64,000 bases of DNA from Alphaproteobacteria bacterium (GCA_015062535.1 SUUK01000001.1:133917-197916), one strand, 5' to 3'; shown: positions 1 to 64,000, counted from the stretch's first letter. Notes: a model not told the origin generated them from the letters alone. Numbers and translations are program-made.

Positions 1-1
1 C

Positions 2-1030
<1,029 letters not shown>

Positions 1031-1035
1031 ATCTC

Positions 1036-1428
1036 ATGGCAAAAGATATTGAATTAAAGATATATATGCCAGAAAAGAAAGTCTTTGATAAAAAGGTTTT
1101 TAGAGCTGTTCTGCCATATGATAATAAAACAATTACTGTTCTAAAAGACAGAGCTCCAACATTGTTATCATTAGATATGGGGATAATCCAAATACTAGAT
1201 GAAGCTTATAACACAATAGAAGAGTGGTTTATAGCAGATGGTATGGCAGATATAAAAAACAATACATGCACAATCTTAACAGAGTCATGTTTTGATAAAA
1301 ATGAACTAAGCTTAGAAAAAGCCAAAGAATTAAATGAAAATTTTTCCAATCCATTCTATAAATGGCTAATAGAATTTTATGAAAAACAAGAAGCTCTAAA
1401 AAAACTTCAAAAAACATCTAAAATTTAA
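1036..1428 (+). CDS. atpC: F1F0 ATP synthase subunit epsilon
   Basis: This is the epsilon subunit of F1, which links the rotor to the c-ring and can inhibit ATP hydrolysis. It is called from its position directly after atpD and from its size of 130 residues. The N-terminal beta-sandwich is recognisable (IELKIYMPEKKVF, RAPTLLSLDMGII), but the usual PGxxGxFGxLPGHAP signature is eroded to LPYDNKTITVLKDRAP. The C-terminal helical part is lysine-rich. A bidirectional terminator follows at once, so this closes the atp operon. Confidence 0.93.
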   Translation: MAKDIELKIYMPEKKVFDKKVFRAVLPYDNKTITVLKDRAPTLLSLDMGIIQILDEAYNTIEEWFIADGMADIKNNTCTILTESCFDKNELSLEKAKELNENFSNPFYKWLIEFYEKQEALKKLQKTSKI

Positions 1429-1435
1429 AAAAAAG

Positions 1436-1467
1436 ACTGCAACATATAATGGTTGCAGTTTTTTTTA
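1436..1467. terminator. bidirectional terminator between atpC and priA
   Basis: An 8-bp perfect stem (ACTGCAAC / GTTGCAGT) with an 8-base loop has a T run on the plus side and an A run before the stem. It can therefore stop both atpC and the converging priA. Confidence 0.85.
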
Positions 1468-1475
1468 TATCTCTA

Positions 1476-3662
1476 TCACATAAAAGAATAGGGGTTAATA
1501 TCAATATCTACTCTAACATTAGATTTAAGTTTCACCATGCTAAGCCATTTTTTTAGTATTTCTTGGATATTTACATTTTTATGAGTTTTTAACAACAAAC
1601 GATATCTATATCTTCCTCTAAGCAAACTTAAAGGTGCAGGCGCAGGACCATATGTATCAATCATGTCTGTATGAGGTGCGCACTTTCCAAGCATATATGC
1701 AGCAGTTTCTGCAGCTTCATTATTGGTAGAACTAATGATAATTGCAGCTAATTTTCCATAAGGAGGCATTTTAAGCATTTGTCTTGATGACTTTTCTATA
1801 TCAACAAAAGCCTCTCTATCATGTTTTATAACAGCATCTAATATTAAGTTATCCGGATAAAGAGTTTGTAAATAAACAAATCCTTTTTTCTCGCTTCTTC
1901 CAGCACGTCCTGCAACTTGTGATAAAAGTTGAAAAGTTTGCTCAGTTGAGCGCAAATCAGTCCCCATCAAACCAAGGTCAGCATCAATAACTCCAACCAG
2001 TGTTAAATCAGGAAAGTTATGCCCCTTAGCAATAATTTGCGTACCAATAAGAATATCTACTTCTTTGTTGGTAGTTTTTCTAATTACCTCAGATATCTCT
2101 TTATAATTAGTTGTTATATCACTTGATAAAATTTCAACTCTTGCCTCAGGAAAACGATTTTTTACCTCTTCAGCAATTCTTTCAACCCCTGGTCCACAAG
2201 CTGTCAACCCGTCATCAGAAGAACACTCAGGACAACGCTTAGGAGTGTGCATTTTAAATCCGCAATGATGACAAACAAGCTCCCCTGTAATCCTATGTTC
2301 AGCAAGCCAAGCTGTACAATGAGGGCATTGTATTCTATGTCCACAATCTCTACATATAAGCAAAGGCGCATATCCTCTGCGATTTAAAAACAACATAGAT
2401 TGTTCATTCTTTTCCAAATTCTTTTTTAATTCATCAACTAACGTTGGTGCAATAAATGAAACGCCCCAAGGTCCCTTTATCGGTTTGTCTTTTTTTATAT
2501 CTATAATTTTTATCTCTGGGAGTTGTGCTTTAGCATAGCGCTTACGTAACTTTACAATATCATATTTACCTTCTTCAACATTAACAATTGTCTCAAGGTC
2601 AGGTGTTGCCGTTGATAAAATAATCGGAATTTGTTCTAAATGAGCTCTTAAAACAGCCATATCTCGTCCTTGATAAGTAACCAAACTTTCTTGCTTAAAA
2701 GAATGATCATGGCTCTCATCAACAACAATAATTCCTAAGTCCAAATAAGGAAGAAATAGGGCAGACCGTGCTCCTACAATAACTTTAGCTTTATTTTGAA
2801 TAATAGCCTTCCAAGTTTTTGCTTTTTCTTTAACTCCAACTTCTGAATGCCAAATAAATGGAGTTAATCCAAATCTTTTTTCAAATCTTTTTAACCATTG
2901 TGTCGTAAGCGAAATTTCTGGAACCAAAACTAAAACTTGTTTTCCTAAATTCAAAGCCTCTGCAATTGCTTCAAAATAAACCTCAGTCTTACCACTTCCA
3001 GTAACACCATCCAAAAGGGTTGCAGAAAATCCATTATTTACTTTTTTAATTATATTTTCAGAAGCTCTTTGTTGTTCATCAGTTAATTCTACTTGTTTGG
3101 TAAGATTTATAGTTTGTATTTCAGCTTCTTCATTAACAAGTATCTCCTTTTTATAAAGAAAGCCACTTTTTATCATCGCATTGATAACACTATCACTAAC
3201 AGATGTAGCATTAATAATTTCTTCTTTTTCAGCTTCTTTTTTATTTTCTAAAAAATTAAAAACAGCTCTTCTTGCTTCAGTTATACGAATACCTTCAAGG
3301 TTTTCATTTTTAATTTTAAGTCCATATAATAAAACTTTTTGTTTAGGTAATTGATTAGTTTTTTGCCCTAAAACCATCTTTAAAACCATTCCTTTTGTAG
3401 AAAGATTATATGTCGCTGTTTTTTCAATAAAGGAAAATAATTTTTTAGAAATCAAGGGAAGTGCTAAAACCTCTTTTATTGGTTTTATTTTTTTTGTATC
3501 GATATTGGCTGATTTTCCAATTTTATAAACAACGCCAATAAGCTCTTCTCTTCCAAAAGAAACCCTAACCAATTGGCCTATATCAAGTTTATCATCATAG
3601 CTATAGTCAAATACGTCATCAAAATTAAGAGGAAGAAGAACGCCGTAAATAGCCATAAACAT
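1476..3662 (-). CDS. priA: primosomal replication restart helicase PriA
   Basis: PriA is the superfamily 2 DNA helicase that recognises stalled forks and starts primosome assembly. At 728 residues it has family length. The order is an N-terminal 3'-OH-binding region, Walker A GVTGSGKTEVY, a DEAH-like box DESHDHSFKQ, and the zinc-binding cysteines (CRDCGH, CPHC, CHHCGF, CPEC) inserted in the helicase core. The helicase C-terminal motif GTQIIAKGHNFP and QVAGRAGR are intact. Its start overlaps the chpT stop by one base (TAATG), so the two are probably translationally coupled; an ATG two codons later is an alternative start. Confidence 0.97.
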   Translation of the reverse strand: MFMAIYGVLLPLNFDDVFDYSYDDKLDIGQLVRVSFGREELIGVVYKIGKSANIDTKKIKPIKEVLALPLISKKLFSFIEKTATYNLSTKGMVLKMVLGQKTNQLPKQKVLLYGLKIKNENLEGIRITEARRAVFNFLENKKEAEKEEIINATSVSDSVINAMIKSGFLYKKEILVNEEAEIQTINLTKQVELTDEQQRASENIIKKVNNGFSATLLDGVTGSGKTEVYFEAIAEALNLGKQVLVLVPEISLTTQWLKRFEKRFGLTPFIWHSEVGVKEKAKTWKAIIQNKAKVIVGARSALFLPYLDLGIIVVDESHDHSFKQESLVTYQGRDMAVLRAHLEQIPIILSTATPDLETIVNVEEGKYDIVKLRKRYAKAQLPEIKIIDIKKDKPIKGPWGVSFIAPTLVDELKKNLEKNEQSMLFLNRRGYAPLLICRDCGHRIQCPHCTAWLAEHRITGELVCHHCGFKMHTPKRCPECSSDDGLTACGPGVERIAEEVKNRFPEARVEILSSDITTNYKEISEVIRKTTNKEVDILIGTQIIAKGHNFPDLTLVGVIDADLGLMGTDLRSTEQTFQLLSQVAGRAGRSEKKGFVYLQTLYPDNLILDAVIKHDREAFVDIEKSSRQMLKMPPYGKLAAIIISSTNNEAAETAAYMLGKCAPHTDMIDTYGPAPAPLSLLRGRYRYRLLLKTHKNVNIQEILKKWLSMVKLKSNVRVDIDINPYSFM

Positions 3663-4261
3663 TATGCTCCGATAACAAGCTTATTTTCTTTTAGCAAAAC
3701 ATTTACTTTGTTTTTTGATGCATGATTTAATAAATAATATAAAGGAGCATATGAAGAAATGTTTTCACTAACAGTATTATTTGCTAAAATTTGAGATATT
3801 CCTTCCAATTTTGAGTTGTTCAAATTTGCATCAGATGTTACTTCAATTTCTAAAGAAGAGCTTGTTTCATTAACCACAATCTTTCCACCTTTTATAATAA
3901 CATCTGCCATCATCATGATGCTTGGCATAACAAATTTATAAATCATTGGAGTAGAAATATTAATATCTAAATCAATTTTATAATTAGGATTTCCAATAGT
4001 TGATAAATAATCCTTACAAATTTCTTTAAGTTCTTCAATATTTTTTACACTAGCATTAGAAAGTCCAAAACAAAGCCTAAAAAACTTTAATCTTTTACTC
4101 AATACCTTAGAACTAAAATTTAAAATATTATTTACGTCTTCTAAATCTTGTTCATCACCTTCGTTAAGAAGTTCAACAGCATTAGACACAGCTCCAATAT
4201 TTCCAATTAAATCGTGAGATAATCTTGTTGCTATAATTTCAGCTAAAAATGTATTGCTCAT
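3662..4261 (-). CDS. chpT: ChpT-like histidine phosphotransferase
   Basis: The protein resembles ChpT, the alphaproteobacterial phosphotransferase that passes phosphate from the hybrid kinase CckA to CtrA and CpdR. The N-terminal helix carries the phosphoacceptor box RLSHDLIGNIGA with His16, followed by a second dimerisation helix and a degenerate kinase-like ATPase fold. At 199 residues it has the expected length. An AAAGGA ribosome site precedes the ATG. It is cotranscribed with priA, overlapping by one base. The family is essentially confined to Alphaproteobacteria, so this gene is a good marker of the host. Confidence 0.85.
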   Translation of the reverse strand: MSNTFLAEIIATRLSHDLIGNIGAVSNAVELLNEGDEQDLEDVNNILNFSSKVLSKRLKFFRLCFGLSNASVKNIEELKEICKDYLSTIGNPNYKIDLDINISTPMIYKFVMPSIMMMADVIIKGGKIVVNETSSSLEIEVTSDANLNNSKLEGISQILANNTVSENISSYAPLYYLLNHASKNKVNVLLKENKLVIGA

Positions 4262-4276
4262 TTATAAATCCTTTTG

Positions 4277-5209
4277 TTAAAAAGTATAATATTGTGTATT
4301 TGAAAGCCTTGAGTCTTCATTAAACATTCTCGTTGAATCAAGTGATAATAAAAGAGGATCAAATAATTCAAGTTGTCCAGTTTTTGCTTGTAAATATGGT
4401 TTTTTACCGCCCATACCCCATTTAATTTCACTTGCATTATCTGGTTTACCATATTTTAGGTCGATTCTTCTCCAAAAGTCAAAAATCTTAATGTTGTTAA
4501 TATATATATTTTTAGACGCCTTACTTTTAGACATTGGAAGAGTGCTTTTATAAAATACTCTATATGATAAATTATCAGTAAAAGAAGATGAATAATTAAC
4601 CTCAATAGTTTCTCTTGTCGTATAGCGACTATAAATTTGTTTTTCTACAAATTGGTGACCATTTTCTTTTGCAATTTTTGTTGCACAAGCATTTAATCGT
4701 TCAAATCCAACAATGCCATTAATTCTGCATAATTCCTCAGATCTCCATTCAATAAAGTTGGGAATTTCTAAGTTTTCACTAATTTTTCGATATCCTTGCT
4801 TAATAAGAACATCTTCCACCTCTTTAGGTGTCATTCTAAGTCTAACATTAGAAATATCAAAGTAAGCAGCATTTGACTTTTGTTTTTCAATAATTGTTTC
4901 TTTTATTTTTTCTTCAGCTTTTGCATCTTCATCTGTTTTTAAAATTTCTTTTTTCCCATACTTAAATAAGCTTTTTAGCCAACTCTCATTAGCATTTGCA
5001 TTTGGATCAATATTCTCTTTTTTTTCTTCTTTCTTTTCCCCTTTAAGACTGCTAAATAAAGAAGTGGATGGTTTTTCTTCACTAACTGCTTCATTTTTCT
5101 TTTCAAACAATAATAAATCCATCTCCGATTGTGAATAACCAGCCATCGGAAAACAAATTAAACTAAAGCTTAAAAAATAAGCAAATGTTAAGTAGTTGTT
5201 TTTACTCAT
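4277..5209 (-). CDS. exported protein of unknown function
   Basis: I do not recognise the family. The ATG at 5209 gives a clean signal peptide (basic start, then a hydrophobic stretch ending near GYSQS); a GTG six codons upstream would extend the charged end and is less likely. Residues 30-110 are charged and low in complexity, rich in Glu and Lys, like a flexible periplasmic linker. The rest is a folded domain beginning YFDISNVRLRMTPKEVEDVLIKQG, a style seen in small periplasmic GMT/EVE repeat domains. It lies 15 bases upstream of chpT in the same direction, so probably in one transcript. Confidence 0.7.
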   Translation of the reverse strand: MSKNNYLTFAYFLSFSLICFPMAGYSQSEMDLLLFEKKNEAVSEEKPSTSLFSSLKGEKKEEKKENIDPNANANESWLKSLFKYGKKEILKTDEDAKAEEKIKETIIEKQKSNAAYFDISNVRLRMTPKEVEDVLIKQGYRKISENLEIPNFIEWRSEELCRINGIVGFERLNACATKIAKENGHQFVEKQIYSRYTTRETIEVNYSSSFTDNLSYRVFYKSTLPMSKSKASKNIYINNIKIFDFWRRIDLKYGKPDNASEIKWGMGGKKPYLQAKTGQLELFDPLLLSLDSTRMFNEDSRLSNTQYYTF

Positions 5210-5328
5210 ATTACAATTCCAATCCACCTTATTATAACAAAGCTTTTTTAAAAATCATCTAATTTTTAGTATTTACAAACCGAAGATGAGCATTTATAAC
5301 TAAAAAAAATAAATAAAGAGGTTTTATC

Positions 5329-6681
5329 ATGGAATTAAAAGTAAATGTAATAGGGGCAGGATTAGCTGGTTCAGAGGCCGCTTGGCAATTAGCTAAAAGA
5401 GGAATAAGCGTTTCATTATATGATATGAAACCTAAAAAAATGTCAAAAGCCCACAAAAATACATCATTTGCAGAACTGGTGTGTTCAAATTCATTTCGCT
5501 CAGATGATTATAATAACAATGCCGTAGGTCTATTGCATCAAGAAATGCGCATGATGAATTCTCTTATCATGGAAAGCGCTGATTTTAATAAAGTTCCAGC
5601 AGGAGGAGCTCTGGCTGTAGATAGAGATGGTTTTGCAAAATATATCACTGATAAACTAAAATCTCACCCATTAATAACTATATATGAAGAAGAAATAACA
5701 AAGCTTCCTGAGAATAATGATGAAATGTATATAATAGCAACAGGTCCATTAACATCCGATTCTCTGGCTCAAAGTATCTCAGATACAATTGGTGGAGAAA
5801 AGCTTTCCTTTTATGATGCAATAGCTCCAGTTATCTATAAAGATAGCATAGATTTTAGTAAAGCATGGTATCAATCAAGATATGACAAAGGTGATAAATA
5901 TGATTACATTAATTGTCCTTTGTCAAAAGAAGAATATTATAGCTTTATAGATGAATTGTTGACAGGCGAAAAAGTAAAGTTTCATGATTTTGAGGCTCCA
6001 ACTTATTTTGACGGATGTTTGCCAATAGAAGTAATGGCAGAAAGAGGACCTGATACTTTAATGTTTGGTCCGATGAAACCTGTTGGACTAACAAATCCTC
6101 ATAGCACAGAAAAACCATATGCAGTAGTTCAACTCCGTCAAGACAATAAAGAAGATACTCTAAGAAATATGGTAGGATTCCAAACCAAATTAACCTACGG
6201 TGAGCAAACAAGAATATTTAAAAAGATTCCAGGACTAGAAAATGCAGTCTTTGCTCGTCTTGGCGGTATTCATAAAAATACATTTATAAAATCGCCGATT
6301 CTCTTAGATGAGTATTTGCGTTTGAAAAAATCTCCAAATATTATGTTTGCGGGTCAAATAACCGGAACCGAAGGTTATATAGAGAGTGCCTCTATCGGGT
6401 TATTGGCTGGATATTTTGCCTCATGTTTGATAAAAGATGTAAAGCCTCAACTTCCTCCACGAACAACCGCCTTAGGTTGTCAATTGTCACACTTAAAAGA
6501 TGATACAGATATTAAAAATTATCAACCAATGAATATAAACTTTGGGCTTTTCCCAGAAATTCCACCAATAATAACCGAAAAAGGAAAGAAAAAATACCTA
6601 AAAGGTAGCGAAAAGAAAAAAGCCATATCTCAAAGAGCTTTAGAAGATATAAAAGGGTGGTTAGATGTTGCTAAAGTATAA
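5329..6681 (+). CDS. trmFO: folate- and FAD-dependent tRNA (uracil-54-C5)-methyltransferase
   Basis: TrmFO makes ribothymidine at position 54 of the tRNA T-loop using methylene-tetrahydrofolate and FADH2. The FAD-binding glycines GAGLAG are at residues 9-14, followed by [11 protein letters not shown]. The catalytic cysteine context is [14 protein letters not shown], and [27 protein letters not shown] and [10 protein letters not shown] are all typical. At 450 residues it is complete. A ribosome site AAAGAGG precedes the ATG. Its last 17 bases overlap the next gene, suggesting an operon with the two genes downstream. Confidence 0.97.
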
Positions 6682-7408
6682 TGCAAATAACAAGCTCCCA
6701 AAGCTTGGCTTGTATCTAAAAATTATAAATAAAAAAGATAGAAACTTTTTTATCTGTTACTTAGAGTGGATTAGATTACTTTTTATAAGAGGATTTGGTA
6801 TAAAAAATAACTCATCGAAAAATTTTAATTATTTATACAAAGCCGTTTCTAAAAAATGGCCAAAAGATACACTACTTGGGTATCTTCAAGACGAATTTAT
6901 TAAAAGAAATCTATCCTTATCTTTGCTTTTAGAGCCAATAGATGGCTTTTCTTGGATTGCAAAAAATAGATATGAGCTAGATTACATAAAGGCAAGTCCA
7001 ATGTTTTTGCAAATAATTGCTCCCATCTCAAGAATGGTTGCCGTGTTAAATAATTGTAAGCCGCCATTTTACCAGCCGTTTTCAAATTTGCTATTTGCTT
7101 ATTTGTCGCTATATTTGATTTACTCACCAAATCTTGTAAAAATATTTAAAAACAACAAAATATCTATACAATCTAATGTAGTAAATAAAGAACTTCCTCA
7201 CATTTTTAACGAAGCAAAATTTGTAATTCCAACATCAAGCTCGCTATATTTTAAGTTTAAACTAGGTTTTTTCTTAAGCCTATATAGAGTTTTGCTAAAA
7301 AAAGGAACAAAAGAGCTAAAAAAAATAAATTATGTTAACTCATTTTTATATGGTTTGTATTATACTTTAACCATAAAATCTAAAAAAATAAAACTAAATC
7401 AGATATAA
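6665..7408 (+). CDS. unknown protein, possibly a degenerate squalene/phytoene synthase relative
   Basis: The 247-residue product is basic and mostly helical. A central stretch ([25 protein letters not shown], then [20 protein letters not shown]) recalls the helix pattern of squalene/phytoene synthases, the family of the next gene. It lacks the Asp-rich motifs for prenyl diphosphate binding, so I would not predict catalysis. It overlaps the trmFO end by 17 bases and is 15 bases before the synthase-like gene. The gene is real by context and spacing, but the family assignment is weak. Confidence 0.6.
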
Positions 7409-7423
7409 AGTTAGGGAAATCAA

Positions 7424-8266
7424 ATGAGTTCAATTGGACGTATTGTAAGAAAAAATCATTCGGCTGTATTTTGGTGCACAAGGCATTACCCTAAAGCTAA
7501 AAGGGAAGCGGTATATACACTATATGCCCTAGTTAAGCACCTTGATGATTTAAGCTCTAGCAATTTACCTAAAAAGGAAAAAGAAGATATTTTACAAGCA
7601 TGGAGAAGAGAACTTGTAAATATATACGATAAAAAAGTTCCAGAAACAGATATCGGACGTAAAATATATAAAAACTGTATGCGTTTTAAAGTTCCAAGAG
7701 AAAGCCTAAATGCTATAATAGAGGGATTTTCACTTGATTGTCCTGAGCCATTATGCCGTCCAAGTAACGAGAACTTTGAAAAATACTGCTATGGTATAGC
7801 AGAAGTTCCAAGCTTTTTAATCTTAAAAGTTATTGCAGAGTTTGATGAGCCTACAACACAATCTTTAAGTAAAGCCATAGGAAGAGCTGTCGAAATAACA
7901 AATATCTTAAAAAACATAAAGGAAGATATGCTAAATGGTCATATTTATATTCCCAAAGAATATTTAACCCTTGCTCAAATTGATGACAATTTATCCTCAA
8001 AAGATGTTTTAACACATACAAATCTTTATATTGCTCGTCAAAAGTTAGCAGAAATAGCCCGCTCTTCATTTAGAGAAGCATATCGATTATTAGAAGAAAA
8101 TAACAATAAAAATTCAAAGCCTATCGTATATATGCTAAACTTGTATTATAGATATTTTGAATTGATGGATACACGTGGCTGGGAGGTTATTTCTCCAAAA
8201 CCAGTATTAAAAGCAAAAGATAGGTTAATGTTATTAATAAAGGCCTTGTTTTTCCATGGTAATTAA
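7424..8266 (+). CDS. squalene/phytoene synthase family protein
   Basis: A trans-isoprenyl diphosphate synthase-like protein of 280 residues. The N-terminal motif FWCTRHYPKAKREAVYTLYALVKHLDDL corresponds to the family's first aspartate region, here reduced to HLDDLSSS. The second region is better kept: EITNILKNIKEDMLNGHIYIPKEYL matches the LTNxLRDxxEDxxxGRxYLPxE signature. Relatives include HpnC/HpnD for hopanoid squalene and NDUFAF6-like assembly factors; no other hop gene is in the window, so the substrate is open. A strong terminator follows. Confidence 0.8.
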   Translation: MSSIGRIVRKNHSAVFWCTRHYPKAKREAVYTLYALVKHLDDLSSSNLPKKEKEDILQAWRRELVNIYDKKVPETDIGRKIYKNCMRFKVPRESLNAIIEGFSLDCPEPLCRPSNENFEKYCYGIAEVPSFLILKVIAEFDEPTTQSLSKAIGRAVEITNILKNIKEDMLNGHIYIPKEYLTLAQIDDNLSSKDVLTHTNLYIARQKLAEIARSSFREAYRLLEENNNKNSKPIVYMLNLYYRYFELMDTRGWEVISPKPVLKAKDRLMLLIKALFFHGN

Positions 8267-8268
8267 TA

Positions 8269-8304
8269 AAATAAAGAACGCAAATTAGCGTTCTTTATTT
8301 TGAT
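8269..8304 (+). terminator. rho-independent terminator
   Basis: A 13-bp stem (AAATAAAGAACGC with its complement) closes on a six-base loop AAATTA just after the synthase-like gene. Confidence 0.8.
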
Positions 8305-8408
8305 ATTCCCCGTTGATAAGTAATTAAAAAACTTTGCTAATCATCTAAGATAGAATTAACCTCTAAAAAGAACTAAATTTGGACTAACTATCAATTAGGG
8401 TATAAATT

Positions 8409-9284
8409 ATGAAAAATATGAACTTATGTGCATTAGTGTGCACAGCATTGTTAACATCTTTTAGCGCCATGGCAGAAGATACATCTACAGTAGAAGCAAA
8501 AGACTATTCTCTAAAAGCAAACATTAAACGTATTGCTTTAGAATATATGGAACATAGTGTGTCAAATAAAAATGACCCTAATTATCCAGATACTTATAAT
8601 TCTGATGAAAAAAGCAATATTGGTGGCACACTTGATGCTAATATTACATACGATAAGCAAAATATGGTGTGGGTAAATGGCTTGTTTGCAGAATATGCAA
8701 AATCAGAAACAACCGAAGATAACATTACAACAGAAAGTGAAGATAAAGATGAAATCTTGCTTTATACAGACTATACTCATAAAGTATGGAACTTAGAGCA
8801 AGGTGTTGTTGGTCCGTTTGCTTATCTTGGTTATGAAACAGAATTTACTACATTTGACTTAGGTGAAGAAAGTTACAGAACTAAGATTTTACGTGCAAAA
8901 GTTGGTATGAAATTATATGATGGAAAATACTTCAAACAACTCTATATCGCAGCCGTAGAAGAAAACGATATGACCTATGATGATAACAATATGAAAACCG
9001 GTGCAGAAATAGGTTATGAGTTTAATTACCCTCTAAATCCACATACAACATTTATTTCAGAGGGATACTATCGTCAATTCTTTAGCTATTCAGAAAAAGA
9101 ACCAACAGATTTTGAATACAAAATGGCATTTAATAACCGTATTCAAACACAGTTAACCGGAGATTTGTACTTAGCTCCATTCTATAATTATGAGCTAGCA
9201 CAAACAAGAGGCGCAAAAAGCTCTAGAGCACAAAGTACCTTTGGACTTTCTTTAACATATAATAAAAGTTTTGACTTATTTTAG
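8409..9284 (+). CDS. outer-membrane beta-barrel protein
   Basis: A 291-residue exported protein. The signal peptide covers residues 1-22 (LLTSFSAMA then EDTST). The mature part alternates polar and aromatic residues in strands separated by acidic loops (for example YTHKVWNLEQGVVGPFAYLGYETEF, and TGDLYLAPFYNYELA) and ends in a C-terminal Phe, as expected for Bam-dependent barrels. About 12 strands look likely. It resembles small salt-induced or DUF481/DUF3078-like barrels, but I cannot choose a family. The alcohol dehydrogenase gene follows after 8 bases, so they share a transcript. Confidence 0.75.
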   Translation: MKNMNLCALVCTALLTSFSAMAEDTSTVEAKDYSLKANIKRIALEYMEHSVSNKNDPNYPDTYNSDEKSNIGGTLDANITYDKQNMVWVNGLFAEYAKSETTEDNITTESEDKDEILLYTDYTHKVWNLEQGVVGPFAYLGYETEFTTFDLGEESYRTKILRAKVGMKLYDGKYFKQLYIAAVEENDMTYDDNNMKTGAEIGYEFNYPLNPHTTFISEGYYRQFFSYSEKEPTDFEYKMAFNNRIQTQLTGDLYLAPFYNYELAQTRGAKSSRAQSTFGLSLTYNKSFDLF

Positions 9285-9292
9285 GTGATAAA

Positions 9293-10462
9293 ATGAATTT
9301 TAAATATTATATTCCAACAAAAATTCTCTTTGGAAGAGGCTCATTAAATAAACTGCATACAGAAAAACTTCCAGGTAAAAAAGCTTTAATCGTTACAACA
9401 TCTGGTCGTTCAGTTATCGATAATGGTTATCTAGATAGAGTAGAAAATGAACTAAAAAAAGCAAATTGCGAATTTGTGCTTTACAATAAAATTACCAATA
9501 ACCCAACATTAACAGAGGTAATGGAAGGTGCTAAAGTTGCCAAAGAAAATAATTGTGATTTTGTGTTAGGTCTAGGAGGGGGATCTCCAATAGATGCTTC
9601 AAAATCAATTGCAATAATGGCAACAAATGAAGGAAATTACTGGGATTACATGGTAAAGGGTTCAGGAAATAGCCGTGAAGTAACTATAAAACCACTACCA
9701 ATTGTTGCAATTACAACCACAGCCGGAACAGGTACAGAAGCAGACCCATGGACTGTTATTAGTAATGAAGAAACAAAAGAAAAATTTGGTTATGGTATAG
9801 AATGGACTTTCCCAACATTGTCTGTTGTAGATCCAGAGCTAATGCTTAGTGTTCCTAAGAATTATACTATTTACCAAGGTTTTGATGCACTATTTCATAG
9901 CCTAGAAGGTTATTTAGCAAATATATCAACACCAATAAGTGATATGTATGCTCTAAAAGCAATAGAACTTATCGGAAAATATTTACCACTTGCAGTAAGT
10001 GATGGTAATAATATTGAGGCAAGAGAAAACATGGCTTTGGCCAATACTTTATCTGGTATGGTAGAAAGTACATCTTGCTGTATATCAGAGCATGCAATTG
10101 AGCACGTTTTAAGTGGTGTTTATAAAAGCTTGCCACATGGTGCAGGTTTGATAATGGTAAGCCTTGCATATTTTTCTAAGATTGCCGAAAAGGGTTGTTC
10201 TGATGAGCGTTTAGTAAATATGGCTAAAGCATTAGGTAACAAAGATGCAACCAAACCAAGTGATTTTATTTCAGCTTTAGCAAATCTTCAAAAAATGTGC
10301 CAAGCTGATAATTTAAAGATGAGTGATTATGGTATAGATAAAAATCGTTTCAACGAATTTGCAAAATTAGCAAAAGAACAAAGTCCTGGTTCATTTGCTT
10401 TAGATCCTTGTGATTTGACAGTCAAAGATGTTGAAGATATTTATACATTATCATACAAATAA
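9293..10462 (+). CDS. iron-containing alcohol dehydrogenase
   Basis: A group III NAD(P)-dependent alcohol dehydrogenase of 389 residues. The nucleotide loop is GLGGGSPIDASKSIA, the coenzyme-side motif is TTAGTGTEADPW, and the metal-binding region carries the histidines in FDALFHSLEGYLAN and SEHAIEHVLSG...LPHGAGL. It probably reduces an aldehyde or ketone in fermentation, in keeping with ackA and hydG in this window. It resembles the BdhA/YqhD-type branch rather than the bifunctional AdhE. It sits between a barrel gene and a membrane glycosyltransferase-like gene with gaps under 20 bases. Confidence 0.92.
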   Translation: MNFKYYIPTKILFGRGSLNKLHTEKLPGKKALIVTTSGRSVIDNGYLDRVENELKKANCEFVLYNKITNNPTLTEVMEGAKVAKENNCDFVLGLGGGSPIDASKSIAIMATNEGNYWDYMVKGSGNSREVTIKPLPIVAITTTAGTGTEADPWTVISNEETKEKFGYGIEWTFPTLSVVDPELMLSVPKNYTIYQGFDALFHSLEGYLANISTPISDMYALKAIELIGKYLPLAVSDGNNIEARENMALANTLSGMVESTSCCISEHAIEHVLSGVYKSLPHGAGLIMVSLAYFSKIAEKGCSDERLVNMAKALGNKDATKPSDFISALANLQKMCQADNLKMSDYGIDKNRFNEFAKLAKEQSPGSFALDPCDLTVKDVEDIYTLSYK

Positions 10463-10479
10463 TAAAAGGAGCTCCAAAT

Positions 10480-12048
10480 ATGAATTATTTAGAAATGGAA
10501 CAAAAGGTTATAAATTGGTATAAAAATATATCACCATGCATAAAAAAATCATTTTTGATTTCTTTTGTATTAATCAATATAGCATTCTTGTTTCATACAA
10601 CAAATTTTATGTTTGGAGATCATGATTGGCTATATGTAAAAGGTCAAACATATTGGAAAGAGGGGACGTTTGAAGGGCGTCCTCTCCACTTTGTTTTGCA
10701 ATCAATATTATTTTCTGGTCAAATATTGCCATTATTAAATAATTTGTTTTCATTTTTTGCACTAACATTAAGCTCAATAATGCTAGCAAAATACTGGAGA
10801 GTTCCAGAAACAACTATAAACTATACTCTATTTGCAACCTTTATCGGAGTTATACCATATACTCTTGTTTGGTTATATTATGCTAAAGATGCACTTATAA
10901 ATTTAAGTTTGCCATTAATAGTTATAACTGGTTTGATGCTAGGAAACAAAGCCTCAATATCAAAAAAATATTATCTTCATATAATTTCTGTATTGTTATT
11001 TACATTTGCATTTTCTTGCTATGTGGCTGTTATTGATATGGTTGGTATATGTTTATTAGGTTCAATAATTGTAGATTATGCAATATATAAAGAAAACATT
11101 ACCAATATAGTAAAAAAGAATATTTTAGTAGCCTTAGATGTAATTATAGCATTAATTGCTTTTAAGATATTTATAAGTATGTTCCCATTAACCTCAAGCT
11201 ATAATACAAAGACGATTCCTTTAGATTTATTGTGGGAAAAATTGCAATTAACTTTTAGTGTAATGTTTACACAATTTACAGCTATATTACCATTTATGGA
11301 ATATAAATATAAATTATTATTGCTTGTTATGACTGTAATTGGTGCGCTTAGCTTGTTGTATTTAAGCGGTATAAAAAGATTTATTCCAACATTGTTAATG
11401 TGTTTAGTTTTATTGTTTATTTCTAAGTTTGCGTATTTTATAGCCGATCAACGTGGCGAAATATTGGCTGAAATGGAAGATTTTGCTTTTGTACCAAGAC
11501 TAGATTTTTATGGTCTAGTATATATATATGCATTCTTTTTAATGTTTATTTTCTTAATTCCAATAGAAAAAATAAGAAAAGTAGGGCTAGTTATTGCAGT
11601 AATAATAACCTTTATGTCAATAGTAAGAGACGCCTATGCTCTAAAGGTATGGAAGTTTGGTTTTGATGCAGAAATGAAAGCTCATGAGCGTATCGTATCA
11701 AGACTTGAGCAACATAAAGATTTTGATGCCAATAGACAGTATCAATTATTGCAAGTAGGAAGCCTATCTCTACGCAAAAACTATTATAAAAAGCAAAAAA
11801 ATGAAAAGAAAGGCTTAGATTTATTAGAAACCTCATTTACTCCGCAATATATGTCTAGAATAGTATATAATTTTTATTATCCAAAAGATATATTCTATAA
11901 TAATGCATCAGCATCATCATTATCTCAAAAAGGAAAAGACTATCTTAAAAATATCGCAAAACCTTGGCCAGATAAAAATTCGATATATATTGATGGAAAT
12001 ATCGTTATCATAGTTTTATCAGAAGAAGGCTTAAATAAAGTAAGATAA
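10480..12048 (+). CDS. polytopic membrane protein, GtrII-like glycosyltransferase candidate
   Basis: A 522-residue protein with about 11-12 membrane helices and a soluble C-terminal tail of some 130 residues. The first outer loop has FGDHDWLYVKGQTYWKEGTFEGRPLHF, which matches the acidic plus GR pattern of GtrII/GT-C enzymes that add sugars from undecaprenyl-phosphate carriers to surface glycans. The assignment rests on that loop and topology alone. A ribosome site AAAGGAG lies before the ATG, 17 bases after the alcohol dehydrogenase. Confidence 0.65.
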   Translation: MNYLEMEQKVINWYKNISPCIKKSFLISFVLINIAFLFHTTNFMFGDHDWLYVKGQTYWKEGTFEGRPLHFVLQSILFSGQILPLLNNLFSFFALTLSSIMLAKYWRVPETTINYTLFATFIGVIPYTLVWLYYAKDALINLSLPLIVITGLMLGNKASISKKYYLHIISVLLFTFAFSCYVAVIDMVGICLLGSIIVDYAIYKENITNIVKKNILVALDVIIALIAFKIFISMFPLTSSYNTKTIPLDLLWEKLQLTFSVMFTQFTAILPFMEYKYKLLLLVMTVIGALSLLYLSGIKRFIPTLLMCLVLLFISKFAYFIADQRGEILAEMEDFAFVPRLDFYGLVYIYAFFLMFIFLIPIEKIRKVGLVIAVIITFMSIVRDAYALKVWKFGFDAEMKAHERIVSRLEQHKDFDANRQYQLLQVGSLSLRKNYYKKQKNEKKGLDLLETSFTPQYMSRIVYNFYYPKDIFYNNASASSLSQKGKDYLKNIAKPWPDKNSIYIDGNIVIIVLSEEGLNKVR

Positions 12049-12052
12049 ACAA

Positions 12053-12086
12053 AAAAGCAACCTCAATAGGTTGCTTTTATTTTTTA
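12053..12086. terminator. bidirectional terminator
   Basis: An 11-bp stem AAAAGCAACCT / AGGTTGCTTTT with a CAAT loop has T-rich tracts on both strands. It separates the converging membrane protein and M16 peptidase genes. Confidence 0.85.
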
Positions 12087-12104
12087 ATCTAAAGAACTAA
12101 CATA

Positions 12105-13367
12105 CTACTTTAAAGCATTTAAAATACTATCATAATCAGGATAAACCATCTTACTGCAACCAAGTAATGTATATGTTGGAGTAGTAGAAAAGATTTTCTG
12201 TGCAACATCTTGAAGATCATCTTTAGTAATAGCACTAATCTTTTGAACAATTTCATCACTTGGAATAACTCTATTAAACAAAAGTAGTTGTCTTGCAATA
12301 ATCTCCGCAGTAGATGAAGAGCTTTCTAAAGACATTAATAAACCTGCTTTTATTTGTGTTTTAGCTCTTTCAAGCTCGCTATCTAACACTTTATCATTAA
12401 CAAGTTTTTTTATTTCTGTTGTAACAACAGGCAAAAGTTCATTTAATTCTTTAGGAGTTGTTCCGGCATAAATCCCAAATATTCCATCATTTTTAAGAGC
12501 TTGGTTAAAGCTACTAATGGTATAAACAAGTCCTCTTTTTTCTCTAATTTCTTGGAATAGGCGAGAAGACATACCACCGCCAAAAATCATAGATAAAACA
12601 GAATATTTATAATAATCTTCATTTAAGTATGAAGAACCTTTAAATCCCAAAACAAGGTGAGTTTGTTCAATATCTTTACATTCAACTCTAACACCGCCAA
12701 CATATTTTTGCTCATCAGCTTTGTATTTTCCGCTTTCAGGAACCATAGCCATACGTTCTTCGATTATCTTAACTAGTTTATCATGGTCTAAGTTACCAAC
12801 CGCAGCAACAACCATATTTTTAGCGGTATAGTGATTTTTCATGTATTTTCGCATACGCTTAGCATCAAAACCTCTAACAGTGTCAATAGGTCCTAAAATT
12901 GTTCTACCGCTAGCTTGGTTAGGAAAACAAGTTTCTTGGAAAAAGTCAAAAACTAAATCATCTGGTGAATCAAGGTATTGTTTTATTTCTTGAACAACAA
13001 CTTCCTTTTCTTTAACCATCTCTTTTTCATCAAATGTTGGAGATGTTATAAAATCACAAATCACATCAGCAGCAAGTTCCAAATCATTTTTAAGCATTTT
13101 GGCATAAAAGCAAGTAAAATGTCTGGAAGTATATGCATTAGTAGAACCACCAGCATTTTCTATATCTTCAGAAATTTGCAAAGAATTTCTTTTCTTTGTT
13201 CCCTTAAATACCATATGCTCAATAAAATGGGAAATACCATTATCTTCTAAAGTTTCTTCAGCAGAACCAGTATTAACCCAAATTCCTAAAGAAACACTTT
13301 CAATTTGAGGACGAGGAGCAGATATTACTCTTAATCCATTTTTCAATACAGATTGCTTTATTTCCAT
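12105..13367 (-). CDS. M16 zinc peptidase (processing-peptidase type)
   Basis: A 420-residue M16B peptidase related to mitochondrial processing peptidase beta and to bacterial PqqL-like enzymes. The inverted zinc motif HFIEH (His47-His51) sits in NGISHFIEHMVFKGTKKR, and the third ligand is in EVVVQEIKQYLDSPDD. The regulatory-type domain with GGGMSSRLFQEIREKRGLVYTI is complete. I chose the ATG at 13367 because AGGAAG lies just upstream; an ATG 11 codons earlier has no such site and adds a poorly conserved tail. It stands alone. Confidence 0.93.
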   Translation of the reverse strand: MEIKQSVLKNGLRVISAPRPQIESVSLGIWVNTGSAEETLEDNGISHFIEHMVFKGTKKRNSLQISEDIENAGGSTNAYTSRHFTCFYAKMLKNDLELAADVICDFITSPTFDEKEMVKEKEVVVQEIKQYLDSPDDLVFDFFQETCFPNQASGRTILGPIDTVRGFDAKRMRKYMKNHYTAKNMVVAAVGNLDHDKLVKIIEERMAMVPESGKYKADEQKYVGGVRVECKDIEQTHLVLGFKGSSYLNEDYYKYSVLSMIFGGGMSSRLFQEIREKRGLVYTISSFNQALKNDGIFGIYAGTTPKELNELLPVVTTEIKKLVNDKVLDSELERAKTQIKAGLLMSLESSSSTAEIIARQLLLFNRVIPSDEIVQKISAITKDDLQDVAQKIFSTTPTYTLLGCSKMVYPDYDSILNALK

Positions 13368-13526
13368 AATCTTCCTATCCAAATAAAATAACAAATTCAT
13401 CTATTAGAACCAATATAATATTCCAAAAAATAAATCAATAAAAAGACGCACCTAACTTTAATTTTTTTTTAAAAACATATATGTATATATATACTATCTC
13501 AATTTTTTTATACAAAGGAGAATAAA

Positions 13527-14198
13527 ATGAAAAAAATGCCTCGTTTTGCCGTAATATTATCTGGATGTGGAAGAACAGATGGTTCAGAAATTCACGAAAG
13601 CGTTACAGCTTTGCTAGCCATAGATAATAATGGATGTTCATATCAATGTTTTGCTCCAAATATTAAACAACAAGCTGTAATAAATAATTTAACTTCAGAA
13701 ATATCCAAAGAAGAACGTAATGTCTTAGTGGAGTCTGCTCGTATAGCAAGAGGCGATATTAAACCATTAGAAAAACTAGATATAAATGAATTTGATTGCA
13801 TATTATTTCCAGGAGGAATGGGCGCTATAAGTAATTGGTGTAATTTTAATATCAAAGGTATAGATTGTGATGTAGAACCATCAATTGCAAATCTTTTAGA
13901 AACAGCTTATAAAAATAAAAAGATAATAGGAGCAATGTGTATAGCTCCAGTTTTAATTGCAAAGGTACTAGGCAAATATGGCATAACCGTAACTATCGGA
14001 AATGATAAAAAAGTTGCAGATGTTATACAAAAGATGGGCGCTGTTCACGAAAATACAGATGTTTTATGTGCATGTGTTGATGACAAAAACTTAGTTGTTA
14101 CCACTTCTGCATATATGTTAGCATCATCAATAAAAGAAGTTGCAACAGGAGCCAATGCTCTTGTTTGTTCTATGATAAATCTAAAAACAAATAGTTGA
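13527..14198 (+). CDS. elbB: ElbB-type DJ-1/PfpI family protein
   Basis: A 223-residue class I glutamine amidotransferase-like protein of the ElbB branch, linked in E. coli to isoprenoid metabolism and a weak glyoxalase activity. Diagnostic segments are VILSGCGRTDGSEIHESV at the N terminus, ARGDIKPLEKLD, FPGGMGAISNWC, and the nucleophile elbow IGAMCIAPVLIAKVLG with its cysteine. A GGAG ribosome site is present. It is alone; hydG follows after 63 bases without an obvious terminator. Confidence 0.92.
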   Translation: MKKMPRFAVILSGCGRTDGSEIHESVTALLAIDNNGCSYQCFAPNIKQQAVINNLTSEISKEERNVLVESARIARGDIKPLEKLDINEFDCILFPGGMGAISNWCNFNIKGIDCDVEPSIANLLETAYKNKKIIGAMCIAPVLIAKVLGKYGITVTIGNDKKVADVIQKMGAVHENTDVLCACVDDKNLVVTTSAYMLASSIKEVATGANALVCSMINLKTNS

Positions 14199-14261
14199 CA
14201 ATAAATCTAAAAAGTAATAGCAATTAAGTTCTAAAATAAATAATTTAAATATAGATATGTT

Positions 14262-15671
14262 ATGGAAAAGTATGATTTACATTCCAATAAAGCATCTTGC
14301 TTTATGAACCAACAAAAGGTTGATGAAAATCTTCAAAAAGCAATTTCTTTTTCAAAAGATGATATTTATATAAATGAGGTAATTAAAAAAGCTAAAAGTA
14401 TGCAAGGACTAGAGCCTATCGAGGCAACAGCATTACTTTTAAGCAATGTAGATATAATAGAAATCTATAAGTTAGCTCAAGATATAAAAGATTCTTATTA
14501 TGGCAATCGTATTGTTTTGTTTGCGCCACTATATTTGAGTAATTACTGTGTAAATTCTTGCACATATTGCCCATATCATGTGCTAAATAAAACCATGCCA
14601 AGAAAGAAAATGTCCCAAGATGAAATAAAGAAAGAGGTTATAGCTCTTCAAGATATGGGACATAAAAGAATTGCTTTAGAGCTCGGAGAAGACCCTGTTC
14701 ATAATCCAATAGAGTATGTGCTTGAAAGTATAGATACAATTTATGGAATACATCACAAAAGCGGAGCAATTCGTAGATTAAATGTAAACATAGCTGCAAC
14801 AACAGAAGAAAACTATAAACTTCTGCATACAGCACAAATTGGTACCTATATTTTGTTTCAAGAAACATACAATAAACAAAATTATGAACGTCTTCACCCA
14901 AGAGGTCCAAAACACAACTACGATTACCACACAGAAGCAATGGATAGGGCTATGAGTGCCGGAATCGAAGATGTTGGTCTTGGAGTTCTATTTGGTTTGC
15001 ATAATTATGCATATGAATTTATTGCACTATTAATGCATGCCAAACATCTTGAAGAATTGTATGGGGCAGGTCCTCATACAATAAGTGTGCCTCGTCTTCG
15101 TCCAGCAGATGGAATAGACGTTAGTTCTTTTAAAAATGCTCTTCCTGATGATGTTTTTCTGAAAATTATCGCTCTTTTGCGTATATCTGTCCCATATACA
15201 GGATTAATTATATCAACAAGAGAGAGTAAATCTATTAGAGAAAAAGCCTTAAAGTTAGGTATATCTCAAATAAGCGGTGGTTCTAAAACCTCAGTTGGAG
15301 GTTATTCAACATTAATAGAGCCAGACAATGCCCAATTTGAAATATCTGACAACAGAACACTTGATGAAGTAGTTTATTGGTTGATGGAAAATGGATATAT
15401 TCCTAGTTTTTGCACCTCATGCTATGGTAATAACCGTCAAGGAGTTGATTTTATGGATATTTGTAAAGCAAAGCAGATAGGCCAATTTTGTACTCCAAAC
15501 GCAATTATAACCTTAAAAGAGTACATAAACAACTACGCATCACCAAAAACCAAAGAGCTAGGTAATCAAATGTTACAAAAAGAGCTTGAAAAACTCTCAG
15601 ATAGAAGAAAATCATCTATCATCAAAAGATTAGAGCTATTAAATTCATCTGGAGAAGTCAAATTTTTCTAA
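14262..15671 (+). CDS. hydG: [FeFe]-hydrogenase maturase HydG, radical SAM tyrosine lyase
   Basis: HydG cleaves tyrosine to provide CO and cyanide for the diiron site of [FeFe]-hydrogenases. The radical SAM cysteines are Cys96, Cys100 and Cys103 (CVNSCTYC, CX3CX2C). The C-terminal CX2CX22C motif (Cys384, Cys387, Cys410), which carries the second cluster, is present and separates HydG from ThiH. At 469 residues it is complete. No hydE, hydF or hydA lies in the window, so the hydrogenase must be elsewhere if functional. A terminator follows directly. Confidence 0.93.
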   Translation: MEKYDLHSNKASCFMNQQKVDENLQKAISFSKDDIYINEVIKKAKSMQGLEPIEATALLLSNVDIIEIYKLAQDIKDSYYGNRIVLFAPLYLSNYCVNSCTYCPYHVLNKTMPRKKMSQDEIKKEVIALQDMGHKRIALELGEDPVHNPIEYVLESIDTIYGIHHKSGAIRRLNVNIAATTEENYKLLHTAQIGTYILFQETYNKQNYERLHPRGPKHNYDYHTEAMDRAMSAGIEDVGLGVLFGLHNYAYEFIALLMHAKHLEELYGAGPHTISVPRLRPADGIDVSSFKNALPDDVFLKIIALLRISVPYTGLIISTRESKSIREKALKLGISQISGGSKTSVGGYSTLIEPDNAQFEISDNRTLDEVVYWLMENGYIPSFCTSCYGNNRQGVDFMDICKAKQIGQFCTPNAIITLKEYINNYASPKTKELGNQMLQKELEKLSDRRKSSIIKRLELLNSSGEVKFF

Positions 15672-15676
15672 AAAAG

Positions 15677-15716
15677 TCCCTTTACACAAAATAGTGTAGG
15701 GGGATTTTTTTTTATT
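15677..15716 (+). terminator. hydG terminator
   Basis: An 11-bp stem (TCCCTTTACAC against GTGTAGGGGGA, two G-U pairs) is followed by nine T residues. Confidence 0.8.
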
Positions 15717-15727
15717 TATTTTTTTTG

Positions 15728-15758
15728 TTGACAAAAAAGACTGAATATGATAATTTTG
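15728..15758 (+). promoter_or_regulatory. Bacteroidota-type promoter upstream of the 15.8-kb gene
   Basis: TTG at 15728-15730 and TAATTTTG at 15751-15758 are 20 bases apart. This matches the Bacteroidota sigma-ABfr layout (TTG, 19-21 bases, TAnnTTTG). An overlapping sigma-70 reading (TTGACA with a poor -10) is possible. Confidence 0.5.
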
Positions 15759-15805
15759 TGTCGATAATCAGAATAATTATGTAAAATTTAAAAAATATAT
15801 AAGTT

Positions 15806-16564
15806 ATGTTAACAAGAATTTGTATGGGTATTGCAAATAGCGATAACCCCCTAGTATCCAAGCTAGGAGAGAGTGTAATCAATCGTATGATTGATAATTT
15901 GGAAAATAAAGAAACCGAAAAAAAACTTTCTGAGTATATCAAGAGACATCAATTAGACGGTGCTCTTATAACGAAAATACTCATAAAGGTAAAGGACGAA
16001 AGTTTCTTCCATTTCATGCAAGAGGTGGTTCGAACGCAAAAGTTAAATGACTACCATCAGGAGCTATTAGCCTCAAAAAACAATGTCTTGCTAATGGAAA
16101 CTTATCTTGCACCTGAAGGTTTCTTAGAGCCATCCAAAAGACTGTCAAGAAAAGCCGAATTCATCTACATCTCTGGAATGATAGAAAAAAAGTCAATGGT
16201 CGGAATTGAATTATTAAAGACCTATATCGACAATTTCAAAAGAGATATTTTAACAGATGAACTCTTAGAGGTCGCCTTAAAAAATGATTGCATTGCGTCA
16301 AGATATCTTCTTCTGCGCGCATTCTTAAGTGAAACGCAGGAAATTTATCTGATAAAGAGTATGTCATTGGAAATGCTCAAGGATTACATTGAAGGTAAAC
16401 CTATCTATCAAGAAGGAGCTCAAATAGTTCTTGTGGAGAATTTTTATGAGCTATCTAAAAGACATCAAGAGCAATATGGCTTACAGCCTAAAGCCTTGCA
16501 GTTGTATCATTCAAAGAGAAAGGTAGAGATTCAAAACCGGCATCCGCGTTCGACAGTGCCTTAG
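15806..16564 (+). CDS. helical protein of unknown function, probable import
   Basis: I do not recognise this 252-residue protein. It looks all-alpha, with repeated helix pairs (for example LLASKNNVLLMETYL and FLSETQEIYLIKSMSLEMLKDYI) like HEAT-type solenoids, and resembles in style the protein at 20275-21603. It has no signal peptide or membrane segment. The leader before the ATG is A/T only with no SD, and the coding sequence uses more G and C at third positions than neighbours such as hydG. Together with the promoter type this suggests transfer from Bacteroidota. It is monocistronic between two terminators. Confidence 0.75.
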   Translation: MLTRICMGIANSDNPLVSKLGESVINRMIDNLENKETEKKLSEYIKRHQLDGALITKILIKVKDESFFHFMQEVVRTQKLNDYHQELLASKNNVLLMETYLAPEGFLEPSKRLSRKAEFIYISGMIEKKSMVGIELLKTYIDNFKRDILTDELLEVALKNDCIASRYLLLRAFLSETQEIYLIKSMSLEMLKDYIEGKPIYQEGAQIVLVENFYELSKRHQEQYGLQPKALQLYHSKRKVEIQNRHPRSTVP

Positions 16565-16570
16565 TCAATT

Positions 16571-16613
16571 AACCCCAATACCTGTTGTTTTACACAGCAT
16601 TGGGGTTTTTTAT
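16571..16613 (+). terminator. terminator after the 15.8-kb gene
   Basis: A 9-bp stem AACCCCAAT / ATTGGGGTT with a 19-base loop precedes a run of T. It starts six bases after the stop codon. Confidence 0.7.
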
Positions 16614-16659
16614 TGCTAAATCATTAAAAATTATGTTTAATTATTAAAAAGGAGTTGTT

Positions 16660-17226
16660 ATGGAAAAATTTAAATTAAAAGAAAGTATTGTATCAGACCG
16701 CATTGTACTCCTTAAAAGAGATCATGATCATGATGAGCAAATGTGGGAGGCAATCGAAGAAAGTAGAGAGTTCATTCGTGAATATCTCTTTTGGGTGGAT
16801 GCTCAAAAAGCATTCGAAGATGTTGTTAAAGCAACAGATATGTTCTTTGATTTGTGGGATACAGATAAAGAGTGGGCGTATGACATCTATTCATTAGATA
16901 CCCATAAATTTATTGGTTGCATAGGTGCGCACGCAATAAACTTCTTAAACCAGTCAGCAGAACTTGGCTATTGGTTGCGTAAATCAGAGACCTCGAAAGG
17001 GTATATGAAAGAAGCAGTTCTAGCATTAGAAAAAGAACTTTTTGAACACGGACTGCACCGCCTATCTATACTTTGTGATATTAACAATGTAAACTCTTCA
17101 GGCGTGGCTAAGCGTTCAGGGTATACCCTTGAAAGTGTTGCCAAAGAAGCTGTTTACCATTATACAGGTCTTCACGATTTGGAAACTTATGTAAAGTTTA
17201 GTCCATATCCCATAACAGGATTTTAA
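16660..17226 (+). CDS. GNAT N-acetyltransferase, RimJ/RimL-like
   Basis: A 188-residue acetyltransferase. The first half follows the RimL pattern (IVLLKRDHDHDEQMWEAIEESREFIREYLFWV), then DIYSLDTHKFIGCIGAHAINF, ELGYWLRKSETSKGYMKEAV for the acetyl-CoA loop, and ILCDINNVNSSGVAKRSGYTLES. Such enzymes acetylate protein N termini or small amines; the substrate is not predictable here. The ribosome site AAAAAGGAG is strong, unlike the flanking genes without SD sequences, so this is probably native. Confidence 0.9.
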   Translation: MEKFKLKESIVSDRIVLLKRDHDHDEQMWEAIEESREFIREYLFWVDAQKAFEDVVKATDMFFDLWDTDKEWAYDIYSLDTHKFIGCIGAHAINFLNQSAELGYWLRKSETSKGYMKEAVLALEKELFEHGLHRLSILCDINNVNSSGVAKRSGYTLESVAKEAVYHYTGLHDLETYVKFSPYPITGF

Positions 17227-17230
17227 AAAC

Positions 17231-17264
17231 AAAAAACGGCTCTCAAAAGAGGGCCGTTTTTCGT
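17231..17264. terminator. bidirectional terminator
   Basis: A 12-bp stem AAAACGGCTCTC / GAGGGCCGTTTT (one G-U pair) with an AAAA loop separates the acetyltransferase from the converging pair on the minus strand. Confidence 0.85.
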
Positions 17265-17268
17265 TTTG

Positions 17269-17634
17269 TTAGTCTATGATGCTAAAACCATAGTTCCTAA
17301 TGAGTACCTCCTTGTCAATGAATGCTGTATGCAAACCATCACTTGTTTTGAAGGTAAATGTACCATTGTAATATGTTACATCTACGTCAAAATCATAAAT
17401 AGTTGCATCTTTTGCATCAACAAGCCTTCCTGTCAATAAGTCGATAAAACAAGGAAGGTAAGAGATTGTAACAACCGGTCTTTTACATACACCATCATCA
17501 ACAATACCAAAATTCATACTTTGACTGTCTTCTTTATACGCCATAGACAACAAAGTAAATGAAATTCTCGCTTTAGTTTCAACTTCGTTGAACACATTGT
17601 GTCCACCAAACTCTGTAGCAATAAACTCTGTCAT
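17269..17634 (-). CDS. small unknown protein, second of a tandem paralogous pair
   Basis: The 121-residue product is not recognised. It is a clear but distant paralogue of the gene just upstream: both share a RIS start, PVV.I, an (I/Y)IDLL.G.L segment, a Tyr-Asn/Gly strand (VTYYNGTFTF), and a final helix ending NYG or NFG. The pattern looks like a small alpha-beta domain without membrane parts. No SD precedes the ATG, and only four bases separate it from the upstream stop, so it probably depends on coupled translation. Confidence 0.7.
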   Translation of the reverse strand: MTEFIATEFGGHNVFNEVETKARISFTLLSMAYKEDSQSMNFGIVDDGVCKRPVVTISYLPCFIDLLTGRLVDAKDATIYDFDVDVTYYNGTFTFKTSDGLHTAFIDKEVLIRNYGFSIID

Positions 17635-17638
17635 AACA

Positions 17639-18031
17639 TTAGATTTTAGTTTGTACTACAACTTCTCTACCAAAGTTTTGGTAAAGTGTTTCCATTGTAA
17701 TCTCAAGTGTTAGAGAAGAAGCATTGAAGTTGAAACTGTCATTGCTACGATTGTACATAACAGCAACTCCATGAAATTTCTGAGCCAAACCTCTTGATGA
17801 AGTGTTTTGCAACAATTGGCCTAATAAGAGGTCAATATAATTGTTAGTTCCTTTGATAAGAACAACCGGAGTTAAATCCCATCCGTCCTCACCATCAGAT
17901 GTTTCTGCAATTGCAAACACGAGATTTTTTTTACTCACACCATACATTTCTGCTAAATGTTTAAGCGAAATGCGAAAACTCTTCTGCTTAACAACTCTGT
18001 TGTTAGTGGCAGACTTTTCATTTTTTCTCAT
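17639..18031 (-). CDS. small unknown protein, first of a tandem paralogous pair
   Basis: A 130-residue protein with a basic N terminus (MRKNEKSATNNRVVKQKS) followed by a domain shared with the next gene. LKHLAEMYGVSKKNLVFAI could be a short helix-turn-helix, but I would not call it DNA-binding. I chose the ATG at 18031: the longer frame to 18106 adds a run of hydrophobic residues coded by AT-rich leader. The leader is A/T-rich with no SD, and the codons are GC-richer than those of proS upstream. Confidence 0.7.
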   Translation of the reverse strand: MRKNEKSATNNRVVKQKSFRISLKHLAEMYGVSKKNLVFAIAETSDGEDGWDLTPVVLIKGTNNYIDLLLGQLLQNTSSRGLAQKFHGVAVMYNRSNDSFNFNASSLTLEITMETLYQNFGREVVVQTKI

Positions 18032-18131
18032 AATATACGTAATTATTTTTTTGTAACAACATATAGTTATCATAAAAAATAAAAATATGCAACTAAAAAA
18101 TGACAAATTTGTCTAAAATTGCTTTGGATAC

Positions 18132-18160
18132 AAAAAAGGCTATAGTTTTCTATAGCCTTT
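18132..18160 (-). terminator. proS terminator
   Basis: A 10-bp stem (AAAGGCTATA / TATAGCCTTT) with a six-base loop lies 20 bases after proS and is followed, on the minus strand, by six T residues. Confidence 0.8.
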
Positions 18161-18180
18161 AAGTAAATTAGATACTAAAA

Positions 18181-19704
18181 CTAATATGAACGAGCGTAGA
18201 TAACATCTATAGTTGCTTTTCTACCACTAACAAGGCAAACACCTTCAGTTCCACTTTGTTCAAAAGGGATAGCTCTAATAGTTATCTTCATCTCTTTTAG
18301 TTTTTCAATAGTATCATCATCACCACACCACTTACCTTTAACAAAAGCAACTTTAGGTGCATTTTTGTTATTTTCTAAGAATACATTTGAATTCTTAAAA
18401 TAAGCTTCAAATTCTTCTTTGGTTGTAATGTTAGTAACGATATTGTTTTCCAAGCGATCTTTCGCACGCTTTAACATTTCATCTTGAATATTTTTCAATT
18501 TGTCAGAAACGCTATTAACAAAACTATCGAAATCTTCAAAGTTTTTCCAACGCTCTTTGTCATTGATATAAATACGATTTCTAAACATCAATGCATTCTT
18601 ATCTAAGTCTTTAGGACCAACTTCTATGATAATAGGTGCACCTTTTCTAGTCCATTCCCACATTTTATCAACGCCATCTTTTAAGCGGTTATCAAGTTTT
18701 ACTCTAACTTTTTCGCCAGCAAAAACTTTTGATTTGAGATTATCTCTTAATTTTTCAGCATAATCTAAAATTTCATTTTCACGAGCTTTATCCTTTAATA
18801 AAGGAATAATAATAACTTGATATGGAGCAAGCTTTGGAGGAACAACCACTCCTTCGTCATCTGCGTGTGTCATAATTAAACCACCAATAAGACGAGTAGT
18901 TACACCCCAAGATGTAGTGTATGCAAACTCTTGCTCATTATTTTGGTTAACAAACTTAATATTTGCAGATTTAGCAAAGTTTTGTCCTAAAAAGTGAGAA
19001 GTACCAGCTTGCAAAGAACGTCCATCTTGCATCATAGCTTCAATACAATATGTTGTAACAGCACCAGGGAACTTGTCGTACTCAGGTTTTTTACCTGTTA
19101 AAACAGGCATCGCCATATCATTTTCACACAAATCTTTGTATACATATAGCATTGTTTCAGCTTCTTTTTCAGCTTCAATAAAAGTACTATGTGCTGTATG
19201 ACCTTCTTGCCACAAAAATTCACGAGTCCTAAGAAATAGGCGAGGGCGCATTTCCCATCTTACCACATTTGCCCATTGATTTATCATAACCGGCAAATCT
19301 CTATATGAATGAACCCATTTAGAAAATGAATCAGCAATAATTGTTTCAGAAGTAGGTCGAACAATAAGAGGCTCTTCAAGCGGGCTAGCAGGGACTAGCT
19401 TTCCGTCAACAGATGTTAATCTCGAATGTGTCACCACAGCCATTTCTTTTGCAAAACCTTCAACGTGTTCTGCTTCTTTTTGGAAATAGCTTAAAGGGAT
19501 TAACATCGGGAAATAACAGTTTTCATGATTTGTTTCCTTGATTTTATCATCTAATAAACGTTGTAAACGCTCCCAAATTCCATACCCCCAAGGTTTAATA
19601 ACCATACAACCTGGAGATGATGAAACTTCGGCCATATCAGCGCTTGCAACAACGTTTTGATACCAGTCAGGATAACTGTTCTCTCTAATGTTTTTAAGAG
19701 CCAT
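18181..19704 (-). CDS. proS: prolyl-tRNA synthetase, archaeal/eukaryotic type
   Basis: Class II synthetase that charges tRNA-Pro. The 507-residue protein has motif 2 in NQWANVVRWEMRPRLFLRTREF, then LWQEGHTAHST, TSWGVTTRLIGGLIMTHADDEG, an anticodon-binding domain and a C-terminal zinc-like domain ending IDVIYARSY. This is the archaeal/eukaryotic type also found in Bacteroidota and Clostridia. Most Alphaproteobacteria use a shorter bacterial type near 440 residues, so acquisition by transfer is likely. A good ribosome site (AAAGGA) shows it is adapted to the host. Confidence 0.95.
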   Translation of the reverse strand: MALKNIRENSYPDWYQNVVASADMAEVSSSPGCMVIKPWGYGIWERLQRLLDDKIKETNHENCYFPMLIPLSYFQKEAEHVEGFAKEMAVVTHSRLTSVDGKLVPASPLEEPLIVRPTSETIIADSFSKWVHSYRDLPVMINQWANVVRWEMRPRLFLRTREFLWQEGHTAHSTFIEAEKEAETMLYVYKDLCENDMAMPVLTGKKPEYDKFPGAVTTYCIEAMMQDGRSLQAGTSHFLGQNFAKSANIKFVNQNNEQEFAYTTSWGVTTRLIGGLIMTHADDEGVVVPPKLAPYQVIIIPLLKDKARENEILDYAEKLRDNLKSKVFAGEKVRVKLDNRLKDGVDKMWEWTRKGAPIIIEVGPKDLDKNALMFRNRIYINDKERWKNFEDFDSFVNSVSDKLKNIQDEMLKRAKDRLENNIVTNITTKEEFEAYFKNSNVFLENNKNAPKVAFVKGKWCGDDDTIEKLKEMKITIRAIPFEQSGTEGVCLVSGRKATIDVIYARSY

Positions 19705-19864
19705 AACCTAATGTCCTTTATAATTAATTGTTTAAACCACCCAAAAGTAAATACTAAAAATAACTTCATGTCAAGAATATAAGTGTATAAAATAAATATA
19801 AGCTTTAAGATTTTTTAATATTTATTATATATAAATACATCAATTGTAATTAGAGGATTATAAA

Positions 19865-20224
19865 ATGAAACGTATTTTTACCATATTATTTGTTGGATTG
19901 AGCTTGTTTTTAAGCGCTTGTAATGAAAAAGTAAATACAAATAGGATTTATGTTTTCTCACAACCAGGTTGTGGTCACTGTGTTAATGCTCATGAATATA
20001 TGTCACGTTATTATAAAAATTATGATATAAAAGAAATCAACATAAGAGAAGGAGCAAATATGAATTATATGCTTCGCTATGCAAAGAAGTTTAAAATAAA
20101 TCAACAATTGCTTGGTACTCCTTTTATCATTATGGGGGATAAATATATTATGGGATGGGGTAAAGAACAAATAAAAGAATTTAATCAAAATATAAAAAAC
20201 TTTAAGCCCAAACAAGTAAAATAA
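19865..20224 (+). CDS. glutaredoxin-like lipoprotein
   Basis: A 119-residue secreted thiol protein. The signal peptide ends in a lipobox, LFLSAC, with the modified cysteine at residue 19. The mature part starts a thioredoxin-fold strand, IYVFSQPGCGHCVNAHEYM, whose CGHC is the redox active site, and continues to the cis-proline segment LLGTPFIIMGDKYIMGWG. This fits a membrane-anchored disulfide exchange protein in the periplasm. The promoter lies in the gap shared with the divergent proS. Confidence 0.85.
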   Translation: MKRIFTILFVGLSLFLSACNEKVNTNRIYVFSQPGCGHCVNAHEYMSRYYKNYDIKEINIREGANMNYMLRYAKKFKINQQLLGTPFIIMGDKYIMGWGKEQIKEFNQNIKNFKPKQVK

Positions 20225-20225
20225 A

Positions 20226-20260
20226 AAAAAGCCCCTCTATAAAAAAAGGGGCTTTTTTAG
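20226..20260. terminator. bidirectional terminator
   Basis: An 11-bp stem AAAAAGCCCCT / AGGGGCTTTTT separates the glutaredoxin-like gene and the converging helical-repeat gene. Confidence 0.85.
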
Positions 20261-20274
20261 ACATGTGTTCCTCG

Positions 20275-21603
20275 TTAGTTAATCAAGCTAATCATTTCTT
20301 GTGTGCCAATTGATTTAATGATGTCAATTTCTTCGCCAGATAATTTCTTGATGTTAACAACAAACTTTTTAATCAAAGTTACATCAAGAGACTTAATAAT
20401 AAGAGAGCGAAAATCAGGTATCCTATATTTTTGTTTTTCAACATAATAAATAAATTTAGGATTTCCTGAGCGAATAATTTCTCTTTGGGTTAGAGCTCCC
20501 AAATTCTTACGTCCATGACCAAGAAATTCTTCTACATCATTTTCATTAGCGTTTTTCACAAAAGAAGCAATATACCTATCAATAACATCATCAGTAAGAT
20601 TATCTCTAGAAGCTAAGAGCTTTATAAGATCTCTGTCACCAGACTTAAAAATCTCAACAAATACATCTTTATGTATGGTCTGATGGTTAAGCAAGGCTTT
20701 AATACAATCTTTACTGCATTTTTCAACGATAGAAAGTTGAGCTTCATAAGCTAAATGGTTATTCTTAATAAGCTCAATGACGCAAGCATCATTTGACCTA
20801 TTAATAATAATCTCTTTAATCAGAGAGGAAAAGGTTCCCAATTTATTACGCTTGTGTTTTAAAAACTCAAGAAGAACATCTTCATCAGCATTTTTTGCAA
20901 AAAAGATCAAGAACTCATCTGTTAAATCGGATCTATAGATTAAAGATTTTGTCAAATCTTTATTGCCCAATTCTACGATAGAAATAAGCGCTTTCTGAGG
21001 TAAGTCTGCGTGTTTGCTAAGCAGGGCTTTAATGCAATTGATGCTTCGCTTTCTAGCAATAGAAACTTGAATGCCCGGTGCTAAATAGTCTTTGCAAATA
21101 AGTTCAAAAACGCAATCATCATTTGCATTGTTTATAACATATTCTTGCACTAAGTAAGATAAATCTCTTTGCTTTTTTAGCAGTTTATAAGTCCAATCGC
21201 TATTATCTTGTTCTACAATAACAGCTTGAGCAGACCATCCAATCTGACGATTTAAGAGTAAAGAAATAATCTCAGGATCCAAGGTCTCTGCAATGATTTT
21301 TTCAACATACCAGTTGATAGCTCTTCTCTTGTTTTTGATTAATCGCTTAATCCACTCAAAATTCTCAAATTTGAGTGATTTTCTGACCAAAGCAAGTTGG
21401 TCATTTTCTTTGTACAATTGCTCAAGAACTTGAGATAAATCTTCTTTTTCTTCTGTAAAAAAGGCTTTGTAAGCTAAAGATAGCTCTTCGTCACCTAAAC
21501 TCTCTACTTCTTTTAACACACGGTCACGTGTTTCCGTGACGGAAAAACACTCGAATGCAGATATATCACATGCATTCAATAGGTCTTCATTAAAATTTTC
21601 CAT
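20275..21603 (-). CDS. helical-repeat (HEAT-like) protein of unknown function, probable import
   Basis: A 442-residue all-alpha protein made of imperfect repeats of about 34-36 residues. Recurring elements are SNDACVIELIKNNHLAYEAQ and NDDCVFELICKDYLAPGIQ, then SIVEKCSKDCIKALL and SIARKRSINCIKALL, then a helix ending DLIK or DLTK. The shape suggests a solenoid scaffold for protein binding. There is no signal peptide. The ATG follows an AT-rich leader without SD, and base usage is richer in G and C than nearby native genes. It is monocistronic. A weak Bacteroidota-like promoter (TTG, 21 bases, TAATTTTA) lies upstream. Confidence 0.75.
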   Translation of the reverse strand: MENFNEDLLNACDISAFECFSVTETRDRVLKEVESLGDEELSLAYKAFFTEEKEDLSQVLEQLYKENDQLALVRKSLKFENFEWIKRLIKNKRRAINWYVEKIIAETLDPEIISLLLNRQIGWSAQAVIVEQDNSDWTYKLLKKQRDLSYLVQEYVINNANDDCVFELICKDYLAPGIQVSIARKRSINCIKALLSKHADLPQKALISIVELGNKDLTKSLIYRSDLTDEFLIFFAKNADEDVLLEFLKHKRNKLGTFSSLIKEIIINRSNDACVIELIKNNHLAYEAQLSIVEKCSKDCIKALLNHQTIHKDVFVEIFKSGDRDLIKLLASRDNLTDDVIDRYIASFVKNANENDVEEFLGHGRKNLGALTQREIIRSGNPKFIYYVEKQKYRIPDFRSLIIKSLDVTLIKKFVVNIKKLSGEEIDIIKSIGTQEMISLIN

Positions 21604-21825
21604 AACAAATTTTTTATTGATTAATACTCATAAGGCAATATAAAATTACACATATTATCAAATTAAATACAATTTAATAGGAAAACTACTAAAACAATAA
21701 TCTAAATAATATACATAAACTTACATTGCTTGATGGTGGTAATACTATCTTTTAGGTATATAGTCAACAAAAATATTATAAATAAATCTAAATATCTAAA
21801 ACTTGTGTAAATAACAAAAAAAAAC
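21604..21825. other. divergent intergenic region
   Basis: This AT-rich stretch separates the helical-repeat gene from a divergent glycosyltransferase operon. Apart from the promoter described next and the weak promoter-like pair for the minus-strand gene, I see no conserved element or open frame. Confidence 0.5.
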
Positions 21826-21854
21826 TTGTTAAAAACAAGGCCTCTTATTATATT
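21826..21854 (+). promoter_or_regulatory. sigma-70 promoter for the glycosyltransferase operon
   Basis: TTGTTA at 21826-21831 and TATATT at 21849-21854 are 17 bases apart, about 60 bases before the start codon. Confidence 0.5.
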
Positions 21855-21912
21855 GAACTAAACTCTTTTTATTTTAAGAGTAATGTATTTTTATTATATC
21901 TGGGAGATAGTA

Positions 21913-22926
21913 ATGAGTGATAAAACTATGAAAATTGTCCTTTCAGTACTAACATCTATTTTATTAGTACTCATTGTGTGTTTATTTGTATTTAAAGGTG
22001 GTTCAAATAAGACTGACTTAAATAAATTAGCTTTACGTATTGGTGAACTTCGTCAATATAGAACAATGGGAAGAGCAGATGTAAATACTTACATGGAAAA
22101 AGCTTTTTCTCGTGTTGGTTATAATGTTGTAACAGCAACAGAAGATAACCTTTATCCAAGTTTGGCAGATGATTCTGGTGTAAACTTTTATGTTAGAGGT
22201 TATAGTCCATTTAATGAATTAAAGACAAATAAAAATGCTGTAAATGTTGTTTATATTCGTGATTTTGAAACTTTGTATCCTGAAGAGTTGGATGCATATG
22301 ATGGTATTGCAACATCATCTCATGATTTTTATAACTATGTGATTGGAGCTGGTTATGCTGCTTTATATCTTCCAGAGTTTACAGATCCATCAGTGTTTTA
22401 CCCATCAGTAAAACCTGAACTTGAAAGAAACTTATTGTTTGTTGGTGATAATAATCGTCATAGCCCAGCTATTGCTATGGCTCTTGAAGCTGAACTTCCT
22501 TTAGAAATTTATGGTCGTTTTTGGCAAGGTATGATAGATGATGAATTTGTAAAAGGTGAGTATATTCATGATAATGATTTGAACTCATACTTCTCATCAG
22601 CAAAAATAAATCTTGTAAATGTTGCAACTCATGAATCTGAAATTGGTATAATTCCTTCAAGAGTGTTTGATATTGCAGCATCAAAAGGCTTTATGTTAGC
22701 TCCATACAACAAGGAAATAGAGGCAGTATTTGGTGATTCTATTCCAATGTACAAAGATGCAAAAGAATTAAAAGCTTTGTATAATGAATATATCAACAAT
22801 CCTGAGTTAAGAGCTCAAAAAGCAGAAAAAGCATACAGAATAGCTGTTGCAGAATACAATGTTGATGCATTTGTTCAACGTTTAAACGGATTAGTTGATT
22901 TCTTAATTAAAGAGAAAAAACTCTAA
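21913..22926 (+). CDS. membrane-anchored CgeB-like glycosyltransferase
   Basis: A 337-residue protein with one N-terminal membrane helix (residues 7-27) and a two-lobed glycosyltransferase fold. The C-terminal lobe matches the CgeB/GT1_2 pattern: NLLFVGDNNRHSP, EIYGRFW, SYFSSAKINLVNVATHESEIGIIPSRVFDIAASKGFMLAPYNKEIEAVF, then a helical end. It probably transfers a sugar to a cell-surface molecule. I took the ATG at 21913, which has GGGAGA upstream; the ATG at 21883 adds ten residues with no such site. The next gene starts right after the stop. Confidence 0.75.
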   Translation: MSDKTMKIVLSVLTSILLVLIVCLFVFKGGSNKTDLNKLALRIGELRQYRTMGRADVNTYMEKAFSRVGYNVVTATEDNLYPSLADDSGVNFYVRGYSPFNELKTNKNAVNVVYIRDFETLYPEELDAYDGIATSSHDFYNYVIGAGYAALYLPEFTDPSVFYPSVKPELERNLLFVGDNNRHSPAIAMALEAELPLEIYGRFWQGMIDDEFVKGEYIHDNDLNSYFSSAKINLVNVATHESEIGIIPSRVFDIAASKGFMLAPYNKEIEAVFGDSIPMYKDAKELKALYNEYINNPELRAQKAEKAYRIAVAEYNVDAFVQRLNGLVDFLIKEKKL

Positions 22927-23409
22927 ATGAAAAAAAGTCAAACATATAAAGTTTATGTATGTATGTTTTTGTTAGTAACGGCAGTTGTGCTTAGCACTCT
23001 GTCGTTACACTTTTTTTCAAAAGATACAATTTATGTTTATACATCAAAAAATATTCCAAATAAATCTGAGCAAGAAATTGTAAAAGATTTTCAAGAAGCA
23101 GGTTATAGAGTTATATTAAATAAAGCAATTTCTAAAAAAGCAGAACTTTCTTTTTGGTTTAGAAATCCTGAAACTATAAAAGATATAATGTCAAAAACGA
23201 CATTTAAATATAATTTTATATATAGTAATGCATATTATACTTTTGATTGGGAAGGTTTAGATAAGCTACCGATTGTTCTAACTCCATATCAAGAAGTATA
23301 TGAACATTATATGCGCTCAAACATCAAGTCTGCAGTATTTAAAATAGATGATAAAAAAAGTCTAAATCGTCTAATAGAGCTTATTAACTGGATAAAGGTA
23401 AATAACTAA
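22927..23409 (+). CDS. membrane-anchored protein resembling the N-terminal half of the preceding glycosyltransferase
   Basis: A 160-residue product with one membrane helix (residues 9-28) and a small alpha-beta domain. The layout (a strand after the anchor, an ExGYRVI turn, then an IYSNAYYTFDWEGLDKLPIVLTPYQEVYEHY segment) parallels the N-terminal lobe of the upstream protein, but the sugar-nucleotide lobe is absent. It may be a partner or a cut-down duplicate. It begins immediately after the upstream stop, so it is translationally coupled, and overlaps the end of the converging esterase gene by four bases. Confidence 0.65.
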   Translation: MKKSQTYKVYVCMFLLVTAVVLSTLSLHFFSKDTIYVYTSKNIPNKSEQEIVKDFQEAGYRVILNKAISKKAELSFWFRNPETIKDIMSKTTFKYNFIYSNAYYTFDWEGLDKLPIVLTPYQEVYEHYMRSNIKSAVFKIDDKKSLNRLIELINWIKVNN

Positions 23410-24101
23410 TTGTTGCGATTTATAATTTCAGTTGCATCAAGCATTTCATCTGTAATTAATTTATGCTCAATACCCTCATACTCAATAGCTTCCCAATAAA
23501 TGTTATGCTTATCAAGCCAATCTTTCGTGTATTCAAGCGTTTTATATTGTACAGCTAAGTCGCTCGTTCCGTGAAATAAATAAACATTGGGGTTTGTGTT
23601 TAGTTCTTTTTCCAACATATCTTTTCCACAAATAACCCCAGCAAAAGGAAAAACACCGCCAACTTTTGTTTTTCTAGTTAACCCAGTGTATATAGCAAGC
23701 ATTGCTCCTTGTGAAAAACCCATTATATATGTGTTTTTATTAGTGATTTTGTATTCTTTTTGTAATTTTGTAATAAACTTATTTATTCTTTTAGCAACAT
23801 TACTTATGCGTTCACCTGTTTTGTTATATATATCAATAATTTCATTAGTAGAAGTTACAGGATTTCTGCGTCTTTTGTCAGGATCGATATCTGTTAAGGC
23901 ATACCATTGTTTTTTTAAAGGATTTCTCTCGCAAGTTAATTCAGAAGAGGGTGCAACAATTATAGCATCAGATAAATTGTTTTCTAAAACTTTAATAGAA
24001 GGTAGTAAATCCTCAATACAACTATTGTATCCATGTAAAAATACAATAAGTTTTTTAGGTTCATTTCCAATCTTAAAACTTTGGTATGAAAAATCACTCA
24101 T
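23406..24101 (-). CDS. carboxylesterase/phospholipase family alpha/beta hydrolase
   Basis: A 231-residue cytoplasmic serine hydrolase of the carboxylesterase 2 family (PF02230). The oxyanion region is LIVFLHGYNS, the nucleophile elbow GFSQGAM contains the active serine, and the aspartate and histidine are in LFHGTSDLAV and YEGIEHKL. The family acts on short acyl esters or lysophospholipids. It is monocistronic. Confidence 0.9.
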   Translation of the reverse strand: MSDFSYQSFKIGNEPKKLIVFLHGYNSCIEDLLPSIKVLENNLSDAIIVAPSSELTCERNPLKKQWYALTDIDPDKRRRNPVTSTNEIIDIYNKTGERISNVAKRINKFITKLQKEYKITNKNTYIMGFSQGAMLAIYTGLTRKTKVGGVFPFAGVICGKDMLEKELNTNPNVYLFHGTSDLAVQYKTLEYTKDWLDKHNIYWEAIEYEGIEHKLITDEMLDATEIINRNN

Positions 24102-24202
24102 ATGAAACTCCTATCTTAATTAAATTATAGATATATCTAAAAGGTTAATAAATGATAAATTTAATAAGGTGTAGGCTATTAAAAAAAGAATAAAAAAAGA
24201 AC

Positions 24203-24236
24203 TTGACTTTTGAAAAACAAAGAACTAAAGTAGAAC
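24203..24236 (+). promoter_or_regulatory. lexA promoter with alphaproteobacterial SOS box
   Basis: TTGACT at 24203-24208 and TAAAGT at 24226-24231 (17-base spacer) form a sigma-70 promoter. GAAC-N7-GAAC at 24222-24236, the alphaproteobacterial LexA site read on this strand, overlaps the -10. LexA bound here would block its own gene. Confidence 0.85.
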
Positions 24237-24262
24237 AAAATTAAGCTTTATTAGGAGGAAAA

Positions 24263-24928
24263 ATGTTAACACCTAAACAACATAAACTACTTATATATAT
24301 TGATAGTTTTATTAAAGAAACAGGTCATTGTCCATCTTTTGAAGAGATGAAAGAGGCTGTTGGTTTAAAGTCAAAGTCAGGAATCCATGCACTTCTTAAT
24401 TCTTTAGAAGAACGTGGTTTTATAAGAAAATTAGCTCATAAAGCAAGAGCTTTAGAAGTTATAAAATTGCCAGATGCAGATGTGAAATCATTAAATTCAA
24501 TGACTTCAAGCATTGCAAATGATAATAATGAAGCAGACTTTTCTTTAATGATACCATTATATGGTAAAATCGCTGCCGGAACACCAATCGAAGCGATTGC
24601 TAACCCTTCAGAATATATATATATTCCTAAGAGTTTTTCTACAAAATCAGAGTTATATGCCTTAACCATTGAAGGTGAATCTATGATAGAGGCTGGTATT
24701 TTTGATGGAGATACCGCAATTATTCGTCGTGCAAATAGAGCAGATAATGGGCAAATTGTCGTGGCTTTGGTTGATAATGAAGAAGCAACATTAAAAATTC
24801 TTGATAAAAAGCAAGGCAATGAAGTGTGGCTGTTACCATGTAATAAAGACTATGAGCCTATTAAATTAACAACTGATAGACTACAAATACAAGGCGTATT
24901 ATATGGTATAGTACGTAAATATAACTAG
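24263..24928 (+). CDS. lexA: SOS repressor LexA
   Basis: LexA represses DNA damage genes and cuts itself when RecA is active. The winged helix N-terminal domain (PKQHKLLIYIDSFIKETGHCPSFEEM, LKSKSGIHALLNSLEERGFI) is followed by an S24 peptidase domain. The Ala105-Gly106 cleavage site lies in GKIAAGTPIEA, the nucleophile is Ser140 in EGESM, and the general base is Lys178 in EATLK. At 221 residues it is complete. AGGAGG precedes the ATG. An SOS box over its promoter indicates autoregulation. Confidence 0.97.
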   Translation: MLTPKQHKLLIYIDSFIKETGHCPSFEEMKEAVGLKSKSGIHALLNSLEERGFIRKLAHKARALEVIKLPDADVKSLNSMTSSIANDNNEADFSLMIPLYGKIAAGTPIEAIANPSEYIYIPKSFSTKSELYALTIEGESMIEAGIFDGDTAIIRRANRADNGQIVVALVDNEEATLKILDKKQGNEVWLLPCNKDYEPIKLTTDRLQIQGVLYGIVRKYN

Positions 24929-24936
24929 AGGTTTAG

Positions 24937-25608
24937 ATGAATACAATAGCAATTATTACCGCTATGGATAGTGAATTTAATGCAATACTATCTTTATATG
25001 ATTTTAAGTTAAATAATGCTAATATTATGGAAGCGTCAGCTCATAATAAAACTATATATTTAATAAAGTCAGGCATAGGTAAAGTAAATGCCGCATTGTG
25101 CGCAAATTTTGCAATACAAAATGGTGCAGATATGGTGTTGAATACAGGTCTTGCAGGTGGTATTAGTGATGACTTAAATCAAGGTGATGTCGTGTTAGCA
25201 GATAAGGTCTGTTATCATGATGTATGGTGCGGAGAGCCCAATTTAAAAGGACAAGTTCAAGATATGCCTTTATTTTACAAAATAGGGGAAGACTTACTTT
25301 TAAAACTCCAAAACGTAGCGAAAGACAATGGTTATAAAATAGGGTTAGCTGTTACAGGTGATCAATTTTTAACAGATGTTAATCGCTTAATGCAAATAAA
25401 AGAAGATTTTCCAGAAGCTATTGCTGTTGACATGGAAAGTGCTGCAATTGCTCAAACTTGTTATGTAAATAATAAACCATTTTTATCTCTAAGAATTATT
25501 AGTGATGTGGTTGGTAAGACAAATCAAGTAGAGCAGTATAATGCATTTTGGCAAAATATGCCACAAATGGCATCAATAATGGTTGATAGGATTATACAAT
25601 CTCTATAA
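24937..25608 (+). CDS. mtnN: 5'-methylthioadenosine/S-adenosylhomocysteine nucleosidase
   Basis: MtnN hydrolyses methylthioadenosine and S-adenosylhomocysteine to adenine and the thioribose, keeping methyltransferases active. Recognised by IAIITAMDSEF, KSGIGKVNAA, NTGLAGGI, AVTGDQFL, the ribose-binding VDMESAAIAQ and the catalytic Asp in RIISDVVG. The 223-residue length is normal. It lies 8 bases after lexA and probably shares its transcript, so it may rise with DNA damage. Confidence 0.96.
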   Translation: MNTIAIITAMDSEFNAILSLYDFKLNNANIMEASAHNKTIYLIKSGIGKVNAALCANFAIQNGADMVLNTGLAGGISDDLNQGDVVLADKVCYHDVWCGEPNLKGQVQDMPLFYKIGEDLLLKLQNVAKDNGYKIGLAVTGDQFLTDVNRLMQIKEDFPEAIAVDMESAAIAQTCYVNNKPFLSLRIISDVVGKTNQVEQYNAFWQNMPQMASIMVDRIIQSL

Positions 25609-25649
25609 TTTTTGCATTATCTATTATTATAAAATTTCACTATTTCGAA

Positions 25650-25692
25650 AAAACAACACCCCAAATTAAAATTTGGGGTGTTGTTTTATTTT
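25650..25692. terminator. bidirectional terminator
   Basis: A perfect 17-bp stem (positions 25650-25666 with 25671-25687) closed by TAAA separates mtnN from the converging DUF805 gene. Confidence 0.9.
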
Positions 25693-25704
25693 ATCATAGA
25701 TCAA

Positions 25705-26826
25705 TTAGAAATACATTCCAAACATTTGATATAAAATAGGTAACATAAATATCTGAGAAATAATAACAGATAAAACAAAAACTAAAATAGAATAGATTGA
25801 TATAATGCATACAATCTTGCTAACTTTCTTTGCATCTGGGAGTTTTGCAACACCATAATCATTATCAGCTCTTTCTTCTTCAATAAATGAAGCAAATGTA
25901 AGGGTTTTTATTATGTAGTATGTATTTACTAAAAATGAAATTGTTGCAATTAAATATACAATTACAGTTGCAACATTTATATTGCTATAACCAATATAGT
26001 CTAAAATGATAGAGGAAGCAATATTAATTACAAGAGAATAAGTCATTGGTCCAAAAAATTCTTTCCATAATTTATGACCAGTGTCATGTAATCTTCTAAT
26101 ATATAAAGACAAATAAACAAATAGCTGAATAAACATAAATGTAATAGCTAAAATACCAACAGTAAATGGTGTTAGTTTATTAGAAACTAAAATTAATAAC
26201 ACCATTGCCAATGATGCAAATATCAAATTAAGTAATCTAAATGACCAAAATTCAAATCTGTTGGAACGTCCCTTATATGTAAATATTTTTTTATATCCAT
26301 CAACAAAAGCGCCAAACATAGATATATCATTATTTTCTTTCTTTTCTACATCATATTTTAGTTCAATAAATTTTTTAGCTTCAGCTTTTTTGATATTTTC
26401 TTTAACTTCATCTCTTTTATTTAATACTTTTGAAACAGGTATTTTAGTTTCTTTAACTTCTACTTTTTTATCCTCTTTAACTGCCTTAATTGCTTTTTTA
26501 GCAACTTTTGCTACTTTTTTTGCTTCTTTTTTTGAAACAGCATTAGCATGTTTTTCGTCATTTTTTGCCTTTATGCTTAAAACTTCTTCAAGAGGATTGT
26601 AATTGCTTTGGGGAGATTTGTCCTTTTTGCTAGGTACTTTACTTTTTGCTTCAATAACATCTACTGTTGCTTGTAAATCTTTGTTAATGATACTTTTTTT
26701 ATCAGTATTATTAATTTTAGTCTTAGCAGTTTTTGTAACAGTTTTCTTAACTACAGGAGTTTTTTTCTCAGCAGTCTTTTTTGCTGTTTCTTTTACTTTA
26801 TCCGTAGAAGTTTTTTTAGTAACCAT
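25705..26826 (-). CDS. histone H1-like lysine-rich tail fused to a DUF805 membrane domain
   Basis: The first ~165 of 373 residues are rich in Lys, Ala, Thr and Val (for example TEKKTPVVKKTVTKTAKTK), like bacterial histone H1 tails or nucleic-acid binding linkers. The rest is a DUF805 domain starting MFGAFVDGYKKIFTYKGRSNRFEFW, with four to five membrane helices and the diagnostic YIRRLHDTGHKLW. DUF805 proteins are small inner-membrane proteins of unknown function. The tail is unusual and would hang in the cytoplasm. It could tether nucleic acid to the membrane; that is inference. Confidence 0.8.
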   Translation of the reverse strand: MVTKKTSTDKVKETAKKTAEKKTPVVKKTVTKTAKTKINNTDKKSIINKDLQATVDVIEAKSKVPSKKDKSPQSNYNPLEEVLSIKAKNDEKHANAVSKKEAKKVAKVAKKAIKAVKEDKKVEVKETKIPVSKVLNKRDEVKENIKKAEAKKFIELKYDVEKKENNDISMFGAFVDGYKKIFTYKGRSNRFEFWSFRLLNLIFASLAMVLLILVSNKLTPFTVGILAITFMFIQLFVYLSLYIRRLHDTGHKLWKEFFGPMTYSLVINIASSIILDYIGYSNINVATVIVYLIATISFLVNTYYIIKTLTFASFIEEERADNDYGVAKLPDAKKVSKIVCIISIYSILVFVLSVIISQIFMLPILYQMFGMYF

Positions 26827-26919
26827 TTTTCCCTCACAAAAAAATTAAAAATCAATTATATAATAGTCAAAAGGTTTAATATTACAACCCTTTGTAAACT
26901 TTAAATCACAATATTTTTA

Positions 26920-27507
26920 TTAAAACAAAATTTTAGGAGATTTAAATTTTTTAGTTTTTTCATCAAAAGTAACTTTTAAAACAGAGCCATTATTTAAGCG
27001 AATAGTCTTTTTTAAGCAAAATTCAGTAAAAATACGAATAAGCATACCATGAGTAACGAGCAAAACATTTTTTCTGCCATCTTCATAAAGTTTAGTTGTA
27101 AGTTTCATAAAACGTTGCTGTACTTCGCCAATTGTTTCACCATTTGGATATTTTACATCATAACGTTCAGGATTGTTTATGTCGTTAAATGCAGGGTAAA
27201 TATGAGGGAATTTTGCAGGTAAATCTGTCTTCTTTACCCCTTCAGCTTTACCAAAATTCATTTCCCTTAGTCTTTTTGTATAATGTACTGGTAAATCCAG
27301 TGTTGCACTAACAATATCAGCTGTTTTTTTGGCTCTTTTAAGGTCGCTTGAATATATTGTTTCAATCCCTAAATCTCTAAGTTTCTCGGCAGCATTATAC
27401 GACTGTTCAATCCCATTATCATTCAAAGTAACAGTATTATTCCACCCTTGTGAGCGATGTTTTAGATTCCAATCAGTCTGTCCATGTCTCATAAGATACA
27501 AAATCAT
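26920..27507 (-). CDS. histidine phosphatase (phosphoglycerate mutase-like)
   Basis: A 195-residue member of histidine phosphatase branch 1. The phosphohistidine motif MRHGQTDWN is at the N terminus, the SSDLKRAKKTAD helix follows, LREMNFGKAEG matches the family's acid-bearing loop, and LLVTHGMLIRIF holds the second histidine. It could act on phosphoglycerate, alpha-ribazole phosphate or other phosphoesters; CobC-like context is lacking. It is monocistronic. Confidence 0.9.
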   Translation of the reverse strand: MILYLMRHGQTDWNLKHRSQGWNNTVTLNDNGIEQSYNAAEKLRDLGIETIYSSDLKRAKKTADIVSATLDLPVHYTKRLREMNFGKAEGVKKTDLPAKFPHIYPAFNDINNPERYDVKYPNGETIGEVQQRFMKLTTKLYEDGRKNVLLVTHGMLIRIFTEFCLKKTIRLNNGSVLKVTFDEKTKKFKSPKILF

Positions 27508-27604
27508 GTCGTACGCTAGCCCATTAAATTTAACTTTTCAGCACCAAGTTAATGATTTTTTTCAATGAAATCAAGCTTAAATTACAACATAATAACAAGC
27601 TTGA

Positions 27605-28822
27605 TTAACTTTTTTTCATCACACAAACAAAAAATCCATCTGTTTTTGTAAGTAATGGTGAAAAAGATATGTAGTCTGTTGAATTAAAAGGATAAATTGA
27701 TAAATCTAATGTGTCTTGCCACAAATCTTTGTGGTTAAGAGGTGTAAATTCTGTATGTTGATTTAAGAAGTTTTCTATTTGTTTTTCATTTTCTTCCTTA
27801 AAAACTGAGCATGTTATATATATTAATCTACCACCGTTTTTAGTGTGTTTAGCACCAAATTCTAAAATTTCACGTTGAGTTTTTATAATTTCATCTAATT
27901 TTTCTTGCGATAATCTGTATTTTGCATCAGGACATCTTCGCCAAGTTCCGCTCCCAGAGCAAGGCGCATCAATAATGAATCTGTCATAGTCTTTATCAAC
28001 TACATTAGTAATCGTTTTAATGTTGGTAATATCTAGACGTTCTGCGCGTTTTTTTATTCTAGATAAACGCTCAACACTAATGTCATGAGCATAGATTAAC
28101 CCTTCATTACTTAAAGTTGCTGCAATTGCTAGCGATTTACCACCAGCTCCAGCACAATAATCAATTGTTTTGTGATGAGCTTTAACTCCGCAAAGTAAAG
28201 ATATGATTTGAGAAGCTTCATCCATAACTTCAATTTCACCATCTTGATAAGTCATACAGTTATTTAAGTTTATCCTATCAACACATCTCAAACCAATTGG
28301 GGAATAGGGGGTAAAAGAAAAAAATAATCCTTCTTTTTTTAAGCGTTCTTTAGCCATCTCTCTACTTGTTAAGTTTGCTCTAACGTCAAGAGTTGCTGTT
28401 GAGTTTAACGATGCTAATAATTCTTTGTTTTCAAATTTATCAAAAAGCCATTTTGGACACTCATAAAAAGCAAGTTCATCAAAATTTTCGAAAGATTTTG
28501 CTCTGTTTATTAATTGTTTTTCTTCTTTGGTGAGTAAGCTTGGCGCATATTCTTCTTCAGAAAATAAAACCTCTAAATCTTCTTCTATGAAGTTTATTGC
28601 AACAAGAAGTCTAGGAGTTGCATTATTTTCAAGCATTTGAGTATATTTTGTGCGATTTCTAATGATTTTCCATACATTATCGCTTATAAATCTTCTGTCT
28701 TTTGAACCGATATATCGTCTTTGCTTGAAATAGTTATCAAGTATCACATCACAAGGAGTTTTATCTTTTAATACTTCTGTTAAAATCTCAATAATTGCTT
28801 GAACTCTGCTTGCTGGTTTCAT
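27605..28822 (-). CDS. rsmB: RsmB-type rRNA m5C methyltransferase
   Basis: A 405-residue RsmB/NOP family enzyme that methylates cytosine in 16S rRNA using SAM. The N-terminal NusB-like part (SRVQAIIEILTEVL, KDRRFISDNVWKIIR) precedes the Rossmann domain. Motif I is DYCAGAGGKSLA, and the two cysteines of the mechanism are in DAPCSGSGTWRR and ITCSVFKEEN. Family and fold are certain; the exact target (C967 by analogy with E. coli) is inferred. Confidence 0.9.
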   Translation of the reverse strand: MKPASRVQAIIEILTEVLKDKTPCDVILDNYFKQRRYIGSKDRRFISDNVWKIIRNRTKYTQMLENNATPRLLVAINFIEEDLEVLFSEEEYAPSLLTKEEKQLINRAKSFENFDELAFYECPKWLFDKFENKELLASLNSTATLDVRANLTSREMAKERLKKEGLFFSFTPYSPIGLRCVDRINLNNCMTYQDGEIEVMDEASQIISLLCGVKAHHKTIDYCAGAGGKSLAIAATLSNEGLIYAHDISVERLSRIKKRAERLDITNIKTITNVVDKDYDRFIIDAPCSGSGTWRRCPDAKYRLSQEKLDEIIKTQREILEFGAKHTKNGGRLIYITCSVFKEENEKQIENFLNQHTEFTPLNHKDLWQDTLDLSIYPFNSTDYISFSPLLTKTDGFFVCVMKKS

Positions 28823-28923
28823 TTTGTTATTTCCTAAAATAAAATTGTTATGAAATTTATATAGTAAAATTAATCTTTTGCAAGGATATTTTTTATCACA
28901 TTCTAATAGGTTAAATTTTTTTA

Positions 28924-28952
28924 TTGCAATAATCCTAAAAATATGGTATATG
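28924..28952 (+). promoter_or_regulatory. sigma-70 promoter for ackA
   Basis: TTGCAA at 28924-28929 and TATATG at 28947-28952 lie 17 bases apart. A start site near 28959 would leave only about 10 bases before the first ATG at 28970 but 25 before the one at 28985. Confidence 0.65.
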
Positions 28953-28984
28953 TGCCGAGTTAATAACAGATGAAAGTAAAAAAT

Positions 28985-30199
28985 ATGGATAAAATTTTAG
29001 TTCTAAACTCTGGTTCAACCTCTGTGAAGTTCCAACTTTTTAATGTAGATGATAATAACTTTGAAGTTATAACAAAAGGATTAGTAGATAGAATTGGTTT
29101 AGATGGTTCAAAAATTATTGTAAAAGCAGATAATGCGCATGATTTTACAATGGAAACACCTATAAAAGATCATAAAGATGCCATCAAAGTAGTTCTTGAT
29201 TATTTACTAAAAAAACACCTAAAAAATGCTGATGAATTATCTGCAATTGGTCACAGAATGGGGCATGGTGGTGAATATTTTGATAAATCTGTTGTTATAG
29301 ATAAAGATGTTATGGAAAAAATTTATGATACAGTTCCACTAATTCCGCTTCACGGTCCAGCTTTTGTACATGGTCTAGAAGCAGTGACATTTTTACTTCC
29401 AAATAAAATGCAAGTAGCCACATTTGATAGTGCTTTTCATCAAAGTATGAAAAAATCTGCATATTTATATGCTTTGCCTAAAGAATATTATAAAAACCAT
29501 AGAATTCGTCGCTATGGGTTTCATGGTACATCACATAATTACATAGCACATATTACAGAAGATATTTTAGGCTATAAAGGTAAAGTAATAAGCTGTCACT
29601 TAGGTGGTGGCGCATCTATTTGTGCTATAAATAATGGTAAAAGCGTTGATACAACTATGGGATACACACCAATTGCCGGTATAATGATGTCAACAAGACC
29701 TGGCGATATGGATCCATTTATTCCATTACATATCATGAAGACTCAAAATAAAACAGCTGATGAAGTAAACCATATGTTTAATAAACAAAGCGGTATGTTT
29801 GCCCTATCAAATGGTCATCTAGATATGAGAGATATTATTGATAGCGCACAAAATGGTGATAAAGATTGCCAGTTTGCAATAGATGCATATGTTTATAATC
29901 TAGTAAAAACTATAGGTGCTTATGTTGCAGTACTAGGTGGTATAGATGCTCTTGTGTTTACAGCAGGTATTGGTGAAAATAGTAATCTTATTCGTAAAAA
30001 AGTATGTGAAAGATTATCATATCTTGGGATAACACTAGATGATGCTAAAAACAATCTTTTCCCTGCACCATTAGAAATTACAACAGATAACAGCAAGGTT
30101 AAAGTGCTAGTTATTCCTGCAAATGAAGAACTAATGATTGCAAGAGAAACTTACGAATTAATCGTAGAAAATCGTCAAAAGGAAGCTATCGCTATATAA
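28985..30199 (+). CDS. ackA: acetate kinase
   Basis: AckA converts acetyl phosphate and ADP to acetate and ATP, the ATP-yielding step of acetate fermentation. Family motifs are ILVLNSGSTSVKFQLF, HRMGHGGEYF, TFDSAFHQSM, YGFHGTSHNYI and FTAGIGENS. I place the start at 28985, giving the family N terminus MDKILVLNSG; an ATG five codons upstream is too near the promoter. No pta gene is adjacent. A kinase-like gene follows after 22 bases. Confidence 0.95.
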   Translation: MDKILVLNSGSTSVKFQLFNVDDNNFEVITKGLVDRIGLDGSKIIVKADNAHDFTMETPIKDHKDAIKVVLDYLLKKHLKNADELSAIGHRMGHGGEYFDKSVVIDKDVMEKIYDTVPLIPLHGPAFVHGLEAVTFLLPNKMQVATFDSAFHQSMKKSAYLYALPKEYYKNHRIRRYGFHGTSHNYIAHITEDILGYKGKVISCHLGGGASICAINNGKSVDTTMGYTPIAGIMMSTRPGDMDPFIPLHIMKTQNKTADEVNHMFNKQSGMFALSNGHLDMRDIIDSAQNGDKDCQFAIDAYVYNLVKTIGAYVAVLGGIDALVFTAGIGENSNLIRKKVCERLSYLGITLDDAKNNLFPAPLEITTDNSKVKVLVIPANEELMIARETYELIVENRQKEAIAI

Positions 30200-30221
30200 T
30201 ATAGCAAAAGAGGAGAAAATT

Positions 30222-30863
30222 ATGCTAACTGTTTTGATGCCATCGTTAAATAAACTGGTAAGTTATGATTACGAAAGCATAAAAAATAAAGAAAGTGAAG
30301 CTATCATAGCGCAATCACTAAAAGGGTTAATTCCTGTAAAAAAACCAGAACTCTTGCAGGTTTCTGGAATCCCAGGAGCTGGAAAAAGTACATATTGCGC
30401 AAAACATATGTTATCAAATTATTTGTATTTAAGTTTTGATAATATCATGACCAAACTTGAAGGTTATAAAAAAGAATTAGCCCTAAATGGAAATGAGAAA
30501 GCTTTTAAAAAATATGAAATGGTAGCAAGAGTTATCGGTTATGAGTTATTAAATAGGGCGCTAAGCTTAAATATAAATATAATGCTTGAGCATAGTGGTA
30601 CAAATAATGCTCATTTAGAATTGTTTAAAAATGTAAAAAATAAAGGTTACAAAACCTCTATAGACTTTATCGTTTGTGATACAGATTTGGCAATCAAAAG
30701 AGCAAAAGAAAGAAGTATAAAAATTAACCGCCACGTGCCAGAAAGTCTAATTATAGAAAGAGCAAGTGCTTATAAGGAATATATAAAAGAGTATAAAAAA
30801 ATAACATCAAATATTAATGTGTTAGATGGTGCAAATGACTTTGCTATATTAAAGAAAATTTAA
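30222..30863 (+). CDS. zeta toxin-like P-loop kinase
   Basis: A 213-residue P-loop protein. The Walker A motif SGIPGAGKST is followed by LSFDNIMTKL, in which the aspartate fits the zeta/chloramphenicol phosphotransferase substrate position, and by a lid region IKRAKERSIKINRHVPE that matches the arginine-rich lid of zeta toxins. No antitoxin-sized gene precedes it. It follows ackA closely, so a metabolic kinase role is as likely as a toxin role. Confidence 0.75.
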   Translation: MLTVLMPSLNKLVSYDYESIKNKESEAIIAQSLKGLIPVKKPELLQVSGIPGAGKSTYCAKHMLSNYLYLSFDNIMTKLEGYKKELALNGNEKAFKKYEMVARVIGYELLNRALSLNINIMLEHSGTNNAHLELFKNVKNKGYKTSIDFIVCDTDLAIKRAKERSIKINRHVPESLIIERASAYKEYIKEYKKITSNINVLDGANDFAILKKI

Positions 30864-30911
30864 CAAAGTTACTATTAAAATAATTATGATGTAATAAAAA
30901 ATGGGGGTAAA

Positions 30912-31814
30912 ATGAGGAAATATATACTTATGTTGACTTGTTCATTGGTCTCTTTAGCAAGCTTTAACGCAAAAGCCCTAACTCCAAATGAGCAATTACA
31001 AGCAATGAAAGGTGTTTTTGAAAACTCTTTTGAAGCAATGGATACAAATGAAGATGGTGTCCTAAATAAAGAAGAATACCTAAATTATCAATTTGAAGAA
31101 TTTAGATCAAATATTCTAGAAGCAGATAGTTTTGATGCAGATTTAAATAAAAATGTATTGCAAATTGTAGAAAATAAAGCAAAAGAAATTATAACCAAAG
31201 AAAATATAGATACTCCTAAAGAAGTAGCTGATGATACTAAAAAAGAAGATGTAAAAGAAGATCCTAATCTAAATTTAAAAGATAGTATAAATATTATGCA
31301 ACAAATGGCAGATTTTAGTCTAGATGATGAAGAGCCTGTTGAGATAGTAGAAGAAACATCTAAAGAAAATGCCATTGAAAATACAAAAGAAGATGCATTG
31401 CCAGCCTTAGAAAAATTAGAGTTTGAAGATGTTAAAGAAGATGCTGTAGTTGTAGAACCAACAACCCCAAAAGATAAAGAAATTAATGAAATGTTATCTG
31501 TTGTAAAGAAAAGTTTACCTAAAAAAATAGATGACATCACTGATTGGGTTGATATAGAATACAAAGATAAAGTTGTATCTTATGTATATAAAGCAAATGT
31601 AGATACGGCCACATTTTCAAATGATGAACTCATGATTTTAACTGACAGCATAAAAAATGATTCTTGTCCCAAAGCATATGAAAGTATGTGCCCTAAAATT
31701 AAGCCTTTGTTTATAGATGAAGGTATTAATATGCGTATACGCTACATAGATGTAAATGATAAGGAATTAAACTTCTGTGAGTTTAATAAAGAAACTTGTA
31801 ATAGTAAAGAGTAA
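30912..31814 (+). CDS. exported EF-hand protein
   Basis: A 300-residue secreted protein. The signal peptide ends near FNAKA (residue 22). An intact EF-hand loop, DTNEDGVLNKEEYL, follows at about residues 43-56, with a second degenerate loop DSFDADLNKN near 75. The middle is long, acidic and low in complexity (Glu, Asp, Lys), and the C-terminal domain carries four cysteines suited to periplasmic disulfides. That fits the DsbA-like oxidoreductase encoded 9 bases downstream. The function is unknown; calcium binding is inferred from the loop. Confidence 0.8.
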   Translation: MRKYILMLTCSLVSLASFNAKALTPNEQLQAMKGVFENSFEAMDTNEDGVLNKEEYLNYQFEEFRSNILEADSFDADLNKNVLQIVENKAKEIITKENIDTPKEVADDTKKEDVKEDPNLNLKDSINIMQQMADFSLDDEEPVEIVEETSKENAIENTKEDALPALEKLEFEDVKEDAVVVEPTTPKDKEINEMLSVVKKSLPKKIDDITDWVDIEYKDKVVSYVYKANVDTATFSNDELMILTDSIKNDSCPKAYESMCPKIKPLFIDEGINMRIRYIDVNDKELNFCEFNKETCNSKE

Positions 31815-31823
31815 GAGGTAGAT

Positions 31824-32678
31824 ATGAGAAAATTAAGATTTTTAACAACAGCAATTCTCTCAACAATTTTAAGTTGCAATATTGCAATAAGTGCAGAGAA
31901 TTTTAATGATGTTCCAGAGGAAGAGGTGGCTCGTGCTATCGCAAATGTATTAAAGAAAAATCCTAAAATTGCATATGATGCTTTGGTTGAGTATAAAAAG
32001 GTAAAAGATGTTCAGAAAGCAATAAATGAAGAGAAAAGAGAATTAACTCCATTAGAAGAGAAAATCTCTGAAGTGTTAAAGGATAATCCTCTTCTAGTTG
32101 TTGGAGCTCTTCAAATTTATGAACAAGAAAAACAACAAGAGCAATTGCTAAAAACTGCAGAAAGCTATAAAAAGTATATTAAAGAAATAAATAGTGATGA
32201 ACTATATGCTGGTAATCCAAATGGAAAATATGTTTTAGCTGAATTCTTTGATTTCTCATGTGGTTACTGCAAGCAAATGGCTCCACGTTTAGAAAAGTTA
32301 ATTAAAAATAATCCAGATTTAAAAATCGTATTTAAGCCTGTTTCATTCTTGTCAAGAAATTCAGAAATCGCAGCAAGAGCAGCAATTGCAGCTTCTAAGC
32401 AAGGTAAATTTTTAGAAATGTATCTAAAAATTATGCAAGAAGTAAGACCTAATGAAGTTAGTATAGAAAAAATTGCTAAAGACTTAGGATTAAATATGGA
32501 TAAGTATAAAGAAGATATGAAGTCTAAACAAACAGATGAATTGCTAGATAAGGTTAGAAAAACAGCTGATAATATAAACATGAAAAGTGTTCCAACATTA
32601 GTACTAAATGGAATGCCTTTATATGCTGTTGAAGAAGCGCAACTTCAAAGAGCAATTGATGTTTTAAGAGGGCAATAG
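31824..32678 (+). CDS. DsbA-family periplasmic thiol-disulfide oxidoreductase
   Basis: A 284-residue exported oxidoreductase. The signal peptide (LSCNIAISA) is followed by a helical N-terminal extension of about 100 residues that may dimerise, then a thioredoxin fold. The active site is FFDFSCGYCKQMAP and the cis-proline segment is MKSVPTLVLNGM. This arrangement resembles the ScsC/BdbD-like DsbA branch found in Alphaproteobacteria. It is cotranscribed with the cysteine-containing EF-hand protein, a possible substrate. Confidence 0.9.
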   Translation: MRKLRFLTTAILSTILSCNIAISAENFNDVPEEEVARAIANVLKKNPKIAYDALVEYKKVKDVQKAINEEKRELTPLEEKISEVLKDNPLLVVGALQIYEQEKQQEQLLKTAESYKKYIKEINSDELYAGNPNGKYVLAEFFDFSCGYCKQMAPRLEKLIKNNPDLKIVFKPVSFLSRNSEIAARAAIAASKQGKFLEMYLKIMQEVRPNEVSIEKIAKDLGLNMDKYKEDMKSKQTDELLDKVRKTADNINMKSVPTLVLNGMPLYAVEEAQLQRAIDVLRGQ

Positions 32679-32700
32679 ATTATTTTTTCTGTTGTCATTA

Positions 32701-32726
32701 AGCCATGCGTTGCATGGCTTTTTTTG
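32701..32726 (+). terminator. terminator after the DsbA-like gene
   Basis: A perfect 8-bp stem AGCCATGC / GCATGGCT with a three-base loop is followed by seven T residues. Confidence 0.85.
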
Positions 32727-32829
32727 TCTAAAAGGTATTTTAAATATATTTTTGACTTGATTTTTTATTTTAAGTGTTGTTAAATGCGCATCACAAATAA
32801 TATTATTATGGTAATTATGTTAAAATAAT

Positions 32830-33201
32830 ATGCTTATGAAAGAAAAAATGGTAAAACTGGCATATCTTATGAGTATATTAGGTATGCTAATGTTTCTGCT
32901 CTCATTCTTTATGAATGTGGTGTCATCTGAAAAGATTTGTTTATGGGTAGCAACAATCGGTGTAGGGTGTTTGCTTCCTGTGGTAAAGCGAAGAGGTATT
33001 GGTGTAAAGGTTCTTTATGCGTCAATATTGTTCTGGATTATGTCGCGTTTGATGTTGGTTTATAACAATGAAATTGCCTCCAACATTTTTTCTGGCGCAG
33101 CTTCAATATTTTTGATATGTTTGATTGTAAAAGCAATCATGTATTTTAATAAATATTGTAGGCAAGATGTAGATGCTCATCTAGATGATGATGATTACTA
33201 A
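32830..33201 (+). CDS. small membrane protein of unknown function, probable import
   Basis: A 123-residue protein with four predicted membrane helices and an acidic tail (DAHLDDDDY). No family is recognised. The ATG lacks an SD and follows an A/T-rich leader; ATG codons 2 and 6 triplets later are alternatives. Codons such as TGC, GTG and CTG are used more than in the native neighbours. It lies between the dsbA-like and rplL terminators and has its own terminator, like the other single-gene imports in the window. Confidence 0.65.
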   Translation: MLMKEKMVKLAYLMSILGMLMFLLSFFMNVVSSEKICLWVATIGVGCLLPVVKRRGIGVKVLYASILFWIMSRLMLVYNNEIASNIFSGAASIFLICLIVKAIMYFNKYCRQDVDAHLDDDDY

Positions 33202-33202
33202 T

Positions 33203-33244
33203 AAAAACCCTTGATTTACATTTGTAAGTCAAGGGGTTTTATTT
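33203..33244 (+). terminator. terminator of the small membrane protein gene
   Basis: A roughly 15-bp stem (AAAACCCTTGATTTAC with its near complement, one bulge) ends in TTTT. Confidence 0.75.
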
Positions 33245-33252
33245 GCTTAAAA

Positions 33253-33279
33253 TAAAAAAAGAGGAGGGAAACCCTCCTC
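33253..33279 (-). terminator. rplL terminator
   Basis: An 8-bp stem GAGGAGGG / CCCTCCTC with a three-base loop is followed on the minus strand by seven T residues, 22 bases past rplL. Confidence 0.85.
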
Positions 33280-33300
33280 AAATAATGTATTAAAGCAAAA

Positions 33301-33669
33301 TTACTTTAATTCAACTTTAGCACCAGCAGCTTCAAGTTTAGCTTTGATTTCTTCAGCTTCAGCCTTTGGAGCACCTTCTTTAACAGTTTTAGGAGCGCCA
33401 TCAACTAAGTCTTTAGCTTCTTTCAAGCCTAAACCTGTGATACCACGGATTTCTTTAATAACGTTAATTTTGTTAGCGCCAGCTTCAGCAAGAATTACAT
33501 CAAATTCTGTCTTTTCTTCAGCTTGAGCAGCACCACCAGCAGCAGGAGCAGCAGCAACAGCAGCAGCTGCAGAAACGCCCCATTTTTCTTCTAACATTTT
33601 AGATAAATCAGCAGCTTCCATAACTGTAAGAGCTGATAATTCTTCAACTAATTTGGCTAAATCGGCCAT
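33301..33669 (-). CDS. rplL: ribosomal protein L7/L12
   Basis: The 122-residue stalk protein that recruits translation factors to the ribosome. The N-terminal dimerisation helix ([25 protein letters not shown]), an Ala-rich hinge ([14 protein letters not shown]) and the C-terminal domain ([27 protein letters not shown]) are all present. GGAG precedes the ATG. It follows rplJ after 161 bases. A terminator comes next and no rpoB follows, which is unusual. Confidence 0.98.
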
Positions 33670-33830
33670 TTTTTTTCTCCAAATAAAATTTAAACTTTTT
33701 CAATTTTTTTTACCGCTTGATATAAAAATTTGATAGATAAACCAAAAATTTAAATCAAAACAACTAATTTGCTCTTAAAAAGCAAAGCGAAAAGCTATTT
33801 TCAAACTTTCCAAGTAAAACTTGAAATAAA

Positions 33831-34313
33831 TTAAGCAGCTTCTTTTTCGCTGTATGCTTTGGTAACTCTTGCAAGTTGAGAACCAGGTGCTTGAAGCAAA
33901 CCGATAATTTTTGCACGCAATTCGTCCATAGAAGGAATTGTTGCTAATCTTTCGATTTCAGCCATAGATAATACACCAGAGCTCAAACCACCACCAACAA
34001 CTACAAACTTTTCGTTAGCTTTTGCAAATTCTACACATAATTTACATGCAGAAATTGGGTCTTCAGAATAAGCCATAACTGTTGGACCTTTGAAGAGGTC
34101 ATATAACCCTTCAAATTTAGTACCTTTAAGAGCAAGACGAGTAATGCGGTTTTTAGTAACTCTTAACTCACAGCCAAGTTCACGAGCCTTCTTTCTAAGT
34201 TCACCCATTTCTTGAACAGTTAAACCTCTGTAGTGAGATAAAACAACTGCTTCAGAACCAGAAATAAGTTCGTTCATTTCGCTTAAGAGTTCAGCTTTTT
34301 CTTCGCGATTCAC
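33831..34313 (-). CDS. rplJ: ribosomal protein L10
   Basis: L10 anchors the L7/L12 stalk to 23S rRNA. The 160-residue product carries EAVVLSHYRGLTVQEMGELRKKAREL, VTKNRITRLALKGT and the C-terminal L12-binding helix. The start codon is GTG, placed seven bases after GGAGAC. L10 bound to L12 usually represses this mRNA, and the leader structure expected for that control lies upstream. L11, L1, NusG and SecE genes are not adjacent. Confidence 0.97.
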   Translation of the reverse strand: MNREEKAELLSEMNELISGSEAVVLSHYRGLTVQEMGELRKKARELGCELRVTKNRITRLALKGTKFEGLYDLFKGPTVMAYSEDPISACKLCVEFAKANEKFVVVGGGLSSGVLSMAEIERLATIPSMDELRAKIIGLLQAPGSQLARVTKAYSEKEAA

Positions 34314-34437
34314 TTACTTGTCTCCAAATTTTGATTTTATAACTAGAAAAGCCATAAAATCGTTTACAACAACTACATATTAATAAAGCATTATATATAG
34401 ACATACATAATAAACTCTACAAAATGTAGCACCAAAT

Positions 34438-34554
34438 CTGTCCGGAGGGGAGAAAAATTGATTAAAAAATCTTTGTTAACTCCGTCTGCGTAGGAAATTA
34501 AGGTCATTTGATATAAAAATCAAACACTTAAAGACCACCTACGGTCTTGGACAG
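34438..34554 (-). promoter_or_regulatory. L10 leader RNA
   Basis: Upstream of rplJ a closing helix CTGTCC / GGACAG (34438-34443 with 34549-34554) encloses a hairpin AAGACC...GGTCTT (34531-34548) and a GC-richer segment CCTACGCAGACGGAG. This is the arrangement of the autoregulatory L10(L12) binding leader. No other GC-rich structured stretch occurs in the gap. Confidence 0.75.
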
Positions 34555-34592
34555 CGTTAAGTCAAAACAATATTTGACCAAACTTGTTGCAT

Positions 34593-34621
34593 TCTATAAT
34601 ATACAAACAATTAAAAGTCAA
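34593..34621 (-). promoter_or_regulatory. rplJ promoter
   Basis: On the minus strand TTGACT (34616-34621) and TATAGA (34593-34598) are 17 bases apart, placing the start just before the L10 leader. The phased repeat array lies immediately upstream. Confidence 0.7.
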
Positions 34622-34633
34622 CACTTATTTACA

Positions 34634-34890
34634 CATTTATTATACTTTCTTACACATTTATTATACTTTCTTATACATTTATTATACTTTCTTATTCATT
34701 TGTTATACTTTTTTATTCATTTATTATACTTTTTTATATATTTATTATACTTTTATTATACTTTTTTATATATTTATTATACTTTTTTTATTCATTTATT
34801 ATACTTTTATTATACTTTTTTATTCATTTATTATGCTTTCTTATCCATTTATTATGCTTTTATTATACTTTTAATATGCTTTTTTATCCA
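34634..34890. repeat. 21-bp helically phased A/T tandem array
   Basis: About 11 copies of a unit like CATTTATTATACTTTCTTA start at 34634, 34655, 34676, 34697, 34718, 34739, 34771, 34793, 34825 and 34846. Spacings are 21 or 22 (two helical turns) or 32 (three turns, where a partial unit is inserted). On the minus strand each unit offers a run of A and a TATAAT-like box. The spacing suggests intrinsic DNA curvature or an extended UP element behind the rplJ promoter. It contains no gene. Confidence 0.9.
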
Positions 34891-34970
34891 CAAAACACAA
34901 AAAAAATATTGCATCGCAAAATCTTTTATTTTAAAAAGCACTGTCTTCATAATGAAACTCCTTGAATGGT

Positions 34971-35044
34971 GCAGGCATAATTCAATGGTAGAATGAGAGC
35001 TTCCCAAGCTTTTAATGCGGGTTCGATTCCCGTTGCCTGCTCCA
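34971..35044 (+). tRNA. tRNA-Gly(CCC)
   Basis: A 74-nt cloverleaf: acceptor GCAGGCA / TGCCTGC, D-loop with AATGGTAGAA, anticodon stem AGAGC / GCTTT around the loop TTCCCAA (anticodon CCC), and a T-arm with GGGTTCGATTCCC. The CCA end is encoded. It reads the GGG codon. Its 3' end serves as the attachment site of the adjoining element. Confidence 0.95.
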
Positions 35045-35056
35045 TTTCTCTCCCCA
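35027..35056 (+). repeat. attL-like repeat in the tRNA-Gly 3' end
   Basis: Thirty bases covering the end of the T-arm, the acceptor, CCA and 12 bases beyond match 36736-36765 at 29 of 30 positions. tRNA 3' ends are the usual target of tyrosine integrases. Confidence 0.85.
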
Positions 35057-35080
35057 GTTCCTGAAACAGGGGCTTTTTTT
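35052..35080 (+). terminator. tRNA-Gly terminator
   Basis: A CCCC/GGGG stem with an inner GTT/AAC helix and an A-A mismatch is followed by seven T residues, directly after the tRNA. Confidence 0.7.
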
Positions 35081-35105
35081 ATGCCTTTTTTTAAGCCCAT
35101 TTTAA

Positions 35106-35142
35106 CCTACACGTCGCACCTACACGTCACTCAAGACGTAGG
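35106..35142. repeat. arm-site-like repeats in the element
   Basis: CCTACACGTC occurs at 35106-35115 and 35119-35128, and the inverted GACGTAGG at 35135-35142. A further inverted copy (GACGTGTAG) lies at 36648-36656 near the other end. Repeats at both ends suit integrase or excisionase binding. Confidence 0.55.
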
Positions 35143-35407
35143 AGACACTTTGCTTTATTCACTTTGATAAGATTTTCTACAATTTTCCCCGAACGGATTT
35201 ATAAGAAAAATAAGACTTTTACCTGTTTGTATTTTTATTTTTTTGAAATAGAGTCTATAAATTTTCCCGATTGGATTTTGTTTAATAATTAACCGACCTT
35301 ACTTTTTTATGACGTTTGCTTTTTACACCCTGATATTCTCCACCGCATTGGATAACATTTGTGAGTTATAGTTGAAATACCGTTGAGTTGTGCCAACGAA
35401 TACATAT

Positions 35408-35440
35408 TATAATTCCTATATGATAATTGATAGCGCTATC
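35408..35440 (+). promoter_or_regulatory. promoter with operator-like palindrome in the element
   Basis: A TATAAT box (35408-35413) is followed by a 12-bp perfect palindrome GATAGCGCTATC (35429-35440), with flanking ATAAT/ATTAT extending the symmetry. The palindrome would sit just after the transcription start, the place for a repressor operator. The matching -35 is unclear. Confidence 0.5.
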
Positions 35441-35473
35441 ATTATGTTAATTTTTATATGAAAGGATAAAATT

Positions 35474-35875
35474 ATGACTAATAATAGATATAATAAAACT
35501 AAAAAAGATGAGGGTTTTGTAAGAAATACTCTAAAGAAAACAAATCCGTCGGTATATAGAGCATTAAAAGAAGCTGATAGAATATCACCTATGAATATAT
35601 CAGATGAAAATAAACATCAGTATATAAGTTGTGTTGGTTCACAAGGTGGTTTAGGATCTTCTATTGTAACATTAGCAGGTGGAACATACAGAGAAGCAAA
35701 AGACATATATAAAAAATTATTAAAACCTGAAGAACGAAAAAAATATGGAGGGAGTTTAGGTGTATTAAAAGATAGTGCAAAAGACATGAAGAACAATTTT
35801 TATGGTGCGGGTTATGGTTTAACATATCGCCAAAATGGAGATTGCAATTGTCTTTTAAAACGCAAAATTAAATAA
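35474..35875 (+). CDS. unknown protein of the integrated element
   Basis: A 133-residue basic protein without signal peptide or membrane helix. Residues 50-75 hold a Gly/Ser-rich stretch (CVGSQGGLGSSIVTLAGGTYREAKD), followed by a charged helix and a C-terminal NGDCNCLLKRKIK. No family is recognised. AAAGGA precedes the ATG, so initiation is of the native kind. It sits downstream of the palindromic operator and is the main gene of the element. Confidence 0.7.
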   Translation: MTNNRYNKTKKDEGFVRNTLKKTNPSVYRALKEADRISPMNISDENKHQYISCVGSQGGLGSSIVTLAGGTYREAKDIYKKLLKPEERKKYGGSLGVLKDSAKDMKNNFYGAGYGLTYRQNGDCNCLLKRKIK

Positions 35876-35941
35876 TTCTTTATTTTTTATATTTTTATGA
35901 TAATTATTATGTATGTTTTTAATATTTAAGAGAGAATAAAA

Positions 35942-36367
35942 TTGAAAAAGTTAATTAAAATATTTGGCAAATTTTTACTTGGTTGCATTTTAAGCTTATT
36001 TCTACTTTTAGGAGTTGGCTTGTTAGTAAATGTTGCTTATGAAGATGATATAATATTATTTTTAGCATTATCTATATTTTTGATAGCTTATTGCATAGGA
36101 ATTATATTGCTATTGGTTAAAAAAGATAGTAAACATAAATATATTTTTTTCTGGACAGGACTTATAGGGATTATAGTTTCATTTATCTGCGATAGTGAAT
36201 TACATCCTATAACAGAAAAAGAATTTTATGAAGAGCTTTGTGGTGATACAGGAATTTGTTATGAAAATGTTATAAGCAAAGAAGAATGTGCAAAACATGA
36301 AGGAACATGGAAAAAAGATGAAGATAAATGGTTTTGTCATCTTAAATGGGTAGATGACGACCAATAG
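35942..36367 (+). CDS. small membrane protein of the integrated element
   Basis: A 141-residue protein with three membrane helices in its first 95 residues and a soluble tail with four cysteines (ELCGDTGICYENV, ECAKHEGTW, WFCHLKW) that could form disulfides outside the membrane. The start is TTG, preceded by AAGAGAGA. No family is recognised. It is 66 bases after the other element gene and may be cotranscribed. Confidence 0.65.
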   Translation: MKKLIKIFGKFLLGCILSLFLLLGVGLLVNVAYEDDIILFLALSIFLIAYCIGIILLLVKKDSKHKYIFFWTGLIGIIVSFICDSELHPITEKEFYEELCGDTGICYENVISKEECAKHEGTWKKDEDKWFCHLKWVDDDQ

Positions 36368-36735
36368 AAAAATAGTAGATGTGTTAGTGGATACCTTGTT
36401 TTTAGGAGATTAAAATTTTATATCATTTGTCAGTGCATTCATTAAAAAACGAAAAAATCCTAAACTCTGATACTCTCTACTGCATTTGATTGGGATAAGC
36501 TAAAAGAACTAAGACAGAAGTATAAAAATAAAGAGGATTAATTATCCTCTTAATACTTCTATTGCATCATTAAGTTTAACAGTAGAGTTTGGAGGACAGA
36601 CTCCAACTTTTACAGCATCATTAAACATCTGCTGATAAGATAGCTGTGACGTGTAGACGAAGTCAAAAAAAATCCTTCAAGAATCGAGAAAATTTTTATG
36701 TATTTTTCAGTAATTTAAAAAACTTAACATTTAAT
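36368..36735. other. gene-free end of the integrated element
   Basis: No credible gene is seen. At 36533-36555 AGAGGATTAATTATCCTCT forms an AT-centred hairpin. A 23-base stretch at 36467-36489 resembles 35330-35352 (19 of 23). An inverted arm-like motif lies at 36648-36656. These look like remnants of lost genes and recombination sites. Confidence 0.5.
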
Positions 36736-36765
36736 TTCCCGTTGTCTGCTCCATTTCTCTCCCCA
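36736..36765 (+). repeat. attR-like repeat
   Basis: A copy of the tRNA-Gly 3' end and following bases, with one C-to-T change inside the former acceptor stem. No other part of a tRNA precedes it, so it is not a second tRNA gene. Confidence 0.85.
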
Positions 36766-36847
36766 AATTTAAAATACAGTTTTTCTTGATTTTTATTAAA
36801 AAAACATTTACATTACGTCAAATGTTTAACTTTAATGAAGAAAAACA

Positions 36848-37507
36848 ATGGAAATAATAGAAAAAAATATTGGCTACACATTTAAGAATAAAGCATTATT
36901 ACAACAAGCTTTGACACATTCTAGCTTGACTTCAAATATACATAGAAATTATGAACGTTTGGAGTTTTTAGGTGATAGAATTTTAGGTTTAACAATCGCT
37001 GATATGCTCTATGAAATGTTTCCAGACGAACCTGAAGGAAGCTTAGCTCAAAGATTTGCAATTCTTGTTAGCAAAGAAACTGTTTCTGAAGTAGTTAACA
37101 AGCTTGATATAACATCATATATTGGTGTTCAAATGTCCGAGATAAGGACAAGCGAAAATGTTCTTTGTGACATAGGTGAGGCTATAATTGCTGCAATTTA
37201 TTTAGATAGTAAAGACCTAAAAGTAGCGCAAGAATTTATCAAAAACAACTTTAGAGAAATGATAGATACAAAATCTCGCCCTCATAAAGATTACAAAACA
37301 ACACTTCAAGAAGTATCTCATCAAAAAGGATATAATGCGCCAATATACACTCTTCTTGAGAAAAAGGGCTCTGAGCATGAACCAATATTTTTAATAGAAG
37401 TAAACATAGGATCCAACAAAACTGCTCAAGGTAAAGGTAAAAATAAAAAACAAGCTGAGCAAAATGCTGCCCATAAAATGCTAGATATATTAGGTATTAA
37501 GGATTAA
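36848..37507 (+). CDS. rnc: ribonuclease III
   Basis: RNase III cuts double-stranded RNA in rRNA precursors and regulated mRNAs. The 219-residue enzyme has the signature YERLEFLGDRILGL with its acidic residues, the second metal-binding region CDIGEAIIAAIYLD, and a C-terminal double-stranded RNA binding domain (DYKTTLQEVSHQKG ... GKGKNKKQAEQNAAHKML). era follows after two bases, the conserved rnc-era order. Confidence 0.97.
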   Translation: MEIIEKNIGYTFKNKALLQQALTHSSLTSNIHRNYERLEFLGDRILGLTIADMLYEMFPDEPEGSLAQRFAILVSKETVSEVVNKLDITSYIGVQMSEIRTSENVLCDIGEAIIAAIYLDSKDLKVAQEFIKNNFREMIDTKSRPHKDYKTTLQEVSHQKGYNAPIYTLLEKKGSEHEPIFLIEVNIGSNKTAQGKGKNKKQAEQNAAHKMLDILGIKD

Positions 37508-37509
37508 AG

Positions 37510-38415
37510 ATGGCTGAAAATGTAAAAACAAGATGTGGATTTGTTGCATTACTTGGAGCACCCAATGCTGGTAAATCAACTATTACCAACAATTTTGTTG
37601 GCTCAAAAGTAAGCATTGTATCACCCAAAGCTCAAACAACAAGAGCAACAATCAAAGGTATTGGTATACAAAATGATACGCAAATTATTTTTCTTGATAC
37701 CCCAGGAATATTTTCTCCTAAACGTCGTCTAGATAGGGCTATGGTTGCTTCTGCGTGGAATGGGGTAGGTGATGCAGATATCGTAACCCTTGTAGTTGAT
37801 GCAAAACGTGGTTTTGATGATGAAACAAAAGCAATTATTGAAAAACTAAAACAAAACAATACTGAAACTTTGCTAGTCTTAAACAAAACCGACCTAGTTA
37901 AAGAAGACATATTGTTAAATTTATGCAAAACACTAAATGAGGCTTATAACTTTAAAGAAACTTTTATGATATCTGCCTTAAATAATAAAGGAACAGATGA
38001 GTTCTACACCTATCTTGCTAATAATTTACCAGAAAGTCCTTGGTATTATCCAGAAGAGCAAATGTCTGATTTGCCATTAAAACTTTTAGCAGCAGAAATT
38101 GTTCGTGAAAAATTGTTTTTATATCTACGTCAAGAACTTCCATATGCAATAACCGTAGAGCCTGAGCTATGGGAAAGAAGAGAAGATAATTCTGTTCGTG
38201 CAGAAATGACAATTTATGTAGAACGAGATGGGCAAAAACAAATTGTTTTAGGGCATAATGGCTCAATGATAAAGAAAATAGGCCAGTCAGCAAGGCATGA
38301 GCTTGAGGATTTATTAGAAGATCGTATCCACTTGTTTTTATTTGTTAAAGTTCGATCTAACTGGGGCGATGATCCAGCTCGTTATAGTGATTGGAATCTA
38401 GATTTTAATAGCTAA
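37510..38415 (+). CDS. era: GTPase Era
   Basis: Era is the GTPase that helps mature the 3' end of 16S rRNA and 30S assembly. The G1 motif GAPNAGKST, G3 DTPG (with IFSPKRRL), and G4 NKTD are present, followed by the KH domain (GHNGSMIKKIGQSARHELEDLL). At 301 residues it is complete. It is cotranscribed with rnc. Confidence 0.97.
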   Translation: MAENVKTRCGFVALLGAPNAGKSTITNNFVGSKVSIVSPKAQTTRATIKGIGIQNDTQIIFLDTPGIFSPKRRLDRAMVASAWNGVGDADIVTLVVDAKRGFDDETKAIIEKLKQNNTETLLVLNKTDLVKEDILLNLCKTLNEAYNFKETFMISALNNKGTDEFYTYLANNLPESPWYYPEEQMSDLPLKLLAAEIVREKLFLYLRQELPYAITVEPELWERREDNSVRAEMTIYVERDGQKQIVLGHNGSMIKKIGQSARHELEDLLEDRIHLFLFVKVRSNWGDDPARYSDWNLDFNS

Positions 38416-38769
38416 ATCTTATAATTTTTTAACGTTATTTAAAAAGTGTTGACTAAAAGACAAAAAAATGGTACCCTAAAAGGGCAAAATATTTTTTTGT
38501 TGCGCATTTATTTGCGTATTATGTTGTAAATTATTTACTAACCGATAAAGGAAATAACTTATAGTTATTTAAGAATTTAGAAATCTAAGAGTATTTGTAC
38601 TAGCTATAATTAGTTGGTATTGTGTTTTTATGATTTCACTTTATTGTGTCTATCTTAGAAGGTGTTGGAAGTTGCACTGAAGCTTTTGCGTAAAGATATG
38701 GATAGTATGCAGTAATGTAAAATAAATTTAAGAGTAATAATAAGTCCTTTATCATAAAAAAAATATACT
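38416..38769 (+). promoter_or_regulatory. promoter and long leader before the SPFH gene
   Basis: TTGACT (38449-38454) and TACCCT (38472-38477) with a 17-base spacer form a good sigma-70 promoter. Nearly 290 bases then precede the ATG with no open frame or SD. The leader contains a local repeat of TTGCG around 38500-38518 and a possible long-range pairing CTATCTT / AAGATA-GGATAG (38650-38705). It may encode a small RNA or belong to a displaced gene. Confidence 0.5.
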
Positions 38770-39930
38770 ATGGGTACATTTGAAAGAAATCTTCCCAAAA
38801 TTCAGAAGTGGTGCACCATCGTTGGTTTGCCACTGAGTGTGATGATCTTCATCCTAGGATGCTTTTTCTCAGGTTGGCTTGTAGCCTTGGGACTTGTCAT
38901 GTTTGCTGCAGCAATTGCTGTTGACTGCCTTTGGGTAGTCCCAACGGGTTACATCGGGTACATGACCATTTTCTCTAAGCTTTGGGAAAGGTCGTTTAGC
39001 CCAGGCCTCAACTGGTTAATCCCTTTTGTGTCCGACACATACCTGATGGACACAACTGTCATTACCAAGTCTATCACCGACACCAAGAAGGTGAAGACTC
39101 GTAATGATGTGACGTTAGAGTACACCATCAGCTATAAGCTGAAGGAGAGATATGTATCTAACGTGTTCAAGGTGATGCGTGGGAGCTACTGGGAAACCCA
39201 TGTCTCAAAGTGGATTGACGCGGTTTTTGATACCTTTGTATCTCAGCTCACTTATCATGAGTTCCAGCTCATGAAAAATGAGATTGAGCAAATGGCATCA
39301 AAACTCATTCAGGAGGAAATCGACAAGAAATGTGTCGATATGACAACAGGAATGGGAATTAGAAATGCTACAAGGTACCGCATGGTGCCTGTGATGGAGG
39401 TAGATCCTGACAATCCAACCAAAGAGGTAGAGGTGCCTGATCCAGCAGATCCAAGCAAGACCAAGACAATCGAGGTCGATAACCTTATTCCGAAGGTTAT
39501 TAGAATCGAGGAAAATGGTGAGACCGAGGAGATTATCGTCAAGACACTCGAAGAATATTTGGTACCTGTTTCAGGTATTAATTTCTTTGAGTTCGTGGAC
39601 CTCAAAATTAACCGAGTTAAATTTGAGGATTCCTACGAGCAGCAGCTTGCGAAAGTTGCAGTCACCAAGGCTCAGACAATCCAAGCCAAAGAACTTGCAA
39701 AGCAGATGGAAATCCAAGCCGAAGCAAGGAAAAAGGCTATGATTATCGAAGCCGAAGGAATGGCCGAAAAGATGCGTCTTGAAGGTGCCTCTGAAAACGA
39801 GGTCAAGGCTGCTCTTGGTAAGATCCTAAAGGATCATCCTGAGCTCTTGAAGCAGGAACTTGCAAAACACTTCCCAAAAGTGTATGGCGGTTCCACCATG
39901 GTAAACATGGGTGAGATGCTTGGGGAATAA
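38770..39930 (+). CDS. SPFH/band 7 family membrane protein, probable import
   Basis: A 386-residue prohibitin/flotillin-like protein. Two hydrophobic segments span residues 17-55, the SPFH domain follows (GYIGYMTIFSKLWERSFSPGLNWLIPF, TRNDVTLEYTISYKL), and the end is a coiled coil rich in Ala, Glu and Lys (QAKELAKQMEIQAEARKKAMIIEAEGMAEKM). Such proteins form ring scaffolds in membranes. A Pro/Asp-rich insert near 210-235 splits the domain. The coding sequence is much richer in G and C than any neighbour, and no SD is present, pointing to recent transfer. Its terminator runs into umuC. Confidence 0.85.
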   Translation: MGTFERNLPKIQKWCTIVGLPLSVMIFILGCFFSGWLVALGLVMFAAAIAVDCLWVVPTGYIGYMTIFSKLWERSFSPGLNWLIPFVSDTYLMDTTVITKSITDTKKVKTRNDVTLEYTISYKLKERYVSNVFKVMRGSYWETHVSKWIDAVFDTFVSQLTYHEFQLMKNEIEQMASKLIQEEIDKKCVDMTTGMGIRNATRYRMVPVMEVDPDNPTKEVEVPDPADPSKTKTIEVDNLIPKVIRIEENGETEEIIVKTLEEYLVPVSGINFFEFVDLKINRVKFEDSYEQQLAKVAVTKAQTIQAKELAKQMEIQAEARKKAMIIEAEGMAEKMRLEGASENEVKAALGKILKDHPELLKQELAKHFPKVYGGSTMVNMGEMLGE

Positions 39931-39939
39931 CCCATAATT

Positions 39940-39977
39940 AGGTTCCGAGTGCTTTATGCACTGGGAACCTTTTTTTT
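39940..39977 (+). terminator. SPFH gene terminator, overlapping the end of umuC
   Basis: A 13-bp stem (AGGTTCCGAGTGC against GCACTGGGAACCT, one mismatch) is followed by nine T residues. Its right arm and T run encode the last residues of the converging umuC. Confidence 0.85.
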
Positions 39978-41135
39978 ATCTGATTTTCCAATTTTTATAA
40001 TGTCTTTTCCAAATTTATTTTCTAATTCATCTAAGACTTTTCCTAGTTTTTCATTACTTTTTGGGGAACTATTAAATAAATCATTTTGCAATATATCACC
40101 ATAAATCAAGTTAGATAAAGTAATTCCAACACTTCTCCAAACAACCATCGGACTATATATTTTATCCAATTCTTTTAATGCAATAGGAATGATTTCCATT
40201 TCTTGATTAGTTGCTATATTAAGCTTTGTTTTTTGAGTTATAACTCTAAAGTTTTTATCTCTAAGCATAACCTCAATAACTCCCGCTTTTACATTTTCAC
40301 TACGTGCTTTTTGAGAGGCTTTTCTAATGTGCTCAATCAAATCTTTTCTTAAAATCTCAATATCACTAGAAAATTCTTTTAATGCAGATGTTTGTTGTAT
40401 GGAAATAGGGGATTTATGCTCTTTTTCTACTTTAAATAAAGATATACCATTGAGCTCATTTTTCAAATCCATCCCATGTTTATGAAAATTTGCTTTTATC
40501 CAATAATCAGGACGAGAAACAAAATCTAAGGCAGTAAATATACATTCAGCTCTCATTTGTTCTGCAATTTTTCTTCCAACTCCTGAAACATCAGTAATCA
40601 AAGTTTGGCTTAAAACTTTATTCTTTTTAGCATTTCCAATTACATAAATTCCACCACATGATTTTGCTTTGTCACTTGCAAGTTTTGCTAACGTTTTTGT
40701 TGAGGAAATTCCAATAGATACAGGAATTTTGAGTTCTCTATAAAGAGACTCTCTTATCATTTTAGCAATTTCAATATAATTTTTTTTGTATAATCTTTTA
40801 AGCCCCGTTAATAAAACAAAAGCCTCATCAACAGAACAAACCTCAACCTCATCAGTAAAACTCTTAAGTCTATTCATAACTTTATTTGATATTTTTTGAT
40901 AAAGTTCATGATTTGCTCTAACATATAATATATCAGGGTGGCTATGTTTTGCCATAAAATAAGGTTCTCCCATTTTAAGCCCCAAAGCCTTAGCCTCTTT
41001 AGAGCGAGAAACTACGCACCCATCATTATTAGATAAAACAGCAACAGCTTTCCCTTCTAATGAGGGGTTAAACGCTCTTTCTGCAGAAACAAAAAAGCAA
41101 TCACAATCAACAAGAGCTATATACTGCTTAGCCAT
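39954..41135 (-). CDS. umuC: Y-family DNA polymerase V catalytic subunit (UmuC-like)
   Basis: A 393-residue translesion polymerase of the UmuC branch. YIALVDCDCFFVSAERAF holds the first catalytic Asp, SNNDGCVVSRSKEAKALGL is the UmuC-specific finger motif, and CSVDEAFV provides the catalytic Asp-Glu pair. The last residues KKKVPSA are coded within the SPFH terminator, so the natural C terminus has been replaced; usual family length is about 420. A LexA-type half-site pair lies upstream of its promoter. No umuD is adjacent. Confidence 0.92.
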   Translation of the reverse strand: MAKQYIALVDCDCFFVSAERAFNPSLEGKAVAVLSNNDGCVVSRSKEAKALGLKMGEPYFMAKHSHPDILYVRANHELYQKISNKVMNRLKSFTDEVEVCSVDEAFVLLTGLKRLYKKNYIEIAKMIRESLYRELKIPVSIGISSTKTLAKLASDKAKSCGGIYVIGNAKKNKVLSQTLITDVSGVGRKIAEQMRAECIFTALDFVSRPDYWIKANFHKHGMDLKNELNGISLFKVEKEHKSPISIQQTSALKEFSSDIEILRKDLIEHIRKASQKARSENVKAGVIEVMLRDKNFRVITQKTKLNIATNQEMEIIPIALKELDKIYSPMVVWRSVGITLSNLIYGDILQNDLFNSSPKSNEKLGKVLDELENKFGKDIIKIGKSDKKKVPSA

Positions 41136-41175
41136 TTATATCCTATAAAAACAAAATCATTTAAAATCTAATATC

Positions 41176-41224
41176 TAAATATAAAATCTAAACTAAAATG
41201 TCAACAAATGTTTTAGTTTTGTTC
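41176..41224 (-). promoter_or_regulatory. umuC promoter with degenerate SOS box
   Basis: On the minus strand TTGACA (41199-41204) and TATTTA (41176-41181) are 17 bases apart. GTTT-N7-GTTC at 41210-41224, one base from the alphaproteobacterial LexA consensus, lies just upstream of the -35 in the gap shared with dut. Confidence 0.6.
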
Positions 41225-41305
41225 TATTGTTTTGTGCTTAAAACTTCTATCTTTTACTTGTAAAATAAATAAAAAATAAATAATTTGAACAAAAAGGAGA
41301 TAAAA

Positions 41306-41818
41306 ATGGAACGTATAGCAGAATTTCAAAAAGTAAGTTTTAATGAGTTTACTAAATCATGGAAAAAGATTTTTTTTAATGATACAGATGAAAAAATAAA
41401 AGAAATATATGATAACATAAAGCTTCCAATACGAGTAACAAGAGGCTCTGCTGGATATGACTTTTTCTCTCCAATAGCGTTTAATTTAAGCCAAGGTAAA
41501 ACAATTTTGCTCCCAACAGGAGTTAGAGTAAAGATAGATGAGGGATGGTTCTTAGGAGTTTTCCCAAAATCAGGGTTAGGGTTCAAATATCGCCTTCAAT
41601 TAGACAATACTGTCGGTATAATCGATAGTGATTACTATTATTCAGATAATGAAGGTCATATGTTTGTAAAAATCACAAACGACTCCAGAGAAAATAAAGA
41701 ATTAGAGATAAAATCAGCTCAATCAATTTGCCAAGGAATTTTTCTACCATTTGGCATAACATATGATGACAATGCCTTAGGCATAAGAAATGGTGGCTTG
41801 GGCTCAACATCAAAATAA
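41306..41818 (+). CDS. dut: dUTP diphosphatase
   Basis: A trimeric-type dUTPase that removes dUTP and makes dUMP. The five motifs are recognisable: GSAGYDFFSP, PKSGLGFKYRL, GIIDSDYYYSDNEG, QSICQGIFLPF, and GGLGSTSK for the C-terminal arm. I place the start at 41306, preceded by AAAGGAGA, giving 170 residues; a TTG seven codons upstream overlaps that ribosome site. It is longer than the usual 150 because of an N-terminal helix and a loop in motif 3. It diverges from umuC. Confidence 0.92.
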   Translation: MERIAEFQKVSFNEFTKSWKKIFFNDTDEKIKEIYDNIKLPIRVTRGSAGYDFFSPIAFNLSQGKTILLPTGVRVKIDEGWFLGVFPKSGLGFKYRLQLDNTVGIIDSDYYYSDNEGHMFVKITNDSRENKELEIKSAQSICQGIFLPFGITYDDNALGIRNGGLGSTSK

Positions 41819-41819
41819 A

Positions 41820-41849
41820 AAAAGCCCAAATCAATAAGATTTGAGCCTT
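41820..41849. terminator. probable terminator between dut and a converging gene
   Basis: An imperfect stem AAGCCCAAATC / GATTTGAGCCTT with an AATAA loop has an A run upstream and a weak T run downstream. Confidence 0.45.
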
Positions 41850-41856
41850 AAATAGG

Positions 41857-42750
41857 TTAATTATGCCTCTTTGGATTAAAAGGAATAACGATTCCTTTGG
41901 GACGATTGTCTGGCTTTTCTTGATTGTTTTTAGGCGCAAAAGAAGTATTTAACTTAATTAAGTTAGAAGTACCTTCTTTTTTGCGCAAATCTTGGGCCGT
42001 ATGACGCCACAAAAGCGGTTTGTCACTCTTTTTAAGATAAATTCCCGTTCCTTTATTATACAAAACTTCAAACGTAATGTTGGAAGCTCTAGTTATATCT
42101 CCAACATTTAGAGGAAACATTGAAATATCTCCATTTTCAAAATCTTTAAGTTTTTCAAAGTCATCCCAACAAATAGGGTACCAGTTTATTGCATTTTCTT
42201 CCGGATCTTCAATAGCCCAAACAGCAGTGATAAAGCAATGCTTAGACTTAGAAAATAACTCAACCGGATAAACACTTGGAAAACGTAAATGCGAAATTTT
42301 TATTGATATAAGAGTTTTAACATCTTCTTCGCAAAAAACACCATTTACTTGTTTTACAACAAAATTTCCTTTTGAAGTCAGCAAAATACAATAAAAAGAG
42401 CCATTCCAAACAAAGTATTTGTCACAATCAATAAGCTTGATAGAGCTTAAATTAATATGGTTAAGGCTGTCAATGTTTTCCATCTTAAATACTGGAATAA
42501 GAGACCTAAACGTTTTTGTTTTAGTGTCTGCAACAATCCAAAAAAGATAAGATGGTCTATCAATTGTACTTAGTTCTATTTCAACCGGAAAAACCGCAAT
42601 TGTTGTTGGGTATCCCATATCTATAAAAAACTCAAGCGCTTCAACACTATTATCTAGAACACAAATCTCCTTGGGTATGTCAAGGAATTGTTCAGGATTA
42701 TCAATTTTACCAATTAAATCTTCCATAATTATTTGTTTTAAATTAAACAT
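41857..42750 (-). CDS. unknown soluble protein
   Basis: A protein of 297 residues from the ATG at 42750, with no signal peptide or membrane segment. It looks alpha-beta with many aromatic residues (LFWIVADTKTKTFRSLIPVF, DKYFVWNGSFYCILLTSKGNFVV) and a basic tail (NRPKGIVIPFNPKRHN). No family is recognised. A promoter TTGACT-N16-TATAAT (42799 to 42772) overlaps the two ATG codons near 42789, so the start must lie downstream: 42750 or the ATG at 42726. Confidence 0.7.
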   Translation of the reverse strand: MFNLKQIIMEDLIGKIDNPEQFLDIPKEICVLDNSVEALEFFIDMGYPTTIAVFPVEIELSTIDRPSYLFWIVADTKTKTFRSLIPVFKMENIDSLNHINLSSIKLIDCDKYFVWNGSFYCILLTSKGNFVVKQVNGVFCEEDVKTLISIKISHLRFPSVYPVELFSKSKHCFITAVWAIEDPEENAINWYPICWDDFEKLKDFENGDISMFPLNVGDITRASNITFEVLYNKGTGIYLKKSDKPLLWRHTAQDLRKKEGTSNLIKLNTSFAPKNNQEKPDNRPKGIVIPFNPKRHN

Positions 42751-42771
42751 AAAAATATTTCTTTCAAAAAA

Positions 42772-42799
42772 ATTATAATTTTTCATCAAATTAAGTCAA
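42772..42799 (-). promoter_or_regulatory. promoter of the unknown soluble protein gene
   Basis: On the minus strand TTGACT (42794-42799) and a perfect TATAAT (42772-42777) are separated by 16 bases. It rules out translation starts upstream of about 42765. Confidence 0.7.
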
Positions 42800-42906
42800 T
42801 AAATATTTATAGCAATTCTGTGGAGAAATACAAAAAAAAAGTATCTAGCTTTATAAAATTAATTAAACTATGAAAAGTAATTTAGTGTTTTACTAAAGAG
42901 AGAATA

Positions 42907-43503
42907 ATGTCTAAAATATACCTCAAAATAGCAATATTTGTATTAATTTTTATCATAGCCTGGTTTATCGGCTTTATTCTTTTTACAAATTCAATATTTT
43001 CGTATTCTACCCCTAAAATTCTAGACAACAACCCAAATACAGGAATAACGGTTTTAACAGGTGGCCGTAATAGAATAGCAAAAGCGATAGATTTATTAAA
43101 TAACCAAAAAGGAACTCGCTTATTAATTTCTGGTGTAAAAAAACAAACAACCCTACAAGACATAATTTCTCGTGAAGATGTAAAGTTAGAAAGCGATTTA
43201 CCGATAGATTTGGGCTATCTAGCAACAGATACAGTAGGCAATGCAAAAGAAATAAAACAATGGGCAATCAAACACAAAATAGAAAAAATATATGTTGTAA
43301 CCTCGTTTTACCATATCCCAAGATCACGCTTAGAAATAGAGCACGAACTAAAAGATAAAGATATACAATACATCCCAACTCCATCAAAGTTTGTTTCTCG
43401 TAAATGGTGGAAGAATTTTAGAAGTTTTAAATTTTTGGCAAATGAATATACCAAATTTTTAATTGTGTTTTCTCAATATAAAGTGTTAGGAATACTAAGA
43501 TGA
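42907..43503 (+). CDS. YdcF/SanA-like DUF218 protein
   Basis: A 198-residue DUF218 protein. One N-terminal membrane helix (residues 7-27) anchors it, then ITVLTGGRNRIAKAIDLL, RLLISGVKK, LGYLATDTVGNAKEI and IYVVTSFYHIPRSRLEIE follow the family pattern. Relatives such as ElyC and SanA affect envelope integrity and peptidoglycan precursor supply. Its last four bases overlap plsC, so the two are coupled. Confidence 0.85.
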   Translation: MSKIYLKIAIFVLIFIIAWFIGFILFTNSIFSYSTPKILDNNPNTGITVLTGGRNRIAKAIDLLNNQKGTRLLISGVKKQTTLQDIISREDVKLESDLPIDLGYLATDTVGNAKEIKQWAIKHKIEKIYVVTSFYHIPRSRLEIEHELKDKDIQYIPTPSKFVSRKWWKNFRSFKFLANEYTKFLIVFSQYKVLGILR

Positions 43504-52899: not shown

Positions 52900-54459
52900 C
52901 TATAAAGAAATATACCACCAAACAGTTTGCGAAACAATTGCAAACAATATTATGATTGTAACTAAGATTTGTTGAACAACTTTAGGCATATTTGTTAAGA
53001 ATCTTCCGATAATGCAACTTATAAGCAAAACTAAAATACCAACATATCTAAAGTCTTGATTACACATATATGGATGCTTTATACTAAACAAAATATGACC
53101 ACACAAAACGCTAAGGATTAAACACAATAAAAGCCAAGTATATTTGTTTTTATATTCTTTAATTGCAATATAGCCAAAGCTAGCAATAGATGTAGCAATA
53201 ACTATTTTATATAAAACAATCATTAGTTTTATAAGCCACATAATTTTTGCGCCTTTGTAAGAAAAATCCCATTGTCCAAATAGTGCAGTTTTGGTCATTG
53301 TTTCCCAAAGGTTAGACCCAAAATCATTGTAAAACATTCTTTCGTAAAAAAATGCTCTAAACGGAGAATACCTCTCCCATAAAGAATATTCCTCTAAACT
53401 CAAATGTGTTTGCGGTGGAACAGCATAAAATGAATAATCCAAAACAAAATATTGATATATAGGCCAAATGGAAATACCAAGCAAAATGAACACTGAAAAC
53501 TTAAAAATCTTAAAAAAAGTTTCTTTGTTTCTATTGTTATATAATTCAATTAAGAAAATATATGAAACCCCACCAAGCATAAGCACCCCAGAAAGTTTAA
53601 CTAAACAAGAAAGTGTAATAAAAACAAATATATAAAATAAATTTTCTTTTTTGTTTGTTTTTAAATATAGTAGCGAGTAATATATAACCATAGCTTGTAA
53701 TGGTAGCAATAGGGCATCATTATTAATAAATCCCGAAATTGCATTATATATTGGGAAAAATGAGATAAACAAAAGAGATACTCTATACAATATCCCATTA
53801 ATGTTAAGTAATTTTAATATCTTAGATGAAGCAATATAATACCATAACATATATGAAAGAGTAAAAATTTGCAACCCTTCATTAGCCGCTTCAACTGAAT
53901 TTGTTAAAAAAGTCCCGAGTTTGATGCCAATAGCTGCCAAAAAGAAGTGTAAAATAGGGTGGTATGTAGAATAACTTGGTCTAGATAAAAGAGGATTTTC
54001 TTGCCAAAACAAGAAGTTATTTTCTAAAATGTATTCAATGTAATTATAGCAAGATGGAAAATCGTATTGAACTTCCATTATTTTGGAATTTGAAATAAAT
54101 GATAAATTAAAGAAAATTGCGATGAAAATGATAAATTTTTCAAAAAACGCATCATCTTTATTGGAATTAAACCAATAAATTCCCCCCATGAAAGCAAGAA
54201 ATAAAGGAATAGTATAAATTTTTGTATTAACAAAAAAACTAATTCCCAAAACAACTATTCCAATAAATAGCTGGAATATTCGCTCAATTAGGTTTTGCTT
54301 GAATATGTTTAAAGACACTACAAATAAAATTAAAACACACAAATTTGCTAGCAAAATATCTAAATGATACTTAACACCAAGTAAAGTTGTTGTAAAAAAT
54401 AAAACAATCATAAATAAATAATTTTTTACTAAATATAAAGCATTCATAAGTATCCTCAA
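52900..54459 (-). CDS. GT-C-fold membrane glycosyltransferase candidate
   Basis: A 519-residue protein with about 12 membrane helices. A large outer loop (residues 125-170) after the second pair of helices has YDFPSCYNYIEYILENNFLFWQENP and the later YHPILHFFLAAIGIK, as in PMT/ArnT-like lipid-linked sugar transferases. No substrate can be named. The membrane helices and FINNDALLLPLQAM suggest the dolichyl-mannosyltransferase superfamily. An ATG four codons in is an alternative start. Confidence 0.65.
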   Translation of the reverse strand: MRILMNALYLVKNYLFMIVLFFTTTLLGVKYHLDILLANLCVLILFVVSLNIFKQNLIERIFQLFIGIVVLGISFFVNTKIYTIPLFLAFMGGIYWFNSNKDDAFFEKFIIFIAIFFNLSFISNSKIMEVQYDFPSCYNYIEYILENNFLFWQENPLLSRPSYSTYHPILHFFLAAIGIKLGTFLTNSVEAANEGLQIFTLSYMLWYYIASSKILKLLNINGILYRVSLLFISFFPIYNAISGFINNDALLLPLQAMVIYYSLLYLKTNKKENLFYIFVFITLSCLVKLSGVLMLGGVSYIFLIELYNNRNKETFFKIFKFSVFILLGISIWPIYQYFVLDYSFYAVPPQTHLSLEEYSLWERYSPFRAFFYERMFYNDFGSNLWETMTKTALFGQWDFSYKGAKIMWLIKLMIVLYKIVIATSIASFGYIAIKEYKNKYTWLLLCLILSVLCGHILFSIKHPYMCNQDFRYVGILVLLISCIIGRFLTNMPKVVQQILVTIIILFAIVSQTVWWYISL

Positions 54460-54550
54460 ATAGAAAAATCATTTAAATTCAGATAACAATCTTTTAAAAT
54501 TGAAGTCAAGGATAAAAAAATATTTACCAATATCAGGTATTAAAAAAATA

Positions 54551-54579
54551 TTGTAAAGTCTCAAAAAATGTGATAATAT
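54551..54579 (+). promoter_or_regulatory. promoter of the zincin-VWA gene
   Basis: TTGTAA at 54551-54556 and TAATAT at 54574-54579 with a 17-base spacer lie 33 bases before the ATG, which has a strong AGAGGAG site. Confidence 0.6.
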
Positions 54580-54611
54580 AATAAACATAGATAAAAAAAG
54601 AGGAGAAAAAA

Positions 54612-57600
54612 ATGTCTATTATTGATTTATCAAAAAGAAATGAAGAAGCAAAGATTTATCATATAAAAGAAATTACTGAACGTAACCTTAACAAAATACG
54701 TATATCTTTCTCAAAAGCATTTTTAAATCAAAATTTTAGAGAAAATTTAAAAATAGAAGAAATTAATAAATTTTTTGATGAATTAAAAAAAGAATTTGAT
54801 ACATCTAATGAATTAGATGTTTTTGCCTCCCATCAAGAAAACTTTGAGCATTTCTTAAAAACGGGTGATATAAAAACTCCGTTAAGTTTAAAAGATGAAA
54901 AATCGCAACTTTACTGGGGTATTGCACTTGGTTATTTAGCAGCACATCCTGAAATTCAACAATCTTGGGACCCAAAACATTATTTTGGACGTATGTCTCA
55001 ATCAACCCTGTGGAAGAGAATAGAAAACTCCTCATATATGCAAAAAGAATTAAAAAAACATGCATATATAATAAAAAGAAGTGTGGATAATCCCGAAACA
55101 AAAATTATGTGGTCAGAAATGGGGTATCCAAACATCAGTTACTGTTATGATAGATCTGAAAATGTTATCATTGATGACATGTTGTGGACATTGGTTTGCG
55201 GAACAGATGCCGCAGCAACAGCAATAAACCACGAAATTGCTCACTCTCAAGGAACACAATTTGTAGAAACCCCAAAAATGCTACAAATCAAAAAAGAACA
55301 AGAAGATTTAGTAAAAGAATTAGATGAAAAAAGTAAAGCAAAAGATGATGAAGGCTGGTTAAAAGCCGCAAAACAAGCAGAAAGAAAAAGAATAGAATAT
55401 CAATATCGCTTTAGATTTTTAGATGAATTAGAAAATATGTTTGCCAATAGATTTTCTGTAAATTTTGGCGGAAACTATGATAAAGCACATTTAAACGAGC
55501 TAGAAACCGTAATTAATTTAGGTGAGAAGTTCTTAACATCTAAAACCTTAAAAGAAGCAAGAGAAGAATTAGATGCATCAGCAGAAAAAAGAGTTCAGCA
55601 TGTAAAAGATATTGCACGAAATACTTTTTTTATGAATAACAATATTTTAAATAATGAAAAAGAGCTTCATTCTTTACATCTATATCCAGAACTTTTAGAT
55701 GGGCGTGATGAAAAAGGTGTGAAAATGGGGGCTGCAGAAGCTTTTGATAGAATAAAGGAAATTTGTCTCAAATTTGAAGAAAAACAGCCAAGTTTTATCT
55801 TAAAAGAGAGTAACCCTGGTCTTTATGCACTACGTATGTCTATGCTAAGTAAAGAACGTTGCAAGCTCGTAGATGAGTTTTTTGATATGTTTGTAGCTCA
55901 TCATATGGAAGAAATATATCAAAAAGCTGAAAATAAGGTAGAACAAAGTCTACAAGAAGCAAAAGAAAATCAACAAAATAGTCAAAGCACCCAAGGGCAA
56001 GGACAAAGTAGGGAGCAAAGTCAAAACGAGCAAAACCAAAGTCAAGGCCAAGGTCAAGGGCAAGGACAAAGTGGGGAGCAAAGTCAAAACGAGCAAAACC
56101 AAAGTCAAGGACAAGGTCAAGGGCAAAGTGGGGAGCAAAGTCAAAACGAGCAAAACCAAAGTCAAGGCCAAGGACAAGGTCAAGGGCAAAGTGGGGAGCG
56201 AAGTCAAAACGAGCAAAACCAAAGTCAAGGCCAAGGTCAAGGGCAAGGACAAAGTGGGGAGCAAAGTCAAAACGAGCAAAACCAAAGTCAAGGCCAAGGC
56301 CAAGGACAGAGCCAAAACGAGCAAGGAGAGGGGCAAGATCAAAGTTCCCAAGGGCAAGGACAAAGTGGGGAGCAAAGTCAAAGCGAGCAAAGAGATGGTC
56401 AAGGTCAAAGCCAAACTCAAGGAAACGATGGAAATTCTCAAAGTCAAGGAAGTTCTAGTCAAGGAAGCGACGGAAATTCTCAAGGGCAAAGCCAAGGTCA
56501 AGGACAAAATGGTCAATCTCAAGAAAGAGGGAGCTCTTCATCACCAAATTCTAGTAGCATAGACCCTAATAATATTGATGAAAATGGATACCCTTCAAGT
56601 GAGCAGTTTAAAATTGAACAAAATAAAAAACCTGGAGAAGGTGAATTAACAAGTGAACAAAAAAAGCAAGTAGGCGACAAAGCCTCTAATGTTGATGAAT
56701 TAGCAAAAGAAGCTGAAGAAACACTCTCTAAAGAAGAGTTACCTGAAAGAGAAAATGAAAATAATAAAAAACAAAGATCAGAGAAAACAACAGGTAGAAC
56801 TATGAGTCTAGAAGAATATCTTGCTGAATCTGAACAAAACAAAATGACAGCATCAAACATTGGTAAACCATCATATGGAGGTTCATCTGTTGGAAGAGAA
56901 TTGTATAAAGGTACTTATGACAAGTATATGGAGCGTATTGATCCATTTGCAGAGGATATAGCAAAAGTTAGACTTTTAATCGAAAAATTAATAACTCAAA
57001 AGAAATTAGATAGCTTAAAACAAGGTAAACAGCAAATAAAAAAAGTAAAGACGTTAACTCCAGAGCAGGGCGCAAGTACTCTAGATGTTAGAGCTCATAT
57101 AAATTTAATGAAAAAAATGAGAACAGGAGATCCAAGCCTAAATATAGACGATTTTAATCGTTTCAAAAGTAAAAGAAAATATAGCAAAGATGAGTTAATT
57201 GAAAAAGTAGAGCTTCAAGAAAGTAATATCGTAATTTTGCTAGATGATTCCGGTTCTATGTATGGTGCTCCTTTCCAAAGTGCATTAAATACAGCATGCA
57301 TACTTTATGAAGCCTCAAGAAAAATAAAAGAAGTAAATGTATTTGTATATGCTATGGGAGACAGCTATCATTCAGATGCTCTTCCTATTGCAATTCCAGG
57401 AATGACAACCAAACAAATTGCTGAGAATTTAGATTCAATAGGCTCTAGTGGTTGTAATGACTCAATTTTCCCAGCCTTAGAAATGGGACTAAAAGATGTA
57501 ACCGACCATATGGCTAAAAAACCATCAGATATATGTGGGTTTACTCATATATTTGCATTAACCGATGGTTATAATGGAGACTATACATATAGAGATGGTG

Positions 57601-57914
57601 ATAAGTGTTTAGAAATTTTACTAAATGGCAATCCTCAATTAACTATTGATTTCTTCTTTACAGGAACAAATGATAATAATTATATGCGAAGTTTCCTTAA
57701 TAAGAAAAAAGCCGAAGGTTCAACACAAATAGATAGCGTTGAGGGGATATTTGCAGACAATAAACCTTTGGGTGAAAAAATTTCTGAAATTTTATTAAAA
57801 AGAATGCAAGTAAGTAAAGTAAAAGAACCTCAAACCAACGAACTTAAGCAAAAATTAATAAAAGATAGTGTACAACAAATGTCAAAGGTAGAAAGGACAG
57901 GACATTTTTACTAA
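54612..57914 (+). CDS. zincin and VWA domain protein with a Gln/Gly/Ser repeat linker
   Basis: A 1100-residue cytoplasmic protein without a signal peptide. Residues 1-450 are helical and hold a zinc-peptidase-like motif INHEIAHSQG (His207, Glu208, His211) with a possible third ligand in LDELENMFANRF. Residues 455-650 are repeats of Gln, Gly, Ser and Asn-Glu. Residues 860-1075 are a VWA domain of CobT type with an intact MIDAS, DDSGSM (Asp878, Ser880, Ser882), and ALTDGYNGDYTY. The MoxR-like ATPase gene lies 68 bases downstream, so this is probably its VWA partner. The zincin-VWA fusion is one I do not know by name. Magnesium or zinc insertion into a client is inference. Confidence 0.85.
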   Translation: MSIIDLSKRNEEAKIYHIKEITERNLNKIRISFSKAFLNQNFRENLKIEEINKFFDELKKEFDTSNELDVFASHQENFEHFLKTGDIKTPLSLKDEKSQLYWGIALGYLAAHPEIQQSWDPKHYFGRMSQSTLWKRIENSSYMQKELKKHAYIIKRSVDNPETKIMWSEMGYPNISYCYDRSENVIIDDMLWTLVCGTDAAATAINHEIAHSQGTQFVETPKMLQIKKEQEDLVKELDEKSKAKDDEGWLKAAKQAERKRIEYQYRFRFLDELENMFANRFSVNFGGNYDKAHLNELETVINLGEKFLTSKTLKEAREELDASAEKRVQHVKDIARNTFFMNNNILNNEKELHSLHLYPELLDGRDEKGVKMGAAEAFDRIKEICLKFEEKQPSFILKESNPGLYALRMSMLSKERCKLVDEFFDMFVAHHMEEIYQKAENKVEQSLQEAKENQQNSQSTQGQGQSREQSQNEQNQSQGQGQGQGQSGEQSQNEQNQSQGQGQGQSGEQSQNEQNQSQGQGQGQGQSGERSQNEQNQSQGQGQGQGQSGEQSQNEQNQSQGQGQGQSQNEQGEGQDQSSQGQGQSGEQSQSEQRDGQGQSQTQGNDGNSQSQGSSSQGSDGNSQGQSQGQGQNGQSQERGSSSSPNSSSIDPNNIDENGYPSSEQFKIEQNKKPGEGELTSEQKKQVGDKASNVDELAKEAEETLSKEELPERENENNKKQRSEKTTGRTMSLEEYLAESEQNKMTASNIGKPSYGGSSVGRELYKGTYDKYMERIDPFAEDIAKVRLLIEKLITQKKLDSLKQGKQQIKKVKTLTPEQGASTLDVRAHINLMKKMRTGDPSLNIDDFNRFKSKRKYSKDELIEKVELQESNIVILLDDSGSMYGAPFQSALNTACILYEASRKIKEVNVFVYAMGDSYHSDALPIAIPGMTTKQIAENLDSIGSSGCNDSIFPALEMGLKDVTDHMAKKPSDICGFTHIFALTDGYNGDYTYRDGDKCLEILLNGNPQLTIDFFFTGTNDNNYMRSFLNKKKAEGSTQIDSVEGIFADNKPLGEKISEILLKRMQVSKVKEPQTNELKQKLIKDSVQQMSKVERTGHFY
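55976..56560 (+). repeat. Gln/Gly/Ser-rich coding repeat
   Basis: About six copies of a roughly 60-bp unit (related to GGGCAAGGACAAAGTGGGGAG plus AGTCAAAACGAGCAAAACC) code for blocks of QGQGQSGEQSQNEQNQS. Lengths vary through gain or loss of CAAGGN hexamers. It is clearly richer in G and C than the flanking gene, and prone to length change. Confidence 0.9.
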
Positions 57915-57922
57915 TAAATTTA

Positions 57923-57951
57923 TTGTATAAAGCAAAATTTTATGATAAAAT
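57923..57951 (+). promoter_or_regulatory. promoter of the MoxR-like ATPase gene
   Basis: TTGTAT at 57923-57928 and TAAAAT at 57946-57951 are 17 bases apart in the 68-base gap, so this gene can be read apart from the VWA gene. Confidence 0.5.
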
Positions 57952-57982
57952 AAAGATAATATAAGAAAAAAAGGAGAGAGCA

Positions 57983-60676
57983 ATGAGTAATGTATATCTA
58001 CACAAAATAGGAACAAAAAAGTATCCAATTCCTGTAGGTTTTAAAAAAGAAGTAGAAAAAGGCCTTGATGGAAAAGAACGTGAAGTTATAAAGGTAAAGT
58101 GGCTCGCTGATGATAAAAAACCTCTATATGTTCCTACAATGCGAGAGGATACAACAGAGCAAATTTACGGTAGATTTATAAGAGAAGTTGTGTCAGACCC
58201 AAACCTTTTACCTGATATGGTGGAAATTATGACAAGGTTGGATGAACGAAGAACACCTGCTAAAACTAAGAGTTATGCATATACTACAATTGGTGCTCCA
58301 GGTAATGGTAAAACATATTTAATGAAAGCATTTGGACGCTTACTTCATGAAAAGGGTGCGATAGTTCTTGAATGTAAAAACTTAAAAGACCCTGAACAAG
58401 TATATAAAAGAACTGAAATTGGTGTAAATAAAGTTGCAAAGAAAAATAAAATTGATGCTCACCTTAAATATTTACACAAAACAGGTAGTGAATTATCTTC
58501 AGAATCATTAGCATATCTTGTAAATGCACTAGGTGTGGATAGCCAAGGTGATAGTGTTGTTTCTCAAGAAAAAAGAGACAATGGTAAAACTCGCATTTCA
58601 ATAGACTGGGCATCAATTAACGAATCTCCAGACTATATTGAAATGATTTGCGATAAATTTATGGCAATGGAAGGCATTACCTATGATAAAGATAGCTCTA
58701 ATTCAATTGGTATTGGTACATCAAATGGCCCATTAATTAATGCCTTAGATCCAGATCATCCAGACTTTGGACGTATAGTTCTTCTTGATGAGTATAACAG
58801 ACTTCCAGAAGGTGAAGGGTTGCTTTCTGTTGAGGCATTTATGTCAGAGGCAGGAGCTGATAGATTAAAACTATCAGGTGGTGATGATAAAGAATATACT
58901 TTTGAAAGAAGTGCAATTCCTCAAACATTTATGTATCTTGCAACAGGTAACCAAGCACAAGATAATATGGGTATGAGCGCAAGGGAAGATAGTCTTCCAG
59001 AGCTTTCTCGTAAAGGTTCTGGTATTGATATAAGAACAATATCTAACCCTCAAAAAGAAGACTTTATCTCAAGAACATTAAAGCACTTTACTGGCGTTCC
59101 TACATATTATATTCATATGCTAAACTCAGAGGCTTATGAAACAAACCCATCAAAACTAAGTGCTAAAGTTAAATATTTTAGAGAAGTTGGTTTAACAGAA
59201 GAAGAAAAGAAAGAAATTCCTGCAGAAGAAAAATTTAACATCAAGCATATCGATAGAACCGTAAAAACAGGAATTGCAGTAGGATCTTTATTGTATGAAG
59301 CAGATCAATTAATTCAAACAATGGCAGAAGATGAAAGTTTAGCATCAGGTTATACTAATTATCTATCTAAAAAAGCTCTTGTCGATTTGCGTTATATCTT
59401 TAAGTTATATCAACATTCAAAAATTGATAAAATAGAAGGATCTTCGGATGAGGCTGTTTTAGATAGTCTTGGTATTGGCGAAGAGGATATGTCAGACTTT
59501 GATGTAAAATCAGAGCAAGAAAAAGCTATCAAAACTATGGATAGGGCAAAAGCTCTAACTAAAGGTACAGATTTTGGACAAGAAATTTTAAGCAAATTAC
59601 ATGAAATGTTCTATCCAGCGGATTTAAGCGAAAAATTAAAAGGCGCAGCTAATAAAGAAGATACTGTTCAAAAAATAGATGAAGCATGGTCTCAATTTAT
59701 AGAAATAGCTAAAGGTCTTAAATTTGAATTTGCAGGCTATCATGGAAAAGATAGTGTTGAAGATACATTCAATGCTAAACCAGAAGATTTTCCAGATCAC
59801 GCATTAAGTGGTGTAAAATCTGTGCTTATAGAATCAATTAATGATGAATATAACCAAAATTATTCAATGTCAGACGTAATTGATGATGAAGCATTGGATT
59901 TAGCCTTAAAATCTTTGGCAAATGATGATGATTTAAGTGGAATGATTGCCGTTCCAAACTTCAATACAGATTATCAAAGCGAAGATAATTTAATTGAAAA
60001 ACCGATAAAAAGGTTAGTAATTGAACAAAAAGATGGTATTGATGAAGACAAACGTGAAGAGCTAGTTACAGTTCGTGAGTTTATGTCATCATTAATGATT
60101 AAGCAAACCAGAGATTTTAATGTTAAAAAACTTAGTAAAGAGAGTGTTCCTGATACAGCTAAAGCTCTTTGCACAGATAAAGATGCTCTTGCTATAGCAA
60201 ATGGTAGTCATGAGAGATATTTTGTTACAACAGTTGCTCTAAATGATATAGATAATCAAAAAGTAGGGCTTGCCCACGTATTCTTTGATAAGGACACTCA
60301 AAGAACATTAATGTTAACAGACTTTAGTGTGAAGCAAAGCGACTTAGAACGTCTACAAAAAAATGATATAACATTTGTAAATATTAATGAAATTAAACAA
60401 ACATCTGAAGCAAATGCTATTGCAGATAGCCTACTTAGCTCTATGGATTGCAAAGGAAAAGGCAGTATTGTTAGTAGCTTAGTTAATGCATCATTAATGA
60501 GGATTTCACCAGAATCAATGGTAACAGTGCCAGAATCTTCTGTAGCGCCATTCATTGATTTTGCTCTTAAACCAAAATGTATAGATGAAGAATCAAGAAA
60601 ACAAATAAAATGTATTCATCTAACCAAAAAAGAGTATCAATATGTTCAAACAAAAACAAATGACCAAGGGAGATAG
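57983..60676 (+). CDS. MoxR-like AAA+ ATPase
   Basis: An 897-residue ATPase. Walker A is GAPGNGKT (104-111), Walker B is RIVLLDEYNRLPEGEG (Asp269, Glu270; the DExNR form is the MoxR signature), and the sensor 1 region is FMYLATGNQAQDNMG. The arginine finger region DSLPELSRKGSGIDI follows. After the AAA lid, residues 400-897 are an extended helical C-terminal part of unknown fold. MoxR ATPases pair with VWA proteins (RavA-ViaA, CoxD-CoxE) to remodel or insert metal into clients. AAAGGAGA precedes the start, and the small gene next door starts 3 bases after its stop. Confidence 0.9.
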   Translation: MSNVYLHKIGTKKYPIPVGFKKEVEKGLDGKEREVIKVKWLADDKKPLYVPTMREDTTEQIYGRFIREVVSDPNLLPDMVEIMTRLDERRTPAKTKSYAYTTIGAPGNGKTYLMKAFGRLLHEKGAIVLECKNLKDPEQVYKRTEIGVNKVAKKNKIDAHLKYLHKTGSELSSESLAYLVNALGVDSQGDSVVSQEKRDNGKTRISIDWASINESPDYIEMICDKFMAMEGITYDKDSSNSIGIGTSNGPLINALDPDHPDFGRIVLLDEYNRLPEGEGLLSVEAFMSEAGADRLKLSGGDDKEYTFERSAIPQTFMYLATGNQAQDNMGMSAREDSLPELSRKGSGIDIRTISNPQKEDFISRTLKHFTGVPTYYIHMLNSEAYETNPSKLSAKVKYFREVGLTEEEKKEIPAEEKFNIKHIDRTVKTGIAVGSLLYEADQLIQTMAEDESLASGYTNYLSKKALVDLRYIFKLYQHSKIDKIEGSSDEAVLDSLGIGEEDMSDFDVKSEQEKAIKTMDRAKALTKGTDFGQEILSKLHEMFYPADLSEKLKGAANKEDTVQKIDEAWSQFIEIAKGLKFEFAGYHGKDSVEDTFNAKPEDFPDHALSGVKSVLIESINDEYNQNYSMSDVIDDEALDLALKSLANDDDLSGMIAVPNFNTDYQSEDNLIEKPIKRLVIEQKDGIDEDKREELVTVREFMSSLMIKQTRDFNVKKLSKESVPDTAKALCTDKDALAIANGSHERYFVTTVALNDIDNQKVGLAHVFFDKDTQRTLMLTDFSVKQSDLERLQKNDITFVNINEIKQTSEANAIADSLLSSMDCKGKGSIVSSLVNASLMRISPESMVTVPESSVAPFIDFALKPKCIDEESRKQIKCIHLTKKEYQYVQTKTNDQGR

Positions 60677-60679
60677 ATT

Positions 60680-60991
60680 ATGGAAAAACGTTTTAATAGA
60701 GATGAAATAGAGACTATTATGCTACAAACAGTAATGGCTCGCCCACATAGCATTGTACATGAGTATAAAATCTATCATGTTGCAAATAAAGTAGAAGAAG
60801 AGGTTATAAAAAACATCAAAGGCTATAAAGAAGCAACATCTCTAACAGAGCTTGAAGAAGCTGTAAATGATAAAGATGTTAAAGGAGTATTTATTCCAGA
60901 ATATGCATCTATAACATCTCAAGGTATAAAATCTGTCTTAAATAGAACCTCATTATTAAAAAACATTTATTGCGCCTTTGAATTGCAATAA
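60680..60991 (+). CDS. small acidic protein of the MoxR operon
   Basis: A 103-residue soluble protein, mixed alpha-beta (ETIMLQTVMARPHSIVHEYKIYHV, VKGVFIPEYASITSQGIKSVL), with no recognised family. It starts three bases after the ATPase stop, behind AAGGGAG, and ends at a terminator, so it is the last gene of that transcript. Its strict coupling suggests a structural or adaptor role with the ATPase. Confidence 0.75.
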   Translation: MEKRFNRDEIETIMLQTVMARPHSIVHEYKIYHVANKVEEEVIKNIKGYKEATSLTELEEAVNDKDVKGVFIPEYASITSQGIKSVLNRTSLLKNIYCAFELQ

Positions 60992-61000
60992 TATACAAAA

Positions 61001-61028
61001 AAAAGCTGGGATTTCCCAGCTTTTTTTA
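61001..61028. terminator. bidirectional terminator
   Basis: A perfect 12-bp stem AAAAAGCTGGGA / TCCCAGCTTTTT with a two-base loop ends the MoxR operon and the converging gene. Confidence 0.9.
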
Positions 61029-61038
61029 CGTCTTTTGC

Positions 61039-61776
61039 CTAACTTGGAAAAATTCCCAAAGATTTGTTCACATCATCGATGAAATCTTTCTTTAGTTTTT
61101 TAACCCTAGAAACATAGGTGACAAACATTTTTCTAAAGGCGCAATAGTCAGGACCCATTCCTTCAAAAAAATGTTCTGAAAAGCCAATCGCTTCAATCCC
61201 TTTAATAACATCACAATTCTTATCTGTTGACATAACATTAATATATCCAGATATATTAAAGCTAGCAACCGCAAAAATTGTTCGCTCAAACTGGCTATCT
61301 ACAAAGAAGTTAAGAAGCTTATCAAACATTTTTCCGTCTATATCCTCTTCAAAGTTAAAGACAAAAGAATAACTCTTGATAATCTCCATAACCAAGCCAT
61401 AAGAGTGGCAGCTTATAAGCTCTTTATTAAGATACGGCCAAGCATAGATTTCCATCTTTGCTTCTTCTGAACAAAGTGATAAATCACAAATAACTCCAAA
61501 GAATTCTTTGTCGATATCCGAAATCAGAAGAGATAAAAACTTTTCAGCGATAAAAGGGGAAAGCACCTTTACCTTAGTGAGCTTAAAAGCATGAAGATTG
61601 TCTTTTTCATTAAAATCATCATATCTCTTTAACGCTATAGAGGCATCTTTGTTTCTAAGAAAACTATGATACCACAAAGGGTTTTGTTTCCACGTGGCAA
61701 GAATGTCTCGAGCCTCATCACACGTGAGCGTTCTTGACCTGTCAAGAAGTAGCTCTTTAATCTCGTTGTACAACAT
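61039..61776 (-). CDS. helical protein of unknown function, probable import
   Basis: A 245-residue all-alpha protein without signal peptide or membrane segment and without a known family. Short helix pairs (KFLSLLISDIDKEFFGVICDLS, FFVDSQFERTIFAVASFN) resemble the repeat proteins at 15806 and 20275. The ATG follows an A/T-rich leader with no SD, and codon use is richer in G and C than the neighbouring MoxR operon. TTGACA-N17-TAAAAG upstream could be a sigma-70 promoter. Converging terminators frame it. Confidence 0.7.
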   Translation of the reverse strand: MLYNEIKELLLDRSRTLTCDEARDILATWKQNPLWYHSFLRNKDASIALKRYDDFNEKDNLHAFKLTKVKVLSPFIAEKFLSLLISDIDKEFFGVICDLSLCSEEAKMEIYAWPYLNKELISCHSYGLVMEIIKSYSFVFNFEEDIDGKMFDKLLNFFVDSQFERTIFAVASFNISGYINVMSTDKNCDVIKGIEAIGFSEHFFEGMGPDYCAFRKMFVTYVSRVKKLKKDFIDDVNKSLGIFPS

Positions 61777-62006
61777 AATTTAAGTATAAAATAATTTTTA
61801 AGCTCTTCTCTTTTATTAGAAAAATATCATATTGTCAACATATTTGTAGACAAAAAAGTAGCATAAAGACAAAAAACTATTGATTTTTAATTATAAACCA
61901 ATAAAATACGAACCGAAAAAATCTTATTGTGCAACAAAATTATGTTATTTATTGTTATAAATTAATAGTTTATTTGTCTAAAGTGAAAATTAAAAAATAC
62001 AAAATT

Positions 62007-63638
62007 ATGAAAACGAAAAACTTTATTTTGCTCATTGTTCTAGGAATGATGAGTATGTTGTTCTTTAACAGCTGTTCAGGAGAAGATCCGATAATTACCA
62101 CCTTAAACTCTTCGGTGGTAAAAAGTACGTATCAGTGGAGTAAGGCGACCAAAGGCGACACACTTATTTACGAGTGCGCTCAAATTGTGAGCCTAAATTA
62201 TTTAGACAAGGTAACAACCTTTAAACCCAAGGCTAAAATTGTCTTTTATAAAAGCAATGATGTGATTACCATTGATCCAAGTGATAATCCAAAGGCAATT
62301 TATAAAACAAGCAATGAGACAAAGGATGAAACATCTTCATCACCAACAATTTACTCTTATGATAAAGAGTTTATTTTTGAGGATGGACAGAAAATCACCG
62401 CCAAGGCATTTTATGAGGTCTATACCTTTGATGAGGATAAGAGCATTAATTTGCCGTTTGTGTCAATAAATTCCATTGATTTTGTTGATGCAAATACAGC
62501 TCTTTCTCCAGATAAAACAGATGAGTACAAAGTAGATTTGTTATTTTCATTTGATTGGAAAGTAAACTATGGCTCAGAAGAAGGAAAAAAAGATGTTGAG
62601 ATTGATTACCTAAAGGTAGCATTAAGCTCAGAAAAACCTGATGAACTCCTTGATATCACATATAATCAAAGTTATGAATGGACGAGTGATAATTCGTTAG
62701 TTTTAATTTTTGAAAAAAATGAAATCTGGAGCATATCTGGAAAGAAATCCCAAAAGTATCAATCACCAGCACTTGAATTTAATCTTTCATCTGCCAAAAA
62801 CAAAACGTTGGAATGCTCTTCTTTTGACTTAAAAAGTGAGCAAAAAACAACTACTGTCAAATCAGAAACCATAAGCAATGATGATTGGAATATCATCAAA
62901 AACGAGGTAACCGAAATTATAACAATTTCAAACTCAAGCTTAACTTTTGAAGACAGTTTTGTTTATCAAACCTACAAGGCATCTTTTAGAATAGATGGTA
63001 AAGAGTTCGAGTATGATTTAAGTTCTGTGTTTAGTTATGATACAAGCATTTCAAAAAACAATGAACAAACATCAACTCATACAACACTTGGAAGTTTAAT
63101 CGTATGCAATAAGACATTTAACTCTGCTGTTGTTACCACCTTAAACCTAAAAGAAAAAAATGAGCCAACTCCTGATGACGACACCATTCCTGCTCATGGA
63201 CGAATTTTATCTCATTTTGTAAGTGCGGTATTTGATGTATCAAGTAAAGTAACTAAAAAGTGTGTAATCGTTCGCTATGAAAAAGGTTATGATTGGGGAA
63301 TATGTGAATATGATGAGTATTATCCCACATCTTTCACATACACTCAAAGTGGCTATTCAGGATTTAATTCCGCTGCAATAGAAAAGAAAGGACAATACCG
63401 TTTAGCAAGAGCGGTTGATACCTCAAGCGCAATATATTGGTACAAAGAAAACAATGAACTTGTTTCTGGTATAGATGTTGCAACTTGTAAAGCTATTGGC
63501 TGGAAAAACATGGTAAATGGCAAATATTGTTCCAAGATGAATGGATATGAAGAAAAATTCTCATCAGATTCATATACATTAACTCTTACAGCACCAAATG
63601 GCTCAACAAAAACTTTCAAATCAAAGAAAGCTAACTAA
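62007..63638 (+). CDS. Bacteroidota-like lipoprotein, probable import
   Basis: A 543-residue lipoprotein. The start at 62007 gives a clean lipoprotein signal (MKTKNFILLIVLGMMSMLFFNSC, cleaved before Cys23). The residues after the cysteine, SGEDP, are acidic in the way of Bacteroidota surface-export signals. The mature part is rich in beta strands with Ser, Thr and Asp (for example SVVKSTYQWSKATKGDTLIY), and is not a known enzyme. A shorter upstream frame to 61929 is leader sequence. There is no SD. A possible TTTATTTG promoter element lies at 61969-61976. I infer transfer from Bacteroidota. Confidence 0.8.
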   Translation: MKTKNFILLIVLGMMSMLFFNSCSGEDPIITTLNSSVVKSTYQWSKATKGDTLIYECAQIVSLNYLDKVTTFKPKAKIVFYKSNDVITIDPSDNPKAIYKTSNETKDETSSSPTIYSYDKEFIFEDGQKITAKAFYEVYTFDEDKSINLPFVSINSIDFVDANTALSPDKTDEYKVDLLFSFDWKVNYGSEEGKKDVEIDYLKVALSSEKPDELLDITYNQSYEWTSDNSLVLIFEKNEIWSISGKKSQKYQSPALEFNLSSAKNKTLECSSFDLKSEQKTTTVKSETISNDDWNIIKNEVTEIITISNSSLTFEDSFVYQTYKASFRIDGKEFEYDLSSVFSYDTSISKNNEQTSTHTTLGSLIVCNKTFNSAVVTTLNLKEKNEPTPDDDTIPAHGRILSHFVSAVFDVSSKVTKKCVIVRYEKGYDWGICEYDEYYPTSFTYTQSGYSGFNSAAIEKKGQYRLARAVDTSSAIYWYKENNELVSGIDVATCKAIGWKNMVNGKYCSKMNGYEEKFSSDSYTLTLTAPNGSTKTFKSKKAN

Positions 63639-63659
63639 ATTGTAAAAACTAAAAAAAAG

Positions 63660-63694
63660 ACTCCGAAAGCAATAAAGCTTCGGAGTTTTTTTAT
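63660..63694 (+). terminator. lipoprotein gene terminator
   Basis: An 8-bp stem ACTCCGAA / TTCGGAGT extended by GC/GC across a bulge is followed by seven T residues. Confidence 0.85.
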
Positions 63695-63704
63695 TTCAAT
63701 TTTA

Positions 63705-63733
63705 TTGACAAAGAAAACTGAAATTGTTATCTT
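63705..63733 (+). promoter_or_regulatory. psd promoter
   Basis: TTGACA at 63705-63710 and TATCTT at 63728-63733 are 17 bases apart, 30 bases before the ATG. Confidence 0.75.
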
Positions 63734-63763
63734 CTAAAGCGGATATTTTTTAAGGAGTTTAAA

Positions 63764-64000
63764 ATGACATCTTTAGTAGATAAAGTTAAAGTAACATCTC
63801 AATATTTTTTACCAAAGAAATTTTTATCAAGAAGTATCGGGGTATTAGCATCAAGCAAAATGGGGAAGGCTACAACATTCCTAATTGACAGTTTTGTAAA
63901 ATATTATCACGTTGATATGACAGAAGCTAAAATAAAATCAACAGCTAAATATAAAACTTTTAATGACTTTTTTACTCGTGAATTAAAATCAGGTGCTCGC
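63764..64000 (+). CDS. psd: phosphatidylserine decarboxylase, 3' truncated
   Basis: The first 79 codons of a phosphatidylserine decarboxylase, the enzyme that makes phosphatidylethanolamine at the inner membrane. Recognised from LPKKFLSRSIGVLASSK, YYHVDMTEAKI and especially KTFNDFFTRELKSGAR, which matches the conserved FNDFFTREL start of the family. The GST self-cleavage site would lie beyond the window. TAAGGAG supports the start. Confidence 0.9.
   Translation, partial: MTSLVDKVKVTSQYFLPKKFLSRSIGVLASSKMGKATTFLIDSFVKYYHVDMTEAKIKSTAKYKTFNDFFTRELKSGAR

Follow-up and report, generated by a model that had tools for sequence, protein, structure and literature searches.

The window analyzed, a stretch of 64,000 nucleotides on contig C14 of a 1.73-Mb genome (G000) placed in the Alphaproteobacteria by the records for its relatives, contains a unit of three co-directional genes on the plus strand at positions 54612-60991. 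The first gene (54612-57914) encodes a 1100-amino acid protein with a zincin-linker-VWA arrangement, a putative MoxR cofactor for which relatives were found. The second (57983-60676) encodes a MoxR-like AAA+ ATPase of 897 amino acids with a long C-terminal extension, and the third (60680-60991), placed 3 bases further on, encodes a protein of 103 amino acids. A terminator scan located a bidirectional intrinsic-terminator-like hairpin at the 3' end of the unit (60998-61027), beginning 7 bases past the third gene, and found no plus-strand terminator inside the unit, so that the three genes likely form one transcript. The open reading frames, HEIAH motif, linker repeat and MIDAS motif of an earlier, preliminary description made from this DNA are borne out by the ORF calls and alignments, and the zincin and MIDAS motifs exceed chance, being conserved across relatives.

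Residues 1-446 of the first protein (54612-55949) are predicted to form a mostly helical domain with a gluzincin-like core (AlphaFold2 model, pLDDT 91.8, pTM 0.87). In the model, strands 164-168, 178-180 and 185-189 come before helix 198-214, which carries the HEIAH motif (residues 207-211; 55230-55244), and the next helix, a long one spanning residues 246-308, bears Glu-274 (55431-55433), the candidate third zinc ligand. Strands leading into an HExxH helix, with a glutamate on the next long helix, are the gluzincin layout. The zincin alignment of 15 sequences (18-59% identity to the window protein) has only 21 invariant columns, among them His-207, Glu-208, His-211, Glu-274, Asn-279 and Arg-280, and the signature of an HExxH helix and a glutamate on the following helix is present and invariant throughout, with both parts on predicted helices. 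Loss of HExxH in orthologues, raised in the preliminary description as a ground for refuting its reading, is not seen; all relatives whose sequence covers the region retain the motif. The structural matches of the model are weak. Selecase (PDB code 4qhi), a minigluzincin, matches in the fold of the catalytic core (105/108 residues over model residues 141-304, Z 4.7, rmsd 3.6), with no sequence similarity found and with the difference that selecase stands alone, and IRAP, another gluzincin, gives Z 4.4; a Foldseek search of the model against the PDB and BFVD returned no match under E 0.001. On its motifs and predicted fold, the N-terminal domain is probably of the gluzincin type, a putative metallopeptidase that may bind zinc and cleave protein substrates.

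The zincin-like domain is followed by a low-complexity Gln/Ser/Gly linker of about 315 residues (55950-56891). The repeat described earlier is a real tandem array in the window (63-bp unit, 5.1 copies, 91% matches, 55992-56305) but is not conserved in relatives, whose linkers keep the length and differ in sequence and composition, being rich in D/N/Q, G/K/D or D/G/K as against Q/S/G in the window. The VWA region (residues 763-1090; 56898-57881) includes the segment preceding the first VWA strand and is supported by Pfam VWA_2, which matches 8/9 members (best E 2.2e-7), and by alignment to the VWA profile of DUF2201. The MIDAS motif DxSxS lies at D878-D-S880-G-S882 (57243-57257), and Asp-878, Ser-880 and Ser-882 are unchanging in 14/14 aligned sequences. 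Judged by MIDAS and profile, the VWA domain is of the standard type. Among PDB sequences CobT ranks first against the VWA profile, with a short and non-significant match (E 0.056) that sets DNSGSMRGRP against DGSGSMxGxP, and the CobT_C Pfam score of the window protein is below the cut-off.

In the ATPase, the Walker A motif GAPGNGKT (residues 104-111; 58292-58315) and the Walker B motif VLLDEYNR (residues 266-273; 58778-58801), which has the MoxR-like DExN form, are well defined in an alignment of 13 sequences, with Gly-104, Pro-106, Gly-109, Lys-110, Asp-269, Glu-270 and Asn-272 all invariant, as are the sensor-1 asparagine Asn-323 and the arginine finger Arg-343. The model of the ATPase is only moderate (pLDDT 74.8, pTM 0.58). 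Its best structural match is NorQ (239/256 residues, Z 12.5, rmsd 4.0); CbbQ follows with Z 11.5, both rank above ClpA, McrB and dynein, and the eight best matches are all NorQ or CbbQ chains (Z 10.9-12.5). Because the model matches NorQ and CbbQ best, a MoxR-like assignment of the ATPase core is supported, and the MoxR label first given to this gene stands. Sequence profiles barely recognize the protein, the best values among members being 1.1e-4 for AAA_22 and 0.0013 for AAA_5; the E of 0.17 for the window ATPase against Pfam AAA_5 falls short of a library cut-off, which is not a biological feature. The C-terminal extension of ~300 residues makes up the C-terminal third of the protein.

The 103-residue protein has no convincing match in Pfam, PHROGs, NCBIfam, the PDB or PADLOC and by sequence is a new family. 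A duplicate of the C-terminal domain of the ATPase was considered and rejected by direct comparison. A role as adaptor or small subunit is likely, given a gene found 3' of the ATPase in 14/15 readable loci, separated by 1-12 bases or overlapping by 1 base where the spacing was measured. The only exception is locus L033, which has no recognizable small gene and a shortened ATPase frame; L025 stops within the ATPase. The small gene was recovered by reading the frame in L011 and L013, where a longer ORF on the opposite strand masks it, and was identified by direct reading in L034.

The ATPase is present in 8/18 genomes of the window's genus, its own genome included, and a ninth member (G009) has the zincin-VWA gene, interrupted by the contig end. 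None of the other genera of the family that were searched has the ATPase, and no match besides the own genome was obtained in 398 Pseudomonadota genomes. A class-wide profile search found relatives in 5/385 alphaproteobacterial genomes, from five genera, and the three-gene unit is rare among Alphaproteobacteria. Scanning the contigs of a genome collection with the zincin alignment yielded 14 loci, every one of them belonging to uncultured Alphaproteobacteria; several come from the gut or faeces of animals, and the name of one isolate refers to Loclat. Searches of 50,697 phage records, plasmids and viral contigs found no relative.

The three genes are co-inherited and conserved. The zincin-VWA gene adjoins every ATPase relative whose surroundings are readable, the pair in G035 being divided over two contigs, and the order zincin-VWA, ATPase, small protein is identical in every genus locus that could be read, in G035 and in L024, L026, L029, L032 and L034. 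Genomes of the genus have either the whole unit, at a single chromosomal site, or none of it. In members lacking it, TrkH and a PMT-like gene are followed directly by c14 or a lipoprotein-like gene; clean empty sites of this kind occur in G002, G005, G013, G014 and G017, G012 has a similar site with TrkH alone and no PMT gene, and G007, in which the contig ends there, is left out of the comparison. Empty sites in these genomes and intact units elsewhere indicate that the three genes are gained and lost jointly at a single position. Co-occurrence of the three genes in related genomes had been proposed as a check on the unit, and it is found; the scattering of partner genes named there as a refutation is absent.

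Group 2.2 jumbo phages are reported to encode, next to a MoxR ATPase, a vWA protein with a metallopeptidase joined to its N-terminus (PMC7824862), and the earlier suggestion of an undescribed system is only partly right. The pair was located in jumbo phage Atu_ph07 (ASV44728/ASV44729) and corresponds to DUF2201_N plus DUF2201 (PF13203 plus PF09967); relatives of the pair are present in 676 phage records, and bacterial DUF2201 versions also adjoin MoxR genes. As in the unit, an N-terminal HExxH domain and a C-terminal VWA are encoded next to a MoxR-like ATPase. Profile comparisons run beside an unrelated control align the VWA (E 1.9e-4) and the ATPase (E 4.8e-4), the latter from Walker B to the SR region. 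The zincin domain, in contrast, has no PF13203 match. PF13203 and PF09967 gave no match to the window protein up to E 1 and none among nine members at 0.1, a genome search with PF13203 gave no match in G000 or G035, and hhalign of the zincin against DUF2201_N covers 16 columns only, with a probability of 1.3%. The segment from HExxH to the third motif is much longer than in DUF2201 (63 residues, from His-211 to Glu-274), and further differences are the long low-complexity linker, the size of the ATPase (897 residues compared with about 420) and the extra small gene. Membership of the zincin domain in DUF2201 was rejected on the missing Pfam match and the 16-column alignment, the VWA and ATPase aligning remotely. 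The peptidase-VWA plus MoxR design is therefore known, and the lineage described here is a separate, divergent cellular variant; what is new is this lineage and its third protein.

Built on the genes, domains, conserved motifs, modeled MoxR-like fold and co-inheritance described above, the reading somewhat favored here is that the three genes encode a single ATP-driven client-remodeling machine with a zinc peptidase on its VWA arm. The 897-residue protein would form a MoxR-type AAA+ ring, and the 1100-residue protein would be its cofactor, its VWA part docking on the ring and its zinc-peptidase-like domain held out on a long, flexible arm; the 103-residue protein would be a small subunit or adaptor that the machine always requires. 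ATP hydrolysis would turn or pull the VWA arm, moving the tethered zincin relative to a bound client that is thereby remodeled and presented to it, and the zincin may cut the client in a limited way or grip it via the zinc site. In NorQD a finger of the VWA enters the ring pore, the final residues of NorD dock on the ATPase, whose activity remodels the linker joining the VWA to the N-domain (PMC13036017); such docking and linker remodeling fits the zincin-linker-VWA architecture here. MoxR-VWA pairs are widespread, but only in a few is it understood how ring force is passed on to a client. If the proposed machine exists, a catalytic domain on the VWA arm would make cleavage a direct readout of ring force and MoxR machines could be proteolytic, not only chaperones, with a small obligatory partner that is absent from the named MoxR-VWA pairs.

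An alternative reading is a metal-insertion or enzyme-maturation chaperone like NorQD, CoxDE or CobST, with a zinc site that serves to bind or hand over metal, or to hold the client, and does not cut. NorQ-NorD and CbbQ-CbbO share with the unit the MoxR ATPase fold (Z 11-12.5), being nearest to the modeled ATPase, and a VWA cofactor with N-domain and linker, and the general layout of NorD is likewise an N-domain, a long linker and a VWA. CobS-CobT has the order N-domain, low-complexity linker and VWA, and CobT is the best-ranked, if non-significant, PDB match of the VWA profile. The unit differs from NorQ-NorD and CbbQ-CbbO in its zincin N-domain, the C-terminally extended ATPase and the third small gene, and from CobS-CobT in the HExxH of the N-domain. 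HExxH combined with a glutamate on the next helix is typical of hydrolases and is not known from NorD or CobT. In the loci examined, no metalloenzyme gene, NOR and Rubisco genes included, was recognized next to the unit, and CobN was not recognized in the gene neighborhoods read. A non-cutting chaperone is judged unlikely.

For the client-remodeling machine, proteins with LRR-, ankyrin- or HEAT-like repeats encoded nearby would be candidate clients or client selectors. Outside the genus, LRR-like genes come right after the unit in L024 (2495-6748) and L034 (14671-16248), homologues of the L024 genes lie downstream of it in L029 and L032, and an ankyrin-like gene with a weak match follows it directly in L017 (4369-5322). 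The idea is weak, because in the genus of the window the unit has no LRR or ankyrin neighbor and is followed by other genes. Downstream of the unit, five genus loci have the uncharacterized c15 and/or c9 (c15 is not called in L011). Full-length c9 is found only in unit-bearing genomes; c9 and c15 are both missing from the window's genome and were not counted as core members, and c12 and c14 were rejected as fourth members, as they occur in genomes lacking the unit.

A C-terminal arginine, often as GR, ends 33/48 genes in or adjoining the unit, many of them orthologues and not independent, compared with 15/154 other ORFs of the same loci. In the window (57983-60676) and in L010-L017, L024, L029 and L032 it is found in the ATPases, most zincin-VWA proteins, the LRR-like proteins and c9; the small proteins lack it, as does the window's own zincin-VWA protein, and the c14 family, unlinked to the unit, also frequently has an arginine at or near the end. 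One reading of the shared arginine is a docking tail. The fuller proposal, a distinct cellular MoxR machine with a tethered gluzincin and a 103-residue adaptor that chooses LRR- or HEAT-like clients via this tail, is quite doubtful.

Other genes near the unit include, in L026, a second putative metallopeptidase downstream (14680-15831, DUF6782, E 2e-17) and a divergent OLD/GajA-like gene of the ATPase-TOPRIM type upstream (4566-6431), and, in L033, upstream genes (1670-8587) that resemble a serine recombinase, a repressor and Fic. The surroundings of L033 and its shortened ATPase frame suggest an integrated element.

A conflict or defense system, with repeat proteins as sensors of an invader and the zincin as effector, would follow a logic akin to that of the MoxR-vWA ternary (VMAP) systems (Kaur et al. 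2020; PMC7159879), in which MoxR and vWA are likewise joined by a conserved third protein. The patchy, all-or-none occurrence of the unit, the LRR or ankyrin-like neighbors outside the genus, and the OLD/GajA-like gene at one locus and the Fic gene, scoring as SoFic, at another are consistent with this. The third protein here is different, however, with 103 residues and no known-family match, the VWA has no variable effector domain, and no trypsin- or caspase-like component was seen with the unit. PADLOC families match none of the three proteins, which also lack a match to VMAP-type models in the Pfam, NCBIfam and PADLOC libraries, and within the genus the location of the unit is fixed. A defense role is improbable. 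A domesticated phage module for virion assembly, the function proposed for the jumbo-phage pair, would explain the shared domain order of the phage DUF2201 pairs and the serine recombinase and phage-like genes near L033, but is highly improbable; a phage origin was rejected on the lack of relatives in the phage records, plasmids and viral contigs searched, no structural phage genes were recognized beside the window copy, and the zincin hardly aligns with DUF2201_N.

Elsewhere in the window, the RNase E gene (48366-51035, minus strand) carries a Cys-rich insert of CxC repeats at about residues 111-280. The insert is metallothionein-like, with 28 Cys in 170 residues, and inserts with other repeats occur in the RNase E of L010 (18 Cys), L016 (16 Cys) and L087 (20 Cys).
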